Shown here one piece after another: positions 1 to 64,000 of a stretch of 64,000 bases of DNA. The notes beneath the pieces are model-generated. The model was not told where the DNA came from, searched no databases, and saw only the letters and a program-made list of their open reading frames with translations. Within the stretch, counting starts at the first letter, position 1, and each line of letters opens with the position of its first letter. Both the position numbers and the translations under genes were made by a program. The stretch covers positions 1-64,000 of the forward strand of contig NZ_BJVA01000009.1 of the NCBI RefSeq assembly GCF_007988905.1, in the 5' to 3' direction. This DNA is from Gluconobacter kanchanaburiensis NBRC 103587 (GTDB lineage Bacteria > Pseudomonadota > Alphaproteobacteria > Acetobacterales > Acetobacteraceae).

Positions 1-827
1 GGCTCGAAGCCGTGCGGGTCTTCATGCGTTCCGCTGGAACCGTCCAAATTTTGTTCTCCATGTTGATCTCTGACCAAGTTGTGCCGCGCACTTCCCCTGA
101 ACGGGCAGCCGTCAGCGCTGTAAACATCACTGCCTTGGCAGCCAGTCCTTCTGATTTGGCCAGAGCTGCCATCACTCGCGGCATGTCTTTCCGATCGACT
201 GCTACCCGGTGCTCTACTTTCGTCACGTCTCCAGGGGATGGGAGAATATTGGCAAGGTGACCTCTCCACTGGGCCGGGTTCTCGCCTTCGCGCCATCCAT
301 ACGTCCGGGCATAATCGAGAATGCGCTCTACTCGGCTTCTGATGCGGCGAGCGGTCTCCGTCTTTTCTGATCATATCGGCCGTAAGATCGCGAGGATGTC
401 ATCAGTATCGATGGCGCTGATCAACTTTTGTCCGACCCGAGGGCAGGCGTGCTGGCGAAGCGAACTGCACCAGCACTCGGGAGTGTTCTTATCGGACCAT
501 CCTAGTGTTCGCTCATGAATGAACCGCTCGGCCACTTCGTCAAAGGTCAGGCCTTTCTCCCGCTGCCGAGTGGCTTCTTCCTCCTTGCCCTGGATGAGAG
601 GGTCTACGCCCTCCATAACCAGAAGACGAGCTTCCGTTGCCTTCTTTCGGGCGTCTGCAAGGCTCACGTCTCGAGCGGAGCCAATTCCCATTTCGCGTGC
701 TTTGCCGGTAACCGGGCTCTTGTAGCGTACCGACCAAGAGCGCGTGTTTCCCTTCACCGTCATCCAGAGATTGCCACCATCACCGGACTGTCAGGCATTA
801 AGGTTCGCGTCCTAGCCGGTTCACCAT
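1..827 (-). pseudogene. Degenerate tyrosine-recombinase (P4-type integrase) gene, cut by the window edge
   Basis: Reading the minus strand gives a P4/DUF4102-type integrase: an arm-binding segment (GDGGNLWMTVKG, then TRSWSVRYKSPVTGKAREMG), a core-binding segment, and the start of the catalytic domain with the box holding the first catalytic arginine (TALTAARSGEVRG). The frame is broken by an in-frame TGA at 371-373, where the family usually has Trp (LRPI-stop-SEKTETARR); translation resumes in the same frame down to base 1. A second in-frame TGA lies at 791-793, just before GDGGNLW, and the segment towards a possible ATG at 825-827 is not in one clean frame. The remaining catalytic residues (R..H..Y) would lie left of the window. 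I infer a dead integrase from an old genomic island. No tRNA or obvious attachment site is visible beside it. Confidence 0.85.
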
Positions 828-932
828 TTTCCTGTAAATTCTGAAAATACCATGCTTTCTCTGGCAGGGCAGGTTGTGGCGCGTGGCGCTCTGGCGGCGT
901 AGTGTGACGCGAGGAAACGATGATAAGGGAAA

Positions 933-1100
933 ATGCTGATGACGCGCGTTCGGATTGGGATAGCGCTTGGACTTCTGGCGGCGCTAGCGGCGTGCGGGCC
1001 GGATTATGGTGGGCAAGGATCGCGGCAGTTCCGCGGCGATGACTACGGAAATGTCGGCGCGGGCCAGAGCAGCTACGGTTATCAGGGCGGCCCGACCTGA
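933..1100 (+). CDS. Small lipoprotein, 55 aa
   Basis: An ATG preceded by AAGGG encodes 55 residues. The N-terminus is a typical lipoprotein signal: basic MLMTRVR, a hydrophobic stretch, and the lipobox LAAC at about residues 18-21. The mature part is short and rich in Gly, Gln, Tyr and Ser (GQGSRQF, GNVGAGQSSYGYQGG), like other tiny acetic-acid-bacterial lipoproteins. It is convergent with sucA, whose stop lies 23 bases further on. An alternative start is the second ATG at 939. The function is unknown; an envelope location is inferred from the lipobox. Confidence 0.65.
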   Translation: MLMTRVRIGIALGLLAALAACGPDYGGQGSRQFRGDDYGNVGAGQSSYGYQGGPT

Positions 1101-1122
1101 ATTTTCCTGCGCCGAGCGGAGT

Positions 1123-3792
1123 TCAGGACAGGGCGTCCTGAACCAGCTTTTCCTGCTGTGCGGCATGAGCGCCGGGAAGACCGGTCGCGGGTGAGGCTGC
1201 GCTCTCACGTCCCACATAATCGGGGCGCTGGATGTGATGACCGCAGCCGCGCAGAGCACGTTCGATGCGACGGTCTACGAAAATCCATGCGCCGTTATTT
1301 TGTGGCTCTTCCTGGCACCAGACGATCTGTTCCGCATCTGGATGGCGGGCAAGCTGTTCCATCAGGGCATGGTGCGGGAACGGATAGAGTTGTTCCATAC
1401 GAATGAGGGCGACGTCGTCACGGTTCTGGCGCACGCGTTCGGCGGCTAGGTCGTAATAGACCTTGCCAGTGCATAGAATGACTCGGCGTGCGCCTTCTTC
1501 CTTGGCCGGGTCCGCGATGACAGGTTGGAAACGGGTGTGCGGGCCCATCTCGTCCAGTGTGGATACCGTATCCTTGTTGCGGAGCAGGGATTTGGGCGTG
1601 AAAATGACCAGCGGCTTGCGGCAGCGGCGCGCGATCTGGCGGCGCAGGGCGTGGAAGTAGTTTGCGGGTGTCGTGATGTTGCACACGCGCATGTTGTTTT
1701 CGGCGCAGAGCTGAAGGATGCGCTCGGGGCGGGCGGAAGAATGTTCCGGGCCGCCGCCTTCATAGCCGTGCGGCAGAAGCAGGGTCAGGCCGGACGTCCG
1801 CAGCCACTTGGTTTCGCCTGAGGCGATGAACTGGTCGAGGATGATCTGTGCGCCGTTGGTGAAATCGCCGAACTGTGCTTCCCACAGAACCAGCGCTTCC
1901 GGATCCCCAAGGGAATAGCCGTATTCGAAGCCGAGAACGGCATATTCCGAGAGCGGTGAGTTCCAGATGTTTAGCGGCGCCTGATGGGGCGTGATATGGG
2001 TCAGGGGGGTGTCTTCGCGGCCTGTGTTCTGATCGAACAGCACGGCATGACGCTGGCTGAACGTGCCGCGGCGGCTGTCTTGCCCGGACAGGCGGACGGG
2101 GTGGCCATCCATGGACAGGGTGCCGAAAGCGAGGGCTTCCGCTGTGGCCCAGTCGAGCGGTCCGCCATCCGCCACCGCCTTGCCGCGCGCCGTGATTTGA
2201 CGGGCCAGACGAGGATGGACGGCCAGATCTTCCGGAATCGTGCCGATGGCGTCCCCGACATCGCGCAGGCGTTGAAGTGGTACGCCGGTCATGGGCTGGA
2301 TGCGGTCCTGCTCGTCCTGCAGGCGTGTCGGGTCTTCGGGGCCGTCGAGCCAGTCTGAGCTGTTGGGGCGATAGGTTTTGGATGTCTCGAACTGTTCTTC
2401 CAGACGGTTCTGGAAATGATTCCACATCTCCTCGACTTCGGCTTCGGTCATGATGCCGGCCTGAACCAGGTGCTGGGCGTAGAGGCTGCGTGTCGTGGGG
2501 CGGGACTGGATGGCGTGGACCATCGCGGGCTGCGTGAAGGCGGGTTCGTCGGCTTCGTTATGGCCGTGACGGCGATAGCAGACCACATCCAGCACGATGT
2601 CGGACTGGAAGGTGCGGCGCCATTCATGCGCCAGAAAGGCACAGCGGGAGACGGCTTCGGGATCGTCGCCATTGACGTGCAGGATCGGGGCCTGAACGGA
2701 TTTGGCGATGTCAGTGTTGTGGATGCCGGAATGGGCGTCGGACTGGACGGTGGTGAAGCCGATCTGGTTGTTGATGATGACGTGGACCGTGCCGCCCGTC
2801 CGGTAGCCTTCCAGCTTGGACAGGCTCAGGGTTTCGTACACGACGCCCTGACCGGCGAAGGCGGCGTCGCCGTGGACGAGAATGCCCAGATGGTGCTGGC
2901 GGTCGTGGTCCTTTTCGCGGTCCTGATCGGCGCGGACACGGCCGAGCACGACGGGGTCCACCGCTTCCAGATGAGAGGGGTTGGGCAGGAGCGAAATGCG
3001 GACAGTGTGGCCCGCATGTTCGAGCGTTGTGGCGGTGCCGAGATGGTATTTCACATCGCCTGAGCCCTGAACTGTGTCGGGCTTGAAGGCCGTGCCTGCG
3101 AATTCGCTGAAAATGGCGGCAAACGGCTTGCGCAGGATGTTGGCCATCACGTTCAGACGCCCGCGATGGGGCATGCCGAGTGAGACGGAACGCACGTCGT
3201 CCTGTGCGGCGGCATCAATCAGGGTACGCAGGGCGACGATGACGCTCTCGCCGCCTTCAAGGCCAAAACGGCGCATGCCCATGAAGCGCTTCTGGCAGAA
3301 CTGCTCGAAGGCTTCGGCGCGTGTGAGGGCGAGGAGGAGGCGCTTTTGGTCCAGCGCCGGGCCGGCTACCGGGCTTTCCAGGCGGTCAATCCACCACTGG
3401 CGCTGGGCGGGATCCTGAAGATGCATGAACTCAGCGGCTGTGGTGCCGCAATAGGCCCGGCGCAGACGGGCGATCAGGTCCCGGTCTGCTCCGGGAGGGT
3501 TCAGTTCTGCAATGTCAGGGACCGGTGCCAGGCCGAGCGGGTCCAGCTTTGCGACGGAATGTCCGCGGAGGCGATAAGCGAATTTCAGGCTCTCGGCGCC
3601 AGTTTCGGTAGCGGCATCAGTCTGGAGGGTCGTGTCCGGGCCGGGCAGCCGGTCTGAGCCGAGCGTTTCGAACAGGGACGCGAAGGCCGGGTCCACAGAA
3701 GCTGGGTCGTGCTGCCAACGTGTATGAAGCTCCGCCAGATACACGGTGTTTTCGCCGTTGATGGCGTCCCGGTCATCGCGATGGTCGCCCAT
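1123..3792 (-). CDS. sucA: 2-oxoglutarate dehydrogenase E1 component
   Basis: This is the thiamine-diphosphate E1 subunit that decarboxylates 2-oxoglutarate in the 2-oxoglutarate dehydrogenase complex. The protein has 889 residues, slightly short for the family (about 930). It has the N-terminal YLAELHTRWQHDP element, the GMPHRGRLNVM motif near residue 210 and the ThDP-site region GDAAFAGQGVVYE near residue 307, followed by NNQIGFTT. The ATG has a clear AGGAGAC ribosome site. No sucB (E2) or lpd gene is adjacent, unlike the usual sucAB operon. Gluconobacter is known for an incomplete TCA cycle lacking succinate dehydrogenase, so the complex probably serves biosynthesis. Family assignment is secure. 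Confidence 0.96.
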   Translation of the reverse strand: MGDHRDDRDAINGENTVYLAELHTRWQHDPASVDPAFASLFETLGSDRLPGPDTTLQTDAATETGAESLKFAYRLRGHSVAKLDPLGLAPVPDIAELNPPGADRDLIARLRRAYCGTTAAEFMHLQDPAQRQWWIDRLESPVAGPALDQKRLLLALTRAEAFEQFCQKRFMGMRRFGLEGGESVIVALRTLIDAAAQDDVRSVSLGMPHRGRLNVMANILRKPFAAIFSEFAGTAFKPDTVQGSGDVKYHLGTATTLEHAGHTVRISLLPNPSHLEAVDPVVLGRVRADQDREKDHDRQHHLGILVHGDAAFAGQGVVYETLSLSKLEGYRTGGTVHVIINNQIGFTTVQSDAHSGIHNTDIAKSVQAPILHVNGDDPEAVSRCAFLAHEWRRTFQSDIVLDVVCYRRHGHNEADEPAFTQPAMVHAIQSRPTTRSLYAQHLVQAGIMTEAEVEEMWNHFQNRLEEQFETSKTYRPNSSDWLDGPEDPTRLQDEQDRIQPMTGVPLQRLRDVGDAIGTIPEDLAVHPRLARQITARGKAVADGGPLDWATAEALAFGTLSMDGHPVRLSGQDSRRGTFSQRHAVLFDQNTGREDTPLTHITPHQAPLNIWNSPLSEYAVLGFEYGYSLGDPEALVLWEAQFGDFTNGAQIILDQFIASGETKWLRTSGLTLLLPHGYEGGGPEHSSARPERILQLCAENNMRVCNITTPANYFHALRRQIARRCRKPLVIFTPKSLLRNKDTVSTLDEMGPHTRFQPVIADPAKEEGARRVILCTGKVYYDLAAERVRQNRDDVALIRMEQLYPFPHHALMEQLARHPDAEQIVWCQEEPQNNGAWIFVDRRIERALRGCGHHIQRPDYVGRESAASPATGLPGAHAAQQEKLVQDALS

Positions 3793-3870
3793 GAACTCGT
3801 CTCCTGTATCCCCGGTGCCGGGTTCTGTCTTGTGGTCGCGTTTTGTGTCACCCGGGCAGCATCTGCCCGG

Positions 3871-4833
3871 TCAGAGACTGAACCCACGCTTCATGGCATC
3901 AATCCTGCGGGCGATGGACCGTTTGGCGACCGGTGTGTCTGTCTGGTCGAAGATATGGCAGGCACCGGGCACGATTTCCAGTTCCACGGCGACACCTTGA
4001 TGGATCAGGCGTTGCGCATAGGCGAGATCCTCGTCAAGAAACAGATCCAGCGCGCCTACGGACAGATAGACCGGGGGCAGGCGGGACAGGTCAGTGGCGC
4101 GGGAGGGGGCGGCATAGGGCGAGACGTCCGCCGAGCCGGCTGCTACGGGGTTGAGGAGGGCTGTCCACATGAAAGTGTTGCTGGTGCGGGTCCACAGGAA
4201 CTCGCCGCCCACGGGGGAGGCATCAGGCTGGCTCGTAACCGTCCGGTCGTCGAGCACGGGATAGACCAGGTTCTGGAACAGGATTTCCGGCCCCTCACGG
4301 TCCCGATTCAGCAGGGCAAGCCCGGCTGCAAGGCCACCCCCTGCGCTTTCGCCTGTCAGGCCGATGCGGGCGGGATCAATCCCGAGGGTGTCAGCGTTGC
4401 GCATGATCCAGCACAGAGTGGTATAGGCATCTTCGAGCGCCGCCGGGAAAGGGTGTTCCGGGGTCAGACGGTAATCCGGAGAGATGACCACGCAGTCTAG
4501 CTCCTGTGCGAACTGGCAGAGCTGGGTCGCGGTCAGTTCAGGCTGGCCCGCAAAATAGCCGCCGCCGTGAAGATGAAGGAGAACCGGTCGGGCAGCCGCA
4601 GAGGTTTTGCGGGGGCGGACTGTGAACAGGCGAATGGCGGGGGTATGGTCCGACTCCGGGATATTCAGCCGTTCGAGCGTGACGGGATAGTCCTCGGCCT
4701 GAAGAAAGGACTGCCCGGCCACTTGTTCGAGTCCGGCGCGAAACGCGGGCAGGGAGTCTGCCGACAGATCGACAGTGGGGATCTCTTCAAGGAGTGGGAG
4801 GAGTTCGGGGAGCACGAGGGGACGGGTCGTCAT
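3871..4833 (-). CDS. Alpha/beta hydrolase, hormone-sensitive-lipase-type esterase
   Basis: This is a probable cytoplasmic carboxylesterase. The oxyanion-hole motif HGGGYF is near residue 89, the nucleophile elbow GESAGG near residue 159, a candidate acid in the LDLFLDED segment near 266, and the catalytic His in GACHIFDQ near 290, a full HSL-family (bacterial family IV) layout. I chose the ATG at 4833 (MTTRPLVLPELLP), giving 320 residues, the usual size. A longer frame reaches 4953, but its first 40 residues do not look like the family and it has no ribosome site. The substrate is unknown. It is the upstream neighbour of sucA on the same strand, about 80 bases away. Confidence 0.85.
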   Translation of the reverse strand: MTTRPLVLPELLPLLEEIPTVDLSADSLPAFRAGLEQVAGQSFLQAEDYPVTLERLNIPESDHTPAIRLFTVRPRKTSAAARPVLLHLHGGGYFAGQPELTATQLCQFAQELDCVVISPDYRLTPEHPFPAALEDAYTTLCWIMRNADTLGIDPARIGLTGESAGGGLAAGLALLNRDREGPEILFQNLVYPVLDDRTVTSQPDASPVGGEFLWTRTSNTFMWTALLNPVAAGSADVSPYAAPSRATDLSRLPPVYLSVGALDLFLDEDLAYAQRLIHQGVAVELEIVPGACHIFDQTDTPVAKRSIARRIDAMKRGFSL

Positions 4834-5003
4834 TGCAGGACAGGCCTTCGCAAGGGAATTCAGTCTGGAGTCAGTGGTCAGACTGTATAAAGGCGAAAAT
4901 CTGTTCGCTCCGCCACAAAGCTGTCGCAACTTTTCAGTCTCCGGGCGCGTCATGTGCAGTGACCGGTCATGAGCTGGCCTTGGTCAAGATGGGAGTTCCG
5001 CAG

Positions 5004-5339
5004 ATGCGTGCTCTACTGTTTCTGGCGATGATAATAGGAAATCTGCTTGTCCTGACGGATCCTCTGGCCGCGTTTCCGGCTGCAGCAGAGGGTCCGCGCC
5101 GGGGTGAGATGTCTGTTCAAACGGTTCTGACGGATGGTGTCGGTCAGTCGGGCGTGGACCACCGGTTGCTGGAATGTCGGACTGACCCGCGTCTTCTTCA
5201 TACGGCGTGGAGCGGAAAGCTGCCGCTGTTTCCAGGGCCCCATGTCTGCACGGGTGGTGCAAACCGGTTGGGGGCAGGATATGTCCGCTATCTGGCGACA
5301 AGCCGGATGGTGAAGGCGCATAAGCCGCTTCGGGGGTAA
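5004..5339 (+). CDS. Small secreted protein of unknown function
   Basis: The start at 5004 is preceded by GGGAG at good spacing and gives 111 residues. The N-terminus is a strong signal peptide (MRALLFLAMIIGNLLVLTD, with likely cleavage around LAAFPAAAEG). The mature part contains two cysteines (LECRTDP and HVCTGG), perhaps a disulfide, and ends in a basic tail. I recognise no family. A start five codons upstream (4989) is possible. It is divergent from the esterase and precedes the 2OG oxygenase by 80 bases. Periplasmic or secreted location is inferred. Confidence 0.55.
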   Translation: MRALLFLAMIIGNLLVLTDPLAAFPAAAEGPRRGEMSVQTVLTDGVGQSGVDHRLLECRTDPRLLHTAWSGKLPLFPGPHVCTGGANRLGAGYVRYLATSRMVKAHKPLRG

Positions 5340-5419
5340 TATTCTTTCGTAAAAGGCAGATCTCACATGTGTGGAATAGGCCTTGTCGCCGACGTGGGCC
5401 GCGTCTAGCCTTCCGCTCC

Positions 5420-6058
5420 ATGAGCAGGATTTCCCTTGATTATGATGCGTTTGAGAGCACGCCCGTTGCGGAAAAACCGTTTCCGCATGTGGTGGTGCCG
5501 CATTTTATCGGCAACGATGATCTGAAAGCGGTTGTCTCCGATTTGCCGGCAATGAAATCCGGTGGCTCCTTTCCGCCGGAAGCGTTGAAGCTGACGCCGC
5601 GTGTCGCAGGCATGATTGCGGAGTTGCAGGGGCCGAAGCTTAAGGCGCTGGTTTCGGAGAAATTCGGGCTGGATCTGGCGGATGCGCCGACCATGCTGAC
5701 GATGCGTGGGCGCACGCGGGAAAAAGACGGTCGGATCCATCGGGATTCGGAGGCTAAGCTGGTCACGATCCTGCTGTATCTCAACCCTCGGGGTGAGGAC
5801 TGGGCGTCGCGTGATGGCTGTCTGCGGCTGCTAAACGGGCCGGATGATGTCGAAGATTTTGACGTTGAGGTGACGCCGGCAGAAGGGACGCTGCTGGTGT
5901 TCCCGAACGGTCCGGCGACCTGGCATGGGCACCGGCAGTTCGTGGGAACGCGGTATGCGATCCAGCTCAACTATATGGCGACGGGGCGCAAGGCCCGCTA
6001 CGAACTGCGGCGGCACCGTCTGTCGGCGCTGGTAAAGCGTCTGCCCTTTTCGGGCTGA
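5420..6058 (+). CDS. 2-oxoglutarate/Fe(II)-dependent oxygenase family protein
   Basis: The 212-residue protein (MSRISLDYDAFES start) shows the jelly-roll dioxygenase iron site: H107-x-D109 in IHRDSEAKLVTILLYLNP, the distal His near 169 in TWHGHRQF, and the 2-oxoglutarate-binding Arg in VGTRYAIQLNYM. The VTILLYLN and TLLVFPN segments are typical of the prolyl-hydroxylase-like 2OG-Fe(II) superfamily. The substrate is unknown; proteins of this subgroup often sit among surface-polysaccharide genes, but here asd follows 23 bases downstream. No good ribosome site is seen, so the start is less sure than the family. An upstream in-frame start at 5369 would add 17 residues. Confidence 0.75.
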   Translation: MSRISLDYDAFESTPVAEKPFPHVVVPHFIGNDDLKAVVSDLPAMKSGGSFPPEALKLTPRVAGMIAELQGPKLKALVSEKFGLDLADAPTMLTMRGRTREKDGRIHRDSEAKLVTILLYLNPRGEDWASRDGCLRLLNGPDDVEDFDVEVTPAEGTLLVFPNGPATWHGHRQFVGTRYAIQLNYMATGRKARYELRRHRLSALVKRLPFSG

Positions 6059-6081
6059 TTTTCAGGGAACGGGAAAAGATC

Positions 6082-7149
6082 ATGGGTTATCGGGTTGCGG
6101 TTGTTGGCGCCACGGGTGCGGTGGGGCGTGAACTGCTGCGAATTCTGGCGGAGCGGGAGTTTCCGGTTAAAGAGGTTGTGGCGCTGGCCTCGCCGCGGTC
6201 GGCTGGGCGCGAGATTTCTTTCGGGGACAAGACGGTCCTGAAGGTTCAGAACCTCGAGACGTTCGACTTCAAGGGCTGGGATATTGCGCTGTTCTCGCCG
6301 GGGGGCGCGATTTCGGCCGTTTATGCGCCCAAGGCTGCGGCTGCGGGTTGTGTGGTGATCGACAACACGTCGCATTTCCGCATGGAGCCGGGGATCCCCC
6401 TGATCGTGCCGGAAGTGAATGCTGCCGCTATCGGTAAAGCCAGCCGGGGCATCATCGCTAATCCGAATTGCTCCACCGCGCAGATGCTCGTTGCGCTCAA
6501 GCCGCTGCATGACCTGTTCCGGATCAAGCGGATCGTGGTCTCGACCTATCAGGCCGTTTCGGGGGCGGGCAAGGACGGAATGGACGAACTGTTCGCCCAG
6601 ACCAAGGGCACCTTCGTAAACGATCCGCCGACGGTCGCGCAGTTCACCAAGCAGATTGCCTTCAACGTTATTCCCCATATCGACCGTTTCATGGACGACG
6701 GTGCGACCAAGGAAGAATGGAAGATGGCCGTTGAAACTCGCAAGATCATGGACCCGGACATTAAGGTTCTGGCGACCTGCGTGCGCGTTCCGGTGTTCAT
6801 CGGGCATTCGGAAGCGATTAGCATCGAGTGCGAAAAGCCTGTCGATCTGAAGAAGGCACGCGAGGCGCTGCGCAAGGCGCCGGGCGTGATCCTGCGGGAC
6901 GAGCGTGAGGATGGTGGTTACGTCACGCCGATCGAATGTGTGGGCGAGGATGCGACTTATGTGTCTCGCCTGCGGATTGATCCGTCGGTCGAGAACGGTC
7001 TGGCGCTCTGGTGTGTGTCCGACAATCTGCGCAAGGGTGCGGCTCTCAATGCGGTCCAGATTGCGGAAAGCATCGTGGAGCAGGGCCTTTTGAAGGATGG
7101 GCAGCTTTTCCGCCGCAACGAAATCCCGGATGAAGACGAGGCTGAATGA
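6082..7149 (+). CDS. asd: Aspartate-semialdehyde dehydrogenase
   Basis: The enzyme makes L-aspartate 4-semialdehyde from aspartyl phosphate with NADPH, the branch point to lysine/DAP, threonine and methionine. The protein has 355 residues with the nucleotide-binding GATGAVGRELL motif at the N-terminus and the active-site Cys130 in NPNCSTAQM, plus YQAVSGAGKDGM. A GGGAA-type ribosome site lies just upstream. Its stop overlaps the murQ start by four bases (ATGA), so the two are co-translated. The grouping joins DAP supply with peptidoglycan recycling. Confidence 0.97.
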   Translation: MGYRVAVVGATGAVGRELLRILAEREFPVKEVVALASPRSAGREISFGDKTVLKVQNLETFDFKGWDIALFSPGGAISAVYAPKAAAAGCVVIDNTSHFRMEPGIPLIVPEVNAAAIGKASRGIIANPNCSTAQMLVALKPLHDLFRIKRIVVSTYQAVSGAGKDGMDELFAQTKGTFVNDPPTVAQFTKQIAFNVIPHIDRFMDDGATKEEWKMAVETRKIMDPDIKVLATCVRVPVFIGHSEAISIECEKPVDLKKAREALRKAPGVILRDEREDGGYVTPIECVGEDATYVSRLRIDPSVENGLALWCVSDNLRKGAALNAVQIAESIVEQGLLKDGQLFRRNEIPDEDEAE

Positions 7150-8033
7150 CGGCCTCACGCACGGAGACGGTTCTCGCGGCCAATGAAGATATTGAGCGCT
7201 TGCCGCTCGATGCCTTGCTGGGGCGGCTTCTGACGTCGCAGAAAGCGGCTCTGGATCGGGTGGGTGAAGCCTTGCCGTCCATCGAACGCGCCGTTGAGGC
7301 GGTGGTCCCCAGGCTTCAGGCCGGGGGGCGGTTAGTCTATGCGGGGGCCGGGACGTCGGGGCGAATCGGATTGCAGGATGGCGTGGAACTGACGCCGACC
7401 TTTGGTGTCGCGCCAGAAAAGCTGGTTCTGCTTCTGGCGGGTGGCGCCGGAGCGACGACGCAAGCAGCAGAAGGTGCGGAAGACCGGGAAGATCGGGCGC
7501 GGCTTGATCTGCTGGACCATCATCCGACCGAACATGATGTGGTGATCGGCGTCGCGGCCAGCGGCAACACGCCTTACACCTGTGCGGTTGTTCAGCTCGG
7601 ACGGGAAGTGGGAGCCCTGACGATTGGCGTGAGTGGCAATCCAGAGTCGCGTCTGTTGCGGGAAGCGGAGTTCGGGATCTGCATTCCGACCGGGGCTGAG
7701 GTTCTGGCGGGTTCGACACGGATGGCCGCCGGAACGGCGCAGAAAGTCACGCTGAACCTGTTTTCCACCGCGCTGATGACGCGTCTGGGGCATGTCTATC
7801 GTGGGCGCATGGTGGATATGCGCATCAGCAACGACAAGCTTCAGGTGCGCGCGGAACGTATGGTCATGGAACTGGCCGGAGGAACAGCCGAACAGGCGCG
7901 TGAGGCTCTGAAACTCGTGCAAGGAAACACGAAACGGGCCGTTCTGCTGCGGCACGGTGTGGCTCTGGCGGAGATCGAGCCGCTTCTGGAGCGGTGTCAG
8001 GGCAATCTGCATCTGGCGCTCGCCGGGCTTTGA
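7146..8033 (+). CDS. murQ: N-acetylmuramic acid 6-phosphate etherase
   Basis: MurQ cleaves the lactyl ether of MurNAc-6-phosphate to give GlcNAc-6-phosphate and D-lactate in the cytoplasm. The 295-residue protein has the SIS-domain sugar-phosphate site AGAGTSGRIG (about residues 66-75), the VAASGNTPY segment and the STRMAAGTAQK loop, all typical of MurQ. It starts inside the asd stop (ATGA overlap) and is followed by anmK, which makes its substrate from anhydro-MurNAc. This three-gene set is a peptidoglycan recycling unit. Confidence 0.96.
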   Translation: MTASRTETVLAANEDIERLPLDALLGRLLTSQKAALDRVGEALPSIERAVEAVVPRLQAGGRLVYAGAGTSGRIGLQDGVELTPTFGVAPEKLVLLLAGGAGATTQAAEGAEDREDRARLDLLDHHPTEHDVVIGVAASGNTPYTCAVVQLGREVGALTIGVSGNPESRLLREAEFGICIPTGAEVLAGSTRMAAGTAQKVTLNLFSTALMTRLGHVYRGRMVDMRISNDKLQVRAERMVMELAGGTAEQAREALKLVQGNTKRAVLLRHGVALAEIEPLLERCQGNLHLALAGL

Positions 8034-8062
8034 ACGCTGCGGCCAAAGCGAGCGCGACCGGA

Positions 8063-9148
8063 ATGGTCTGGGCGCTTGGACTGATGAGCGGGACGTCTCT
8101 GGACGGGGTGGATGCCGCTCTGATCGAAACGGATGGTGTGCGAATCGGGCGCGCCGGGCCGTCTTTGACGCTGCCCTACAGCCCGGAACTCCGCGCCAAA
8201 ACGCGAGCTCTACTGGATCGTGCGGTGGGTTTGGCGGAGGATGATCCCAACGTTTTGGCGATCGCCCGGGATCTGACATTGCAGCATGTGGAGGTGGTGC
8301 GTCTGCTGCGGGAGCAGGCACCGGATCTGGAGCCTGCGGCGATCGGGTTTCATGGTCAAACCATTCTGCATCAGCCTGAACGGGGCCGGAGTTGGCAGAT
8401 TGGGGAAGCGGGTCTGCTTCAGGATCTGTGTGGCGTGCCGGTCATTTCTGATTTCCGCTCGCGCGATCTGGAAAACGGCGGGGAGGGAGCCCCCCTTGTT
8501 CCGGTGTTTCATGCCGCCCTGCTTCAGCAGGAAAAGCGTTCCGTAGCCGTCCTCAACATCGGCGGAGTCGCCAATGTGACGGTTCTGGGGCCGCAGGACG
8601 AGTGCGGACAGCGTGGCGTCTGGGCCTGTGACACCGGGCCGGGCAATGCCCTGCTGGATGACTGGGTCCTGTGCCATACTGGCCAGCCGTGTGATTTTGG
8701 GGGTGCACTGGCACTCTCAGGAGCGGTTCACGCGGATATTCTGGAGAGGCTGCTTGCAATTCCCTATTTCGCGCGGCCCATGCCCAAATCGCTCGACCGG
8801 CTCAGTTTTCATCCTGAAGCCATGGCCTGTGTCCGGGGCCTGTCGGTGGAAGACGGGGCAGCGACGCTGGCGGCGTTTACCATCGAGTCCGTGGTGCGGA
8901 CGGTCTATCCCGTTCGGCCGGAAATGTGGTTTGTCGCGGGCGGAGGGCGTCATAACCCGGTACTGATGAACGGATTGAAGCGCCGTCTGGGAGCGGTGGC
9001 CTCCGTAGATGTACTAGGGTGGGACGGTGATGCTCTTGAAGCGCAGTGTTTTGGCCTTCTTGCCGTGCGCTGTCTGCATGGGCTGCCATCCTCCTGGCCG
9101 GGAACGACCGGGGTCAGGCAGCCTTGCATTGCGGGGAGAGCCGTCTAA
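8063..9148 (+). CDS. anmK: Anhydro-N-acetylmuramic acid kinase
   Basis: AnmK opens the 1,6-anhydro ring of anhydro-MurNAc and phosphorylates it with ATP, giving MurNAc-6-P for MurQ. The ATP-site signature LMSGTSLDGVDAAL is at the extreme N-terminus, followed by GFHGQTILH, the DFRSRD loop and ACDTGPGNALLDDW. I place the start at the ATG at 8063 (MVWALG), giving 361 residues, typical for the family. The frame is open back to 7994 inside murQ, and a TTG at 8030 overlapping the murQ stop is an alternative. The operon link with murQ supports the function. Confidence 0.94.
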   Translation: MVWALGLMSGTSLDGVDAALIETDGVRIGRAGPSLTLPYSPELRAKTRALLDRAVGLAEDDPNVLAIARDLTLQHVEVVRLLREQAPDLEPAAIGFHGQTILHQPERGRSWQIGEAGLLQDLCGVPVISDFRSRDLENGGEGAPLVPVFHAALLQQEKRSVAVLNIGGVANVTVLGPQDECGQRGVWACDTGPGNALLDDWVLCHTGQPCDFGGALALSGAVHADILERLLAIPYFARPMPKSLDRLSFHPEAMACVRGLSVEDGAATLAAFTIESVVRTVYPVRPEMWFVAGGGRHNPVLMNGLKRRLGAVASVDVLGWDGDALEAQCFGLLAVRCLHGLPSSWPGTTGVRQPCIAGRAV

Positions 9149-9175
9149 CGGTCCTCGCGCGGGTTTGAGGGTGAA

Positions 9176-9598
9176 TCAGACGGAAGCGAGCTCGGGCCAA
9201 CCGGTTTCTGGGCGGTCGAGATGCTTTAGCAGGTCGTGCTCCGGCGTGTTGACGAGATCCTTGACTAGCGTCTTGAACAGCTTTTTGGCTGTCGGCTTGT
9301 CGAGATGTTCGCGAATTTCGTGCGAAGCCTGAGCCGGCGCGACAAGCAGGATGCCTTCGACGTCGCTGTTCTGGGCTGCCTTGTTGATGTGACCTGCGAG
9401 GTCGCGCGTGAAATGCGCCTTGAGCTGCTCATGGGGGTTTTCACGGGGAGCCTTGATGGAGGCGACGTCCTTCTCCGCGTCTGAGCCCTTGTGCAGGTCG
9501 AAATTCGCGATCGTATGAAGATGTGAGCCTTCAAGCCTCAGGAAACGGGCCTTTTCACCATCAGCGACAACGTAGATGACGGGGTCCTGTGTGGCCAT
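9176..9598 (-). CDS. Host-attachment-family protein
   Basis: The start at 9598 (MATQDPVIYVVADG) has an AAGGA site nine bases upstream and gives 140 residues. The sequence fits the 'protein required for attachment to host cells' family, first linked to plant-cell attachment in Agrobacterium: an IYVVADGEKARFLRLEG opening, a KAPRENPHEQLKAHF segment, GILLVAPAQASHEIREHL and a C-terminal tail with KLFKTLVKDL. The family resembles the eRF1/baeRF fold, and the biochemical role is not established. It is convergent with anmK. A longer frame to 9676 adds residues that do not look like the family. Confidence 0.8.
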   Translation of the reverse strand: MATQDPVIYVVADGEKARFLRLEGSHLHTIANFDLHKGSDAEKDVASIKAPRENPHEQLKAHFTRDLAGHINKAAQNSDVEGILLVAPAQASHEIREHLDKPTAKKLFKTLVKDLVNTPEHDLLKHLDRPETGWPELASV

Positions 9599-9766
9599 GT
9601 CGGGAAATCCTTGTTTTAAAATCCGATAACGCATCTGTAACTGTTTTGAGGTGGGATAGTTTCTGCAGACTGGCAAGGTGAAGCAGAGTCGATTTCCGTT
9701 AAGTTATTGAAAAAATGTGATATATTTTGGTTTAAGAATGTTTTTTGAAGAATTCGGAATTTTTTT

Positions 9767-9796
9767 GTTGAAACGCGGTCGCTATATGCCCAATCT
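9767..9796 (+). promoter_or_regulatory. Sigma-32-like (heat-shock) promoter
   Basis: In an AT-rich stretch, GTTG at 9767 is followed by 18 bases and then CCCAATCT at 9789-9796. This fits the alphaproteobacterial heat-shock pattern CTTG-N17/18-CYTATNT apart from two positions. The spacing is identical to the dnaK promoter in this window. Transcription would start near 9803 and lead into the small gene at 9848. Assignment is by pattern only. Confidence 0.45.
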
Positions 9797-9847
9797 CTGA
9801 ATTGAGCCTACCAGAAAATCTTTTCCAAAGGCTCAAAGGAGGCAAGT

Positions 9848-9979
9848 ATGGCTTTGACGAATACTCTTCTGCCGTATGTTGGTCCGATGACAGTCGCTGT
9901 TGCGGTGTTTGCCTATACTCTCCTGCAAGGGAGCCGGAAACCAGATGTTTCCTACGCGAAAGTAAGGCATCGACGATAG
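9848..9979 (+). CDS. Small membrane protein, 43 aa
   Basis: The ATG at 9848 is preceded by a near-perfect ribosome site (AAAGGAGG, spacing 6). The 43 residues run from a short polar start through one hydrophobic segment (residues about 8-26, PYVGPMTVAVAVFAYTLLQG) to a basic tail (SRKPDV.., KVRHRR). This is a single-pass small membrane protein, probably with the basic C-terminus in the cytoplasm. No family is recognised. It lies behind a heat-shock-like promoter and 78 bases before hemH, so it could be a stress-induced membrane peptide. Confidence 0.6.
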   Translation: MALTNTLLPYVGPMTVAVAVFAYTLLQGSRKPDVSYAKVRHRR

Positions 9980-10057
9980 CGTCCCGAAAGGGGCGCGTAT
10001 CCGCCGACGCTTTCCCTCTTTTCCTGACGCGTGCCCGGCTCCACAGTAGAGGGCACT

Positions 10058-11089
10058 ATGACATTTTTTCACAAACCTCCCCGTATTGCTCCTCCGCCAG
10101 AAGGGCGGACCGGTATCCTCCTCGTCAATCTCGGAACGCCTGATGATACAGGCTATTTTTCCGTGAGGCGGTATCTGAGCGAATTTCTCTCTGACCGGCG
10201 CGTCATCGAGAGTCCCCCACTGATCTGGCAGCCAATCCTTCAGGGTATCATTCTGACAAAACGTCCTTTTGCGAGCGGCGCCAATTACGCGCGGATCTGG
10301 CACAAGGAAGAGAACGCTTCGCCGTTGCGGGTTTATACTCGCAGGCAGGCTGAAGGGCTTGCGGAACGGCTCAAGGCCGAAGGTATCCCGGTGGAATGGG
10401 GTATGCGTTATGGTCGCCCGTCTGTCGCAAAAGCCCTTGAAAGCTTGATGGATCAGGGCTGTGACCGGATTATCAGTATTCCGCTTTATCCACAGTATTC
10501 CGCAACAACGACCGCAACGGCGAACGATCAGCTCTTCCGCGCTCTCATGCGCCTGCGCCGTCAGCCCGCGGTCCTGACTGTTCCCTCATTTCCGGATCAC
10601 CCCGCGTTCATACGGGCTCTGGAGACGTCTGTCAGAGAGACCCTTGCCGGGTTAAATTTCACCCCCCAGCAGGTAGTGGCTTCTTTCCACGGACTCCCCA
10701 AGGTCTGTATCGACAAAGGCGACACCTATCGGGATGAATGCGAGCGAACGATCGCGGCTCTGCGCAGTGCTCTGGGTTTTGACGCAGAGCGAATGCCTCT
10801 GACGTTCCAGTCACGTTTCGGTCCGCTTGAGTGGGTCCAGCCTTATACGGCCCCTTATGTTACGGCCCTTCCGAAGCAGGGCGTCACGAAAATTGCGGTT
10901 ATCATGCCCGGTTTTATGGTGGACTGCCTCGAGACCCTGGACGAGATCGGAAATGAACTGCGCGAAGAGTTTATGGAAGCGGGCGGCGAAGACTTTGCCC
11001 TCGTACCCTGTCTCAACGACTCGAAGGGAGCGATTGATTTGCTGGAGCAGCTTTCTCGATCTGCGATGGCCGGGTTTCAGCGTTCCTGA
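10058..11089 (+). CDS. hemH: Ferrochelatase
   Basis: HemH inserts Fe(II) into protoporphyrin IX in the last step of heme synthesis. The 343-residue protein has the opening TGILLVNLGTPD, the conserved MRYGRPSV, IPLYPQYSATTTAT, the active-site histidine segment VVASFHGLPKVCIDKGDTY, and a C-terminal LETLDEIGNELRE with the conserved Glu pair. I chose the ATG at 10058, which has GAGGG just upstream, over an in-frame start nine codons earlier. A strong terminator follows. Heme is needed for the respiratory cytochromes and for flavohemoglobin. Confidence 0.96.
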   Translation: MTFFHKPPRIAPPPEGRTGILLVNLGTPDDTGYFSVRRYLSEFLSDRRVIESPPLIWQPILQGIILTKRPFASGANYARIWHKEENASPLRVYTRRQAEGLAERLKAEGIPVEWGMRYGRPSVAKALESLMDQGCDRIISIPLYPQYSATTTATANDQLFRALMRLRRQPAVLTVPSFPDHPAFIRALETSVRETLAGLNFTPQQVVASFHGLPKVCIDKGDTYRDECERTIAALRSALGFDAERMPLTFQSRFGPLEWVQPYTAPYVTALPKQGVTKIAVIMPGFMVDCLETLDEIGNELREEFMEAGGEDFALVPCLNDSKGAIDLLEQLSRSAMAGFQRS

Positions 11090-11112
11090 AACCGTCTGCT
11101 GATTGTTTCAGA

Positions 11113-11141
11113 CCCCACCCGGTATAGGGTGGGTTTTTTTT
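11113..11141 (+). terminator. Intrinsic terminator after hemH
   Basis: CCCACCC (11114-11120) and GGGTGGG (11127-11133) form a stem with a six-base loop, followed by eight T residues. It lies 24 bases after the hemH stop and separates hemH from the levansucrase leader. Confidence 0.9.
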
Positions 11142-11204
11142 ATGTAGCCCTGTCTTGTTGCCTTAGGGGAATGTCTCTGGGAAATGGGAGGTGCATTTTC
11201 CGGG

Positions 11205-11233
11205 TTGCATTGCGTGCGGTTCATGTCTATAAC
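11205..11233 (+). promoter_or_regulatory. Housekeeping-type promoter of the levansucrase leader
   Basis: TTGCAT (11205-11210) and TATAAC (11228-11233) are separated by exactly 17 bases, a good sigma-70 pattern. Transcription would start near 11240, about 200 bases before the levansucrase start, so the mRNA has a long leader. Pattern-based call. Confidence 0.6.
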
Positions 11234-11239
11234 TGTGGC

Positions 11240-11440
11240 ATTGAGCCATAAACGGTATTGAAAAAACCGCTTCATAAGTCATTTCAGGCAAAGCTCATGT
11301 CAAAAGGTCTGTCCGCAGGGGCAGGCCTTTTTTGTTTTCTGTTTCTGAAGAAACGCACGCAGTTCTCTGGAGAAATTACGGCTCCAGACGAGGTTTGTTG
11401 TGTGCTCTTCCATAAGTCTTTCAGGGTGAGATCGCTGTGA
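11240..11440 (+). promoter_or_regulatory. Levansucrase leader: candidate attenuator with a 47-codon upstream ORF
   Basis: Three hairpins follow the promoter: TGGC/GCCA (11236-11248, at the expected 5' end), CGGT/ACCG (11253-11269), and a 13-bp stem with a T tract at 11302-11338, which is an intrinsic terminator. An ORF of 47 codons starts with ATG at 11298, four bases before that terminator stem, runs straight through it, and ends with TGA at 11438-11440. Its stop overlaps the GTG (11437-11439) that can start levansucrase. The sequence near the ORF start is repeated near the GTG: TTCATAAGTCATTTCAGG (11271-11288) against TTCCATAAGTCTTTCAGG (11408-11425). A ribosome on the upstream ORF would cover the terminator, so translation could control read-through. 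Alternatively 11240-11338 is an independent small RNA. Confidence 0.45.
11302..11338 (+). terminator. Intrinsic terminator within the levansucrase leader
   Basis: The arm at 11302-11314 pairs with 11319-11331 (13 bp including two G-U pairs, four-base loop), followed by TT and, after one G, four more T. It is located upstream of, not after, a gene, which suggests attenuation or the 3' end of a short RNA. Confidence 0.7.
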
Positions 11441-12801
11441 GCGATCCAGACTTTGAAAAAATCTTCAAATCTTTATTCACGGGAAAAATCATGAACGCTG
11501 TTTCCAGCACGCAGAGCGCAGTCCAGTCAGGTTCGCGCTGGACGATCGCTGACGCGATGAAGATCCGTACCGATGATCCGACGACGACCATGCCGGTCAT
11601 CGATTATGCGTTTCCCGTCATCGATTCCGATGTCTGGCAGTGGGACACCTGGCTGCTGCGCGACATTCATGGCAAGACCGTCACCTTCAAGGGCTGGTAT
11701 GTGATGTTTGCCCTCGTTGCCGATCGTGCCGCCACGGGCGATACGACAGAGGGCTGGCACAGCCGCAACAACTATTCCTATATCGGCTACTACTACAGCC
11801 GCACCGGTAATGGCGCGGACTGGAAGTTCGGTGGCCGTGTCATCAAGGAAGGCGCCAACTCCCGCAGCTGGGAATGGTCCGGTTGCGCAGTCATGCGCGA
11901 GAACAGCGCCAATACGGTCGATCTGTTCTATACCTCCGTCAACGATACGCCGTCCGAGTCTGTTCCGTCCTACACGACGGGCCGCATTCTGGCAGATGCC
12001 ACCGGCGTCTGGTTCGAGGGCTTCGATGTCTGCACGGACATGTTCCAGGCGGACGGCGTGAACTACGCCAACATCGTCGAGGACGAGTACTGGGACTTCC
12101 GCGATCCGCATATCTTCCGCAATCCGGACGATAATCAGATCTACGCCCTATTCGAAGGCAATGTTCCGGGCATGCGTGGTGACTTCACCATCGGTTCTGA
12201 CGAGATGGGCCTTGTGCCGCCAGCTACAACTGTTCCTGCTGGTGCGCAGTATGGCGCTGCGGCCATCGGCATTGCCCGCCTGACGTCCGACGCCACAAAG
12301 GGTGATTTCTCGGAGTGGGAAATGCTGCCGGCTCTCGTGACTGCGCTGGGTGTCAATGATCAGACGGAACGTCCCCATGTCGTGTTCCAGGACGGCCTGA
12401 CCTATCTGTTCACGATCTCACATCATTCCACTTTCACCGGCAACAGCACGGGGCCGGATGGAGTGTATGGTTTCGTGTCCCGGAACGGTATTTTCGGTCC
12501 GTATGCACCGCTGAACGGTTCGGGCCTCGTGCTCGGCAATCCATCCTCGGCGCCGTACGAGACCTACTCGCACTTCGTCGATCCTGCCGGTTATGTGCAG
12601 TCCTTCATTGATACCTTGCCGCAGCCCGGTTCGGCTGACCCGCAGGACCCGACGACCTATCGCATCGGTGGCACGCTGGCCCCGACCGTGAAGATCGTCC
12701 TCGAAGGTGAGCGGACCTATCTGACGGAAGTTCACGCTTACGGGCAGGTTTATGCCCAGGGCGTCTGGCCGACTTCTTCGGCCTTTGACAAGCGCTCCTG
12801 A
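11437..12801 (+). CDS. Levansucrase (GH68)
   Basis: GH68 enzyme that transfers fructosyl units from sucrose to make levan. Numbering from the GTG at 11437, the nucleophile is Asp70 in WQWDTW, the transition-state Asp is Asp223 in WDFRDPHIF, and the acid/base is Glu311 in DQTERPHVV; WSGCAV and SFID also match. The body closely resembles the Zymomonas mobilis extracellular levansucrase. There is no signal peptide, as in Zymomonas, so export must be unconventional if it is secreted. The GTG has AGGGTGAG upstream; the ATG at 11491 (MNAVSST) matches the start of relatives better and is a real alternative. An inulosucrase activity is less likely. Preceded by an unusual leader and followed by a terminator. 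Confidence 0.92.
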   Translation: MSDPDFEKIFKSLFTGKIMNAVSSTQSAVQSGSRWTIADAMKIRTDDPTTTMPVIDYAFPVIDSDVWQWDTWLLRDIHGKTVTFKGWYVMFALVADRAATGDTTEGWHSRNNYSYIGYYYSRTGNGADWKFGGRVIKEGANSRSWEWSGCAVMRENSANTVDLFYTSVNDTPSESVPSYTTGRILADATGVWFEGFDVCTDMFQADGVNYANIVEDEYWDFRDPHIFRNPDDNQIYALFEGNVPGMRGDFTIGSDEMGLVPPATTVPAGAQYGAAAIGIARLTSDATKGDFSEWEMLPALVTALGVNDQTERPHVVFQDGLTYLFTISHHSTFTGNSTGPDGVYGFVSRNGIFGPYAPLNGSGLVLGNPSSAPYETYSHFVDPAGYVQSFIDTLPQPGSADPQDPTTYRIGGTLAPTVKIVLEGERTYLTEVHAYGQVYAQGVWPTSSAFDKRS

Positions 12802-12810
12802 AGTCGTTTT

Positions 12811-12841
12811 GCCCTCTCCCGAAAGGGGGAGGGCATTTTTT
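12811..12841 (+). terminator. Intrinsic terminator after levansucrase
   Basis: GCCCTCTCCC (12811-12820) pairs with the GGGGGAGGGC arm around a GAAA loop and is followed by ATTTTTT. It starts ten bases after the stop codon. Confidence 0.92.
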
Positions 12842-12927
12842 GCGTTTCAGATTCTGCGCATCAGGCGAAGAGATGCGCTGGACTGTGGGCCTGAAACTGT
12901 TTTGACGATTTCTGGAAAATTATCGGC

Positions 12928-13004
12928 TGGTCGGAGTGAGAGGATTCGAACCTCCGGCCCCTGCGTCCCGAACACAGTGCTCTACCAGGCTGAGCTACAC
13001 TCCG
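12928..13004 (-). tRNA. tRNA-Pro (anticodon CGG)
   Basis: The minus strand folds as a 77-nt cloverleaf: acceptor CGGAGTG/CACTCCG, D arm with GCTCAGCCTGGTAGAGC, anticodon stem CTGTG/CGCAG around loop TTCGGGA (anticodon CGG, reading CCG), T arm with GGTTCGAATCC, and an encoded CCA end. It lies downstream of lepB on the same strand. Confidence 0.97.
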
Positions 13005-13064
13005 GCCGACGGCGCTTCTCCTACAGGGGTTAATGCTTTCCTGCAAGAGGGCTGGCGCTAAAAA

Positions 13065-13784
13065 TCAGAGAACCAGCGCTGTTCTGCCAATATCCCGCCA
13101 TGACCACAGAACGGCGCGGGCCTGTCCCTGGAGGTTCCAGACAGGAAGAAGTCCGACGCCTCCCTCCGCTACGCTAACGCGAGAGTCGGCGGAGTTGTCT
13201 CGGTTGTCGCCCATGACAAATAGATGATCCGCCGGGACTGTGAAGGGCGCGACGTTATCCAGTTCTCCGTCCTGCGATATTTTGAGAATGTCATGATGGA
13301 TATTCCCAGGCAGGATTTCTTCATAGCGCTCAGCTGGCACCCAGACGCCTTTGTGGCTTTCTTCATGTGCGGTGCCCAGATCTTTCCAGGGCAATTCGGT
13401 TCCGTTCAGAAAGACATGCCCGTGGACGAGCGCGATCCGGTCTCCGGGTAGGCCGATGACACGCTTGACCCATGTCTGATTCAAATTGGCGGGTGCCCGG
13501 AAGACGACGACGTCCCCTCGACGGGGAAGATGCCCGAAAAGACGTCCGTTCGTGCCGGAGGTGGGCTTCAGAAGATTGCCGAAGGGAAGATTGGCGGTGC
13601 TCAGACCGTAGGAAGGTACGATAACGCCAATCTGGTCCCCGATCAGCAGGGTCGGCTCCATAGAGGCCGAGGGGACGGTATAGCTGGCCGCGAGGGCGCT
13701 ATGGATTGTCATGAAGCCTAGAAAGACGGGCAGGCAGGACAGGATGTCACGTGCAAGAGAACGCAGAGTTGGGATGCGGGGCAT
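13065..13784 (-). CDS. lepB: Signal peptidase I
   Basis: LepB cleaves Sec and Tat signal peptides at the outer face of the inner membrane. The 239-residue S26 protease has one N-terminal membrane segment (about residues 14-33), the catalytic Ser41 in VPSASMEPTLLIGD, the catalytic Lys near 106 in TWVKRVIGLPGDRI, and the box GDNRDNSADSR. This is a complete short form. It is followed by tRNA-Pro on the same strand and separated from the upstream etf genes by a terminator. Confidence 0.95.
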   Translation of the reverse strand: MPRIPTLRSLARDILSCLPVFLGFMTIHSALAASYTVPSASMEPTLLIGDQIGVIVPSYGLSTANLPFGNLLKPTSGTNGRLFGHLPRRGDVVVFRAPANLNQTWVKRVIGLPGDRIALVHGHVFLNGTELPWKDLGTAHEESHKGVWVPAERYEEILPGNIHHDILKISQDGELDNVAPFTVPADHLFVMGDNRDNSADSRVSVAEGGVGLLPVWNLQGQARAVLWSWRDIGRTALVL

Positions 13785-13861
13785 AATGAGGGTCTCCGTG
13801 CCCGACAGAGTGCCTTATGGGGGCCGGAGTGCCAGTTAAACCTGCGTCAGATCCTGTCATG

Positions 13862-13898
13862 AAAAAAGGGGCGTCCCGTCATGGGGTGCCCCTTTTTT
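13862..13898 (-). terminator. Terminator after etfA
   Basis: Reading the minus strand, AAAAAAGGGGCACCCC forms a stem with the GGGGC-TTTTTT side (13862-13872 with 13887-13898). The A and T tracts on both sides would let it work in either direction. It sits between the etfA stop and the lepB start. Confidence 0.8.
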
Positions 13899-13920
13899 GT
13901 CGTTTCAGGCGAACGGTGCC

Positions 13921-14826
13921 TTACAGCGCCTTTTCGAGCGCCGGCAGGACTTCGAACAGATCACCCACGATGCCGTAATCGGCGACCTTGAAAATCGGCG
14001 CTTCCGGATCGGTGTTGATGGCCACGATGACGCGGCTGTCCTTCATGCCGGCCAGATGCTGGATTGCACCTGACAGACCGACGGCGATGTAGAGCTCCGG
14101 CGCCACGATCTTTCCGGTCTGGCCGACCTGCATTTCGTTGGGAGCAAAACCGGAATCCACGGCTGCACGGGACGCGCCGATGGCGGCGTTCAGCTTGTCG
14201 GCAATGGGTTCAAGCAGCTTGAAGTTTGTAGCGTCCTTCAGGCCCTTGCCGCCGGAAATCACTACGCGGGCAGATTCCAGTTCCGGGCGATCGGATGCCG
14301 AAAGCTCGACCTTCACGAAAACAGACTTCTCGCTGGCCGGAGCTTCGACCGTCTCAACCGTGGCGGACCCACCTTCGGTAGCAATCGGATCGAAATTGGA
14401 GCCGCGGACCGTCAGCACCTTGATGCTGTCGGCGGAGCGGACCGTCGCCAGCGCGTTTCCAGCATAGATCGGACGCACGAACGTGTCGGCGTCCTTGATC
14501 TCGACTACATCGGGGATGGGCTGCACGTCCAGCAGGCCTGCCAGACGCGGCAGGATGTTTTTGCCGGTGGCGGAGGCGGCGGCCACGATGTGGCTGTAGT
14601 CTTTCGCGCGGGCAGCCAGAAGATCGGCGGCGGGCTCGGCCAGATCGTTGACCAGACCCGGAACGCTGAGAACGCGCGTCACACCCGGCAGGGCGGCAGC
14701 GGCCTGTGCGCCGTCTCCGAACACGATGGCATCGACGGCACCGAAGCGGGAGGCCGCGGCAACAGCCGAACGGGAAGCCTGACGGACCGCGCCGTTTTCG
14801 ACTTCAACCAGAACAAGAGCGGTCAT
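13921..14826 (-). CDS. etfA: Electron transfer flavoprotein, alpha subunit
   Basis: EtfA binds the FAD of the ETF heterodimer, which takes electrons from acyl-CoA and other dehydrogenases to ETF-QO. The 301-residue protein has the N-terminal ETF domain ([12 protein letters not shown]) and the C-terminal FAD domain with [55 protein letters not shown] and [12 protein letters not shown], all diagnostic. Its ATG overlaps the etfB stop by one base, so the subunits are co-translated. Confidence 0.97.
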
Positions 14827-15575
14827 CAGATCACCTTCGCTTCTGTCTTGAGCTTTTCGACCAGTTCGGCCGCGCTGTTCACTTTCACGCCTTCCTTGCG
14901 CTCGGCGGGCTCGGCCACCGAGACCACCGTCAGGCGCGACGCCGTATCAACGCCGAGGCTGTCGACTTCGATCGTCTCAAGCGGCTTCTTGCGGGCCTTC
15001 ATGATGTTCGGAAGGGACGCATAGCGCGGCTCGTTGAGGCGCAGATCCGCCGTCACCACAGCCGGAAGCGTGAGGGACACGACTTCCGTGCCGCCATCAA
15101 TCTCGCGGGCAACTTCGATACGACCATCGGCAACCGTCACAGCGCTGGCGAACGTGCCCTGCGGCCAGCCGAGCTTCGCGGCCAGGATCTGGCCCGTGGC
15201 GTTCATGTCGTCGTCGATTGCCTGCTTGCCCATGCAGATCAGGCCGGCCTCTTCGCGCGTGGCGATCGCCTTGAGCACGTTGGCCACGGCGCGCGGCTCA
15301 AGCGTGTCGTCCGTCCGCACGAGGATGGCGCGGTCCGCTCCCATCGCCATGGCCGTACGCAGCACGTCCTGCGCGGCCTGTGCGCCGACGGTCACGACCA
15401 CAACTTCCTTGGCAGCACCCTTTTCACGCAGGCGCACTGCTTCTTCGACTGCGATTTCGTCGAACGGATTCATGGACATTTTCACGCCCTGCGTTTCGAC
15501 ACCGCTGCCATCGGCCGCTACACGTACCTTGACGTTGTAATCGACCACCCGTTTGACTGGGACCAGAACTTTCAT
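14826..15575 (-). CDS. etfB: Electron transfer flavoprotein, beta subunit
   Basis: Partner of EtfA; the beta subunit binds AMP and contacts the dehydrogenases. From the ATG at 15575 it has 249 residues, starting with the canonical [19 protein letters not shown]. It also has [19 protein letters not shown], the [28 protein letters not shown] signature and the recognition-loop-like [17 protein letters not shown] site lies seven bases upstream. A slightly earlier ATG (15581) is possible; the extension to 15605 is not conserved. Confidence 0.96.
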
Positions 15576-15693
15576 CGTCATCTTTCGCTGCTGTCGCCGC
15601 CACAAAAACGGGTGCCACCGTAGCGGGACTGACCGGAAAAGTCACACTCCGCTCTGGTCATGCCGTTCTGCGGGCCCATTTGCGGGAAGAAAA

Positions 15694-17334
15694 TTACATC
15701 CCGACCGGATAGTTCGGACCGCCGCCGCCTTCGGGCGTGCACCAGTCGATGTTCTGCGTCGGGTCCTTGATGTCGCAAGTCTTGCAGTGCACGCAGTTCT
15801 GGGCGTTGATCCGGAGCTTCCAGGCGTTTTCGCCCGTCTGTTCCTGTTCATAGACGCCAGCCGGGCAGTAGCGGCTTTCCGGCGAATCGAAAACGTCATG
15901 ATTGACGGTCCGCCAGACGGCCTCGTTACGGAGTTTGAGGTGAACCGGCTGGTTTTCCTCGTGGTTGGTCCCGCTCAGAAAGACCGAACTGACGCGATCG
16001 AAGGTGATCTTCCCATCAGGCTTGGGATAGTCGATTTCCATGGATAGCGAGGCCGGACGCAGCGTCTCGTTATCGGCATGTGGGTGATGCAACGTCCATG
16101 GCGCGCGGCCCCGCAGGATCATGCTGTCGATTCCAGCATAGAGCGCGCCGAGCTTCATACCCCATTTCGCGAAGGCCGGGCGGATGTTGCGCGCCTCACG
16201 CAGTTCGGACCACAGCCAGGATTGGCGCACGCGCGCCGTCATGCTCGCGGCTTCCTTCTTGTCCTTTTCCAGAGCCTCCGCCACGGCTTCGGCGGCGATC
16301 ATGCCGGACTTCATGGCCGTATGGGTGCCCTTGATCTTGGGCATGTTCAGGAAGCCAGCCGAGTCACCAGCCAGAACGCCGCCGGGGAAAGTCAGGCGCG
16401 GAATGGACTGGAACCCGCCTTCGGACAGGGCTCGTGCGCCGTAGATCAGGCGCTTGCCGCCCTCGAAGTGTTCCCGGAAGGCCGGGTGCAGCTTGGTCCG
16501 CTGCATTTCCTCGAACGGCGAGAGATAGGTGTTGGCGTAATCGAGGCCGGTCACGAAGCCGAAGCTGACCAGATTTTCCCCGAAATGATAGAGCCAGGCG
16601 CCACCATAGGTATGGTCATCGAGCGGCCAGCCGAAGCTGTGTTGCACGAAACCGGGGCGATGCTTTTCTGCCGGGATTTCCCAGACTTCCTTGATGCCAA
16701 GGCCATAAGTCTGCGGATCGACGCCGTTGCGCAGGCCGAAACGCTTCATGGCGTGCGCGGTCAGGGAGCCACGTGCCCCTTCGGTCAGGATGGTCTGCTT
16801 CGCACGCAGGATCATGCCAGGCGTGAAGTTCGGTCCATGCTCACCGTTGCGTTCGATACCCATGTCGCCTGTGATGACGCCGGCGACGCGGTTGTCCTCA
16901 ATGAACAGTTCTGCACCGGCAAAACCGGGATAGATTTCTACGCCAAGACCTTCGGCCTGTTCGCCAAGCCAGCGGCAGACTTCGCCGAGGGAGACGACGT
17001 AATTGCCGTGATTGTCCATCTGCGGCATGACGCGGTCCAGATACGGGACTTTGAAAGAGCGGTTTTCCGTCAGGAACAGGACTTGCTCTTCCGAAACCTG
17101 CGTCCGCAGCGGTGCGCTCAGATCCCGCCAGTTGGGCAAAAGTTCGTCGAGACTGCGCGGTTCGATGACTGCGCCCGAGACGATATGCGCCCCGATCTCG
17201 CTGCCTTTTTCGATCAGGCAGACGCCCGCATCCGGCATCAGCTGTTTCAGGCGGATCGCGGCGGACAGACCGGCGGGACCGCCACCGACCACCACGACAT
17301 CGAATTCCATTTCTTCGCGTTCGATCTGGGTCAT
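15694..17334 (-). CDS. Electron transfer flavoprotein-ubiquinone oxidoreductase
   Basis: Membrane-associated FAD and 4Fe-4S enzyme that moves electrons from ETF to ubiquinone. The 546-residue protein has the FAD motif VVVVGGGPAGLSAAIRLKQL at residues about 14-33, a long middle domain with GGFQSIPRLTFPGGVLAGDSAGFLN, and a C-terminal cluster with cysteines in CPAGVYE, NCVHCKTCDIKDP and DWCTPEGGGG. It lies just upstream of etfB-etfA on the same strand (118-base gap), so the whole pathway is clustered. The electron-donor dehydrogenase is not in the window. Confidence 0.96.
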   Translation of the reverse strand: MTQIEREEMEFDVVVVGGGPAGLSAAIRLKQLMPDAGVCLIEKGSEIGAHIVSGAVIEPRSLDELLPNWRDLSAPLRTQVSEEQVLFLTENRSFKVPYLDRVMPQMDNHGNYVVSLGEVCRWLGEQAEGLGVEIYPGFAGAELFIEDNRVAGVITGDMGIERNGEHGPNFTPGMILRAKQTILTEGARGSLTAHAMKRFGLRNGVDPQTYGLGIKEVWEIPAEKHRPGFVQHSFGWPLDDHTYGGAWLYHFGENLVSFGFVTGLDYANTYLSPFEEMQRTKLHPAFREHFEGGKRLIYGARALSEGGFQSIPRLTFPGGVLAGDSAGFLNMPKIKGTHTAMKSGMIAAEAVAEALEKDKKEAASMTARVRQSWLWSELREARNIRPAFAKWGMKLGALYAGIDSMILRGRAPWTLHHPHADNETLRPASLSMEIDYPKPDGKITFDRVSSVFLSGTNHEENQPVHLKLRNEAVWRTVNHDVFDSPESRYCPAGVYEQEQTGENAWKLRINAQNCVHCKTCDIKDPTQNIDWCTPEGGGGPNYPVGM

Positions 17335-17372
17335 GATGTCAGGAAACTCGCTGAATAACTGGGATAAGGGTT

Positions 17373-18068
17373 TCAGGGACGACGGGTGAAAGTCCAGTAG
17401 AACGGCACGCGCCCTTCGCGGAAGGCCTTGGCCTCATAGCGTGTGGGCGACCAGCCTTCGGGACGTTCCTTGGCCGGGGGAGGCGCATCGAACAAATCTT
17501 GTTTGCCCATCACCTCCGTGACCCACTCCTGATAGACGGGATGGTCACTGGCGACGCGCCAGATGGCGCCGGGTTTCAGGACGCGGTGCATCTGCTTGAT
17601 GTTTTCCGGATGCACGAAGCGGCGCTTGGCGTGCCGGGCCTTGGGCCACGGGTCCGGGAACATCAGATAGGCCCGGTCGAGGCATGCGTCGGGCATGTCC
17701 TTGAGCAGCAGGCGAGCGTCTTCGGCCCAGATGCGGAAATGGGGAGGCGGCGTGGCCGTGTCTTCCTCGCCTTCGGGCACGAGGCGCGACAGCAGGGAGC
17801 ACAGACCATTCTCGAAGACCTCGGAGGCGATATAGCCGACATCCGGGTTGAGTTCGGACTGGCCGATGGCATGTTCGCCGCCGCCAAAACCGATTTCGAG
17901 AAAAACGCGCGAAACCGCATCGGAGAATCCCGCAGCGGGATTTTCCGGTGAGGTAAAGGAAAGCCGGGGCAGCGCCTTCTCAAGAAGATGCTGCTGCCGT
18001 GCCCGGAGCGGATGGCCGCGTTGACGGCCGTAAAGCCGCTCCGGCTGGGGTTTGAGAGACTCGACCAG
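17373..18068 (-). CDS. trmB: tRNA (guanine-N7-)-methyltransferase, non-canonical start
   Basis: TrmB puts 7-methylguanosine at position 46 of tRNA with SAM. Visible motifs are the N-terminal LYGRQRGHPLRARQQHLL, the SAM site FLEIGFGGGEH, VFENGLCSLL, YLMFPDPWPKARHAKRRF and the C-terminal RYEAKAFREGRVPFYWTF. The conserved protein reads open from immediately after the metK stop, in the same frame, but has no ATG, GTG or TTG before the SAM motif. The best start is CTG at 18068 (CTG-GTC-GAG-TCT, where relatives would have Met-Val-Glu-Ser), giving 231 residues. The only standard start (GTG 17780) would delete half the enzyme. Expression may depend on coupling to metK, or the CTG may be a sequencing or point change. 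Confidence 0.85.
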   Translation of the reverse strand: MVESLKPQPERLYGRQRGHPLRARQQHLLEKALPRLSFTSPENPAAGFSDAVSRVFLEIGFGGGEHAIGQSELNPDVGYIASEVFENGLCSLLSRLVPEGEEDTATPPPHFRIWAEDARLLLKDMPDACLDRAYLMFPDPWPKARHAKRRFVHPENIKQMHRVLKPGAIWRVASDHPVYQEWVTEVMGKQDLFDAPPPAKERPEGWSPTRYEAKAFREGRVPFYWTFTRRP

Positions 18069-18083
18069 GGGTTTTCTGCCAGA

Positions 18084-19265
<1,182 letters not shown>

Positions 19266-19268
<3 letters not shown>

Positions 19269-19334
19269 TCAGGGACCTCGCAGGGAATGAGTGGTGAGAA
19301 GGGCCACAGGGTGCCCTACGGGGCAGGCTGTGGC
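19266..19334 (-). promoter_or_regulatory. Structured metK leader with start-codon-sequestering hairpin
   Basis: Reading the minus strand towards metK, a strong hairpin comes first (19334-19303): GCCACAG, a 2x2 internal loop, TGCCC, tetraloop, GGGCA, then CTGTGGC. It is followed by CACTCA (19293-19288), a 16-base loop containing the ribosome site GAGGT, and TGAGTG (19271-19266), whose last three bases are the GTG start. The second hairpin would hide the start. A TACAAT-type -10 near 19492-19497 would give a leader of about 215 bases. This layout is typical of translational control, perhaps by SAM, but I cannot match it to a known SAM riboswitch class. Confidence 0.4.
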
Positions 19335-19571
19335 ATTCAGGGAGGGGACGGCTTGGCGGAATTGGAGGCGAGGGTCAAGGGGTTGTGAGGTGGTCTGATG
19401 TGGCTTTCTGCGGGAAAGTCCCTGAAACCGGCCTGAAATCACAAAAAAGGGAGCCTGCTCCTGTGTTTCATTTTTCCCGGACACGCGTCATTGTAGCGAT
19501 GTGTTCCCGTGAGTGCTCTTCTTCTGCGGAAGCCGGGTTTCGGGAAAAACAGGCAATTCGGGACATTTGAA

Positions 19572-20360
19572 ATGTCAAACACATTTAGCGGTAAAGTCTG
19601 TCTCGTCACCGGCGCGGGTGGCAATATCGGTCTTGCGACCGCCCTCCGTCTGGCCGGGGAAGGGACGGCCATCGCCCTGCTGGATATGAACCGCGAGGCT
19701 TTGGAAAAGGCAGAAGCCGCCGTCCGGGAAAAGGGCGTCGAAGCCCGCTCCTATGTCTGTGACGTTACGTCCGAAGATGCCGTGACCGGGACTGTGGACA
19801 CTGTGATCCGGGACTTTGGCAGAATCGACTTCCTGTTCAACAATGCCGGTTATCAGGGCGCGTTCGCGCCTGTGCAGGATTACCCGTCCGAGGATTTTGC
19901 GCGCGTGCTGACGATCAACGTCACCGGCGCGTTTCATGTGCTCAAGGCTGTCACGCGCCAGATGATCGCGCAGAACTACGGTCGCGTCGTCAATACCGCC
20001 AGCATGGCTGGTGTGAAAGGGCCGCCGAACATGGTCGCCTACGGGGCTTCCAAAGGCGCGATCATCGCCCTGACCGAAACTGCCGCGCTCGATCTCGCAC
20101 CTTACAATATCCGCGTGAACGCCATTAGCCCCGGATACATGGGGCCAGGTTTCATGTGGGAGCGTCAGGTCGAGCTTCAGGCCAAGGTCGGAAGCCAGTA
20201 TTTCTCCACCGACCCCAAGGTGGTGTCCGAACAGATGATTGGCAGCGTCCCGATGCGCCGTTATGGCGACATCAACGAAATCCCGGGTGTCGTGGCGTTC
20301 CTGCTGGGGGACGATTCCAGCTTTATGACGGGAGTGAATCTGCCAATTGCTGGCGGTTGA
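19572..20360 (+). CDS. xdh: NAD-dependent xylitol dehydrogenase (SDR family)
   Basis: Cytoplasmic short-chain dehydrogenase that interconverts xylitol and D-xylulose. The 262-residue protein has the nucleotide motif TGAGGNIGLATALRL, acidic Asp in LLDMNREA (NAD preference), NNAGYQG, the catalytic Ser in NTASMAGVKG, and Y-x-x-x-K in AYGASKGAI. From memory the sequence is nearly identical to the characterised G. oxydans enzyme (MSKKFNGKVCLVTGAG opening, SSFMTGVNLPIAGG ending). The start at 19572 follows GGGACATTTGAA; the frame extends to 19509 without conserved residues. Divergent from metK. Confidence 0.92.
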   Translation: MSNTFSGKVCLVTGAGGNIGLATALRLAGEGTAIALLDMNREALEKAEAAVREKGVEARSYVCDVTSEDAVTGTVDTVIRDFGRIDFLFNNAGYQGAFAPVQDYPSEDFARVLTINVTGAFHVLKAVTRQMIAQNYGRVVNTASMAGVKGPPNMVAYGASKGAIIALTETAALDLAPYNIRVNAISPGYMGPGFMWERQVELQAKVGSQYFSTDPKVVSEQMIGSVPMRRYGDINEIPGVVAFLLGDDSSFMTGVNLPIAGG

Positions 20361-20369
20361 TTGGGGGTG

Positions 20370-20410
20370 TCCGGGCTCTGCCCGGACCCGGCAGGGATCT
20401 TGATCCCTGC
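20370..20410. terminator. Paired hairpins between xdh and dapB
   Basis: TCCGGGC-TCT-GCCCGGA (20370-20386) and GCAGGGA-TCTTGA-TCCCTGC (20391-20410) are two perfect hairpins in the space between convergent genes; a short T tract follows at 20417-20420. Such CCGGGC/CAGGGA pairs look like a REP-type unit acting as a two-way terminator. Confidence 0.6.
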
Positions 20411-20424
20411 ACCCTGTTTTAGGT

Positions 20425-21171
20425 TCAGGGTTTTAAGGCGTCTGCCATTGTGTAGAGGCCGGCTGGGCGTCCGGCGAGCCATTTTGCGGCGAACAGAGCG
20501 CCTCTGGCGAAGACCCTCCGGTCCAGCGCGCGGTGAGACAGGGTGATCTGTTCGTCAGCCGCCATCAGGACAAGGTCGTGCTCGCCCACGATCTGCCCGC
20601 CGCGCAGGGACGCGAATCCGATCGCCCCATCCGGGCGCAGACCGTTCTGGTCGGTGCGGGCCACGTCTTCGAGCGCGACTCCACGCCCCTCCGCCACGGC
20701 CTTACCGATCGCCAGTGCTGTACCGGACGGCGCATCCAGCTTCTGGCGGTGATGGACCTCCAGAATTTCCGCATCATAATCCGGCAGTCCTGCGCCAAGC
20801 TGCCGGGCCAGTTCCAGAAACAGCGTCAGAGCCGGAGAGAAATTGGCAGCCTGAAGCACCGGAATATGCTGCGCCGCTGCGTTCACGGCATCCTGCGCGC
20901 CTTGGTCGAGCCCCGTGGTTCCCAGAACCCACGCACATCCAGCCTGCGCGAAAGCGGCCGCATGGGCCGGGACGGTCGTGGCATGACTTACGTCGATCAC
21001 CACATCGCAGCTTTTCGCGAGCGTGCCAGGGGCGGTCGTGATGTTGCGCGAGGCGTCTGCCGTGCGGGAGAGGCCGCCTGCGAGAGCGCTTCCGGCTTCC
21101 TCGGCGCAGAGGGTGCCAAGTCGGCCCGTGATGCCGGCAATACCGATACGGGGGGCGGAAATCTGGGTCAT
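20425..21171 (-). CDS. dapB: 4-hydroxy-tetrahydrodipicolinate reductase
   Basis: DapB carries out the NAD(P)H reduction step of DAP/lysine synthesis. From the ATG at 21171 (AAGG ribosome site, spacing 7) it has 248 residues. The nucleotide motif GIAGITGRLG is at the N-terminus, VIDVSHATTVP follows, and the catalytic segment EVHHRQKLDAPSGTAL holds the HH pair and Lys. The frame is open to 21237, but that part overlaps the 3' repeat region of the neighbouring hxlR-type gene and is not conserved. The gene is slightly short but complete. Confidence 0.95.
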   Translation of the reverse strand: MTQISAPRIGIAGITGRLGTLCAEEAGSALAGGLSRTADASRNITTAPGTLAKSCDVVIDVSHATTVPAHAAAFAQAGCAWVLGTTGLDQGAQDAVNAAAQHIPVLQAANFSPALTLFLELARQLGAGLPDYDAEILEVHHRQKLDAPSGTALAIGKAVAEGRGVALEDVARTDQNGLRPDGAIGFASLRGGQIVGEHDLVLMAADEQITLSHRALDRRVFARGALFAAKWLAGRPAGLYTMADALKP

Positions 21172-21196
21172 AATGGGGGCCTTGCGTGCGAAAAGA

Positions 21197-21646
21197 TCAA
21201 AGATCGGCGTCAAGCCGGGCGTCAAGCCGGGCGTCAAAGCGGGCGCGGGCCGCCTCGATCTCGGGACGGTTCGACAGCGCCCACTGACCGAAGGCCTCCG
21301 TCAGAGTCCAGAGCGATTCCCCAAGCGTCGTGAGTTCATAATCCACGCGCGGCGGAGTCGTCGGGGTGACGGTCCGCAGGACGAGGCCGTCACGTTCCAG
21401 ATTGCGCAGGGTGAGCGTCAGCATGCGTTGCGAAATCCCGTCGATCGCACGGCGTAGTTCGCTGAAACGGTGCGGCCCGCGTCCGAGCGATTTGACGATC
21501 AGGATGCTCCACTTGTCCGTTGTACGCGCAAGAATGGAGCGGATAACGGCGCAGGCATCCTCGTTCTGCGGGCAGTCCAGAGCGGCCGTATTTGGCCCTG
21601 CGGACGGCTTGAGGGGAGAAACGGTGTCACTGACGCGAACATCCAT
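21197..21646 (-). CDS. HxlR-family transcriptional regulator
   Basis: Winged-helix regulator of 149 residues. The HxlR core is clear: ACAVIRSILARTTDKWSILIVKSLGRGPHRFSELRRAIDGISQRMLTLTLRNLERDGLVLR and YELTTLGESL (quoted across segments). Cys24, in the LDCPQ segment before the helix-turn-helix, is where redox-sensing HxlR proteins often carry their sensor cysteine. The C-terminal tail is built from a 12-bp tandem repeat and reads RFDA-RLDA-RLDA. It is divergent from azoR, the usual arrangement for quinone- or electrophile-responsive regulators, so azoR is the likely target. Confidence 0.88.
   Translation of the reverse strand: MDVRVSDTVSPLKPSAGPNTAALDCPQNEDACAVIRSILARTTDKWSILIVKSLGRGPHRFSELRRAIDGISQRMLTLTLRNLERDGLVLRTVTPTTPPRVDYELTTLGESLWTLTEAFGQWALSNRPEIEAARARFDARLDARLDADL
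21206..21241. repeat. 12-bp tandem repeat, three units
   Basis: Units at 21206-21217, 21218-21229 and 21230-21241 share the form GGCGTCAAGCCG; the third has two changes. They encode the Arg-x-Asp-Ala repeats at the C-terminus of the HxlR regulator and lie 35 bases before the dapB start, so copy number could vary by slippage without breaking the frame. Confidence 0.85.
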
Positions 21647-21690
21647 GTGCCTATGGCTCCGGAATGTGCCTTCTTGCGGCGGGGTTCAAA

Positions 21691-21725
21691 GGTTCCTTAT
21701 CTGGTGCTGGTTACGATCAGGAACC
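21691..21725. promoter_or_regulatory. Inverted repeat between the hxlR-type gene and azoR
   Basis: GGTTCCT (21691-21697) and AGGAACC (21719-21725) form a perfect 7-bp inverted repeat with a 21-base spacer, directly upstream of azoR (start 21738). The position suits an operator for the divergent HxlR protein; centre-to-centre spacing is close to three helical turns. Inferred. Confidence 0.4.
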
Positions 21726-21737
21726 GGAAAGATCAAA

Positions 21738-22343
21738 ATGAAACTTCTTCACATCGATTCCAGCATTCTCGGTGACAGCTCCGCCAGCCGTCAGGTCAGC
21801 GCCGCCGCTGTCGCCCAGCTTCAGAAGAAAAACCCGTCCATCGAGGTCATTTCCCTCGATCTCGCCAGCGATCCGCTGCCGCATCTCGACGTCGAAGCCC
21901 TGTCATGGCTCGGCAAGGAGCTGACGCCGGATGTGTCGGGCCGCCCCGAACTGGTCGCCGGCGCAAAGGCTTTGAATGATTTCAAGGCGGCAGATATCGT
22001 CGTCATTGGCGTGCCGATGTATAACCTGTCGATTCCCAGCCAGCTTAAATCCTGGATCGACCGCATCATGGTGGCAGGCCAGACCTTCCGTTATGGCCCG
22101 TCCGGGATCGAAGGGCTGGCCAAGGGCAAGACAGTCGTGCTCGCCGTGGCACGTGGCGGTCTGTATGGCGAAGGCTCGCCCGCAGCGTCCTTTGAGCATC
22201 AGCTCAGCTACCTGAAATCCGTCTTCACCATGATCGGTATTACGGACATCACCGTGCTTGAAGCCGAAGGTCTTGCCACCAATGGTGGTGCTGACCGTGC
22301 CCGCATCCTGTCGGATGCGGAACAGAAGGCCAGCGCGCTTTAA
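21738..22343 (+). CDS. azoR: FMN-dependent NADH-azoreductase
   Basis: Flavodoxin-fold quinone/azo reductase of 201 residues that makes two-electron reductions with NADH. Features are MKLLHIDSSILGDSSASRQV (FMN phosphate loop), GVPMYNLSIPSQLKSWIDRI, VAGQTFRYGPSGIEGL and the VLAVARGGLYGEG segment. The ATG at 21738 follows GGAAAGATCAAA; the frame is open further upstream but unconserved. Probably controlled by the divergent HxlR regulator. A detoxification role against quinones and electrophiles is inferred from the family. Confidence 0.95.
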   Translation: MKLLHIDSSILGDSSASRQVSAAAVAQLQKKNPSIEVISLDLASDPLPHLDVEALSWLGKELTPDVSGRPELVAGAKALNDFKAADIVVIGVPMYNLSIPSQLKSWIDRIMVAGQTFRYGPSGIEGLAKGKTVVLAVARGGLYGEGSPAASFEHQLSYLKSVFTMIGITDITVLEAEGLATNGGADRARILSDAEQKASAL

Positions 22344-22345
22344 AG

Positions 22346-23527
22346 TCAGTCCGTTACCCCGGTATCCGGTCCAAACGTCTCGTAGCGCAGGCGATTGGCC
22401 GGAACTCCGGCGTCCGGCAGGCCCTGCACCATGTCGCGCATGAAGCCTGTCGGCCCGCACAAATAGGCCGAGACGCCATCCGGCAACTGCTCTGCGACCC
22501 AGGCGGCGGTCGGGTGTCCGTCTTCCGAAGTCAGGTGCGTCACGACCTGGATGCGCCCTGCCGTGTTGTGGGACAGTTCCGCCAGACGCGCCGTGAAGGG
22601 CGCGGTTTCGGAGGACTGGGCAATCTGTACGACATGAACAGGCGTCGTGACGTCAGGTCCGGCCAATGTTTCCAGCATTCCGATCATGGGTGTGATGCCG
22701 ATCCCGGCGCAGATGAAGCCCAGTGGTCCCTCGATTTTTTCAGGCAGGACGAAATTGCCCGCAGGTGGCGAAAGCAGAAGCTCCGTGCCGACACAGGCGG
22801 TGCTGTTCAGCCAGCCTGAAACAACTCCGTTCTGAACATGACGCACGCTGATGCGATAGGCCGTCCGGTTCGGGCTGGAGGTAATGCTGTAATTGCGGCG
22901 TGTCCGGCCATGGCCTGGAATGTCCAGATCAACACCCAGATACTGTCCCGGAACGGCGCTGATGACCGGCTTTCCGTCCACAGGCTCCAGTTCGAGCGAC
23001 GTGACGGTCGCGCATTCTGCCGTGGCGCGTGCGATGCGGAAAGCTCGCCAACCCGTCCAGCCTCCTTCGGCATGGGCGCTGCTGTCGTAAAGCTGATGCT
23101 CGCGACCGATCAGGATATCGGCCAGTGCCCAGTAGGCCTTGCCCCAGGCATCAAGAATTTCCGGCGTTGCGGCATCGCCCAGAACGGCTGAAATCGCGCC
23201 GAGCAGAGCTGTTGCGACATGCGGATAGTGTTCGGGCTGGATTTCGAGGCTGACATGTTTCTGGGCGATCCGTTCGACCGCCCCGCCCAATACGCCCAGA
23301 TTGTCGATATTTTTCGCATAGGCCAGCACGGCCATGGCCAGCGCCCGGGGCTGCATTCCTGTCGACTGATGGGTCGGATCGAACATTTCCGCAATCGCCG
23401 GATCAGCCAGCAGACGACGATACATTTCGGATGTGATGGCCACACCATGCGCCTCAAGTGCCGGGATGGTGGCCTTGATGATGGCTATGATGTCTGGCGT
23501 GAGGCTGCGGTCGGCGCAAGTGGACAT
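22346..23527 (-). CDS. hmp: Flavohemoprotein (nitric oxide dioxygenase)
   Basis: Hmp oxidises NO to nitrate with O2 and NAD(P)H. The 393-residue protein combines an N-terminal globin (TPDIIAIIKATIPALEAHG opening, proximal His in AQKHVSLEI), an FAD domain (RRNYSITSSPN) and an NAD domain (CAGIGITPMIGML, YLCGPTGFMRDM), the full three-domain layout. It is divergent from nsrR and shares an NsrR box 14-36 bases upstream of its start. Convergent with azoR (two-base gap). Confidence 0.97.
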   Translation of the reverse strand: MSTCADRSLTPDIIAIIKATIPALEAHGVAITSEMYRRLLADPAIAEMFDPTHQSTGMQPRALAMAVLAYAKNIDNLGVLGGAVERIAQKHVSLEIQPEHYPHVATALLGAISAVLGDAATPEILDAWGKAYWALADILIGREHQLYDSSAHAEGGWTGWRAFRIARATAECATVTSLELEPVDGKPVISAVPGQYLGVDLDIPGHGRTRRNYSITSSPNRTAYRISVRHVQNGVVSGWLNSTACVGTELLLSPPAGNFVLPEKIEGPLGFICAGIGITPMIGMLETLAGPDVTTPVHVVQIAQSSETAPFTARLAELSHNTAGRIQVVTHLTSEDGHPTAAWVAEQLPDGVSAYLCGPTGFMRDMVQGLPDAGVPANRLRYETFGPDTGVTD

Positions 23528-23541
23528 GAGCGGTCCCTTAA

Positions 23542-23564
23542 AAGGTGTATATAAAATACATCTT
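23542..23564. promoter_or_regulatory. NsrR operator
   Basis: The site reads AAGGTGTATAT-A-AAATACATCTT, an 11-1-11 inverted repeat that matches the NsrR consensus (AAGATGYATTT-N-AAATRCATCTT) at nearly every position. It lies in the hmp/nsrR intergenic region, so NO would release both genes. Confidence 0.9.
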
Positions 23565-23607
23565 TATAAACGTGACCTGATCCTGTCAATCTGGCAGAGG
23601 AGTCGCC

Positions 23608-24075
23608 ATGCGTCTGACACTGCACACTGACTACGCCCTGCGCGTGCTGATCCATCTGGGGATTCATCATCCGGGCGCCCGCGCCTCACGCCGCGTCTCG
23701 ATCCGCGAGATCGCGCAGGCTTACCGTATTTCCGAAAACCATCTGGTGAAGGTTGTGCACCGTCTGGGGCAGGGCGGTTTCGTCACGACCGTCCGTGGAC
23801 GGGGCGGTGGGCTGGAGCTCGCGCGGCCGGCCGCGGAAATCAACGTGGGCGCGGTCGTGCGCTTTACCGAAGACGATATGGCGCTGGTGGATTGCGAAGG
23901 CCGCAACAGCACGGATGGGCGGCCCTGTGTGCTGTCTCCGGCTTGTGTGCTGCGTAGCGTACTGGGCGATGCGCTGGGCGCGTTCCTGGCGGTTCTGGAC
24001 GGCTATACGCTCGCTGATCTTCTGACGGGACGGGAGGCGGCCCTTTTGGGTCTGATTGTGCCCGTCGACGACTGA
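23608..24075 (+). CDS. nsrR: NO-sensing Rrf2-family repressor NsrR
   Basis: Iron-sulfur winged-helix repressor of 155 residues. The opening MRLTLHTDYALRVLIHL and the recognition region YRISENHLVKVVHRLGQGGFV..GRGGG are typical. Three cysteines suit cluster binding: Cys96 (LVDCEG), Cys107 (RPCVL) and Cys113 (SPACVL). The gap between the first two is longer than I expect for E. coli NsrR. An AGAGG site precedes the ATG. It probably represses itself and the divergent hmp through the box between them. Confidence 0.93.
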   Translation: MRLTLHTDYALRVLIHLGIHHPGARASRRVSIREIAQAYRISENHLVKVVHRLGQGGFVTTVRGRGGGLELARPAAEINVGAVVRFTEDDMALVDCEGRNSTDGRPCVLSPACVLRSVLGDALGAFLAVLDGYTLADLLTGREAALLGLIVPVDD

Positions 24076-24174
24076 GACAGAAAATTGGGAATTTCCGGAA
24101 TGTGAGTGGACCTTCTGTGCTCTCGTGCGTCATGTCGTGTGAACGCAAGACTGCACAGATCCGAGGAGCCTCTC

Positions 24175-25029
24175 ATGAGCCAGCAGAATTTCCGCAGCAT
24201 CCTGACGGGATCGTTCTCGACACCCTGCGACGACAACCCGACCGTCGCCATGATCGAGGCGGCCTACCAGCATCACGATATCGATGCGCGCTACATCAAC
24301 TGTGACGTCAAGGCCGAGGGTCTGAAAGACGCTGTGGCGGGTGCGAAGGCCATGGAATGGGTCGGGTTCAACTGTTCCCTGCCGCACAAGGTTTCGGTGA
24401 TCGAGTATCTCGACGAACTGGCTGAATCCGCGCAGATCATCGGGGCCGTGAACTGCGTCTCCATCCGCGACGGCCGTCTGATCGGTGACAATACGGACGG
24501 CAAGGGCTTTCTGGCCTCTCTTAAAAAGGTCACGGACCCGTCCGGCAAGAAGGTCCTGCTTCTAGGAGCAGGTGGGGCCGCGCGTGCCATCGCCGTGGAA
24601 CTGGGGCTGGCCTCCGCCGCCCATATCACCGTCATGAATCGCGATCCGAAGAAAGCCGAAACCATCGCCGCCCTCGTGAGGGACAACACGTCGGCCAAGG
24701 CGGATGTTCAGGCCTGGGACGGTGATGCCAGCGTGCCGGAAGACGTGGACATCCTGATCAATGCGACCTCGATCGGTCTGGGCGATTCCGAAACCATGCC
24801 GCCTCTGAAGATCGAGACCCTGCGCAAGGGCATGATCGTCGCTGACGTGATCCCGAACCCGCCCAGAACGCGTCTACTGCGCGAGGCGGAAGGCAAGGGC
24901 TGCACCGTGCTGGACGGGCTTGGCATGCTGGTCAATCAGGGGGTGATCTGCGTGGAACACTGGCTGGGCAAAACGCTGGATGCCGGGGTGATGGAAAAGA
25001 CCCTGAAGGATATTTTTGACGCTGCCTGA
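24175..25029 (+). CDS. Shikimate-dehydrogenase-like oxidoreductase
   Basis: AroE-fold protein of 284 residues, with GAGGAG upstream of the ATG at 24175. The catalytic Lys72 is in NCSLPHKVSV and Asp108 in GDNTDGKGF; the NADP loop GAGGAARAIA and NRDPKKAE (Arg for NADP phosphate) are present. The usual N-terminal substrate motif with two serines (SxSxSPxxHN) is replaced by TGSFSTPCDDNP, so the substrate may not be shikimate. It could be a quinate/shikimate-type or an AroE-like (Ael) enzyme. It stands alone between nsrR and a terminator. I leave the symbol blank for this reason. Confidence 0.8.
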   Translation: MSQQNFRSILTGSFSTPCDDNPTVAMIEAAYQHHDIDARYINCDVKAEGLKDAVAGAKAMEWVGFNCSLPHKVSVIEYLDELAESAQIIGAVNCVSIRDGRLIGDNTDGKGFLASLKKVTDPSGKKVLLLGAGGAARAIAVELGLASAAHITVMNRDPKKAETIAALVRDNTSAKADVQAWDGDASVPEDVDILINATSIGLGDSETMPPLKIETLRKGMIVADVIPNPPRTRLLREAEGKGCTVLDGLGMLVNQGVICVEHWLGKTLDAGVMEKTLKDIFDAA

Positions 25030-25045
25030 TATGAAAAACTGACAT

Positions 25046-25087
25046 AAAAAAACCCCGGTGCCTTAGGAGAGGACACCGGGGTTTTTT
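25046..25087. terminator. Two-way terminator between the AroE-like gene and dnaJ
   Basis: AAAAAACCCCGGTG pairs with CACCGGGGTTTTTT around a 13-base loop. With A and T tracts on opposite sides it can end transcription of both convergent genes. Confidence 0.95.
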
Positions 25088-25103
25088 GTGAGCCTGCTAA
25101 AGA

Positions 25104-26246
25104 TCAGCGTCCGTCGAAGAAGTCGCGGACCTTGGCGAAGAAACCACTGCTTTCGGGGCTGCCCTTGGCGTGGTCGTCCCCGGCTTCTTTCTCGAATTCT
25201 TCAAGAAGCTCGCGCTGGCGCTTCGTCAGATGGCTCGGTGTCTCGACCGAGACCTGAATATACATGTCCCCACGGGCCGAGGAGCGCAGGACCGAGAAAC
25301 CCTTGCCGCGCAGACGGAATGTCTCGCCCGTCTGGGTGCCGGCGGGGATGCGGACCTTGCTGCGACCACCATCCACAACAGGAACTTCGACTTCCGTCCC
25401 CAGAGCCGCCTGCGTCATGCGCAGCGGAACGCGGCAGTAGATGTTCGCGCCGTCTCGTTGGAAAATGTCATGCGACAGGACGGAGACGTGAACATACAGA
25501 TCGCCCGGCTGCACGCCTTCGCCACCTGCTTCGCCCTTGCCCGCCATGCGGATGCGGGTGCCATCCTCGACGCCAGCCGGGATGTCGATGCTGATGGTTT
25601 CCGTTTTCGCTTCCGTGCCCGTTCCATGACAGACCTTGCACGGATTGGCGACGGTCCGTCCCGAACCATGACAGGTCGGGCAGGGGCGCTCGACGAGGAA
25701 AAAGCCCTGCTGCGCACGAACTTTGCCTGCACCATGACAGGTTGGGCAGGTGCTGCTGCCAGCCTTAGGGTCTGCCGAACCCGAACCGTGGCAGGACTCG
25801 CAGGCCACGCGGGTGCGGACTTCGACATCCTTCTTTACGCCCGTGAAGGCTTCCATCAGCGTGATTTCGACCTGAACCTGGACATCCGCTCCGGTCCGGC
25901 GTCCACCACCCCGACGGCCGCCCATCATGTCTCCGAACATCTGGTCGAAGATGTCTCCCAGACCGCCCGCACCGGCAAAACCACCGCCGAAGCCGCCACC
26001 CATTCCGCCCATGCCACCTTCGAAGGCATCATGGCCGTACTGGTCATAGGCGGCACGTTTTTGCGCGTCCTTCAGGACGTCATAGGCTTCGTTGATTTCT
26101 TTGAACTTCTGCTCGGCAGCATCATCACCCGGATTGCGGTCGGGATGGTAGCGCATAGCCTGCTTGCGGAAGGCTTTTTTCAGCTCGTCTGGCGAGGCCG
26201 TGCGGGAGACCTCAAGGGATTCGTAATAGTCGATTTTGATGGCCAT
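25104..26246 (-). CDS. dnaJ: Chaperone DnaJ
   Basis: Hsp40 co-chaperone of DnaK, 380 residues. It has a J domain with HPD ([10 protein letters not shown]), a Gly/Phe linker ([16 protein letters not shown]), four zinc-binding repeats ([32 protein letters not shown]) and the C-terminal peptide-binding domain. The dnaK-dnaJ order on one strand with a 145-base gap containing a hairpin is typical; the heat-shock promoter lies before dnaK. Confidence 0.98.
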
Positions 26247-26307
26247 GTTCGGTCCTTAGGGGGCGTTCCGGAAGGCGGTCCCTGTTATGGGCCGGAAAAA
26301 CAAGAAT

Positions 26308-26337
26308 GGCGCCCACCCCCTTGCGGGAACGGGCGCC
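26308..26337 (-). terminator. Hairpin between dnaK and dnaJ
   Basis: GGCGCCC (26308-26314) and GGGCGCC (26331-26337) form a stem with a 16-base loop; on the minus strand it is followed after a few bases by TTCTTGTTTTT. It probably reduces read-through from dnaK to dnaJ, which lowers DnaJ relative to DnaK, or stabilises the dnaK message end. Confidence 0.55.
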
Positions 26338-26391
26338 CTCGGAAAACAGGGCCGGATGAAGCATTGCGCTCCATCCGGGAAAGTCACCCGA

Positions 26392-28293
<1,902 letters not shown>

Positions 28294-28394
28294 GTAAATT
28301 CAGTCCTCTCAGCGGTCCGTCCCGGCCCTGTGAGGCACCGGATCGAACCCTATTGACGTATCCAGACCCTCACGGGCCTGTGTTCCGACTACTG

Positions 28395-28423
28395 ATCTAG
28401 GCAAGGCTGGAAAGTGTTTCAAG
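28395..28423 (-). promoter_or_regulatory. Heat-shock (sigma-32) promoter of dnaK
   Basis: On the minus strand CTTGAAA (28423-28417) is followed, 18 bases after CTTG, by CCTAGATC (ending near 28394). This matches the alphaproteobacterial RpoH pattern CTTG-N17/18-CYTATNT closely. The start would be near 28387, about 95 bases before the dnaK ATG. Confidence 0.75.
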
Positions 28424-28563
28424 CACTTGGACGACACATTTCGTCGAGAATGTTCGCTTCACGCCCCTCTGAAGGGAAGATGGCTGTTTCAGATATGACC
28501 ATCCGCCTCTAGTAAGGTGGGGCCTTCCGCTTTGTCTGCCAATGGGACAGTCTTCATACAGCC

Positions 28564-29724
28564 ATGCTGAACCATTCTTCCCTCCGCGCCATGCTGATGA
28601 CGGCCCTGGCCGGTTTTTCCATGACCGGTCTTTCCGCCTGTGGCCCGATGGGGCCGGGGAAGCTTCGGAACGATCAGCTCGAATATTCCCGTGCTCTGGG
28701 CGACAGTCAGAAGCACGAGATGCTGCTCAACATCGTACGGCTGCGTTACGCTGATCCGCCGACCTTTCTTGATACGACGCAGGTGATTGCGGGCTACAGC
28801 GTCTCCAAAAGCGTCAGTGGCGGTTTCTATGCCTATCCAGCGACAGCAGTCGGCAACTATCTGTTCGGAACGGGAACGATGTCGCTGGGCGAGAGCCCGA
28901 CTTTCACTTACCAGCCGGTGACGGGGCAGCAATATGCCGAGAACGTGGTCCGCCCGATCTCCCCGACCGTCATCATGCCGCTCAGTCTGGGCGGTCTGCC
29001 GATCGATACGTTACTGCGCCTGACCGCCCAGTCCATTGATGGTCTGTCCAATGTACGGGGCATTGGAGCTGGTCCTTTTGGTGGGGGGTCGGTGAGGTTC
29101 TACCTGCTCCTACACGATCTGCGTCAGCTTCAGTTGAACGGGGCGATGACCATCCGAATCACAACTGACGCGCCGCCATCCACCGACAGCAAGAAGAATG
29201 GTGGCAAATCAGATAGTAGCAACGGCAGCTCCGGGGGAGCCGGTGGAGGAGCAGAGCGCTCCTATCTCGTGCTCACATCTACGTCGGACAGCAACCTGCT
29301 GGCGATTCAGGCGGAGGTGCGGCGTCTGTTGCATCTGGACCCGGCTGCCGAGGAGGCCGAGATTGTTTACGGTCCTTACCCGAAGCATCCGGGCAAGCAG
29401 ATTGCGATCCTCACACGTTCGATGCTCGCAATGCTGACCCAGCTTGCCTACGAGGTCGAAGTGCCGGAAGACGACATTAAGAGTGGCCGAACACCTCCCA
29501 CCATTGGGCAGGTCGGAATCGAGAACCGCCCGGAAGTGGTGATCCATTCCGGAAAGGAAGAGCCCGACGCGCGCTATGCGGCTGTCAGCTACAACAATAC
29601 CTGGTTCTGGATCAGCGATCGGGATTTCCAAAGTAAGCTTGCCTTTACGATGGTGCAGGTTCTGTCGGCTCTCGCGGCGACCAACCATACCGGCGGAGCG
29701 GTCGTAACCATCCCCGCTGGGTAA
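28564..29724 (+). CDS. Uncharacterised lipoprotein
   Basis: The 386-residue protein has a signal with lipobox LSAC (Cys at residue 26). The mature part begins with LGDSQKHEMLLNIVRLRYADPPTFLD (segments), a conserved opening I associate with a widespread proteobacterial family of unknown function. A Ser/Gly/Lys-rich linker (about residues 205-225) separates two halves; the second contains LLAIQAEVRRLLHLDPAAEEAE and SYNNTWFWISDRDFQSKLAFTMVQVLSALA. It lies between dnaK and sldBA, on the same strand as sldBA, but 150 AT-rich bases and a probable separate promoter intervene. An outer-membrane anchor is inferred. Confidence 0.75.
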   Translation: MLNHSSLRAMLMTALAGFSMTGLSACGPMGPGKLRNDQLEYSRALGDSQKHEMLLNIVRLRYADPPTFLDTTQVIAGYSVSKSVSGGFYAYPATAVGNYLFGTGTMSLGESPTFTYQPVTGQQYAENVVRPISPTVIMPLSLGGLPIDTLLRLTAQSIDGLSNVRGIGAGPFGGGSVRFYLLLHDLRQLQLNGAMTIRITTDAPPSTDSKKNGGKSDSSNGSSGGAGGGAERSYLVLTSTSDSNLLAIQAEVRRLLHLDPAAEEAEIVYGPYPKHPGKQIAILTRSMLAMLTQLAYEVEVPEDDIKSGRTPPTIGQVGIENRPEVVIHSGKEEPDARYAAVSYNNTWFWISDRDFQSKLAFTMVQVLSALAATNHTGGAVVTIPAG

Positions 29725-29875
29725 TAAAAATAACGCTTATTTGAATTGGTTTAAATGAAACTATTTCATTGCACGGTTTTGTCAAAATAAAACCCAATAA
29801 TATTGAAAAAGAGTCGTAGATTTATTGAGATTCTGGAATTACCGTCTAGACTTTCAGTTCTGGAGGCTCTCACCG

Positions 29876-30256
29876 ATGCCGAATACTTATGGCAACAGGA
29901 CCCTGACCGAGTGGCTCACGCTCGTGCTCGGGGTTGTTATCGTTCTGGTGGGGCTGTTCTTTGTTATCGGCGGGGCTCAACTCGCGATGCTGGGCGGCTC
30001 TGTCTATTATCTGATCTGTGGCGTCGTGCTGGTTGCCAGCGGCGTGTTCATGGTTCTGGGGCGCACCCTCGGCGCATTCCTGTATCTGGGCGCGCTCGCC
30101 TACACCTGGGTGTGGTCGCTGTGGGAAGTGGGTTTCAGCCCGGTTGATCTTCTGCCTCGCGATTTCGGCCCGACGCTGCTGGCTATCCTCGTCGTTCTCG
30201 CCATTCCGGTTCTCCGTCGACTGGAAACCCGCCGTGCCCTGAGGGGAGCCGTCTGA
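29876..30256 (+). CDS. sldB: PQQ-dependent polyol dehydrogenase, small membrane subunit
   Basis: Hydrophobic 126-residue partner of SldA, which anchors the enzyme and is needed for its activity and ubiquinone reduction. Four strongly hydrophobic segments are visible (about residues 11-33, 36-60, 63-86, 97-113), like the N-terminal membrane region of membrane glucose dehydrogenase. The ATG at 29876 has GGAGG ten bases upstream. The 150 bases before it are markedly AT-rich and hold the likely promoter, but I cannot fix the boxes. Its stop overlaps the sldA ATG by one base (TGATG). Confidence 0.95.
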   Translation: MPNTYGNRTLTEWLTLVLGVVIVLVGLFFVIGGAQLAMLGGSVYYLICGVVLVASGVFMVLGRTLGAFLYLGALAYTWVWSLWEVGFSPVDLLPRDFGPTLLAILVVLAIPVLRRLETRRALRGAV

Positions 30257-32481
30257 TGCGCAGATCTCATCTTCTCGCGACCGTTGCCTGTGCTACGCTG
30301 GCGTGTGCGCCGCTGGCCGCCAATGCCCAGTTCGCTCCCGCAGGTAGCGGTGGTTCGCCCACTTCCTCCGTGCCGGACCCCAGCAGTGATAATTCCTTCG
30401 AGCCGACCGAGAACACGCCAGCCGCGAAGAGCCGCTTTGCCGGTCCGTCCCCCTATGCGCCTCAGGCACCGGGTGTGAACGCGGCCAACCTGCCGGATAT
30501 CGGGTCCATGGATCCGAACGATGTTCCTCAGATGGCCCCGCAGCAGAGCGCCAGCCCCGCCTCGGGAGACTGGGCCGCCTACGGCCATGACGACAGCCAG
30601 ATGCGCTACTCGCCGCTGTCAGAGATCACGCCGCAGAACGCCGATCAGCTCAAGGTTGCCTTTGTCTATCATACCGGCAGCTATCCGCGGCCGGGCCAGA
30701 CGAACAAATGGGCTGCCGAAACCACGCCGATCAAGGTGGGTGACGGCCTCTATATGTGTTCGGCTCAGAATGACATCATGAAGCTCGACCCGACAACGGG
30801 TAAAGAAATCTGGCGTCACAACATCCACGAGCGATATGAGGCGATTCCCTATACTGCTGCGTGCAAAGGCGTGACGTACTTCACGTCTTCGCAGGTGCCG
30901 GAGGGTCAGCCGTGCCACAACCGTATTCTCGAAAGCACGCTCGACATGCGTCTGATCGAGGTCGATGCTGCGACTGGCAATCTCTGCCCGACCTTCGGTC
31001 ATGACGGTCAGGTGAACCTGATGCAGGGCATGGGCGAATCTGTTCCCGGTTTCGTGTCCATGACAACTCCTCCACCAATCGTGAATGGCGTCGCGGTGGT
31101 CAACCACGAGGTTCTCGACGGCCAACGTCGCTGGGCCCCGTCAGGTGTGATCCGCGGGTACGATGCCGAGACCGGAAAATTCCTGTGGGCATGGGACGTG
31201 AACCGCCCCAACGACCACAGTCAGCCAACCGGCAACAACCACTACAGCCGGGGTACGCCGAACTCCTGGGCTGCAATGACCGGCGACAATGCGCTGGGCC
31301 TCGTCTATGTCCCGACCGGCAACTCGGCTTCCGATTATTACAGCGCTCTGCGTAGCCCTGAAGAAAACAAGGTGTCCTCGGCGGTCGTCGCCCTTGACGT
31401 CAAGACGGGTTCTCCGCGCTGGGTCTTCCAGACCGCCCACAAGGATGTCTGGGACTACGATATCGGTTCGCAGGCGACGCTGATGGATATGCCAGGCCCT
31501 GACGGACAGACCGTTCCGGCGCTCATCATGCCGACGAAGCGCGGACAGACCTTCGTGCTCGACCGTCGTGACGGTAAGCCAATCCTGCCGGTGGAAGAGC
31601 GCCCCGCTCCGTCACCCGGTGTGATTCCAGGTGATCCGCGCTCTCCGACGCAGCCCTGGTCCACCGGAATGCCTGCCCTTCGGGTCCCGGATCTGAAGGA
31701 GAAGGACATGTGGGGCATGTCCCCCATCGACCAGCTTTTCTGCCGCATCAAGTTTCGCCGGGCTAATTACGTGGGCGAGTTCACGCCTCCGAGCGTCGAC
31801 AAACCCTGGATCGAATATCCCGGCTATAACGGCGGCAGTGACTGGGGCTCCATGTCCTACGATCCCAATAGCGGCATCCTGATCGCGAACTGGAACATCA
31901 CCCCGATGTACGACCAGCTCGTGACCCGCAAGAAGGCTGACCAGTTGGGCCTGATGCCGATCGATGACCCGAACTACAAGCCGGGTGGCGGTGGTGCCGA
32001 AGGTAATGGCGCGATGGACGGTACGCCTTATGGCATCGTTGTGACTCCGTTCTGGGATCAGTACACGGGCATGATGTGCAACCGTCCGCCCTACGGTATG
32101 ATCACGGCCATCGATATGAAGCATGGTCAGAAGGTGCTGTGGCAGCATCCGCTCGGAACGGCCCGTGCCAATGGTCCATGGGGTCTGCCGACGGGTCTGC
32201 CTTGGGAAATCGGGACACCGAACAATGGTGGTTCGGTCGTGACGGCTGGCGGTCTGGTGTTCATCGGTGCGGCTACGGATAATCAGATCCGTGCCATCGA
32301 TGAGCATACCGGCAAGGTGGTCTGGAGTGCGGTCCTGCCGGGCGGCGGTCAGGCCAACCCGATGACCTACGAGGCCAATGGTCATCAGTACGTCGCCATC
32401 ATGGCAGGTGGTCACCACTTCATGATGACGCCAGTCAGCGATCAGCTGGTGGTTTACGCACTGCCTGATCACAAGGGCTGA
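30256..32481 (+). CDS. sldA: PQQ-dependent glycerol/D-sorbitol dehydrogenase, large subunit
   Basis: Main polyol dehydrogenase of Gluconobacter: it oxidises glycerol, sorbitol, mannitol, arabitol and gluconate at secondary alcohols in the periplasm (for example sorbitol to L-sorbose) with PQQ and passes electrons to ubiquinone. The 741-residue length matches the known protein (about 740). A signal peptide ends near ANAQ (residues 22-25), followed by a Pro/Ser-rich linker and the eight-bladed PQQ propeller, starting DWAAYGHDDSQMRYSPLSEI and with blade motifs such as KLDPTTGKEIWRHN and AIDEHTGKVVWSAVLPGG. No CxxCH heme site is present, as expected for this type. Followed by a terminator. Confidence 0.97.
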   Translation: MRRSHLLATVACATLACAPLAANAQFAPAGSGGSPTSSVPDPSSDNSFEPTENTPAAKSRFAGPSPYAPQAPGVNAANLPDIGSMDPNDVPQMAPQQSASPASGDWAAYGHDDSQMRYSPLSEITPQNADQLKVAFVYHTGSYPRPGQTNKWAAETTPIKVGDGLYMCSAQNDIMKLDPTTGKEIWRHNIHERYEAIPYTAACKGVTYFTSSQVPEGQPCHNRILESTLDMRLIEVDAATGNLCPTFGHDGQVNLMQGMGESVPGFVSMTTPPPIVNGVAVVNHEVLDGQRRWAPSGVIRGYDAETGKFLWAWDVNRPNDHSQPTGNNHYSRGTPNSWAAMTGDNALGLVYVPTGNSASDYYSALRSPEENKVSSAVVALDVKTGSPRWVFQTAHKDVWDYDIGSQATLMDMPGPDGQTVPALIMPTKRGQTFVLDRRDGKPILPVEERPAPSPGVIPGDPRSPTQPWSTGMPALRVPDLKEKDMWGMSPIDQLFCRIKFRRANYVGEFTPPSVDKPWIEYPGYNGGSDWGSMSYDPNSGILIANWNITPMYDQLVTRKKADQLGLMPIDDPNYKPGGGGAEGNGAMDGTPYGIVVTPFWDQYTGMMCNRPPYGMITAIDMKHGQKVLWQHPLGTARANGPWGLPTGLPWEIGTPNNGGSVVTAGGLVFIGAATDNQIRAIDEHTGKVVWSAVLPGGGQANPMTYEANGHQYVAIMAGGHHFMMTPVSDQLVVYALPDHKG

Positions 32482-32513
32482 GAACGCGGGGGCTGAGGCC
32501 TCCGGATGATGCG

Positions 32514-32560
32514 AAGGGGTGGTTTTCGTGCCAGAAATGGCACGGAGGCCACCCCTTTGT
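32514..32560 (+). terminator. Hairpin terminator after sldA
   Basis: AAGGGGTGG (32514-32522) pairs with CCACCCCTT (32549-32557), with an inner GTGCC/GGCAC stem, followed by TG and T-rich sequence. It is 33 bases after the sldA stop. Confidence 0.75.
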
Positions 32561-32669
32561 CGTTTCCGGGGCTTTTTTTCCATTTTCCGGGTGGGAAGCA
32601 CCTCCAGACCCGGCTACAGGCTGTTTTCGTCCACAAATATTTTCCCGGAACAGGCCCCGCAGAACCGTC

Positions 32670-33854
32670 ATGACCGATCGCTCCCCCGTCATCCTTCAGG
32701 TTCTTCCGGCGCTGGGCACCGGCGGTCTGGAGCGCGGGGCTGTCGAGATTGCCGCAGCAATCACCCAAGGGGGTGGCACGGCGTTGGTCGCCTCGCGTCC
32801 CGGCCGGCTTCTGGTGCAGCTTCGTCACGCCGGTGCGCGGCATATCGAGCTTGATTTGAAGACGAAATCCCCTTTCGCTGTGCTGCGTCGGGCGCGGGAT
32901 CTTCAGGCGATCATTCGTAGTGAGGGCGTGGATCTTGTGCATGCCCGATCGCGGATTCCGGCCTGGGCTGCGTGGATCGCCTGTCGGCGCGAAAACATCC
33001 CGCTCGTAACGACATGGCATGGCGTGCATGAGGCGAAATGGCGGGCCAAGAAGTTCTATAATTCCATACTGGCGCGCGGAGTTCGGGTCATTGCGATTTC
33101 GGAGTTCATCGCTCGGCGCCTGCGCAGCGAATACGCCGTACCGGAGAGTCGTCTGCGCGTCATTCCGCGCGGTGCAGACCTGCGGGAGTTTACGCCTGGT
33201 ACTGTATCCGGCGAACGCGTGCAGAAACTGGCTGAAATCTGGCGCGTGCCTGTCGAGGCAAGGATTATCCTCATGCCCGCACGGCTGACGGCATGGAAAG
33301 GGCAGGGTGTTCTGGTCGAGGCACTGGGAATTCTGCGCCTGCAGGTGGACGCAGGCTGGATCTGCGTTCTGGCTGGTCCGGAAAATGATCGGAAGTTCTC
33401 TCGCAGGCTGCAACAGCGCGTGCGGGAACTTGGCCTTGAGGAGCATGTCCGATTCGCCGGAACCTGCACCGACATGCCGGCTGCCTGTGAGCTGGCGAGC
33501 GTTGTCGTGGCGCCCTCGCTCCGGCCTGAGCCGTTCGGACGTACTTTGGTAGAAGCGCAGATGATGGGTTGTCCCGTAATCGGCACGGCACAGGGGGCCA
33601 TGATGGAGACGATCCTGCCTGGTGAGACAGGTCTGGTCGTGCCCCCGGATGATCCTCAGGCTCTGGCGGATGCGTTGAAACGTATTCTGGAAACAGACGA
33701 TGGCGCGTTGGACTGGCTGGCGGAAAAAGCCCGGGCCCATGCTATCGCCAATTATACGACGACGTTGATGCAAGCCCGCACGCTGGGTGTGTATGACGAA
33801 CTTCTGGGCACCCGTCTGCGGGAGACATTTGAGGAATACAGCCATGACCAGTAA
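32670..33854 (+). CDS. Glycosyltransferase family 4
   Basis: A 394-residue GT-B glycosyltransferase. The N-terminal acceptor domain has LQVLPALGTGGLERGAVEIA and VHARSRIPAWAAWIA; the C-terminal donor domain begins ILMPARLTAWKGQGVLVEAL and has VVAPSLRPEPFGRTLVEAQMMG (the E-x7-E motif) and GETGLVVPPDD. Relatives act in lipopolysaccharide or other surface glycans at the inner face of the membrane; the exact sugar is not visible. It overlaps the next small gene by 11 bases. Confidence 0.88.
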   Translation: MTDRSPVILQVLPALGTGGLERGAVEIAAAITQGGGTALVASRPGRLLVQLRHAGARHIELDLKTKSPFAVLRRARDLQAIIRSEGVDLVHARSRIPAWAAWIACRRENIPLVTTWHGVHEAKWRAKKFYNSILARGVRVIAISEFIARRLRSEYAVPESRLRVIPRGADLREFTPGTVSGERVQKLAEIWRVPVEARIILMPARLTAWKGQGVLVEALGILRLQVDAGWICVLAGPENDRKFSRRLQQRVRELGLEEHVRFAGTCTDMPAACELASVVVAPSLRPEPFGRTLVEAQMMGCPVIGTAQGAMMETILPGETGLVVPPDDPQALADALKRILETDDGALDWLAEKARAHAIANYTTTLMQARTLGVYDELLGTRLRETFEEYSHDQ

Positions 33855-34020
33855 GGACGAAAAACCGTCAGGGCAGATCATCCATGACCGCGCCGCGGCC
33901 GCAAAGGAAGAGCGGGAAAGCCGGGAGGCCAAGGCACTCCGGGCCAATCTGATGCGGCGCAAACAGCAGCAGCGTGCGCGGCCGCAGGATGATGCTGTCT
34001 CTCCCCCCGATGATCGCTAA
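33844..34020 (+). CDS. Small conserved basic protein, 58 aa
   Basis: The ATG at 33844 lies within the end of the glycosyltransferase gene (11-base overlap, different frame), suggesting translational coupling. The 58 residues are highly charged and probably helical: EKPSGQIIHDRAAAAKEERESREAKALRANLMRRKQQQRARP. This LRANLxRRKxQxRAR pattern occurs in short conserved proteins of Rhodospirillales-type genomes, whose function I do not know. The start of the DMT exporter follows six bases later. Confidence 0.7.
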   Translation: MTSKDEKPSGQIIHDRAAAAKEERESREAKALRANLMRRKQQQRARPQDDAVSPPDDR

Positions 34021-34026
34021 ACGTCT

Positions 34027-34941
34027 GTGAAGCGAAACTTTCCTCTCCCTTCGCCGCAGGAACTGGCGCTGACGGGCGTGACGGTTCTGTGGGGCGGGAC
34101 GTTTCTCGTGCTGCATATTGCCATGCAGCAGTGTGGGCCGCGCTTTTTCGTCTTTGTCCGTTTCATGATGGCGGCGGTGTTCGTCGGGTTGCTGGCCGGG
34201 CGGAAACTTTTGGATTTTAACTGGCGAGAAATGCGGGCGGGTGGGCTGATCGGCGTGGCGTTGGCTACCGGTTACGTGTTGCAGAGCGCTGGTCTGCATG
34301 ACATCACCAGCAGCCGTTCCGCTTTTATTACGGCATTGTACGTGCCGCTGGTGCCGATCTTTCAGTGGGCATTTCTGCGCAAGGCCCCGCATCTGATGAG
34401 CTGGCTTGGGATTGGGCTGGCATTCGCAGGACTGGTCTGTCTGGCAGGGCCGGCGGCGCTATCACTGTCCTTCGGGCGCGGGGATATTTTGACTCTGTTC
34501 GCGGCGATTGCGATTGCGATTGAGATCGTGCTGATCAGTCTTTATGCGCGGGGTGTAGACAGTCTGCGCGTAACGGTCATGCAGCTTTTTGCTGGCAGTC
34601 TGTTCGCGGGGCTGATGGTCCCTGTTTCGGGGGAGGCGCTCCCGGCCTTTTCCTGGGTCTGGATTGCCTGCGCGCTGGCTCTGGGTGGTCTGAGCGCTCT
34701 GGTGCAGGTCGTCATGAACTGGGCGCAGAAATCCGTCTCCCCCACAAAGGCTGCCGTGATCTATGCTGGAGAGCCGGTCTGGGGTGGGCTCGTAGGCTGG
34801 TTGGCGGGTGATCATTTGCCTCCTGCGACCCTTCTGGGTGCCGCACTGATCGTAGGTGGCGTTCTGACTAGCGAACTGCGTCCGCAGTGGCTGGAGGTCC
34901 TGTTGGAACGTGTGCCACAAACGCTCACGAAAAATGACTGA
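34027..34941 (+). CDS. DMT-superfamily (EamA) transporter
   Basis: The 304-residue inner-membrane protein has two EamA repeats, about ten membrane segments. Typical features are the N-terminal VTVLWGGTFLVLHIAMQ, SAFITALYVPLVPIF at the end of repeat one, and KAAVIYAGEPVWGGLVGWL in repeat two. It starts with GTG at 34027, close behind the small gene. Substrates of such exporters are usually metabolites or amino acids; none can be named here. Confidence 0.9.
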   Translation: MKRNFPLPSPQELALTGVTVLWGGTFLVLHIAMQQCGPRFFVFVRFMMAAVFVGLLAGRKLLDFNWREMRAGGLIGVALATGYVLQSAGLHDITSSRSAFITALYVPLVPIFQWAFLRKAPHLMSWLGIGLAFAGLVCLAGPAALSLSFGRGDILTLFAAIAIAIEIVLISLYARGVDSLRVTVMQLFAGSLFAGLMVPVSGEALPAFSWVWIACALALGGLSALVQVVMNWAQKSVSPTKAAVIYAGEPVWGGLVGWLAGDHLPPATLLGAALIVGGVLTSELRPQWLEVLLERVPQTLTKND

Positions 34942-35031
34942 GCCGACACATTGCGTGATAGCCCATCGCTCGCTAGAGCAGATGGGTTAGACTTACGGCG
35001 ATTTTAGTCGTCCCTGCTCAGGAGTGCCTTC

Positions 35032-35583
35032 ATGCCCATCATGCCCGACACATGGATTCGCCAGATGGCCCGTGAAAAAGGCATGATCGAACCGTTCGTA
35101 GAGGCCCAGAAGCGCGAAGGCGTCATTTCCTACGGTCTGTCGTCTTACGGTTATGACGCACGTGTGGCATCGGACTTCAAGATCTTCACCGACGTAGACA
35201 GTGCCATCGTCGATCCAAAGAATTTCGCGTCCAACAGTTTCGTGACCCGCACGGGCGACATCACCATCCCACCCAACAGCTTCGCACTGGCGCATACGGT
35301 CGAGTATTTCCGTATCCCGCGTGACACGCTGGTGGTGTGCCTCGGCAAGTCCACCTATGCGCGCTGTGGCATCATCGTAAATGTCACGCCACTTGAGCCG
35401 GAATGGGAAGGTCAGGTCACGATCGAGATCAGCAACACCACACCGCTACCTGCGCGAATTTACGCGAACGAGGGCATCTGCCAGTTCCTGTTTTTCCAGG
35501 GTGCCAGCCCCTGTGAGGTCAGTTATGCCGACCGTGCTGGAAAATACATGCGCCAGTCCGGCGTCACCACGCCTCGCCTCTAA
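35032..35583 (+). CDS. dcd: dCTP deaminase
   Basis: Dcd makes dUTP from dCTP for thymidylate synthesis. The 183-residue protein starts [19 protein letters not shown] and has [14 protein letters not shown], the substrate segment [20 protein letters not shown] and the catalytic Glu in [19 protein letters not shown]. This is the trimeric type. The start may be the second Met (residue 4). murA follows 24 bases on. Confidence 0.97.
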
Positions 35584-35607
35584 AGCCCAGTTCTCAAGGA
35601 TCGCACC

Positions 35608-36864
35608 ATGGACCGTTTCATCATTCGCGGTGGCCGCCGCCTGACAGGCGAAATTGAGATCGGCGGGGCCAAGAACTCCGGCCTCAAGCTCATGGTCGCG
35701 GGCTTGCTGACGTCCGAGCGGCTGGTGCTGTCCAATGTGCCGGGCATCGCGGATATCCAGACGATGCGCGACCTGCTGCTGGGGCTGGGTATCGCGGTCG
35801 AGGAAGCCGGGCCGCGCACGCTGTCCATTGGCGGTGAGATCGGGTCCGTCGAAGCGCCGTATGATATCGTCTCCAAGATGCGTGCCTCCATTCTGGTGCT
35901 GGGGCCGCTTCTGGCGCGGGCGCGGGAAGCGAAAGTTTCGCTGCCGGGCGGCTGCGCCATTGGTACGCGTCCGGTGGACATGCATCTCAAGGGGCTTGAG
36001 ACGCTGGGGGCCGTGATCCGTCTGGAGAACGGCTATATCAATGCGACCGCACCGGACGGATTGAAGGGCGACCGCATCATTCTGCCGTTCGCCAGTGTGG
36101 GCGCGACCGAGAACCTGCTGATGGCCGCGACGCTGGCGAAGGGGCGCACCCATATCGTCAACGCCGCGCGTGAGCCTGAAATCAGCGATCTGGTGCACTG
36201 CCTTAACGCCATGGGCGCACAGATCACGGGTGAAGGTTCGGGCACGCTGGTCATTGACGGTGTGGAGAAGCTGCACGGCGCGCATTATGCCGTCATGCCG
36301 GACCGCATCGAGTGCGGCACCTATGCCTGCGCGGCCGGTATCACGGGCGGAGACCTGCTGCTGGTGGGCGGACGGGCCGATGATCTGGGTGCCGTGATCC
36401 GCACGCTTGAGGAAACGGGCGTCGAGGTCGTTGAAGAGGCGCGTGGTCTGCGGGTCCGTCGCAGCGGCACACTTCAGGGCGTGGATATCATGACCGAGCC
36501 ATATCCCGGCTTCCCGACGGATATGCAGGCGCAGTTCATGGCGATGCTGTCCGTGGCGGAAGGAGCGTCCATGATTACCGAGACGATCTTCGAGAACCGC
36601 TTCATGCATGTTCCGGAGCTTAACCGGATGGGCGCGCGCGTGAACGTGCATGGCCGTTCGGCCATTATCCGTGGCGTGTCGAAGCTGTCGGGTGCGCCCG
36701 TCATGGCGACCGATCTGCGGGCGTCCTTCTCGCTGATTCTCGCGGGTCTGGCAGCGGAAGGCGAGACGCAGCTCAGCCGCATCTATCATCTGGACCGGGG
36801 CTATGAAGGCGTGGACCGCAAGCTCGCCGCCTGCGGTGCCGATATCGCCCGCGTCTCTGACTGA
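35608..36864 (+). CDS. murA: UDP-N-acetylglucosamine 1-carboxyvinyltransferase
   Basis: MurA catalyses the first committed step of peptidoglycan synthesis, adding enolpyruvate from PEP to UDP-GlcNAc. The 418-residue protein starts [24 protein letters not shown] and has Cys116 in [16 protein letters not shown], the fosfomycin-target cysteine, so it should be of the fosfomycin-sensitive type. [16 protein letters not shown] and the C-terminal [13 protein letters not shown] are conserved. Downstream lies a dispersed repeat. Confidence 0.98.
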
Positions 36865-36871
36865 TTTGGAT

Positions 36872-36950
36872 AAAAATTTTTGGTGAAGCTTTTTTCAAAA
36901 AGCTTCAAAGAACTCCGCCTTTTTGAAAAAAGGCGGAACCCAAAAACTTT
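36872..36950. repeat. Cloverleaf-like dispersed repeat, copy 1
   Basis: About 79 bases between murA and the polyol dehydrogenase. Two inner hairpins, GAAGCTTTTTTCAAAAAGCTTC (stem) and CCGCCTTTTTGAAAAAAGGCGG (stem), are enclosed by outer ends TTTTTGG and CCAAAAA. A second copy lies at 49091-49169 in the opposite orientation, nearly identical outside the loops. The element looks like a REP/MITE-type palindrome and probably also works as a terminator. Confidence 0.85.
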
Positions 36951-38425
36951 CAGACGTTTGCTACCAGATCCTTCAGGACGGCTGCTGTGCCGCGTGTTTT
37001 CAGGTCTTCACGGGTCTGGATGAAGCGCGTGAGGAACTCGGCGGAGTCTTCAAGACCCCATCCGGAAAATACGCTCATCTCCAGTGCCTTGGCCGGGTTC
37101 GGGTCCAGCGCCAGAGCACGGTCGTCGGCGCTCAGGCGGGGTTCGGTGACGGCGAAACTGGCCTGCACGTCGTCGCGGCCCACCAGATAGGCACAGTAGC
37201 AGGCGAGAACGAAGGCGATCCGGTGCGGATCCTGAGCGTTTTTCAGAACGTCCTCCGCCGTGGCGCGCAGGAAGACCGGCAGCTTGGACGTGCTGTCGGA
37301 CGTGATGCGCAGGAGCTGGTCGCTGACGGCATGGTTGCGGAACCGCTCCAGAAGCAAGGCGGCATAGTCCGATAGGCCGATGCCCGGAGGGGCCGTTAGT
37401 TGTGGTGCGACGTCGTGGCGCAGGAACTGCTCTAACAGGGCAGCGAGATGTTCGTCGCCCATGGCTTCATCGACAAGCCGGTATCCCATCAGCACTCCGG
37501 GCAGCGCCAGCATGGAATGGGATGCGTTCAGCATCCGCAGCTTGACCTGTTCGTAAGGTTCGACATCGTTCGTGAACAGAACGCCGACCTGCTCCCAGGC
37601 TGGGCGTCCGGCGGGGAAGTTGTCTTCCACGACCCACTGGATGAAGTCTTCGCAGAAAACCGGAACGCGGTCTTCGATGCCGCTCTGGGCATTGAGGCGC
37701 GCCACGTCGGCGGGATGAACGGCTGGGGTGATGCGATCGACCATGCAGGAGGGGAAGGCCACTTCGGCTTCGATCCACGCCGCCAGTTCGGCATCCCGTA
37801 AACGGGCGAAGGACAGCACGGCATTGCGGGCGACATCGCCATTTGCGGGCACGTTGTCGCAGGACAGGATGGTGAAGGGTGCGATCCCGGCGTCCCGGCG
37901 CTGGCGCAGGGCTTCGGTCATCATACCGAAGGCCGTTTCCGGAACGGGGCGGTGCAGGTCTTCGGCGATGGTGGGGTGTTCGGTCATGAACCGACCCGCC
38001 TCGTCCATGTAATAGCCCCCTTCGGTGATGGTCAGGCTGACGATGCGGATCGCGGGGTCCGTCAGGCGCTTCAGAGCGGCTTTGCGGTCGACGGGGGCAT
38101 GGATGTATTCGATCAGAGACTTGACGACGCGGACCGTATCGGGCCGGTTCGGCGGGCAGATGCGCAGGGTGTAGAGGCCGTCCTGTGCGTGCAGGGCCTC
38201 GGCCTTTGCCACTTCGCCGGGAAGGTCCATCAGGCCCATGCCCACGATGCCCCAGTCGGACTGCCCTGGAAGGGCCAGTGCGTGGTCCGTGTAGACGGCC
38301 TGATGGGCACGATGGAAATTGCCGACACTGAGATGGACGATACCGGCCGTCACGCTCTCCCGATCATAAGGAGAGGTCAAGACGGACTCCGGGATCTGGG
38401 ACAGGGTCTGGGAAGTCAGGATCAT
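36950..38425 (-). CDS. Mannitol-dehydrogenase-family polyol dehydrogenase / ketose reductase
   Basis: The 491-residue long-chain polyol dehydrogenase matches Pseudomonas mannitol 2-dehydrogenase along its length: GIVHLSVGNFHRAHQAVYTD (nucleotide site), RIVSLTITEGGYYMD, FTILSCDNVPANGDVARNA, FPSCMVDRITPAVHP, QWVVEDNFPAGRPAWEQVGV, and the catalytic region EQVKLRMLNASHSMLAL (Lys, Asn, His). In Gluconobacter this family includes NADP-linked fructose/mannitol enzymes and L-sorbose reductase; the position a few genes from sldBA makes a sorbose or fructose reductase plausible. Exact substrate uncertain. Its stop touches the dispersed repeat. Confidence 0.88.
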   Translation of the reverse strand: MILTSQTLSQIPESVLTSPYDRESVTAGIVHLSVGNFHRAHQAVYTDHALALPGQSDWGIVGMGLMDLPGEVAKAEALHAQDGLYTLRICPPNRPDTVRVVKSLIEYIHAPVDRKAALKRLTDPAIRIVSLTITEGGYYMDEAGRFMTEHPTIAEDLHRPVPETAFGMMTEALRQRRDAGIAPFTILSCDNVPANGDVARNAVLSFARLRDAELAAWIEAEVAFPSCMVDRITPAVHPADVARLNAQSGIEDRVPVFCEDFIQWVVEDNFPAGRPAWEQVGVLFTNDVEPYEQVKLRMLNASHSMLALPGVLMGYRLVDEAMGDEHLAALLEQFLRHDVAPQLTAPPGIGLSDYAALLLERFRNHAVSDQLLRITSDSTSKLPVFLRATAEDVLKNAQDPHRIAFVLACYCAYLVGRDDVQASFAVTEPRLSADDRALALDPNPAKALEMSVFSGWGLEDSAEFLTRFIQTREDLKTRGTAAVLKDLVANV

Positions 38426-38642
38426 GGAAAGGATCTTTCAGACGAAAGGACCGGCTTCTTTTAGAACCCTCCATTTTTGAGGAAACTGTTTTTGTATCTT
38501 GTGAATTATTTCTAATAATTCTCGCAGGGTCGAGAGCATTACGGGAAACGAATAGTTTTCATATATGGCACGGTCTTTTACGTCTTTTCCGGTCTGTCCT
38601 AGAATGGGGATCTGTTTTCCCGTTTCCTGAGGACTGATTTTC

Positions 38643-39119
38643 ATGAGCGCTCCCATTCACCGTCTGAACGTGGACGAACTTGTTCTGATGGTGCGGTCCG
38701 TCGTGTCGACCGAGACGGACATGATCGCCAATATGGCTAATATCGCGGCCCTGCTGTTCGAGGCTCTGCCGCAGATCAACTGGGCAGGGTTCTATCTCTG
38801 GAAAGAGGCTGAAAAGCAGCTTGTGTTGGGGCCATTTCAGGGGCGGCTGGCGTGCACGCGCATTCCGCTGGGCCGGGGCGTCTGCGGGACGGTCGCGCAG
38901 AACCGCGAGACACTCGTGGTCCCGGACGTCCATGCGTTTCCCGGCCACATTGCCTGTGACGCGGCATCGGAATCGGAAATCGTGCTGCCGGTCGTGGCAG
39001 GTGGCGCCCTCGTCGGCGTGCTGGATATCGACAGCCCGGTGAAGGACCGCTTTACCGAAGCGGATCGTGTGCGTCTGGAAGACATTGTCGCGCTGCTGGT
39101 GGCGACGCTGGAGGGGTGA
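38643..39119 (+). CDS. msrC: Free methionine-(R)-sulfoxide reductase (GAF domain)
   Basis: The 158-residue single GAF domain reduces free Met-R-sulfoxide with thioredoxin. The three family cysteines are present with the right spacing: Cys71 (LACTRIPLGRG), Cys81 (GVCGTVAQ) and Cys105 (HIACDAASES), equal to the E. coli 84/94/118 pattern. NWAGFYLWKE and VLDIDSPVKDRFTEAD are typical. TGAGGA precedes the ATG. Followed by a GC-rich hairpin (39119-39137) before the convergent LOG gene. Confidence 0.95.
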   Translation: MSAPIHRLNVDELVLMVRSVVSTETDMIANMANIAALLFEALPQINWAGFYLWKEAEKQLVLGPFQGRLACTRIPLGRGVCGTVAQNRETLVVPDVHAFPGHIACDAASESEIVLPVVAGGALVGVLDIDSPVKDRFTEADRVRLEDIVALLVATLEG

Positions 39120-39137
39120 GCGGGGGCAGGCCCCGCT
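39119..39137. terminator. GC hairpin between msrC and the LOG gene
   Basis: AGCGGGG-GCAGG-CCCCGCT is a perfect 7-bp stem located exactly between two convergent stops. No T tract follows, so it is a weak or Rho-assisted terminator at best. Confidence 0.45.
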
Positions 39138-39144
39138 CCAGAAT

Positions 39145-39699
39145 TCAGGCCGGGACGTTGACGGAGAGGTGCTGCATCAGTGCCGGGACGTCCTGGACGA
39201 CCGTGAACAGTTTGCGGGCCGATGGGTCTGCAAAACCCTGATCGATCGCATCATTCAGCGTGTTGACCAGTGATGTGGCCCAACCGTCGATATTGACGAT
39301 GTAGATCGGCTCCCGATGCAGACCGAGCTGCTTCCAGGTCATGATTTCCATGAGTTCGTCGAACGTGCCGAGGCCGCCGGGAATGATGGCGTAGGCGTCA
39401 GACAGCTCGAACATGCGGGCCTTGCGGGTGTGCATGTCGGGCGTGACTTCAAGCTGCGTGACACCCTTATGCATCACTTCCCGGGCGTGAAGGAATTCTG
39501 GAATGACGCCGATGACCGTGCCGCCTGCCTGAAGTGCTGCGTCCGCAACGGTACCCATTAGCCCGACATGCCCTCCACCATAAACCAGTGTGATTCCATG
39601 TTGTGCCAGGGCTGTTCCGATGTCTCTTGCACCTTCGGCGTAGACGGGAGAATTGCCGAAGCGGGAGCCACAGAAGACGGCGCAGGAACGAATGGTCAT
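39145..39699 (-). CDS. LOG-family nucleotide 5'-monophosphate phosphoribohydrolase
   Basis: Rossmann-like 184-residue protein with the LOG signatures VYGGGHVGLMGTVADAA and PGGLGTFDELMEIMTWKQLGLH (PGGxGTxxE). Family members release the base from cytokinin riboside 5'-monophosphates or other nucleotide monophosphates (the PpnN/YgdH relatives act on purine and pyrimidine nucleotides). CGSRFGNSPVYAEGARDIG forms the N-terminal site. A housekeeping nucleotide role is as likely as cytokinin production. Confidence 0.92.
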   Translation of the reverse strand: MTIRSCAVFCGSRFGNSPVYAEGARDIGTALAQHGITLVYGGGHVGLMGTVADAALQAGGTVIGVIPEFLHAREVMHKGVTQLEVTPDMHTRKARMFELSDAYAIIPGGLGTFDELMEIMTWKQLGLHREPIYIVNIDGWATSLVNTLNDAIDQGFADPSARKLFTVVQDVPALMQHLSVNVPA

Positions 39700-39731
39700 G
39701 TCGGGTCCGTGTCAGTTGAAGCGTGGATCTG

Positions 39732-40925
39732 TCATGCGGTGCGGCGGCCCAGCGAGCGGCTGATCATCACCCCGCCCAGACAGCACAGGGCGGTGGCGGC
39801 GAACATGGTCCTGTAGCCAGCGAGTTCGATGACCTGTCCAAGAAACAGCCCCGAGAACGCAATGGCAAGATCGATGAAGATGGAATATGCGCCCAGAGCA
39901 GCCCCCCGGTTCTCCGGCCCGGCGCTGTTGACGGCCAGAACCCCCAGTGCGGGGAAGAGCAGTGAGAAGCCTGCTCCCGTCAGAGCGGCGCCCGCAAGGG
40001 CTGCGGAAGGCGTCTGGAACAGGCCGAGTATGGCCAGTCCGACCGCTTCGACCAGAAGTGAGACAATAGCCACGAACACCCCGCCGCGTCGGGCGATCTG
40101 TGGCGCAAAGAAAAACCGGATAACGACGAAGGTGAAGCCAAAGACAGCGAGTGCCGTTGCGGCGCCCTGCCAGTGTAGGACTGAATAATACAGCGCGAGG
40201 AACGACGAGATCGCGCCAAATCCGATCGACCCCGCGGCTAGTGCCGAACCATGCGGCAGAACCAGTCTGAGGGCGTGGGCGAAGGAAATGGGTTTGCTGC
40301 TTGAGCGAATGGGCTTCACGCCGGGGTAGAATCCGATGAGGGCGAGGCCGAACAGGGGCAGCGCTACGGAAAGGATTCCAACTGAAACCAGGCCACCGTA
40401 CGGAGCAGCGAGCATGGACAGCTTGGCGCCGATCGGCGCTCCAAGCGCGATCCCGCCATAGGAACAGATGCCGTTCCATGAAATGGCGATGGCCGTATTT
40501 TCTGCTCCTGCCCGGCGGATGTTCCAGACGATCACACCGGTCGCGGCCCAGCTTTCAGCCCAGCCCAGAAGCAGTCGGCTGAACAGCAGAACCGTGAGAG
40601 ACAGCGTTGGCGTGGCGGCCAGCAGCCCGGATCCGGCGATCAGGAGGCCCGAGAGCAGGCAGGTGACGAGTCCGCCGATGACGACCGGTTTGGGGCCGAT
40701 TCGGTCCACCAGTCGCCCGGCGGAGGGGCGGGCCGCAAAAGTCGCGAAATACTGGAGCGAAAACGTGATGCCTGCCACGGTCGTGCTGTAACCAAGTCCC
40801 TGATGGACAAAAATCGTCAGGACGGCATTGGGCAGGCCAATCACGATGTAGACGAGAAGATTGAACAGGACGACGGCAAGAACACGTTTCGTCGGTGAGC
40901 CCGCCGGCGTTTCCTGCGCGGTCAT
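39732..40925 (-). CDS. MFS transporter, sugar-efflux type
   Basis: From the ATG at 40925 (GGAGAG nine bases upstream) the protein has 397 residues and 12 predicted membrane segments. The MFS loop 2-3 motif is GRLVDRIGPKPVVIGG, and the N-terminal PNAVLTIFVHQGLGYSTTVAGI resembles the arabinose-efflux (YhhS/YfcJ) group. The substrate is unknown. The frame extends to 40970 without conservation. Confidence 0.87.
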   Translation of the reverse strand: MTAQETPAGSPTKRVLAVVLFNLLVYIVIGLPNAVLTIFVHQGLGYSTTVAGITFSLQYFATFAARPSAGRLVDRIGPKPVVIGGLVTCLLSGLLIAGSGLLAATPTLSLTVLLFSRLLLGWAESWAATGVIVWNIRRAGAENTAIAISWNGICSYGGIALGAPIGAKLSMLAAPYGGLVSVGILSVALPLFGLALIGFYPGVKPIRSSSKPISFAHALRLVLPHGSALAAGSIGFGAISSFLALYYSVLHWQGAATALAVFGFTFVVIRFFFAPQIARRGGVFVAIVSLLVEAVGLAILGLFQTPSAALAGAALTGAGFSLLFPALGVLAVNSAGPENRGAALGAYSIFIDLAIAFSGLFLGQVIELAGYRTMFAATALCCLGGVMISRSLGRRTA

Positions 40926-41018
40926 GGAATCAGTCTCTCCTTTGGGTTTCTGATGAAAAAGATCTTGCATGGCATAGGCCAGATGGCCGGTGCCGTCACG
41001 AGGGAGTGTGTCATGACT

Positions 41019-41480
41019 TCACAATCCCGAGGTTGAAACAGGGAAACGCTGTTCCGGCTGGAACTGGCGGATACGGGTCGCGACAGAGGTGCAGACAGCC
41101 CTGCGTGCCGGCTGAGGCATTGAGGGTAGGGCATATTGTTCGTGTTGGCCCGTTTGTGCATTGAGCACCTGAAGAATGCCCTGCCGCCCTGCGCTGTAGT
41201 CCGTCCCGACCTGATCCACGGGCTGGAGGTGGACAGCTTCGTCTTTCGTCAGGGCGGCGCTTCGCAAGCAGTAATGCAAGGCTCCAGCAAGATTGCCGTG
41301 GGTTGCCGAAGAAAAGTCTGGCTCGCCGGGAAAGGTCCTGGACGTGTAGGCCGAGGGCGACTGACGCGTGTGGCCGCGGGTCATGTTGGTTTCCTGACCG
41401 GACACGCAGGCTCCCAGCATTAGAACCGGAGCCAGCAGGGCGGTGGTGCGTCGGGAAGTGGGGGGCAGGTATTGGGCCAT
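41019..41480 (-). CDS. Putative lipoprotein
   Basis: From the ATG at 41480 the protein has 153 residues and a lipoprotein signal: positive RRTTALLAPVLMLGACVSG with Cys near residue 25. The mature part contains GNLAGALHYCLRSAALTKDEAVHLQPVDQ (segments) and SAGRQGILQVLNAQTG, perhaps a small folded domain with a disulfide. I recognise no named family. No clear ribosome site is visible, and the frame extends to 41564. It lies between the MFS gene and dinB on the same strand. Confidence 0.65.
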   Translation of the reverse strand: MAQYLPPTSRRTTALLAPVLMLGACVSGQETNMTRGHTRQSPSAYTSRTFPGEPDFSSATHGNLAGALHYCLRSAALTKDEAVHLQPVDQVGTDYSAGRQGILQVLNAQTGQHEQYALPSMPQPARRAVCTSVATRIRQFQPEQRFPVSTSGL

Positions 41481-41591
41481 GAAGCGGGCAGAATCCGGAC
41501 TGTGAGAGATATTCCGCAAAAACGGTTTTTCTTCCAACGCGCCAGAAGGCCGAAAGAATGCCATGATGAACCGTTCCCTACGTCCGGTCTT

Positions 41592-42662
41592 CTACAGGAG
41601 CAGTTCCATCTGGCTATGTGGCGTGGCTCCGGTGTCATGAAACCCCGAAAGTGTCAGGCCAAGCAGACGTACGCCCGGTACGAAAGGCAGCAGTGGCATC
41701 ATGAGACCCTGACCCGTTTCCAGCAGCGCCTGTTCAGAGGGGACGGGAGCCGGAAGAGTCCGCGCACGGGTGATCTGGCGGAAATCGGCATATTTGACTT
41801 TGAGGGTGACAGTCCGGGCCTGAAGCTGTCGGCGCTGGGCATTTCCCCATAGTCTGGAAGCAATCTGCATCAGAGCCTGATCCGCGTCGCTGCTTGATGT
41901 CAGGTCCTGAAGATAGGTCTGCTCCGTTCCGAGGGATTTGCGTTCCCGGTTCACGACGACCGGACGATGATCAATTCCGCGTGATATTCCATGATAGAAG
42001 ACTGCTGACTTGCCGAAATGGCGTGTCAGGGTCGCGAGGTCCTGCCTGCGGAGATCTGCACCGGTCTCGATGCCAAGCGCCCGCATTTTCCGGGCCGTCG
42101 CCGGTCCGATACCGTGAAATGCATCAACAGGCAGGGCGGAGACGAAATTCGGCCCCATGGCCGGGGTGATGACGAAAAGTCCATTCGGTTTGCGACAATC
42201 CGATGCCAGTTTGGCGAGGAAGCGGTTGTAGGACACGCCTGCGGAGGCGGTCAGTCCGGTTTCAGCGTGGATATCCGCGCGGATACGGTCCGCGATCAGC
42301 GTGGCAGAGCCGTAGGCACCCAGATGGTCCGTCAGATCGAGAGTGGCCTCGTCCAGGGAAAGGGGCTGGATCAGGGGGGTGTAGCGCGAAAAGATGTCGT
42401 GGATCTGGGCCGAGACCGCGCGATAGACATCGAATCGGGCCGGAACGAATACAAGTTCCGGGCACAGCCGTTTCGCCGTGACCGAGGGCATGGCCGAGCG
42501 CACCCCGAAGCGCCGGGCTTCATAGCTCGCCGCCGCGACCACCCCCCGTGCCTCGCCCCGACCGACCGCCAGCGGTCGACCGCGCAGGGCGGGGTCATCC
42601 CGCTGTTCGACAGACGCGTAAAATGCGTCCATGTCGATATGCACGATCCGGCGTTGCTCCAT
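41592..42662 (-). CDS. dinB: DNA polymerase IV
   Basis: Y-family translesion polymerase of 356 residues. MEQRRIVHIDMDAFYASVEQRDDP holds the first catalytic Asp; LSLDEATLDLTDHLG holds the catalytic Asp-Glu pair (the usual SLDEAYLD with T for Y); SAGVSYNRFLAKLASDCRKPNG and the helix-hairpin-helix FHGIGPATARKMRALGI follow. It ends without a clear beta-clamp QLxLF motif (ends HSQMELLL). A weak LexA-like site lies upstream. Confidence 0.95.
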   Translation of the reverse strand: MEQRRIVHIDMDAFYASVEQRDDPALRGRPLAVGRGEARGVVAAASYEARRFGVRSAMPSVTAKRLCPELVFVPARFDVYRAVSAQIHDIFSRYTPLIQPLSLDEATLDLTDHLGAYGSATLIADRIRADIHAETGLTASAGVSYNRFLAKLASDCRKPNGLFVITPAMGPNFVSALPVDAFHGIGPATARKMRALGIETGADLRRQDLATLTRHFGKSAVFYHGISRGIDHRPVVVNRERKSLGTEQTYLQDLTSSSDADQALMQIASRLWGNAQRRQLQARTVTLKVKYADFRQITRARTLPAPVPSEQALLETGQGLMMPLLPFVPGVRLLGLTLSGFHDTGATPHSQMELLL

Positions 42663-42686
42663 GAGGGAAGTCTCGTCGATTCGGTA

Positions 42687-42701
42687 GAACGAAACAAGAT
42701 C
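42687..42701. promoter_or_regulatory. Weak LexA-like half-conserved site upstream of dinB
   Basis: GAAC-N7-GATC in the short space between dinB and the NUDIX gene resembles the alphaproteobacterial LexA box GAAC-N7-GTTC with one mismatch. Its location before dinB is fitting, but the match could be chance. Confidence 0.25.
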
Positions 42702-42712
42702 AGGAGTCGACC

Positions 42713-43315
42713 ATGCCCTCCGATAAAAGCCCCCGTGGAAGCCTTGGGAAGACTCTCGAAGACGCCCGCAGGGATGCGGGCTTCCAGACGTTGTCCACGC
42801 GTCTTGCGTACAGCAATCCCTGGACCGCCCTGCGTGAGGACATCATTGTTCACCCCAATGGCAAGCAGGGTCTGTACGGGATAGTGGAGCGGGGCGAGTT
42901 CGTTGTGATTCTGCCGATGCATGCCGATGGCAGGATTACGCTGATCCGGCAGTTCCGGTATCCGGTAGGCGAGCGTCTGTGGGAACTGCCGATGGGGATG
43001 TGGGAAACAAAAGAAGACGTCGATCCCATTGAGCTGGCGCTTGGTGAGCTGCGGGAGGAAACCGGACTTCGCGCCGGCGAGATGATCCATGTCGGCAGCA
43101 TGTATCAGGGCGCCGGATACTCGAACCAGAAAGGCCATGTCTTTCTTGCACGCAATCTGACCCGCGGTGAGACGGAGCTTGAGTCGACGGAAGAGGACAT
43201 TACCTGCCACGACATGACGCTGGAGGCGTTCGAGGCCCTGATCCGCGACGGTGATCTGAAATGTATGGTCTCGTTGGCCGCCTTCGCGCTGATTCGGGCA
43301 AAAGGGTTGATCTGA
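42713..43315 (+). CDS. NUDIX hydrolase, ADP-ribose pyrophosphatase type
   Basis: The 200-residue protein has the NUDIX box beginning at PMGMWETKEDVDP and ending ALGELREETGLRAGE (the REETG core is intact). The N-terminal beta domain with YSNPWTALREDII and IRQFRYPVGERLWELPMG is the pattern of ADP-ribose pyrophosphatases. The box spacing is slightly modified (PMG MWET instead of P-A-G). It probably cleaves ADP-ribose or a related nucleotide sugar. Divergent from dinB with 50 bases between starts. Confidence 0.9.
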   Translation: MPSDKSPRGSLGKTLEDARRDAGFQTLSTRLAYSNPWTALREDIIVHPNGKQGLYGIVERGEFVVILPMHADGRITLIRQFRYPVGERLWELPMGMWETKEDVDPIELALGELREETGLRAGEMIHVGSMYQGAGYSNQKGHVFLARNLTRGETELESTEEDITCHDMTLEAFEALIRDGDLKCMVSLAAFALIRAKGLI

Positions 43316-43429
43316 GCGCGTTTTTCCCCAGATGCCAGCCGGATCATCGCGCGGGGATACCCGATCGATAACGAGCTTCTCGCTTTCTATCGTTCGGAAA
43401 TCCCGTTCTGTCTGTACCTTAAATGACGA

Positions 43430-43723
43430 TCAGATCACGGCATCGAGAAAGACGACCTGCGACGCGCCCCCTTCGACGAGGGGAACGATGGTCTGGTTGA
43501 AAATCCTGCCGTGCTCCGTCGCCATATGGGCCTGGAAGGCTGCGTCATCGTGATAGGTTTCTTCGACATGGAACAGGTCGGGGTCCGACGCGAGCGTATA
43601 AACCCTGAAACGCTCACAGCCTGGTTCGGCGCGGACATCTGCGGCGAGAGACGTCAGGAGACTACGCAGTGTTTCGCGCTTTCCGGGAAGGGCCCGGAGT
43701 GTGGCGTAGAGGGATTTGGTCAT
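43430..43723 (-). CDS. Antibiotic-biosynthesis-monooxygenase-domain (YgiN-like) protein
   Basis: A 97-residue dimeric alpha/beta barrel domain: LYATLRALPGKRETLRSLL, EPGCERFRVYTLASDP, FHVEETYHDDAAFQAHMATEH and a final beta strand. Members include quinol monooxygenase YgiN and other small oxygenases or enzymes of unknown role that need no cofactor. The specific reaction is not inferable. Convergent with the NUDIX gene. Confidence 0.9.
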   Translation of the reverse strand: MTKSLYATLRALPGKRETLRSLLTSLAADVRAEPGCERFRVYTLASDPDLFHVEETYHDDAAFQAHMATEHGRIFNQTIVPLVEGGASQVVFLDAVI

Positions 43724-43803
43724 GATGGGGCGCCTTGTGCTGGGGAATAATCTGCCATCATTGAGCGGCTACCCCGTCGCCGCAAAACCACAGCTCCGTG
43801 AGG

Positions 43804-44181
43804 TCAGGAGCGCTCCAGCAAAGTCCTGCATCGCATCCAGGACATGCGGTCTCGGAAAATGAACAGCACATAATAGTCCAGTTCGCGGCTGCGGGTCTTC
43901 GTGGTGCGGGTATAGAAGGGATAGACGTCGCATGGTCCCTGAAGCCCGACGGGCGCAGGGTCCGACGGCAGGATGCAGTTGACGCGGAACAGCGGCATGT
44001 AGACCGCGTCGTCGCCAGGATTTCGCCGGACATGCCACAGGTTGCGCCGGAATTTCTTCAGCCGTTCGGGGAGCAGGAAGACCATCGACTTTTCGATGAA
44101 GCCTTCCCCGAAATTTTCGGGGCGGTAATACCGCATGTCCTCGGGCATGTTGCAGAAATGGGGGTGGTCCTGAACGATCAT
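43804..44181 (-). CDS. Hypothetical protein, 125 aa
   Basis: No signal peptide or membrane segment is seen. It is rich in aromatic and Arg residues (MRYYRPENFGEGFIEKSMVF, LKKFRRNLWHVRRNP) with four scattered cysteines, and contains YPFYTRTTKTRSRELDYYVLFIFRDRMSW (segments). The spacing from its neighbours (60-80 bases on either side) and an even composition suggest a real gene, and AGGGAGGG stands before the ATG. I do not recognise a family. Confidence 0.6.
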   Translation of the reverse strand: MIVQDHPHFCNMPEDMRYYRPENFGEGFIEKSMVFLLPERLKKFRRNLWHVRRNPGDDAVYMPLFRVNCILPSDPAPVGLQGPCDVYPFYTRTTKTRSRELDYYVLFIFRDRMSWMRCRTLLERS

Positions 44182-44240
44182 GGACCCTCCCTTACGGTAT
44201 TACAGCGGCTGACGGGAGGGGCCCGTCTTTGGGTTGGGTG

Positions 44241-45044
44241 TTAGCTCTGATCCTGCCCGGCTGAGGGGGAGGCGGAGATTTCTGCTGCGGCCCGGCGCAG
44301 GATTGCCACGATGCGCCGCAGTTCGTCCGCATCGGCGCCTCGCCGGGACTTCAGGGCCGCTTTCAGGGCAAAACGTGCGTCATGAAACTCCTGTCCCAGT
44401 GAGGGGTCGAGGTCATTGATGCCGGTAAAGGCCTCCCGGACATCCGCCATGCGGGCGCCGATCCGGCTCAGGATATCGAGGATGCGGGTGGCTTCCTCAC
44501 TGCGGGCCTCGAGATGGGCACGCCCCTCGTCCGTCAGGCTGTAGAGCTTGCGGTTGCCTTCCTGCGCCACGGCGGCAAGGCCGGTTTCCTCAAGATAGGT
44601 CAGGGACGGGTAGATCACGCCGGGGCTGGGCTTGTAGAAGCCGCCCGAACGTTCTTCGAGACGTCGGATCAGTTCGTAGCCATGGGAAGGTGCTTCCGCG
44701 AGCAGAGCCAGAATGACGAGCTGAAGTTCATCGGCGGTCAGTTTGCGACCACGCGAGAACCCTTCGCCTCCGATGTCGCCACCAAAGCCTCGGCCGAAGC
44801 GCCCGCCAAAGCGTCCGCCGCCCATCCCGCCACCACGGACACCATGCCGCTCTCCGAAGCCGCCTTCGCCGCGGCCCATGCCCCGGTGACGACCGCCCCG
44901 TCGTTCGCTACCCCGACCTTCACTGTTACGACCCCCGTTCTGGTCGTCGCCTTCCGCAACGGGGCGACCCCTGCCGAAGAAACCGCCACGATGATGATGG
45001 CCATGACGGTCGGTGCTGAAAAAATCCATTTTACGTCTGAACAT
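44241..45044 (-). CDS. PadR-family regulator with a His/Gly/Arg-rich N-terminal extension
   Basis: The C-terminal half (about residues 100-185) is a PadR winged helix: LTADELQLVILALLAEAPSHGYELIRRLEE (segments), GFYKPSPGVIYPSLTYLEE, GNRKLYSLTDEGRAHLE. The first 95 residues are an unusual low-complexity extension with a His cluster (HGHHH at 14-18), further His, and many GGR/GRF repeats. This resembles E. coli YqjI, a nickel/iron-responsive PadR repressor with a His-rich N-terminus, so metal sensing is a fair inference. AGGAGA precedes the ATG, and palindromes immediately upstream suggest autoregulation. The extension could make the start uncertain, but the ribosome site supports it. Confidence 0.85.
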   Translation of the reverse strand: MFRRKMDFFSTDRHGHHHRGGFFGRGRPVAEGDDQNGGRNSEGRGSERRGGRHRGMGRGEGGFGERHGVRGGGMGGGRFGGRFGRGFGGDIGGEGFSRGRKLTADELQLVILALLAEAPSHGYELIRRLEERSGGFYKPSPGVIYPSLTYLEETGLAAVAQEGNRKLYSLTDEGRAHLEARSEEATRILDILSRIGARMADVREAFTGINDLDPSLGQEFHDARFALKAALKSRRGADADELRRIVAILRRAAAEISASPSAGQDQS

Positions 45045-45056
45045 GATGTTCTCCTA

Positions 45057-45090
45057 TTCGATATATCGAACGATATAGTATCTTAAGATA
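45057..45090. promoter_or_regulatory. Palindromic operator upstream of the PadR gene
   Basis: Two perfect palindromes lie side by side: TTCGATATATCGAA (45057-45070) and TATCTTAAGATA (45079-45090), 22 bases centre to centre, about two helical turns. They start 12 bases before the PadR start codon in an AT-rich island. AT-rich ATAT/ATCTTAAGAT dyads are typical PadR sites; the tandem placement suits two dimers. Confidence 0.6.
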
Positions 45091-45234
45091 TATCTTCAAG
45101 AGGAAAATATGGCCGGATGATTTTTTCGGATTTTCATTCTTCAACGCTGGGCGCGCCAGCATGAACGCGTGTTTACGGTCCGACCCATAGCCGCGAGGGG
45201 CCGTGGCTGGTATCGGGCAGGGATGGGTAGCCCG

Positions 45235-45927
45235 ATGTCTCTTCCTCCTGATCCGGATCTGCGTCGCACATTGCGCCAGATCGTGCCGTGGCGCGCAGCG
45301 CTGACGATCGGCGCGATGCTGGTGCTGGTGGCCGCCCTCCAGCGTCTGCCGTTCATTCATCATCTGCTGGAAAATGCCCCGCACTGGCACGAGACGCCGG
45401 GCGCTCCCCTCTGGTTCCTGCTGCTGGCCGTGCCCTACAGTGCGTGCGGCCTGCCGCGTCAGGCGCTGTGCGTGGCGGCGGGGCTGGCTTTCGGATTGTG
45501 GGGCGGTCTTGTCCTGTGTTCGCTCGCCTATATGCTCGGGGCGGTTCTGGCATATGGCTGGGCGAGGCTGCTGGCTCCGGCGGCGTTCCGGGCCCGGCTG
45601 CATGACAGGCTTCAGGCCGATTATGCCGCTCTGGCGCGCACACTCCATGCAAAGCCTTTCCGGGCGGTCCTGACGCTGCGACTGATGCCGGTGGGGTCCG
45701 CCCTGCTGGTTTCGACGGCGGCGGGACTGTTTGAACTGCCTCTTCTGCCGTTCTCGGTCGCGACCTTTCTGGGGGGGCTGCCACAGACGCTGATTTTCGT
45801 TCTGGTCGGGTCCGGAACGCGGATCGGGCATGTCCTCCAGTTGGGGCTTGCGGGAATCCTCTTCGTCGTGTCGGGTGTGCTCGGAGCCGTTCTGCTGCGC
45901 CAGCATGGACGGACCGAGACCTCCTGA
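45235..45927 (+). CDS. TVP38/TMEM64-family (VTT-domain) membrane protein
   Basis: From the ATG at 45235 it has 230 residues and about five or six membrane segments. The VTT/DedA signature is LPRQALCVAAGLAFGLWGG followed by SLAYMLGAVLAYGWARLL, and LTLRLMPVGSALLVSTAAGLFELPLLPF matches the second half of the domain. Such proteins are linked to lipid scrambling or membrane homeostasis. Divergent from the PadR gene, which might control it through the shared palindromes. An ATG at 45223 is an alternative start. Confidence 0.85.
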   Translation: MSLPPDPDLRRTLRQIVPWRAALTIGAMLVLVAALQRLPFIHHLLENAPHWHETPGAPLWFLLLAVPYSACGLPRQALCVAAGLAFGLWGGLVLCSLAYMLGAVLAYGWARLLAPAAFRARLHDRLQADYAALARTLHAKPFRAVLTLRLMPVGSALLVSTAAGLFELPLLPFSVATFLGGLPQTLIFVLVGSGTRIGHVLQLGLAGILFVVSGVLGAVLLRQHGRTETS

Positions 45928-45999
45928 AAACGTCCCCGTAAAACCAGACGCCCGACAGACACTTTTACTCCGAACTCTGAACACAGCAGGCAGACGCGC

Positions 46000-47268
46000 A
46001 TGACAGATCAGGACATGACATTCAGACGGGGCGATCCTCTGCCCGCATGGCTGCCGGTTCTGCTGGGAATCTTCACGGCTGTCGGGCCGGTCTCGACGGA
46101 TGTCTACCTGCCGGCCCTGCCTGAAATGGAGCGCCAGCTTCACACAGCGGCGGGTTCGGGCAGTGCGACCATGGCGGCCTGGGTGATCGGGCTCGCCATC
46201 GGTCAGATCACCATCGGCCCGATCTCCGACCGGTTCGGTCGTCGCTGGCCGCTTCTGATCGGGATGCTGGGCTATACGCTCGGCGAGATCGGCTGCGCGA
46301 TGGCGCCGAGCATGACCTTCCTGTGCATCTGCCGCGTTTTCTCCGCCATCATGGCGTCCGCCGGGCTTGTGGTGCCCAATGCGTGCATCCGGGATCTGAC
46401 GGAAGGTGACGCATCCTCGAAAATGATGTCGCGCTTGATCGTCATTCAGGGCACGGTACCGATCCTTGCCCCCATGCTTGGCGGTTTTGCGCTGAAATTC
46501 GTGGACTGGCGCGTTATCTTCTGGGTGACGGCTCTCTATGGCGGAATTTGTACGCTTCTGCTGATGACGGTGTTTCCAGAGACCCTCGCCCCGCAGGACC
46601 GGCGCGACCTGCGTCCGCTCTCCATCATCGAGCGATACGTCTATATCCTCCGGACCCGCAGCTTCATCACGAACGGTCTGGTCTGGAGCTTCCTGGGTTT
46701 CGTAACCTTTACCTATCTGACAGCGGCCCCCATGCTGTTCGAGGAAGTCTTCGGCATGTCACCGTTTCATTACGGTATGCTGTTTGGCCTGTTCGCGATC
46801 TGCATGATCGGCGCGTCCGCCATTAACGGGCAGCTCGTGGGGCGGGTCAGCACGGGCCGGATGCTGTTCAGCGCGCTGGGCGTCAGTCTGGCGGGATGCG
46901 CGATCCTCATGGTTCTGTCTCTGGTTTCGATCTATGACGTCGATCCGCAGGGTCATATCAGGGGGATTTTCCTGTGGCCCCTCATCATCGCTCTCATCAT
47001 CACGATGGGGCCGACAGGCATTATTGGTCCGAATTCCATGGTGGGCGTTCTATCCGAACAGTCCGACCGTGCCGGTTCGGCCTCGGCGCTCGCAGGGACG
47101 ATGCAGTATCTTTTTGGAGCGGTGGCGAGCGCGCTGTTCGGCCTCATGCCTGCGGGTACGGCGGTTCCCATGGCTCTTTTCCTGACGTTCGCCTTTCTTG
47201 CGGCCATGGGGTTCGCGATGCTGCGTCCCCGCCTGCCGCCTGTGACCGAACCGTCTCCCCATTCCTGA
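46000..47268 (+). CDS. Bcr/CflA-family multidrug efflux MFS transporter
   Basis: The 422-residue, 12-segment H+ antiporter has GPVSTDVYLPALPEMERQL, the family signature QITIGPISDRFGRRWPLLIG and CRVFSAIMASAGLVVPNACIRDL, which are the Bcr/CflA hallmarks (drug resistance, sulfonamide/bicyclomycin or peptide efflux). The ATG follows GCAGGCAGACGC; a second Met at residue 6 is possible. A single-domain response regulator follows 13 bases downstream. Confidence 0.92.
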   Translation: MTDQDMTFRRGDPLPAWLPVLLGIFTAVGPVSTDVYLPALPEMERQLHTAAGSGSATMAAWVIGLAIGQITIGPISDRFGRRWPLLIGMLGYTLGEIGCAMAPSMTFLCICRVFSAIMASAGLVVPNACIRDLTEGDASSKMMSRLIVIQGTVPILAPMLGGFALKFVDWRVIFWVTALYGGICTLLLMTVFPETLAPQDRRDLRPLSIIERYVYILRTRSFITNGLVWSFLGFVTFTYLTAAPMLFEEVFGMSPFHYGMLFGLFAICMIGASAINGQLVGRVSTGRMLFSALGVSLAGCAILMVLSLVSIYDVDPQGHIRGIFLWPLIIALIITMGPTGIIGPNSMVGVLSEQSDRAGSASALAGTMQYLFGAVASALFGLMPAGTAVPMALFLTFAFLAAMGFAMLRPRLPPVTEPSPHS

Positions 47269-47280
47269 GGATATCCTGCC

Positions 47281-47631
47281 ATGAAGGCACTCCTTGTCGA
47301 AGATGACGCGGCCATTGCGCTCGTGGTTGAAACGGTTCTGAAGCGTGAGGGATGGACGGTACATCATGTGCCGGACGGGGCTTCGGCGCTGGAGGGCGGG
47401 GAGGCGCCGGATCTGCTGATCGCGGACCTTAACCTGCCCGGTGCCCAGACAGGGCTGGAGATCGCCCATCTGCTGCGCGAGCGTCGCCCGCAGATGGCCG
47501 TCGTGCTCATGTCGGGTGATTACGAGGACAGCACTATGGCGCCTCAGGGCATGGCTGTTCTGCCCAAACCGTTTCGCAAGGCCGGACTTCTCGCAGCCAT
47601 CGAACAGGCGACAGTTGTGATCCGGGCTTGA
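47281..47631 (+). CDS. Single-domain response regulator
   Basis: A 116-residue receiver domain without output domain: acidic pair in LLVEDDAAIALVVE, phosphoacceptor Asp in LLIADLNLPGAQTG, Ser in VVLMSGDYED and Lys in AVLPKPFRKAGLL. GAGGATATCC precedes the ATG. It may pass phosphate to a histidine phosphotransferase, or act by protein contact. No kinase is adjacent; the kinase at 54 kb has its own regulator. It is close behind the Bcr-type gene and could be co-transcribed. Confidence 0.9.
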   Translation: MKALLVEDDAAIALVVETVLKREGWTVHHVPDGASALEGGEAPDLLIADLNLPGAQTGLEIAHLLRERRPQMAVVLMSGDYEDSTMAPQGMAVLPKPFRKAGLLAAIEQATVVIRA

Positions 47632-47695
47632 GTTGGGGGGGAGACTCCCCTACATGCCGCGCTGTTTGCCATGACCAGATGAAAGCCGTGCCGCC

Positions 47696-48235
47696 ATGTC
47701 ATTTCAGGATCCCCAGCCGCTCGATCTCAAGAGTTACATCCGCGAAATTCCGGATTTTCCGAAGCCGGGCATCCTGTTCTATGACATCTCGACCCTGATC
47801 CGCTCCCCTGACGCCTGGCAGGTCGCCACTGCGCGTCTGGCCCGTGCGATCGCCGCGTGGCAGCCCGATATGCTGGCAGGAATCGAGAGCCGCGGCTTCC
47901 TGACTGCCGCTCCGCTTGCGCTGCGTCTGGGTTGTGGCTTCACAATGCTCCGCAAGCCGGGCAAGCTGCCGGGCAAGACCATTTCCCTGAAATACGGCCT
48001 CGAATACGGCGAAGACGAGCTGCATATTCAGGCAGACGCCATCAAGCCTGGCCAGCGCGTTGTGGTGCTGGACGATCTGCTGGCGACGGGTGGCACGCTC
48101 GCCGCATCCATCGACCTGCTGCGCAAGGTGGGCGCCGAGGTCGTGGGTGCATCCGTGTTGATCGAGCTTGCGGATCTGAAGGGCCGTGACAAACTGGACG
48201 TTCCGCTGAACGCTCTGATGACGTACGACGAATAA
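47696..48235 (+). CDS. apt: Adenine phosphoribosyltransferase
   Basis: Purine-salvage enzyme making AMP from adenine and PRPP. The 179-residue protein has [40 protein letters not shown], and the PRPP-binding [17 protein letters not shown]. The family is clear. Eleven bases separate it from the nitroreductase gene. A GGGGGGAGACTCCCC hairpin (about 47635-47649) lies before it and may be the end of the previous transcript. Confidence 0.96.
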
Positions 48236-48246
48236 GGATACACTCC

Positions 48247-49077
48247 ATGTCGGGCACCTCTTCCGAACGGATTTCCGCACTGTGGCAGACACGGTACCGC
48301 ACGTCGGCGCCGGAAACCCTGCCGGACAATGAGGTGCTCGACCTGCTGCTGTCGCACCATTCGGTTCGGGCCTACCTGCCGGATGCCCTGCCTGCAGGGA
48401 CGCTGGAAGCCGGAATTGCAGCTGCGTCTTCGGCTGCGACCTCCAGTAATCTTCAGGTCTGGTCCGTCGTGGCTGTCGAGAACCGGGAGACGCGTGCCAA
48501 GCTGGCCGAATTGTGCGGCGGCCAGAAGCATATCGAAGTCGCGCCTCTGTTCCTCGCGTGGATCGTGGATCTGTCCCGGCTGGAGCGGATCGCAGAACGG
48601 GCAGGGACGGGGCACGAGGCGCTCGACTATGAAGAAATCTTCCTCATGGCGACGCTTGATACCGGCATTGCAGCCCAGAACGCCGTAACCGCCTTCGAGT
48701 CCCTTGGGTTGGGCACGGTCTATATCGGCGGCCTGCGAAACCATCCCGAAGAGGTGGCGCGCCTCCTCTCCCTGCCGCCGCGTTCGGTGGCGGTCGTGGG
48801 GCTTTGCGTCGGCCACCCCGATCCCGCTGCCCAGAACGGCCATAAACCGCGTCTGGGTCAGGACGTGGTCCTGCATCGCGAGCGCTACAGCACGGAGACC
48901 GAGGCTGAAGGCATTGCGGCTTATGACCGGGTTGCGGATGACTATCAGAAGGAACAAGGTCTGTTGTCGCGCGCCTGGTCGGAAACGGTGGCCAGTCGTG
49001 TCGATAGCTTCAAGGGCCTGAGCGGCCGGCACGTCATGCGCACGGTGCTGCACAAACTCGGTTTTCCGTTGCAGTAA
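48247..49077 (+). CDS. NADPH-dependent nitroreductase-family oxidoreductase
   Basis: FMN enzyme of the NfsA/FRP type, 276 residues: HHSVRAYLPDALPAGTLEAGI, ASSAATSSNLQVWSVVAVEN (FMN contacts), ALDTGIAAQNAV-like TLDTGIAAQNAVTAFESLGLGTVYIG, and the C-terminal part with LGQDVVLHRERY. It probably reduces nitro-aromatics, quinones or flavin. Follows apt closely; the second copy of the dispersed repeat begins 14 bases after its stop. Confidence 0.92.
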   Translation: MSGTSSERISALWQTRYRTSAPETLPDNEVLDLLLSHHSVRAYLPDALPAGTLEAGIAAASSAATSSNLQVWSVVAVENRETRAKLAELCGGQKHIEVAPLFLAWIVDLSRLERIAERAGTGHEALDYEEIFLMATLDTGIAAQNAVTAFESLGLGTVYIGGLRNHPEEVARLLSLPPRSVAVVGLCVGHPDPAAQNGHKPRLGQDVVLHRERYSTETEAEGIAAYDRVADDYQKEQGLLSRAWSETVASRVDSFKGLSGRHVMRTVLHKLGFPLQ

Positions 49078-49090
49078 GAAGAAACAGAGA

Positions 49091-49169
49091 AAAGTTTTTG
49101 GGTTCCGCCTTTTTTCGAAAAGGCGGGGAGTGTCGAAGCTTTTTGAAAAAAGCTTCACCAAAAACTTTT
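49091..49169. repeat. Cloverleaf-like dispersed repeat, copy 2 (inverted relative to copy 1)
   Basis: Same element as at 36872-36950 but reversed: outer AAAGTTTTTGG / CCAAAAACTTT, inner GCCTTTTTTCGAAAAGGC and GAAGCTTTTTGAAAAAAGCTTC. The inner spacer differs slightly (CGACACTCCC against AAAGAACTCC), so the copies are diverged but related. It lies between the nitroreductase stop and hrpB. Confidence 0.85.
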
Positions 49170-49171
49170 AA

Positions 49172-51706
49172 ATGGCCGGCGGTTGTTGCTGGTGCGGGGG
49201 CTGCGTTCTGACCTTCATTCTTCCTCCCGAACTCCCTGTTACGGCGATTCTGCCGGAGCTGTTGGCGACGTTACAGACGCAGCCTAACGCGGTTCTCGTC
49301 GCGCCTCCGGGTGCGGGCAAGACGACGCTGACGCCGCTCGCCCTTCTGGATGCGCCGTGGCTGGGGACACAGCGTCTTATCCTCGTGGAGCCGCGTCGTG
49401 TGGCGGTGCGTGGGGCGGCGTCGCGCATGGCGTCGTCGCTGGGTGAGAAGCCGGGCGGCATCGTGGGGTTCCGCACGCGCACTGATTCTGCAATGTCTGC
49501 CAGAACGCGCATCGAAGTCGTGACCGAGGGTTTGCTCCTGCGTCGCCTGCTGACCGATCCGCTGCTGGATGGTGTGGGCGCGGTGCTGTTCGATGAAGTG
49601 CATGAACGCTCGCTCGATCTGGATGCGGCGCTGGCGTTTTGTCTGGACATGCAACGCGAAATGAGGCCGGATCTGCGGATTCTGGCCATGTCGGCCACGC
49701 CCGATGGCCGGGCGTTCACGACGCTGATGAACGCCCCGCTGATCGAGAGCGAAGGCCGCCAGTTCCCTATCGACATCCGCCATACTCGCGATATTCCCCA
49801 CATGCGGGACCTGCCGGAAGCCTGCGCCCGCGCGATCCGTCAGGCGCTGGTAGAAGAAGACGGCGATATTCTAGCCTTCCTGCCCGGCGTTGGCGAAATC
49901 CGGCGGACACAGGCTCTGCTGGATGGCACGGTTCCAGTCTTCCCGCTGCACGGCGAACAGACGACCGAAGATCAGGACCGCGCCATCGCACCCTCCGACA
50001 CGCGCCGCGTCGTGCTGGCGACGTCCATTGCCGAGACGTCCGTTACGGTCTCTGGTGTGCGGATTGTCGTGGATGGCGGCCTGCGTCGTGCCCCGCGGCT
50101 TGACCCGAATACGGGCCTGTCGCGGCTGGAAACGCTGAAAATATCCCGAGCCACCGCCACCCAGCGCGCAGGCCGTGCGGGGCGGCAGTCTCCGGGCATT
50201 GCCATCCGCCTGTGGTCAGAGATGACGCAGCGCAGTCTGCGCCCGCAGGACGCACCGGAAATTCTCGTGGCCGATCTGACGGATTTCGCGCTCGTCACCG
50301 CCGCCTGGCAGGAAGTGATGGGCACGGTTCCGGACAGTCTGCCGCTGCTGGACACACCTCCTTCCGGCGTTCTGGCGAGCGGGCGCGAATTGCTGCGTGA
50401 ACTTGGCGCGCTGGATGATGCCAACCGCATTACGGCGCTTGGCAAGCGCATGGCGTCCCTCGGCACGCATCCGCGTCTGGCCGCGATGCTGTGCGCGGCC
50501 CGGACCCTGCCGGAGCGCGTGACGGCGGCCTGTCTGGCGGCGTTGCTGGAAGAACGCGATCCGCTTCGTCCACGTCCTTACCGTCCGTCCGGCCCTGCGG
50601 CAGGAGCCGATATCCGCGTACGCTTCGCCCTGTTCGAGCGCGACGACCCGCGCGCGGACCGGGCCAGCCTGTTCCATATGCGTCAGTCCGCCAAACGCTT
50701 CCTGCGCCGGATGGGAGAGCGGGACGTGCCACTGGTGCCGCTGCCGGATCATGCAGGCGCGCTGCTGGCCGCCGGTTTTCCGGATCGTGTGGCACAGGCG
50801 GCGGGCGAGCTTGGGCGTTTCCGTCTGGCGGGCGGGGGAAGTGCCCGTGTCTCCGCCAATGATCCGCTGGCCCGCGAGAAACTGCTGGCCGGGGCGGCGT
50901 TTCACACGCGGACCTCAACGGAAATCACGCTCGCAGCCCCGCTGGATGCCGAAAACCTGCCCAGGACCCTTCTGGACCGGACCCGTGAGCAGGTCGAGAC
51001 GACGCTGGACGGCACATCCGGCCGCATCATCGCCCGTCGCAGGCTTCGTCTGGGCGCGCTGGTCTTGCGCGACCGCAACGGCGAGATCAGCTCCGAGGAA
51101 GCGCAGAGCCTTCTCTTGCAGCAGATCGCCGCGACTCCGGCGCAGGCCCTGACCTGGACGGAGGCCGGGCGTCAGTTTCAGGCCCGCGTGGCCCATGCCC
51201 GCGCGACCTACGCGCCACATCTGCCGGACCTGTCCGATGACGGTCTGGCGGCATCTCTGGAGTGGCTGGAGCCGTATCTTGCGGGATGTGACCGGCTCGC
51301 GCAGGTCCGGGCGCTGGACCTGTTGTCCATCCTGCGTGCGCGGCTGGACTATGCCGATCTCGCCGCGCTGGACCGCAAGCTCCCGCCGCGTCTGACGCTG
51401 AAGGCCAGCACGCACGATATCGACTATACCGGCGCGGTTCCTACAGTTTCCGCCCGCGCGCAGGCCTTTTACGGGACAGCCCGGACGCCAGAGCTTGCGG
51501 ATGGACAGCTTGCCCTGCAATGCGCGCTGCTGTCCCCTGCCGGACGTCCGCAGGCGATCACAGCGGATCTGGAAGGCTTCTGGAAAGGAAGTTGGGCCGA
51601 TATGCGCCGGGACATGCGAGGCCGCTATCCCCGCCATGACTGGCCCGAGGACCCCGCAACGGCAGAGCCGCCGAAACCGCGTTCGAAATCTCAGCAGGGG
51701 CGTTGA
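49172..51706 (+). CDS. hrpB: ATP-dependent RNA helicase HrpB
   Basis: DEAH-box helicase of 844 residues. Walker A is VLVAPPGAGKTTLTPLALL (about residues 41-59), motif II DEVHERSLDLDAAL, motif III AMSATPDGRAF, motif VI QRAGRAGRQSPG; the HrpB C-terminal domain ends GFWKGSWADMRRDMRGRYPRHDWPEDP (segments). In other bacteria it is linked to mRNA processing. The annotated start (MAGGCCWCGGCVL) sits three bases after the dispersed repeat and is unlike the family, whose conserved part begins near PVTAILPELL; I see no better ATG or GTG, so the start is uncertain. Confidence 0.92.
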   Translation: MAGGCCWCGGCVLTFILPPELPVTAILPELLATLQTQPNAVLVAPPGAGKTTLTPLALLDAPWLGTQRLILVEPRRVAVRGAASRMASSLGEKPGGIVGFRTRTDSAMSARTRIEVVTEGLLLRRLLTDPLLDGVGAVLFDEVHERSLDLDAALAFCLDMQREMRPDLRILAMSATPDGRAFTTLMNAPLIESEGRQFPIDIRHTRDIPHMRDLPEACARAIRQALVEEDGDILAFLPGVGEIRRTQALLDGTVPVFPLHGEQTTEDQDRAIAPSDTRRVVLATSIAETSVTVSGVRIVVDGGLRRAPRLDPNTGLSRLETLKISRATATQRAGRAGRQSPGIAIRLWSEMTQRSLRPQDAPEILVADLTDFALVTAAWQEVMGTVPDSLPLLDTPPSGVLASGRELLRELGALDDANRITALGKRMASLGTHPRLAAMLCAARTLPERVTAACLAALLEERDPLRPRPYRPSGPAAGADIRVRFALFERDDPRADRASLFHMRQSAKRFLRRMGERDVPLVPLPDHAGALLAAGFPDRVAQAAGELGRFRLAGGGSARVSANDPLAREKLLAGAAFHTRTSTEITLAAPLDAENLPRTLLDRTREQVETTLDGTSGRIIARRRLRLGALVLRDRNGEISSEEAQSLLLQQIAATPAQALTWTEAGRQFQARVAHARATYAPHLPDLSDDGLAASLEWLEPYLAGCDRLAQVRALDLLSILRARLDYADLAALDRKLPPRLTLKASTHDIDYTGAVPTVSARAQAFYGTARTPELADGQLALQCALLSPAGRPQAITADLEGFWKGSWADMRRDMRGRYPRHDWPEDPATAEPPKPRSKSQQGR

Positions 51707-51781
51707 ATCGTCAGGATCTTAGGATGTGGAACAATTCTGTGTTAGCAGATTTGGTATGACGATGTTCCTGTCCTGTTTCCC

Positions 51782-53038
51782 ATGAACCGCACCCTGCAGG
51801 CTGCTGCGATCGGTGCCGGAACGGCCACTGTGGTGACAGTGGGGCTGATGCTGGCCCTGCGCGGTCATGGTAACAGCCCGCAGAGCGTTGCACATCCCGT
51901 GGAACAGTCGCAGAAGTCCGCAGTCGTGCAGGCTCCTGCACTAAAAATGCTCCCGACCGTCATCCCTGACCGTACGGTCGCGGGGGAAAACACAGACGCG
52001 CATGGCATCCCGACCCAACCCGCCGTGGTCCCGGCTCCGGCGCCCGCCCTGCCGCCGCTTCTGGTTAAATATGGCCCCTTAAGTTTCGCTCCTCTGGTGC
52101 GTCAGGTGATCCCGGCCGTCGTCAACATCGCCATTACCCAGAACAGCCCGGACGGACACGATCACACCCCGCCACAGATCCGCGGTACTCCGCTGGAAAA
52201 GCGCTACCGGGACCGGATGAAACGCCAGCAGGACGAAATGGTCGGGGCAGGATCGGGGTTTATTGTCGATCCGTCCGGGATCATCGTGACCAACCGCCAT
52301 GTCGTGGGCGGGGCGGACAAGGTCGTGGTCTCGCTGTCCAACGGGCATGAAATGCCGGCGCGTCTGCTGGGGGCCGATCCGCTGACGGATATTGCCGTCA
52401 TCAAGGTCGATAGTCCCGAGCCGCTTCCGCATGTCACCTGGGGCGACAGCCAGCAGACCGATATCGGGGACTGGATTCTCGTCGCGGGCAATCCGTTCGG
52501 ATTCGGATCGTCCGTCACGGCGGGGATTGTCTCGGCGGTCGGGCGGGATCTGGGGATTGGGTCGCTTGACGACTTCATCCAGCTTGATGCTCCGATCAAT
52601 CCCGGCAATTCGGGTGGCCCGGCCTTCAACATGCGTGGGCAGGTCGTGGCCGTGAATGCTGCCATCGTGACGCCTGCGGGTGGGTCTGTGGGAATCGGGT
52701 TCGGGATTCCGTCCGAAATCGTTGCCCCGATCGTCGCGGAAATCGAGGCAACGGGCCATGCCGAACATGGCTGGCTCGGCATTACGCTGGACGATGGCGA
52801 CACGGCGATTGGTATTGCCGGTGTCGATAATGGTGCCCCGGCTCAGAAGGGCGGTTTGCGGCGTGGTGATATTGTGACGCAGGTGGACAATGTCCCTGTC
52901 ACCAGCGCGCGGATGCTCCTGCGGAGTATAGCGGCAGCGCGTCCGGGCATGGTTCTGAATTTCCGGATTCAGCGAGGCACACAGTCCTTGACCCTGCCGA
53001 TCCATATCGGCCCACGTCCCCGCGATGCGGATGACTGA
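51782..53038 (+). CDS. HtrA/DegP-family periplasmic serine protease
   Basis: 418 residues: an N-terminal membrane segment (about 5-26), a Pro-rich linker, then the trypsin-like domain with His near 173 (VTNRHVVGGADK), Asp near 203 (LTDIAVIKVD), Ser near 277 (NPGNSGGPAFNM), and one C-terminal PDZ (GLRRGDIVTQVDNVPVTSARMLL). One PDZ and a membrane anchor resemble DegS more than DegP. It probably acts in periplasmic protein quality control. A small lipoprotein gene overlaps its end and a two-component system follows, suggesting an envelope-stress unit. Confidence 0.93.
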   Translation: MNRTLQAAAIGAGTATVVTVGLMLALRGHGNSPQSVAHPVEQSQKSAVVQAPALKMLPTVIPDRTVAGENTDAHGIPTQPAVVPAPAPALPPLLVKYGPLSFAPLVRQVIPAVVNIAITQNSPDGHDHTPPQIRGTPLEKRYRDRMKRQQDEMVGAGSGFIVDPSGIIVTNRHVVGGADKVVVSLSNGHEMPARLLGADPLTDIAVIKVDSPEPLPHVTWGDSQQTDIGDWILVAGNPFGFGSSVTAGIVSAVGRDLGIGSLDDFIQLDAPINPGNSGGPAFNMRGQVVAVNAAIVTPAGGSVGIGFGIPSEIVAPIVAEIEATGHAEHGWLGITLDDGDTAIGIAGVDNGAPAQKGGLRRGDIVTQVDNVPVTSARMLLRSIAAARPGMVLNFRIQRGTQSLTLPIHIGPRPRDADD

Positions 53039-53240
53039 ATCTTTCTGCGGGACAATCCGTTTTTGCGGTATTCTCCTGCTGGCGGCTGTCTCCGGATGCA
53101 GCGCCGTCCCGCCATCGCATGGGCAGAGCGGTTATCGCGACGGGCTATCCGAGGCCTCCCCGTTCTCATGGGGGCCGATCAGCGCCTCATCCCTGCGCGA
53201 CGCGCAGCAGGATGCGTTTGACAACGCAATTCCCCGCTAG
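53025..53240 (+). CDS. Small lipoprotein, 71 aa
   Basis: Starts within the end of the htrA-type gene (14-base overlap from 53025; the ATG at 53031 would give an 8-base overlap), so translation is likely coupled. The signal ILLLAAVSGCSAVPP has a lipobox with Cys at residue 25. The mature part (HGQSGYRDGLSEASPFSWG, ISASSLRDAQQDAFDNAIPR) is short and polar. No family is recognised. The position between a periplasmic protease and a two-component system suggests an envelope function. Confidence 0.7.
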   Translation: MRMTESFCGTIRFCGILLLAAVSGCSAVPPSHGQSGYRDGLSEASPFSWGPISASSLRDAQQDAFDNAIPR

Positions 53241-53341
53241 CCGCCCCTGTCTGTAACAATGGCGTTTGACGGCGTCCTTCAAGCCGGTATTCTTTTCTTA
53301 AGGGAACGGGAAGACTGCGTTCGGAAGGAAGAGAGACAACG

Positions 53342-54022
53342 ATGCGTATCCTGCTGGTCGAGGATGATCCGACGGTCCGTGCTTTTGTGCTCAAGGGGCT
53401 GCGGGAAGCCGGGCATGTTGTTGACGAAGCGGATAACGGTAAGGACGGCCTGTTTCTGGCCGTCAGCGAGAACTATGACGTCGTGATCCTGGATCGGATG
53501 CTGCCGGGCGGTATTGATGGTCTGCGGATTCTTGAGACCCTGCGGGGACAGAAGAACGCCACGCCGGTCCTGCTGCTGTCAGCGCTGGCGGATGTGGATG
53601 AGCGTGTTGCAGGCCTCAAGGCCGGCGGCGACGACTACATGACCAAGCCCTTCGCCTTTTCCGAACTTCTGGCGCGTGTAGAGGCGCTGGGCCGTCGTGG
53701 GCGCCCCGAAAGTGCGCCGCAGACGCGTCTTGTGGTGGGTGATCTGGAAATGGATCTGCTGTCGCGCACCGTTAAACGTGGTGGCGAGAAGATCGACCTT
53801 CAGCCCCGTGAGTTCCGGCTGCTGGAGTTTCTGATCCGCCATGCCGGGCAGGTCGTGACCCGCACCATGTTGCTCGAGCGCGTCTGGGACTACCACTTCG
53901 ACCCGCAGACCAATGTGATCGATGTGCATGTCTCACGCCTGCGCCAGAAGGTGGACAAGCCGTTCGACAAGCCCATGATCCATACGATCCGCAACGCCGG
54001 CTATATCCTGCGGGCGGACTGA
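53342..54022 (+). CDS. OmpR-family response regulator
   Basis: 226 residues: receiver with LLVEDDPTVRAFVLKGL, phosphoacceptor Asp in DVVILDRMLPGG, Lys in TKPFAFSELLARVEALGRRG, and a winged helix with REFRLLEFLIRHAGQVVTRTMLLERVWDYHFDPQ (segments) and VIDVHVSRLRQKVDKP. AGAGAGACAACG stands before the ATG. It is paired with the kinase that starts six bases later. The subgroup is like CpxR/QseB/TctD regulators; the signal is unknown. Confidence 0.95.
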   Translation: MRILLVEDDPTVRAFVLKGLREAGHVVDEADNGKDGLFLAVSENYDVVILDRMLPGGIDGLRILETLRGQKNATPVLLLSALADVDERVAGLKAGGDDYMTKPFAFSELLARVEALGRRGRPESAPQTRLVVGDLEMDLLSRTVKRGGEKIDLQPREFRLLEFLIRHAGQVVTRTMLLERVWDYHFDPQTNVIDVHVSRLRQKVDKPFDKPMIHTIRNAGYILRAD

Positions 54023-54028
54023 TTGGGA

Positions 54029-55447
54029 ATGCTGCTGCGTAAGGTCCGCTGTTTCTGGCTGCTCCTGAAACGGCGCCTGCGCTGGCCGATCCGTTCGGCC
54101 GGGCTGAATTTTGCACTGGCTTACGGGCTGGTCTTCGTGATTTCGGCCGGGGCGTTCCTGTCCTTTATCTGGTGGAACACGACCGGTCAGCTAGACCATC
54201 AGGTCGAGGTCGCGGTGCAGGTCGATGCGGCCGACCTATCCCATCGCTGGACGCAGGGTGGCCCGTCCGCTCTTGGCCTCGCCATTCAGGACAGACTCGA
54301 CCAGAACGTCGATGATGACGAGTTGTACCTTCTGGTCGGGCCTGACGGGCGCAAATTTGCTGGCAACCTGCCTGGCTGGCCGGTGGTCATCACCCGGATG
54401 GATCAGTTTTACGAACTGGCGATCCGTCGGGACGGCTTTCGCACCAATGCCAAGATGCGTGCCTACCCGCTGACGCATGGCTTTCAGATGATCGTCGGGC
54501 GGGATGTGCGCGGACGGCAGCTTGTCCGGCATGTTCTGACCGATACGCTGATCTGGTCATGGATTATGGTGTCTCTGCTGGCCGCAGGGGGGGCGCTGGC
54601 GATCCGGCGCATTTTCCGCCAGGTCGTCCGCTCGATCGCCCGGACGACGGCGGCGGTGGCGCAAGGCGATCTGAGCCAGCGCATCCCCCTGACCGGCAAC
54701 GAAACCGATCTTGTAGGTCAGACCGTCAACACCATGCTCGAGCGGATCAACCGTCTGATGGATGGTGTGCGACAGGTTTCCAACGCTATTGCCCATGATC
54801 TGAGAACGCCGATCGCCCGTGCGCGTGCGCGCCTTGAAGATGCCAGCCGGACTGCCACCACCACAGAGGAGCTTCATGCCGCCATTGATCGGGCGGTGAT
54901 GGATCTCGACCGGGTTACGTCGATTTTCGAGGCTCTGCTGAGGATTGCGCAGCTTGAGGCCGGGGCCAGACGGGCCGCTTTTACGACCGTGGATCTGCGA
55001 CCGCTTCTGGAAGGGCTGTGCGAACTCTACGAGGCTTCCGTCGAGGATGCGGGGCTGCGGCTTGTGTGCAGGGCAGGGGTGACGCGTTCCGTCAATGGTG
55101 ATCCGCATCTGTTGCAACAGGCCGTGGCCAATCTGCTGGATAATGCGATCAAGTTCGCCCCGTCCGGGACGGACATCACGCTCTCAACAGCCATGCGGGG
55201 TGAGAAACTGGCCATCACCGTTGCCGATCAGGGACCAGGGATGAGCGAGGACGATCTGGCGCGTGCCTCCGAGCGTTTCTTTCGGGCGGAAGCTGCGCGG
55301 AATACGCCGGGTGCGGGGTTGGGGCTTTCGCTGGTCCAGGCGGTCATGAGCCTGCATGGCGGCACGCTCGAACTGAAGGGTGGGCAACCGGGATTGAGGG
55401 CGACGCTCCTGTTGCCTGTGGTGCCGTCCCTGCCGGAAAAGGGATGA
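54029..55447 (+). CDS. Sensor histidine kinase
   Basis: About 472 residues from the ATG at 54029 (a TTG six bases earlier is possible). Two membrane segments (about 28-50 and 178-197) flank a periplasmic sensor region of about 125 residues; a HAMP follows (RRIFRQVVRSIARTTAAVAQGDLSQRI, segments), then the His box SNAIAHDLRTPIARARARLE, N box LLQQAVANLLDNAIKFAP, and G boxes VADQGPGMSED and TPGAGLGLSLVQAV. It phosphorylates the neighbouring regulator. Its signal is unknown; the adjacent htrA and lipoprotein genes suggest the envelope. Confidence 0.94.
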   Translation: MLLRKVRCFWLLLKRRLRWPIRSAGLNFALAYGLVFVISAGAFLSFIWWNTTGQLDHQVEVAVQVDAADLSHRWTQGGPSALGLAIQDRLDQNVDDDELYLLVGPDGRKFAGNLPGWPVVITRMDQFYELAIRRDGFRTNAKMRAYPLTHGFQMIVGRDVRGRQLVRHVLTDTLIWSWIMVSLLAAGGALAIRRIFRQVVRSIARTTAAVAQGDLSQRIPLTGNETDLVGQTVNTMLERINRLMDGVRQVSNAIAHDLRTPIARARARLEDASRTATTTEELHAAIDRAVMDLDRVTSIFEALLRIAQLEAGARRAAFTTVDLRPLLEGLCELYEASVEDAGLRLVCRAGVTRSVNGDPHLLQQAVANLLDNAIKFAPSGTDITLSTAMRGEKLAITVADQGPGMSEDDLARASERFFRAEAARNTPGAGLGLSLVQAVMSLHGGTLELKGGQPGLRATLLLPVVPSLPEKG

Positions 55448-55499
55448 CGGAAGTTTCATCCACGCCCCACACTCTGCTTAGCCGGACTGGGATACAAAG

Positions 55500-55850
55500 A
55501 TGGTAATGCGTGTGTCCCTTCCCCTGCCGACGCTTCTTCCGGCGTTCTGTCTGCTTGGCTGTCTGGCTGCGTCGCCCTCATTGCGTCCCGCGTCCCATCC
55601 GCCGTCCGGCCATACGGATGATGCCATTCCGGTAACATCCGAAAATGCCGAATACTGCGACCGTCTTCGCAAAAGCGTGGATGTGGAGCTTGCGGCGCCG
55701 GCTGTCATCATCCCCCTTGGTGTCATGGAGGATGCCCGCCATCTCAGGGCGAAAGGAAGCGTTCTCTGCACACAGGGACATGTGCGGGCAGGGATCGAAC
55801 GTCTGCGCCGTGCGTTGGTCCTGCTGAAACACGCCCCGGAACCGCGCTGA
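55500..55850 (+). CDS. Putative lipoprotein, 116 aa
   Basis: Signal with lipobox CLLGC (Cys near 21). The mature part contains NAEYCDRLRKSVD, LRAKGSVLCTQGHVRAGIERLRRALVLLKH, a short helical region with two further cysteines that resembles one TPR-like hairpin, reminiscent of small periplasmic acetic-acid-bacterium proteins. The function is unknown. It is 50 bases after the kinase and 43 before the SIMPL gene, all on one strand. Confidence 0.65.
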   Translation: MVMRVSLPLPTLLPAFCLLGCLAASPSLRPASHPPSGHTDDAIPVTSENAEYCDRLRKSVDVELAAPAVIIPLGVMEDARHLRAKGSVLCTQGHVRAGIERLRRALVLLKHAPEPR

Positions 55851-55893
55851 CGGTATTTCGGGCCTCACCACGAACCTGTTTTCAGGAGCTTCG

Positions 55894-56607
55894 ATGATCC
55901 GTCCGTTTTCCGGCAGTCCCGTCGCTTTTCTTGCGGCTGTGATGGCCTTTTCGTCTGTTGTCCTTTCATCCCCTGTTCAGGCCGCCGATATGTCGCAGAA
56001 TATGACCCAACTCGATTTCAGTGTCAGCGGCAAGGCGCAGGCCGCTCCCACGGAACTGACCGCCCGCCTTACGGTGAGGGCCGAAAGTCCGTCCGCTTCT
56101 GCCGCCCAGAAGGACGTGAACATGCGCATGACGGCTGCGATGAAGCTGATCAGCGGCCATGAGGGGATCGTGGCGAAGGCGGGGGGATATTCCATCTATG
56201 AAAATACGCCCGAACATGCCCCCAAAAGCTGGACGGCGCGGCAGGATCTCGAACTCAGCGGTCAGGATTCGGTTCGGCTCCTCGATCTTGCCGGGCGACT
56301 TCAGTCAGCCTCGCTGATGCTCGAAGGTCTGGACTGGTCGCTCGACGATGCCACACGGGACAGGCTCGTGCAGGAAGCCCGGACGCAGGCCCTGAAACAG
56401 GTTCGTCAACAGGCGGAAGAGAGCGCGCGGACACTGGGACTGCATCTTGTGCGTCTCAAGGAAGTTCGCGTGTCTTCGCAGGAGCCCGGTCCTAGGCCTG
56501 TGATGCTCATGGCTGCCCGGATGGCCGATTCCGCGCCGCCCCAGCGCAGCCCGGACGAGCAGACCATCCGGGTTACGGTCTCCGTGCAGGCGGAACTTGC
56601 TCCGTGA
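55894..56607 (+). CDS. SIMPL-domain (DUF541) periplasmic protein
   Basis: 237 residues with a signal peptide ending near VQAAD. The SIMPL domain is recognised by LDFSVSGKAQAAPTELTARLTV, an alternating strand/helix pattern with ASAAQKDVNMRM, WTARQDLELSG, ALKQVRQQAEESARTLGLHLVRLKEVRV (segments) and a final IRVTVSVQAELA strand. Family members sit in the periplasm or outer membrane and have been linked to stress resistance; the molecular role is unsettled. AGGAG precedes the ATG. Confidence 0.88.
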   Translation: MIRPFSGSPVAFLAAVMAFSSVVLSSPVQAADMSQNMTQLDFSVSGKAQAAPTELTARLTVRAESPSASAAQKDVNMRMTAAMKLISGHEGIVAKAGGYSIYENTPEHAPKSWTARQDLELSGQDSVRLLDLAGRLQSASLMLEGLDWSLDDATRDRLVQEARTQALKQVRQQAEESARTLGLHLVRLKEVRVSSQEPGPRPVMLMAARMADSAPPQRSPDEQTIRVTVSVQAELAP

Positions 56608-56650
56608 GGAACGGCTCGCTGTACAGGGTGCAGGGAGATAGCCATCGGAG

Positions 56651-56937
56651 ATGGTAACCGTCTGGTTCGAGGGTAGATGTCCGCTTTTCTGGCGTGAAAT
56701 CGCCATGATGCGGCGTCTGGACCGGCGTGGCGCCATCCGGTTCGTCGATCTCGATCCGGTACGGAGCTGCCCCCTGAACCAACCCTTGGGCAGCACATCG
56801 GGCATCCTGCCGGACTGAGTGGTGCTGTTGGCCCATTTTCACGCTGAGGAAGACGGGCAGATCCATGATGGGGCGACGGCGTTTGCGGCCAATCCTGCAA
56901 GGTCTGGTCTGGATGGGCGGGCACTGAATAAGTCCCT
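56651..56937 (+). pseudogene. Decayed DCC-family (DUF393, YuxK-like) thiol oxidoreductase gene
   Basis: One reading frame from the ATG at 56651 gives VWFEGRCPLFWREIAMMRRLDRRGAIRFVDLDP (segments), the DCC-family pattern (DxxCPxC..E..MMRRLDRRG..FVD). An in-frame TGA at 56816-56818 interrupts it, and in the same frame the sequence continues with VLLAHFHAEEDGQIHDGATAFAA, which matches the family's LLARFHA..DG..V.GA.AFAA middle part. The motif's second cysteine is also lost (CPLF-W instead of CPLC-R). The distal end has degraded. Two independent kinds of damage make a dead gene likely. It follows the SIMPL gene by 43 bases. Confidence 0.75.
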
Positions 56938-57009
56938 GTGGTTGGGAAAGTGGACCATTTTAAGAGTTTTTTAGGAGGCGTCCGTTACGACGGAAAAAAA
57001 GGAGTCTCC

Positions 57010-58524
57010 ATGCCCAACTCTTTCCGTCTGCTGGCGCAGGATGTCATTGCTCTGGGGGATGCTGGCAATCTTCCCGGCGCCCTCGAAACGCTGCATGAAG
57101 CGGTCCAGAGCCTGCCGCAGGATCCGCATTCAGCTTTTCTGGCGGGATGCCTTTATGAACGCTGCGGAAATCCGATGCAGGCCCGTCTCTATTACCTTGA
57201 GAGTCTTCGTCAGAACGCAACAGCGCCGAGAATCTGGCATCGGTTGGGGATTGCATGCCTTGAGACGGGAGATCTGGATCTTTCTGAACAGGCATTACGG
57301 ATCGCGATCCAGCAGAAGCCAGACGAGGCACCTTTTTACGTTGATCTGAGCATGGTCCTGGCTAGAAAGGGAGCATTCGAGGACTCTCTTGCGACTGCCA
57401 TAACCGGGGATAAAATGTGTCCCGATCAGGTTGCTGCCGTCAACAATATTGCACATGCCCTTCAGGGCCTTGGACGTAGCGCGGAATCGCTTCCCTATTA
57501 CGACCGCGCCATCTCGCTCGATCCCGAGAACGGGACCTGCCGTTTTGGTCGGGCCGTCAGCCTGCTCAAACTGGGACGCTTCGAGGATGGGTGGCGTGAA
57601 TATGAATGGCGCTGGCGGGCCTGCCAGACACCTCGTACCGATCTGACCATGCCGCAGTGGGACGGGGAGGATCTGACGGGAAAAAGCATTCTGATCCACC
57701 ATGAACAGGGTTACGGCGATACGCTCCAGTTCATCCGTTATGTGCTGCTGCTCAAAGCGCTTGGTGCCACGGTTGTGGTTCAGGTTCCCGTGCCTCTGGT
57801 CAGGCTCCTGCACAGCGTGCAGGGGATCGACAGGATTATTTCGGTCTTCGATCCGTCTCTTGATCTCGACTTCCATTGCCCTATGGTCGGGTTGCCGCTT
57901 CGGCTGAGTGTGACGCCAGCGAACGCGCCTGGATGTCCTTATCTGTCCGTCCCTGTGGAAGAGCAGGAGCGTCAGGGAGGAGCCTTGCGTGAGATCGCTG
58001 TGCAAGACTCCTTCCGGCCCGAGCTTATTGTCGGACTGGTCTGGAGTGGCGATCCCCGCCCCCATGATCCGGCGGCGTCACAGGTTGACCGGCGCCGGAG
58101 TGTCCGTCTGGAGACGCTTGCGCCGCTGATGGCCGTCGAAGGGATCCGGTTCGTGAGTTTCCAGCTGGGAACGCCCCAGCAGCAGATCGCCGTGACTGGA
58201 CTGCCAATTCTGGATGGGACGAATGGTATTACGGATTTCGCTGATACGGCGGCCCGGCTGTACGGCGTGGACCTTCTGGTCAGTGTCGATACATCCATGG
58301 TCCATCTTGCGGGTGGTCTTGGGCTGCCGGTGTGGATGCTGTCCCGTCATGACGCCTGCTGGCGCTGGGGTGATAGCGGGGCGACGACGCCCTGGTATCC
58401 AAGCATGCGGATTTTCCGTCAGTCCCGTTCGGGAGATTGGGAGAGTCCTGTTGCCGAAGTTGCAGACATGCTGCGGCAGTTCGTAACTCTCTATCGTGCC
58501 AATCTTGAAGCGGAAGCCGCCTGA
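57010..58524 (+). CDS. TPR-repeat glycosyltransferase-like protein
   Basis: 504 residues from the ATG at 57010 (AGGAG, spacing 6). The N-terminal half has several tetratricopeptide repeats (DAGNLPGALETLHEAVQSLPQDPHSAFLAGCLYERCG and following units with SAESLPYYDRAISLDPENGT). The C-terminal half is GT-B-like: SILIHHEQGYGDTLQFIRYVLLLKALG, then DLLVSVDTSMVHLAGGLGLPVWMLS (heptosyltransferase/GT41-like donor site). Such proteins are common in Rhodospirillales and are thought to glycosylate proteins or surface sugars; the substrate is unknown. Confidence 0.85.
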   Translation: MPNSFRLLAQDVIALGDAGNLPGALETLHEAVQSLPQDPHSAFLAGCLYERCGNPMQARLYYLESLRQNATAPRIWHRLGIACLETGDLDLSEQALRIAIQQKPDEAPFYVDLSMVLARKGAFEDSLATAITGDKMCPDQVAAVNNIAHALQGLGRSAESLPYYDRAISLDPENGTCRFGRAVSLLKLGRFEDGWREYEWRWRACQTPRTDLTMPQWDGEDLTGKSILIHHEQGYGDTLQFIRYVLLLKALGATVVVQVPVPLVRLLHSVQGIDRIISVFDPSLDLDFHCPMVGLPLRLSVTPANAPGCPYLSVPVEEQERQGGALREIAVQDSFRPELIVGLVWSGDPRPHDPAASQVDRRRSVRLETLAPLMAVEGIRFVSFQLGTPQQQIAVTGLPILDGTNGITDFADTAARLYGVDLLVSVDTSMVHLAGGLGLPVWMLSRHDACWRWGDSGATTPWYPSMRIFRQSRSGDWESPVAEVADMLRQFVTLYRANLEAEAA

Positions 58525-58536
58525 AGAGCAGAACAT

Positions 58537-58568
58537 AAAAAAACCGTTCCAGTACGGAACGGCCTTTT
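58537..58568. terminator. Two-way terminator between the TPR gene and infC
   Basis: CCGTTCC (58544-58550) pairs with GGAACGG (58556-58562) around AGTAC, with AAAAAAA on the left and CCTTTTT on the right. It serves both convergent genes. Confidence 0.9.
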
Positions 58569-58591
58569 TATTCGCAGGATGAAGGCGTCCC

Positions 58592-59128
58592 TTAGCGGGG
58601 AGCGATCACCATCAGCATCTGGCGGTTTTCAAGGCGGGGCATCTGCTCCACCTTCGCCTTTTCCTCGACTTCCAGCCGGATACGCTCAAGCATCTTGATG
58701 CCGAGCTCCTGATGGGCCATTTCGCGGCCCTTGAAGCGTAGGGAAATCTTGACCTTGTCGCCTTCATCAAGAAAGCTGTGAATGGCCTTGAGCTTCGTCT
58801 GGAAGTCATGCTCGCCCGTACCCGGACGGACCTTTACTTCCTTGATCTCAACGACCTTCTGCTTCTTGCGGGCTTCGTTCTTCTTCTTCTGCTGCTCATA
58901 CTTGAACTTGCCGTAGTCGAGAATCTTCACGACAGGAGGAACAGCGGTCGGGCTGATTTCCAGAAGATCGAGACCCACCGAAAAAGCGCGCATCATGGCA
59001 TCCCGGGTCGTCATGATGCCCTGCATTTCGCCTTCTTCGTCAATCAGACGAACCTGCGGAACACGGATTTCCTCGTTGACGCGCGGTCCTTCACGGGTGG
59101 GCGCGGCCTGCATCGGCGGTCTAGCTAT
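58592..59128 (-). CDS. infC: Translation initiation factor IF-3, ATA start
   Basis: IF-3 checks start-codon pairing on the 30S subunit. The protein has [27 protein letters not shown], the basic linker with [18 protein letters not shown], and the C domain [19 protein letters not shown] start it at ATA (59126-59128): AGGAG stands seven bases upstream and five extra codons (IARPP) precede the first ATG (59113), which has no ribosome site. infC is known to use AUU or other rare starts so that IF-3 represses its own synthesis. 178 residues from ATA. Downstream of thrS, as usual. Confidence 0.93.
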
Positions 59129-59266
59129 GGTCAGCTCCTGTCATCAGTTTCGTTCGGGTCCAGTCACCAGCATCCGCCTTCACGAAGAAAGGCGGGACAC
59201 GGCCAGTCCCGATCCCGTTCCTTCTGCACATAGTCCTGCCTTGCGCGCGGTGCAAGGGGATTACGT

Positions 59267-61204
59267 TTAATCCTTTGACGCGCGTGCGATGTCGGGGGCC
59301 TGAGCCTCTTTCGCAAGAGCTGCAACGGCCTCGTCTAGCGACAGAATTTCCTGCGTCGCGCCGCCCAGACGTCGCATGGCGACCTTGCGTTCTTCGGCTT
59401 CGCGACGACCGACGACCAGAATGACCGGAACGCGCGCCAGGCTGTGTTCGCGGATTTTGGCGTTGATCTTGTCGCTGCGGGTGTCGGTCTCGACCTGGAG
59501 TCCCGCGGCTTTTAGCGTCGCAGCCACTTCGTTGGCGTAATCGCCAGCGTCGGAGACGATGGACGCCACGACAACCTGCGTCGGCGCCAGCCAGAGCGGG
59601 AACTTGCCCGCATACTGTTCGATCAGGATGCCGATGAAACGTTCGAAACTGCCGAGAATCGCGCGGTGCAGCATGACCGGACGATGACGGTTGCTGTCTT
59701 CGCCGATGTAAGAGGCGTCCAGACGCTCCGGCAGAACGTAATCCACCTGAAGCGTGCCGCACTGCCAGTCACGACCGATGGCATCCGTCAGCACGAATTC
59801 GAGCTTCGGACCGTAGAATGCCCCTTCGCCCGGATTGTACTCGTATTCAACTCCCGCGATTTCGCAGGCTTTCTTGAGCGAGCCTTCCGCCCGATCCCAG
59901 ACCTCGTCCGAGCCCGCCCGCGTTTCCGGACGATCCGAGAACTTCACGCGGAAGCTCTCGAATCCGAGATCCGTGTAAACTTCCGCCAGCATCTTCACGA
60001 ACTTCGCGGTTTCATCTGCGATCTGGTCGTCCGTGCAGAAGATATGGGCATCGTCCTGCGTAAAGCCGCGAACACGCATGATGCCGTGCAGCGCGCCTGA
60101 CGGCTCGTAACGGTGACACGCGCCGAATTCCGCCATCCGCAGCGGCAGCTCACGATAGGAGCGCAGGCCGTGGCGGAAGATCTGCACGTGGCACGGGCAG
60201 TTCATGGGCTTGAGTGCGAGGGTCTTGTCTTCGTCCTCGACGGTCGCGATGAACATGTTCTCGCGATACTTGTCCCAGTGGCCCGAAGCCTCCCAGAGCG
60301 CGCGGTCCACGAGCTGCGGGGTGCGGACTTCCTCGTAGTTGTTCCGCTCCTGCGCGCGACGCATGTAGTCCTGAAGGACCGTGTAGAGACGCCAGCCCTT
60401 GCGGTGCCAGAAGATCTGCCCGACGGCTTCTTCCTGAATGTGGAAGAGGTCCATCTCGCGGCCGATGCGGCGATGGTCGCGCTTCTCGGCTTCCTCAAGA
60501 CGCAGGAGATGGGCGTCCAGCTCCTTCTTGTCGCGCCAGGCGGTGCCGTAGATGCGGGTCAGCATGGGGTTGCGATGGTCACCACGCCAGTAAGCTCCGG
60601 CCACGCGCATCAGCTTGAATGCCGTGCCGACATCGCCGGTCGTGCGCAGATGCGGACCGCGGCACAGGTCGAGCCATTCGCCCTGACGGTAGATCGAGAT
60701 CTGCTCGTCCTCCGGCAGGTCCCGGATCAGTTCCGCCTTGAAGTCTTCGCCCTTCTCTTCAAAGAAGCGGATGGCCTCGTCACGGTCCCAGACCTCGCGG
60801 ACGAACGGCGTGTTGGCCGCGACGATCTCGCGCATCTTCTCTTCGATGGCCGGGAAGTCTTCAGGCGTGAACGGCTTCTCGCGGGAGAAGTCGTAGTAGA
60901 ACCCGTCCTTGATGCTCGGCCCGATCGTGACCTGAGTTTCAGGCCAGAGGGACTGCACGGCCTCGGCCAGAACATGCGCCGCGTCGTGGCGAATCATTTC
61001 CAGCGCGTCCTCATCCTTGCGGGTGACGAACTTCACGGACGCATCGTTGCTGATTTCGGTGCTGATATCGACGGGCTTGCCGTCCACTTCCATCGCCATG
61101 GCGGCCTTGGCGAGGCCCGGTCCGATGGAGGCAGCGATCGTCGTGCCCGTCACCGTCCCGTCGAATGTGCGGACGCTTCCGTCGGGGAGTGTGATGGCGG
61201 GCAT
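59267..61204 (-). CDS. thrS: Threonyl-tRNA synthetase
   Basis: Class II synthetase of 645 residues. N-terminal TGS domain ([17 protein letters not shown]), editing domain with the zinc motif [10 protein letters not shown] and LDLCRGPHL, catalytic core with class II motifs ([10 protein letters not shown]-like [55 protein letters not shown] in segments), and the anticodon domain near [25 protein letters not shown]. infC follows after 138 bases with no clear terminator, so the thrS-infC pair is probably one transcript. Confidence 0.98.
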
Positions 61205-61317
61205 GGAGATCGCTCCTGTGCGAGTGGGACCGGCAGATCACTCTGCCGAAAACTGAACGGGTAAATGGCCTCAATCCCCGTTCCGCCGCAACCCCCAGAC
61301 AAACAGTCGAACTGTTT

Positions 61318-62370
61318 TCAGGTCGCTTTGTCTGTCTGGATTACCAATGGCGGCGCGTTCTGGGGATCAGGCTGCCGATCTTCATCCCATCCGAGCGTAA
61401 CGTAATGAACGAGCGGCCAGATTCCGTAATGCGGATCCTGCGCCACGTCCGGATTGTTCAGGGCGTAGTAGATCGGATTGAAGAGGCGGTATTCATGCAT
61501 GTCATTACCTGACATGCGGTGGGCCAGAAAACCTGCGGGAACGTTGATGGGGGGATGCGGCGCGTTTTCACCGGTGCCGAGCAGAAGGGTTGGATCAAGG
61601 CCCAGTTCCTTGAAGCGGCGGGCGATCATGGGCGCATAAATGTTCGGAACGTGCCGGTATTTTGCGACGAAATCTTCGGCGGTCGTGTCGAAATAAAAGT
61701 GAAGATGCGCGCCAGCTTCGGGATTAACGGCTGCCTCATTGTCTTCAGGAACTGCCAGTTTCTGACGTGCGAAATGCAGGATGTCTTCGTAGTCCGGGCG
61801 GTTATGCAGATGGAGATGCACGAATGGGGTCCGGACATAGCGTTCGGGATAGAGGCTTTGCGGGTCGTGAAACCCGCGATCCAGACTGACGATGGTATGA
61901 GCCTTGAATAGTCCGCGTCGGACGATCTGGGGTCGAAAGTAATCCCGTGCTTGCGGGACGTTCAGCAAAAGCCGGTCTGTCACGAAGGTGGCATTTTCGT
62001 GGATCAGGTAATCGAACTGACGTCGGATAATCTCCGGATCGAGCGAAAGCTGGTCCAGAAAAACCGTCAGGAATTCGTCGCAGTCCAGAGGAACCGCGAA
62101 GTCGCAGGCATTCTCTGCGTCCCATTGCCGAATGATCCCGGCAATGACGTTTCCCTTGTTAAGGAAATCGCTATGGGATGCGTGATCGCGTACGATCTGC
62201 ACGCCCTTGCGTTCATACTGGTCCTGGAGTTCCAGAACGGCCGGGTCGGTTGAGCCATTGTCGATGACCGTCAGGTTCGTAAAGCCGAAAATCGCGGCAT
62301 GCCACAGGATCCACGGCTCCAGCAGGGTTGCCTCGTTCTTCTGCATCATAATGCAGCGTACGGTCGTCAT
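61318..62370 (-). CDS. Glycosyltransferase family 2 (GT92-like) protein
   Basis: 350 residues of a GT-A fold: MTTVRCIMMQKNEATLLEPWILWHAAIFGFTNLTVIDNGSTD opening (segments), the DXD-like DCDEF, and a HDP/HLHLHNRP region typical of the DUF23/GT92-like group. The last part, FNPIYYALNNPDVAQDPHYGIWPLVHYVTLGWDEDRQP (segments), is one copy of a repeat known from bacterial glycan enzymes. Its ATGA overlap with the upstream GT9 gene (four bases) shows co-translation. Probably LPS or cell-surface glycan synthesis; sugar unknown. Confidence 0.85.
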   Translation of the reverse strand: MTTVRCIMMQKNEATLLEPWILWHAAIFGFTNLTVIDNGSTDPAVLELQDQYERKGVQIVRDHASHSDFLNKGNVIAGIIRQWDAENACDFAVPLDCDEFLTVFLDQLSLDPEIIRRQFDYLIHENATFVTDRLLLNVPQARDYFRPQIVRRGLFKAHTIVSLDRGFHDPQSLYPERYVRTPFVHLHLHNRPDYEDILHFARQKLAVPEDNEAAVNPEAGAHLHFYFDTTAEDFVAKYRHVPNIYAPMIARRFKELGLDPTLLLGTGENAPHPPINVPAGFLAHRMSGNDMHEYRLFNPIYYALNNPDVAQDPHYGIWPLVHYVTLGWDEDRQPDPQNAPPLVIQTDKAT

Positions 62371-63287
62371 CGTGAGAGCATCTCTTCCATGCAGGTCAGG
62401 ACCCGCGAGGTGGGCAGCATGGCCAGATCGGGGACGACGATCACGTCTGTCCGGCCAGCCGTTAGGGCGAGGGGCGCTGTCAGGCGCGGGTCGCTGTCCG
62501 GGCCGAAGAGCGTAAGACAGGGCGTGTCCATCGCGGCTGCCAGATGCATCGGCCCGGTGTCGTTGCCAATGACGATCCGTGCGCGGTCCAGCACACCTGC
62601 AAGCTCGACCAGTGTGGTCTGGCCAGTCAGGTCGCGAGCGGCAGGGCAGGTTGCAACAATCTCGCGGGCCAGTGGAGTTTCGGCCTGTGTTCCCACGATG
62701 ACTGGCGTCAGACCCAGGCCCACAAGAGCGGAAGCGACTTCGGCAAAGCGGGGTGCGGGCCAGCGTTTCTGCGGACGATGAAAGGCTGCTCCCGGCACGA
62801 TGACGGCATAGGGGGACGCAATTTCAGGGCCACGTCCTGCAAGCCAGTGCGGCACGTCGCGGGGCAGCGGGGTGACGCCGGCCGCATGAAGCTGGTCGTC
62901 GAGCCGTGCCAGGGTGTGCATATCGTTGCGGGATGGATTGCCGTGCGGATGGCAGCAGCCATCGGAAATGCCGGACCAGTTTTCCGGACAGCCCGCAAGG
63001 CGGAAATAGGTTTTCGACCGTCCTGACGTCTGGAGATCGAAAATCCGGTCGTAGCCGCGCAGTTTTCTGGAAAGTCGCCAGACTCCAGGTAGATTGGCCA
63101 GTGAGGGCCGTGCATCCGTCTCGATCTCATCAAACCAGGGGGCGGTTCGAGCCAGATCTACGAAAGGCGCGGTGGTCAGCAGGGTGATCGTGGCATGGGG
63201 GAACGCAGCCCGGATGGAAGCGAAAGCTCCAAAAGCCTGAACGATATCGCCCAAGGCGCCGAGTTTGATGACAAGAATGCGACTCAT
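62367..63287 (-). CDS. Glycosyltransferase family 9 (LPS heptosyltransferase-like)
   Basis: 306-residue GT-B enzyme: ILVIKLGALGDIVQAFGAFASIRAAFP at the N-terminus and VIVGTQAETPLAREI, IVIGNDTGPMHLAAAMDTPCLTLFGPD (family donor-site signature) at the C-terminus. It is WaaC/WaaF/RfaQ-like, adding sugars to the LPS inner core at the cytoplasmic face. Acetic acid bacteria have divergent LPS cores, so heptose is not certain. It forms an operon with the GT2 gene. Confidence 0.9.
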   Translation of the reverse strand: MSRILVIKLGALGDIVQAFGAFASIRAAFPHATITLLTTAPFVDLARTAPWFDEIETDARPSLANLPGVWRLSRKLRGYDRIFDLQTSGRSKTYFRLAGCPENWSGISDGCCHPHGNPSRNDMHTLARLDDQLHAAGVTPLPRDVPHWLAGRGPEIASPYAVIVPGAAFHRPQKRWPAPRFAEVASALVGLGLTPVIVGTQAETPLAREIVATCPAARDLTGQTTLVELAGVLDRARIVIGNDTGPMHLAAAMDTPCLTLFGPDSDPRLTAPLALTAGRTDVIVVPDLAMLPTSRVLTCMEEMLSR

Positions 63288-63386
63288 GGGTCGACTTTAG
63301 CAGGGTGTTGCGGAACGCCAACCATTCCGGCAGGCGTTCCGCAAAGAAATCCCCGACGTGGGTTCCGGTCCTTCGCAGGGAAGGGA

Positions 63387-64000
63387 TCAGACCGTCTTGT
63401 CGACGCCCTGCTGCGGGGCTGCTGCGCCGCCCTTGGCCACAACGACCATGGCTGGCTTCAGCAGGCGGCCCTTGAGCAGCCATGCCGGCGTCCAGGACTG
63501 CATGACGTGGCCCGACGGGTGCTGGTCGGAAGGCTGTTCCGCCATGGCCTGGTGCAGGTTGGCGTCGAACGGCTTGCCGGTCGGGTCTTCGCAGGTGATG
63601 CCGTGGCGTTCGAGAATGTTGATGAAGGAGCGTTCCGTTCCTTCGATTCCCTCACGCAGTTTGGTGATGAGGACGTCTTCGCCCTCCGTTTTGGCGGGCA
63701 GGGATGCCAGACCGCGCTGGAGGTTTTCGGCGGCTTCCACTACGTCACGGGCGAATTTCTGGATGGCGTACTGGCGCGCATCCTCGATGTCGCGCTTGGC
63801 GCGCGTGCGGATGTTCTGGCTTTCGGCTTCGGAACGAACCCAGCGGTCCTTCAGTTCTGCGACTTCGGCCTCGAGGGCTTCGATCCGGGCTTCGGGAGTT
63901 GTTCCTTCCAGCGTTTCACCGCCGGTTTCATTCATGCCCGGTGTCTCGTGGACCGGCGTTTCGACGCCCTGTTCAGGCACGTCATGGGCCGTTTCCGGCG
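63387..64000 (-). CDS. grpE: Nucleotide exchange factor GrpE (5' end may lie beyond the window)
   Basis: GrpE drives ADP release from DnaK. Coiled-coil EARIEALEAEVAELKDRWVRSEAE, then the conserved RTRAKRDIEDARQYAIQKFARDV, ERHGITCEDPTGKPFDANLHQAM and VMQSWTPAWLLKGRLLKPAMVVVAKG (segments). The frame from a GTG at 63980 gives 197 residues, but it is open to the edge with ETAHDVPEQG, so the true start may be to the right. Partner of the dnaK-dnaJ genes at 25-28 kb. Confidence 0.93.
   Translation of the reverse strand, partial: PETAHDVPEQGVETPVHETPGMNETGGETLEGTTPEARIEALEAEVAELKDRWVRSEAESQNIRTRAKRDIEDARQYAIQKFARDVVEAAENLQRGLASLPAKTEGEDVLITKLREGIEGTERSFINILERHGITCEDPTGKPFDANLHQAMAEQPSDQHPSGHVMQSWTPAWLLKGRLLKPAMVVVAKGGAAAPQQGVDKTV

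Follow-up and report, generated by a model that had tools for sequence, protein, structure and literature searches.

How is a levansucrase gene expressed when an intrinsic terminator stands between it and its promoter? The question is raised by levS of Gluconobacter kanchanaburiensis NBRC 103587, which lies in the stretch of DNA analysed here (the window: 64,000 nt, positions 1–64,000 of the forward strand of contig NZ_BJVA01000009.1). Levansucrase converts sucrose to the polymer levan; Jakob et al. 2019 reportedly distinguish two levansucrase types. A first-pass annotation of the window had read the region ahead of levS as a translation-dependent attenuator, in which translation of a 47-codon open reading frame (ORF) would prevent the terminator hairpin from forming and, through overlap with the levS start, couple to levS. 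A small RNA (sRNA) was offered as the alternative. The features discussed below are collected in Table 1.

Table 1. Features of the levS region and the candidate repressor gene (window coordinates unless another contig is named)
Feature	Position	Strand	Remarks
hemH	10031–11089		in the window, ahead of the levS leader
Terminator after hemH	11114–11133
Promoter of the levS leader	11205–11233	+	TTGCAT 11205–11210, 17-nt spacer, TATAAC 11228–11233
Operator-like palindrome	11236–11248	strand-neutral	TGGC-ATTGA-GCCA; overlaps the predicted transcript start
Predicted short leader RNA	11242–11340	+	~95 nt; 5' end folds with a GGYTCA-type arm in most relatives tested, weakly in the window genome
Near-repeat	11270–11288 and 11407–11425	+	CTTCATAAGTCATTTCAGG and CTTCCATAAGTCTTTCAGG; matched by 3/1000 mononucleotide shuffles
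47-codon ORF	11297–11440	+	ATG 11297–11299 to TGA 11438–11440; open through the terminator; no Pfam match
Intrinsic terminator	11302–11340	+	13-bp stem 11302–11331, then T-rich tail TTGTTTTCT
Small hairpin	11430–11446	+	GATCGC-TGTGA-GCGATC; ~50 nt before the levS ATG; larger covarying stem there in 13 relatives
levS (GH68 levansucrase)	11491–12801	+	start ATG 11491; Shine-Dalgarno-like GGGAAA 11481–11486
tRNA gene after levS			tRNA-Pro by ARAGORN
XRE gene, own genome	G000 C7:38853–39242		130 aa; HTH_3 domain

The levS start and the short reading frame

The 47-codon ORF exists as described: it is open through the terminator, and its TGA overlaps the GTG at 11437 that had been taken for the levS start (an ORF finder gives a longer version, from TTG 11258). 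That start does not hold. GTG 11437 is not conserved and sits inside the small hairpin at 11430–11446; by comparison with relatives, levS begins at ATG 11491, 54 nt further downstream. CGGGAAAAATC stands directly ahead of this ATG, GGGAAA or AGGAAA precedes the levS ATG in 14/14 window-clade genomes (window included), and 10 of the 21 genus leaders offer no earlier start codon in frame with the matching ATG. The TGA of the short ORF is 50 nt upstream of ATG 11491, a spacing at odds with translational coupling. The levS product (scanned from GTG 11437) matches PF02435 with an E-value of 1.7e-140; no N-terminal hydrophobic signal is visible in it by eye.

Nor is the ORF shared among relatives. 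In four of the 21 leaders (G013, G018, G010, G015), no terminator-crossing ORF begins 45 nt or less from the terminator. The terminator-crossing ORFs of the other 17 differ in start codon, frame and length (16–131 codons), so that the common start, frame or length of a translational attenuator is not found across the set; leaders as alike as those of G012, G011 and G001 contain ORFs of 88, 88 and 27 codons, respectively. At one locus outside the genus (L039), predicted RNA start and terminator are 36 nt apart, leaving minimal room for an ORF. In G017 and G024, other ORFs do run through the terminator and stop at the levS ATGA. As levS begins ATGA, however, any ORF that runs into it in that frame is bound to end with this overlap.

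The near-repeat reported at the starts of the short ORF and levS is real in the window sequence; it scores lower in each of 20 relatives, and is confined to the window genome. We conclude that both the ORF and the near-repeat are lineage-specific and a translational mechanism is unsupported, and we judge the 47-codon ORF to be a chance open frame. The leader comparison proposed as a check in the first-pass annotation gives a divided outcome: promoter and terminator are kept in relatives, while the ORF and the GTG overlap are not.

Promoter, terminator and leader RNA

The leader was found by DNA search in 20/26 genus genomes and, in G025, was reached via the levS locus; an RNA model of 21 leaders added G003, G019, G021 and G023, whose loci were also read. 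Promoter and palindrome are present in 25 of the 26 genomes (G014 gave no leader match by DNA search or RNA model). Because no terminator is recognisable by eye in G023, which has promoter and operator, the full set including the terminator stands at 24/26. Downstream of hemH, levS follows the leader in 21/25 genomes; the other four have a lysis-like gene cassette and no levS. In 7/21, terminator and levS are separated by a gene for a small hydrophobic protein. Some genomes also carry a divergent, small, secreted-looking gene between hemH and the leader (L046–L048, L071–L073 and L075; not in the window); this gene, without a Pfam match, is carried by the genus deep group and by the genomes that lack levS here.

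RNA-model matches outside the genus, at 11 places (27–34 bits), were not accepted: the three that were read (L074, L076, L077) resemble generic terminators. Two weak matches within the genus (L085, L086) look like generic terminators too. Upstream of levS in Zymomonas, Komagataeibacter and Acetobacter, neither operator nor terminator is clear. In Ameyamaea (L120), and ahead of the second G. cadivus levS (L125), the terminator is kept and the operator is absent; the two elements are therefore separable. The second G. cadivus levansucrase is 58% identical, with the terminator directly before its start and no operator.

The promoter proposed in the first-pass annotation is in the sequence and conserved in relatives. 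A consensus promoter scan of 10500–13500 found none (1.1 expected) and so lends no support; the call is made because the arrangement is conserved, with identically spaced hexamers in those genus leaders that were read and a similar layout, by eye, ahead of levS at L038 and L039. A sigma-70-type promoter is predicted to start RNA at about 11240–11242. The palindrome begins 3 nt past the −10 hexamer, and its left half is therefore probably untranscribed, even though a survey in G. oxydans accepted distances of 3–11 nt from the −10 hexamer to the transcript start (PMC5756330); in the leaders compared, the left half lies 3 to 6 nt past the hexamer, ahead of the usual start. The palindrome had been annotated as the first of two small RNA hairpins, a reading we set aside, because transcription probably begins past its left half and the palindrome also turns up at unrelated promoters. 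It is present and most likely a DNA operator (see below). The second hairpin (11253–11269) is confined to the window row of the leader alignment, none being visible by eye in the other 20 rows.

The 13-bp intrinsic terminator between promoter and levS, also described earlier, is present and kept. Eight terminator-like sites occur in the 3 kb from 10500 to 13500, the levS terminator among them, against an expectation of 3.6 ± 1.9. A purpose-made hairpin finder, run without a shuffle control, placed a terminator-like hairpin of 10–16 pairs downstream of the promoter in 21/21 same-genus levS leaders. The terminator sequence varies from leader to leader, yet its pairing is preserved. At five further loci (L038, L039, L118 and L120, from four other genera, and L125), the terminator ends 15–22 nt before the predicted levS start. 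A gap of this size fits no promoter, and hence levS RNA must come from upstream and cross the terminator. The upstream gene is divergent at L038 and in the genus deep group, so the terminator is not that gene's. A conserved intrinsic terminator between promoter and gene, as in a leader attenuator, is thus found in 21/21 genus leaders plus the five further ones. The comparison points to a real leader terminator that may attenuate levS, and disfavours a stand-alone sRNA gene.

Folding of the predicted leader RNA was examined in several ways. A helix between its first 12 nt and the leader interior reaches p < 0.05 in 12/18 leaders (p = 0.27 in the window). The 5' arm of this helix is part of the palindrome; we claim no proof of the 5' stem as a conserved fold, and the DNA half-site could account for part of it. 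Searches of Rfam at gathering and permissive thresholds assigned the leader to no family, with weak chance matches, the tRNA being the sole match in the window. RNAalifold, applied to the 21-leader alignment, found the palindrome alone and no covariation. A hand-made two-helix structure on the same alignment has 7 pairs changed on both sides, versus 4.1 ± 1.1 in shuffled alignments; this is weak support, with a slightly higher covariation score (0.201 versus 0.185) when the structure is slid by −1, and is weak partly because the terminator arms are misaligned in the alignment. Outside the palindrome, the leader RNA is moderately conserved (mean column identity 69%).

Ahead of levS itself, a stem of 16 pairs shows covariation among 14 clade sequences (31 cells changed on both sides, versus 13.3 ± 2.7 shuffled; 0/500). 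In the window genome this large stem is lost; its place is taken by the 6-bp hairpin together with a second copy of a segment from the leader. A AAATTACGGCTC-like block after the terminator (window 11370–11384) recurs in most of the clade; its GGCTC could pair with the GAGCC of the palindrome, or could be a degenerate half-site.

The palindrome and a candidate repressor

Within the palindrome, TGGCA and GAGCCA are invariant in 21/21 rows of the leader alignment, and the levS-less genomes (G003, G019, G021, G023) carry the form TGGCATTAAGCCA. The operator is kept in 21/21 genus levS leaders and in three further genera. In the family sample, the operator 13-mer lies upstream of levS in 12 of the best 21 levS loci and is missing from nine. 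In a set of 34 levS loci (31 drawn from a set of 80) that overlaps these 21, the count is 24/34; the ten without it are five from Komagataeibacter, two from Zymomonas, and one each from Ameyamaea and Acetobacter oeni; the tenth is the second levS of G. cadivus, whose genus does carry the candidate repressor.

In the window genome, with up to 3 mismatches, TATAANNNTGGCANTGAGCCA occurs at 5 places, versus 0 for the reversed control; two of these adjoin a gene for a 130-aa XRE protein, and one belongs to a three-site array. The form ATGGC-N5-GCCAT occurs at nine sites (one in the reversed control), to which the levS site, beginning GTGGC, does not belong. Six of the nine are single sites, at least some of them apparently coding. 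The remaining three, 26 bp apart, form an array (G000 C5:71734–71800; L177) in the gap that separates the gene for a POT-family transporter (PF00854, E = 4.4e-16) from a divergent ORF resembling a secreted protein. The stricter ATGGCWTWAWGCCAT is found in 4/26 genus genomes (control 0), in the transporter region of G000, G020 and G025 and in the xre/dnaB region of G012 and G020. The divergent region beside the transporter also has sites in G020 and G025.

The XRE protein occurs in 30/397 family genomes, from 9/102 genera (E below 1e-12). At these 30 loci, TGGC-N5-GCCA is found 111 times in the 14.7 kb beside xre and four times in the other 86.8 kb; the count is not a clean test, because the genomes are related and the region called near xre was fixed after the first loci had been seen. 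Sites lie at −22 to −24 in 30/30 loci and near −70 in 27/30; in 26/30 there are also two sites downstream, spaced 32 bp from each other. These loci are not independent trials: they come from related genomes, and the locus was picked for the window-genome sites there. The palindrome is thus common to levS and xre, and lies, as expected of an autoregulating repressor, upstream of xre itself. In 6/6 loci read, one member of the downstream pair lies between a TTGACN and a TTAATN hexamer; no conserved ORF follows this promoter-like stretch with an operator in its spacer (six loci). At both places the palindrome overlaps a predicted promoter or transcript start: it begins 3 nt past the −10 hexamer at levS, and between −35-like and −10-like hexamers downstream of xre (starts predicted). 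The xre gene is highly conserved at these loci (L195–L224), with operator sites on both sides. In several of the six loci, GTTC-N7-GTTC repeats, a LexA-like motif, lie near xre.

Occurrence by genus agrees with a link between palindrome and protein. Among genera of the family sample with LevU-type levS, operator and XRE are both present in 4/4 (g1, g23, g26, g49) and both absent in 3/3 (g10, g31, g60; one-sided Fisher 0.029). The 12 operator-bearing loci come from the former four genera, and the nine without come from the latter three, which have no XRE match; the 24 operator-bearing loci of the larger set likewise belong to genera with the xre gene.

Against NCBIfam models, the XRE protein scores 34.5 of the 80 bits required for RstR and 23.9 of 101 for DicA, both below cut-off; among PDB entries it matches an ICEBs1 regulator (E = 1.4e-4) and P22 C2 (E = 2.6e-4). 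Like P22 C2, DicA and RstR, it is a short XRE protein with an HTH_3 domain, and has palindromic sites both ahead of the gene encoding it and at further promoters. It differs in its operator (TGGC-N5-GCCA), in scoring under the family cut-offs, in the DnaB-like gene nearby, and in having sites also at levS and the POT-family transporter gene. We suggest that the protein may work like an RstR/DicA-type repressor, and do not file it as a member. The palindrome is most likely the DNA operator of this XRE (P22 C2/DicA-like) repressor.

Lysis-like genes and the control of levS

In four genomes (G021, G023, G003 and G019; L088–L091, respectively), the place of levS is taken by four short genes, the last three overlapping, in the order holin-like, unidentified second, Rz-like, Rz1-like lipoprotein. 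The cassette lies behind the same promoter and operator in all four genomes, and behind the leader terminator in G003, G019 and G021. The Acetobacter phage phiAX1 (LC644973.1) encodes homologues of genes 1, 3 and 4 in the same order (profile E-values 2.6e-12, 1e-6 and 2.9e-4 among 991 ORFs). In a phage collection, a prophage-type relative of the holin-like protein matches phiAX1 at 2e-10. For gene 2, no phiAX1 homologue is convincing (among eight proteins, E = 0.054). In the phage these genes are listed as hypothetical, and levansucrase was found neither in the phage records nor among the viral contigs searched. The holin-like protein has no Pfam or PHROGs family (best 0.073), and is read as a holin because of where it lies, its size, its hydrophobic stretches and its homologues in phage; gene 3 has weak Rz-like matches (E = 0.013–0.08). 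By position, phage homology and weak profiles, then, the cassette genes are lysis-like.

Related genes occur in other contexts. A second site in G025 (L229:2702–3779) has homologues of all four (E = 9e-36, 1.6e-30, 1.6e-21 and 6.7e-23), and related small proteins lie in phage-like regions (L225–L227), in one case immediately behind a gene that resembles an endolysin (phrog_938, E = 2.7e-15). The operator is absent from the prophage-type regions L225–L230, and no holin-like relative was found in the window genome. Genes downstream of levS match phrog_19005 at L111 and in Komagataeibacter (L115; E = 2e-22 and 2.4e-119, respectively), and L111 also matches phrog_28078 (E = 6e-51); the levS neighbourhood in those genomes is therefore phage-derived. 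The stretches concerned are L111:5040–6400 and L115:4809–6717; in Komagataeibacter a holin-like gene also follows levS. A 'porin-like' ORF has no Pfam match.

The lambda late region has the order pR'–6S RNA–tR'–lysis genes. By arrangement, the likeness lies in the short leader and terminator directly before holin/Rz/Rz1-like genes in G003, G019 and G021 (in G023 without the terminator). The differences are (i) the absence of a match to the lambda-type Q family from the own genome (PF06530, the one family tested), (ii) the single operon, (iii) the presence of levS as cargo in most genus members, and (iv) the operator at the start site. As a Q-type gene was not found, we do not file the leader as a lambda-type late attenuator; by analogy, it may work like a phage late leader (lambda pR'–tR') combined with a P22-type operator, without being a member of that class.

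We consider it probable that a captured phage-style control region, with repressor and leader terminator, governs this signal-peptide-less levansucrase. Positions 11205–11490 would be the control region of a phage-derived operon now carrying levS. An autoregulated XRE repressor, encoded elsewhere in the genome, would sit on 11236–11248 and block initiation; with the operator free, RNA would start at about 11240–11242. Some 60 nt into the transcript, the terminator would end most RNAs, at 11335–11340, as a ~95-nt leader, and read-through alone would yield levS mRNA. In relatives, the promoter–operator leader stands ahead of the holin/Rz/Rz1-like cassette, or a holin-like gene plus levS. We infer repressor binding, a terminator that is partly efficient or relieved by some factor, and any role in LevS release. 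A further-reaching version is possible, if doubtful: the levansucrase type of acetic acid bacteria that lacks a signal peptide may be the cargo of a domesticated phage lysis module, kept near-silent by repressor, operator and a tR'-like terminator, and may leave by holin/spanin-type action or through lysis of a few cells.

Other explanations of the leader have to be weighed against this one. Attenuators of the trp/pheA type are translational, of the amino-acid kind, and what the window genome has in common with them is an ORF that spans the leader terminator. The ORF here differs in not being conserved. That its translation blocks the hairpin and couples to levS is very improbable: the ORF exists, is open through the stem, and has terminator-crossing counterparts ending at the levS ATGA in G017 and G024, but start, frame and length vary, four leaders have none, levS starts elsewhere, the ATGA overlap is automatic, and L039, L118 and L120 are nearly without room for an ORF. 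Translation-dependent attenuation thus falls. The first-pass annotation also knew of no comparable description for GH68 genes, thereby overlooking the classical sacB leader of Bacillus subtilis, in which a GH68 levansucrase gene lies behind a promoter and leader terminator under SacY/BglG antitermination. Gene family, promoter and leader terminator are common to both. In contrast to sacB, the genome here has no BglG/SacY RNA-binding domain (CAT_RBD, PF03123, 0 matches; 4/14 control genomes positive, including E. coli and B. subtilis), in the folds we saw no helix that overlaps the stem as an antiterminator would, and a DNA palindrome lies at the start site instead. Sucrose-responsive antitermination by a SacY-type protein has very little to commend it, the more so as the G. 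albidus levansucrase is, in passages of one report, not sucrose-induced (PMC7272483).

That report describes the levansucrase of Gluconobacter albidus TMW 2.1191 as constitutive, without sucrose, in the passages covered (PMC7272483), which makes it a poor fit to a tightly closed switch. It would suit unregulated damping, in which prophage leftovers allow constant partial read-through and low constitutive levS expression, as would the lack of a Q-type (PF06530) or BglG-type (PF03123) factor in the genome and the coming apart of operator and terminator at some loci. We nevertheless think damping unlikely, given an operator kept in every genus levS leader and in three further genera, and a terminator whose pairing is kept though its sequence changes. 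It is likewise improbable that the unit is a stand-alone sRNA gene, its terminated ~95-nt RNA acting elsewhere and levS having a promoter within 11340–11490. The compact promoter–RNA–terminator unit does occur in G003, G019 and G021, without levS at the locus; the 5' stem and terminator are sRNA-like; and the window clade has ~150 nt between terminator and levS, with the AAATTACGGCTC-like block. Set against these are the five leaders, four belonging to other genera, in which the terminator abuts levS, the small hydrophobic protein gene that comes next in part of the genus, and the moderate conservation of the RNA once the palindrome is put aside. What survives of the sRNA alternative is a short terminated RNA, still expected as a by-product.

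With regard to the favoured reading, a phage-style control region, what is unexpected is the shared operator, the likely repressor and the lysis-gene context; promoter and terminator are ordinary parts. No terminator or repressor in a levansucrase leader of acetic acid bacteria is described in the open-access titles, abstract openings and passages covered (PMC5756330, PMC8102297, PMC8566455, PMC7272483, PMC10097950). The idea of a peptide attenuator gives way to a testable switch consisting of one 13-bp operator, one repressor gene and one terminator. Operator and repressor would be handles with which to raise or gate levan yield in food strains. The link to phage-type lysis genes suggests how an enzyme that lacks a signal peptide comes under control and, perhaps, leaves the cell; if true, levan would be a shared good released by a captured phage programme.
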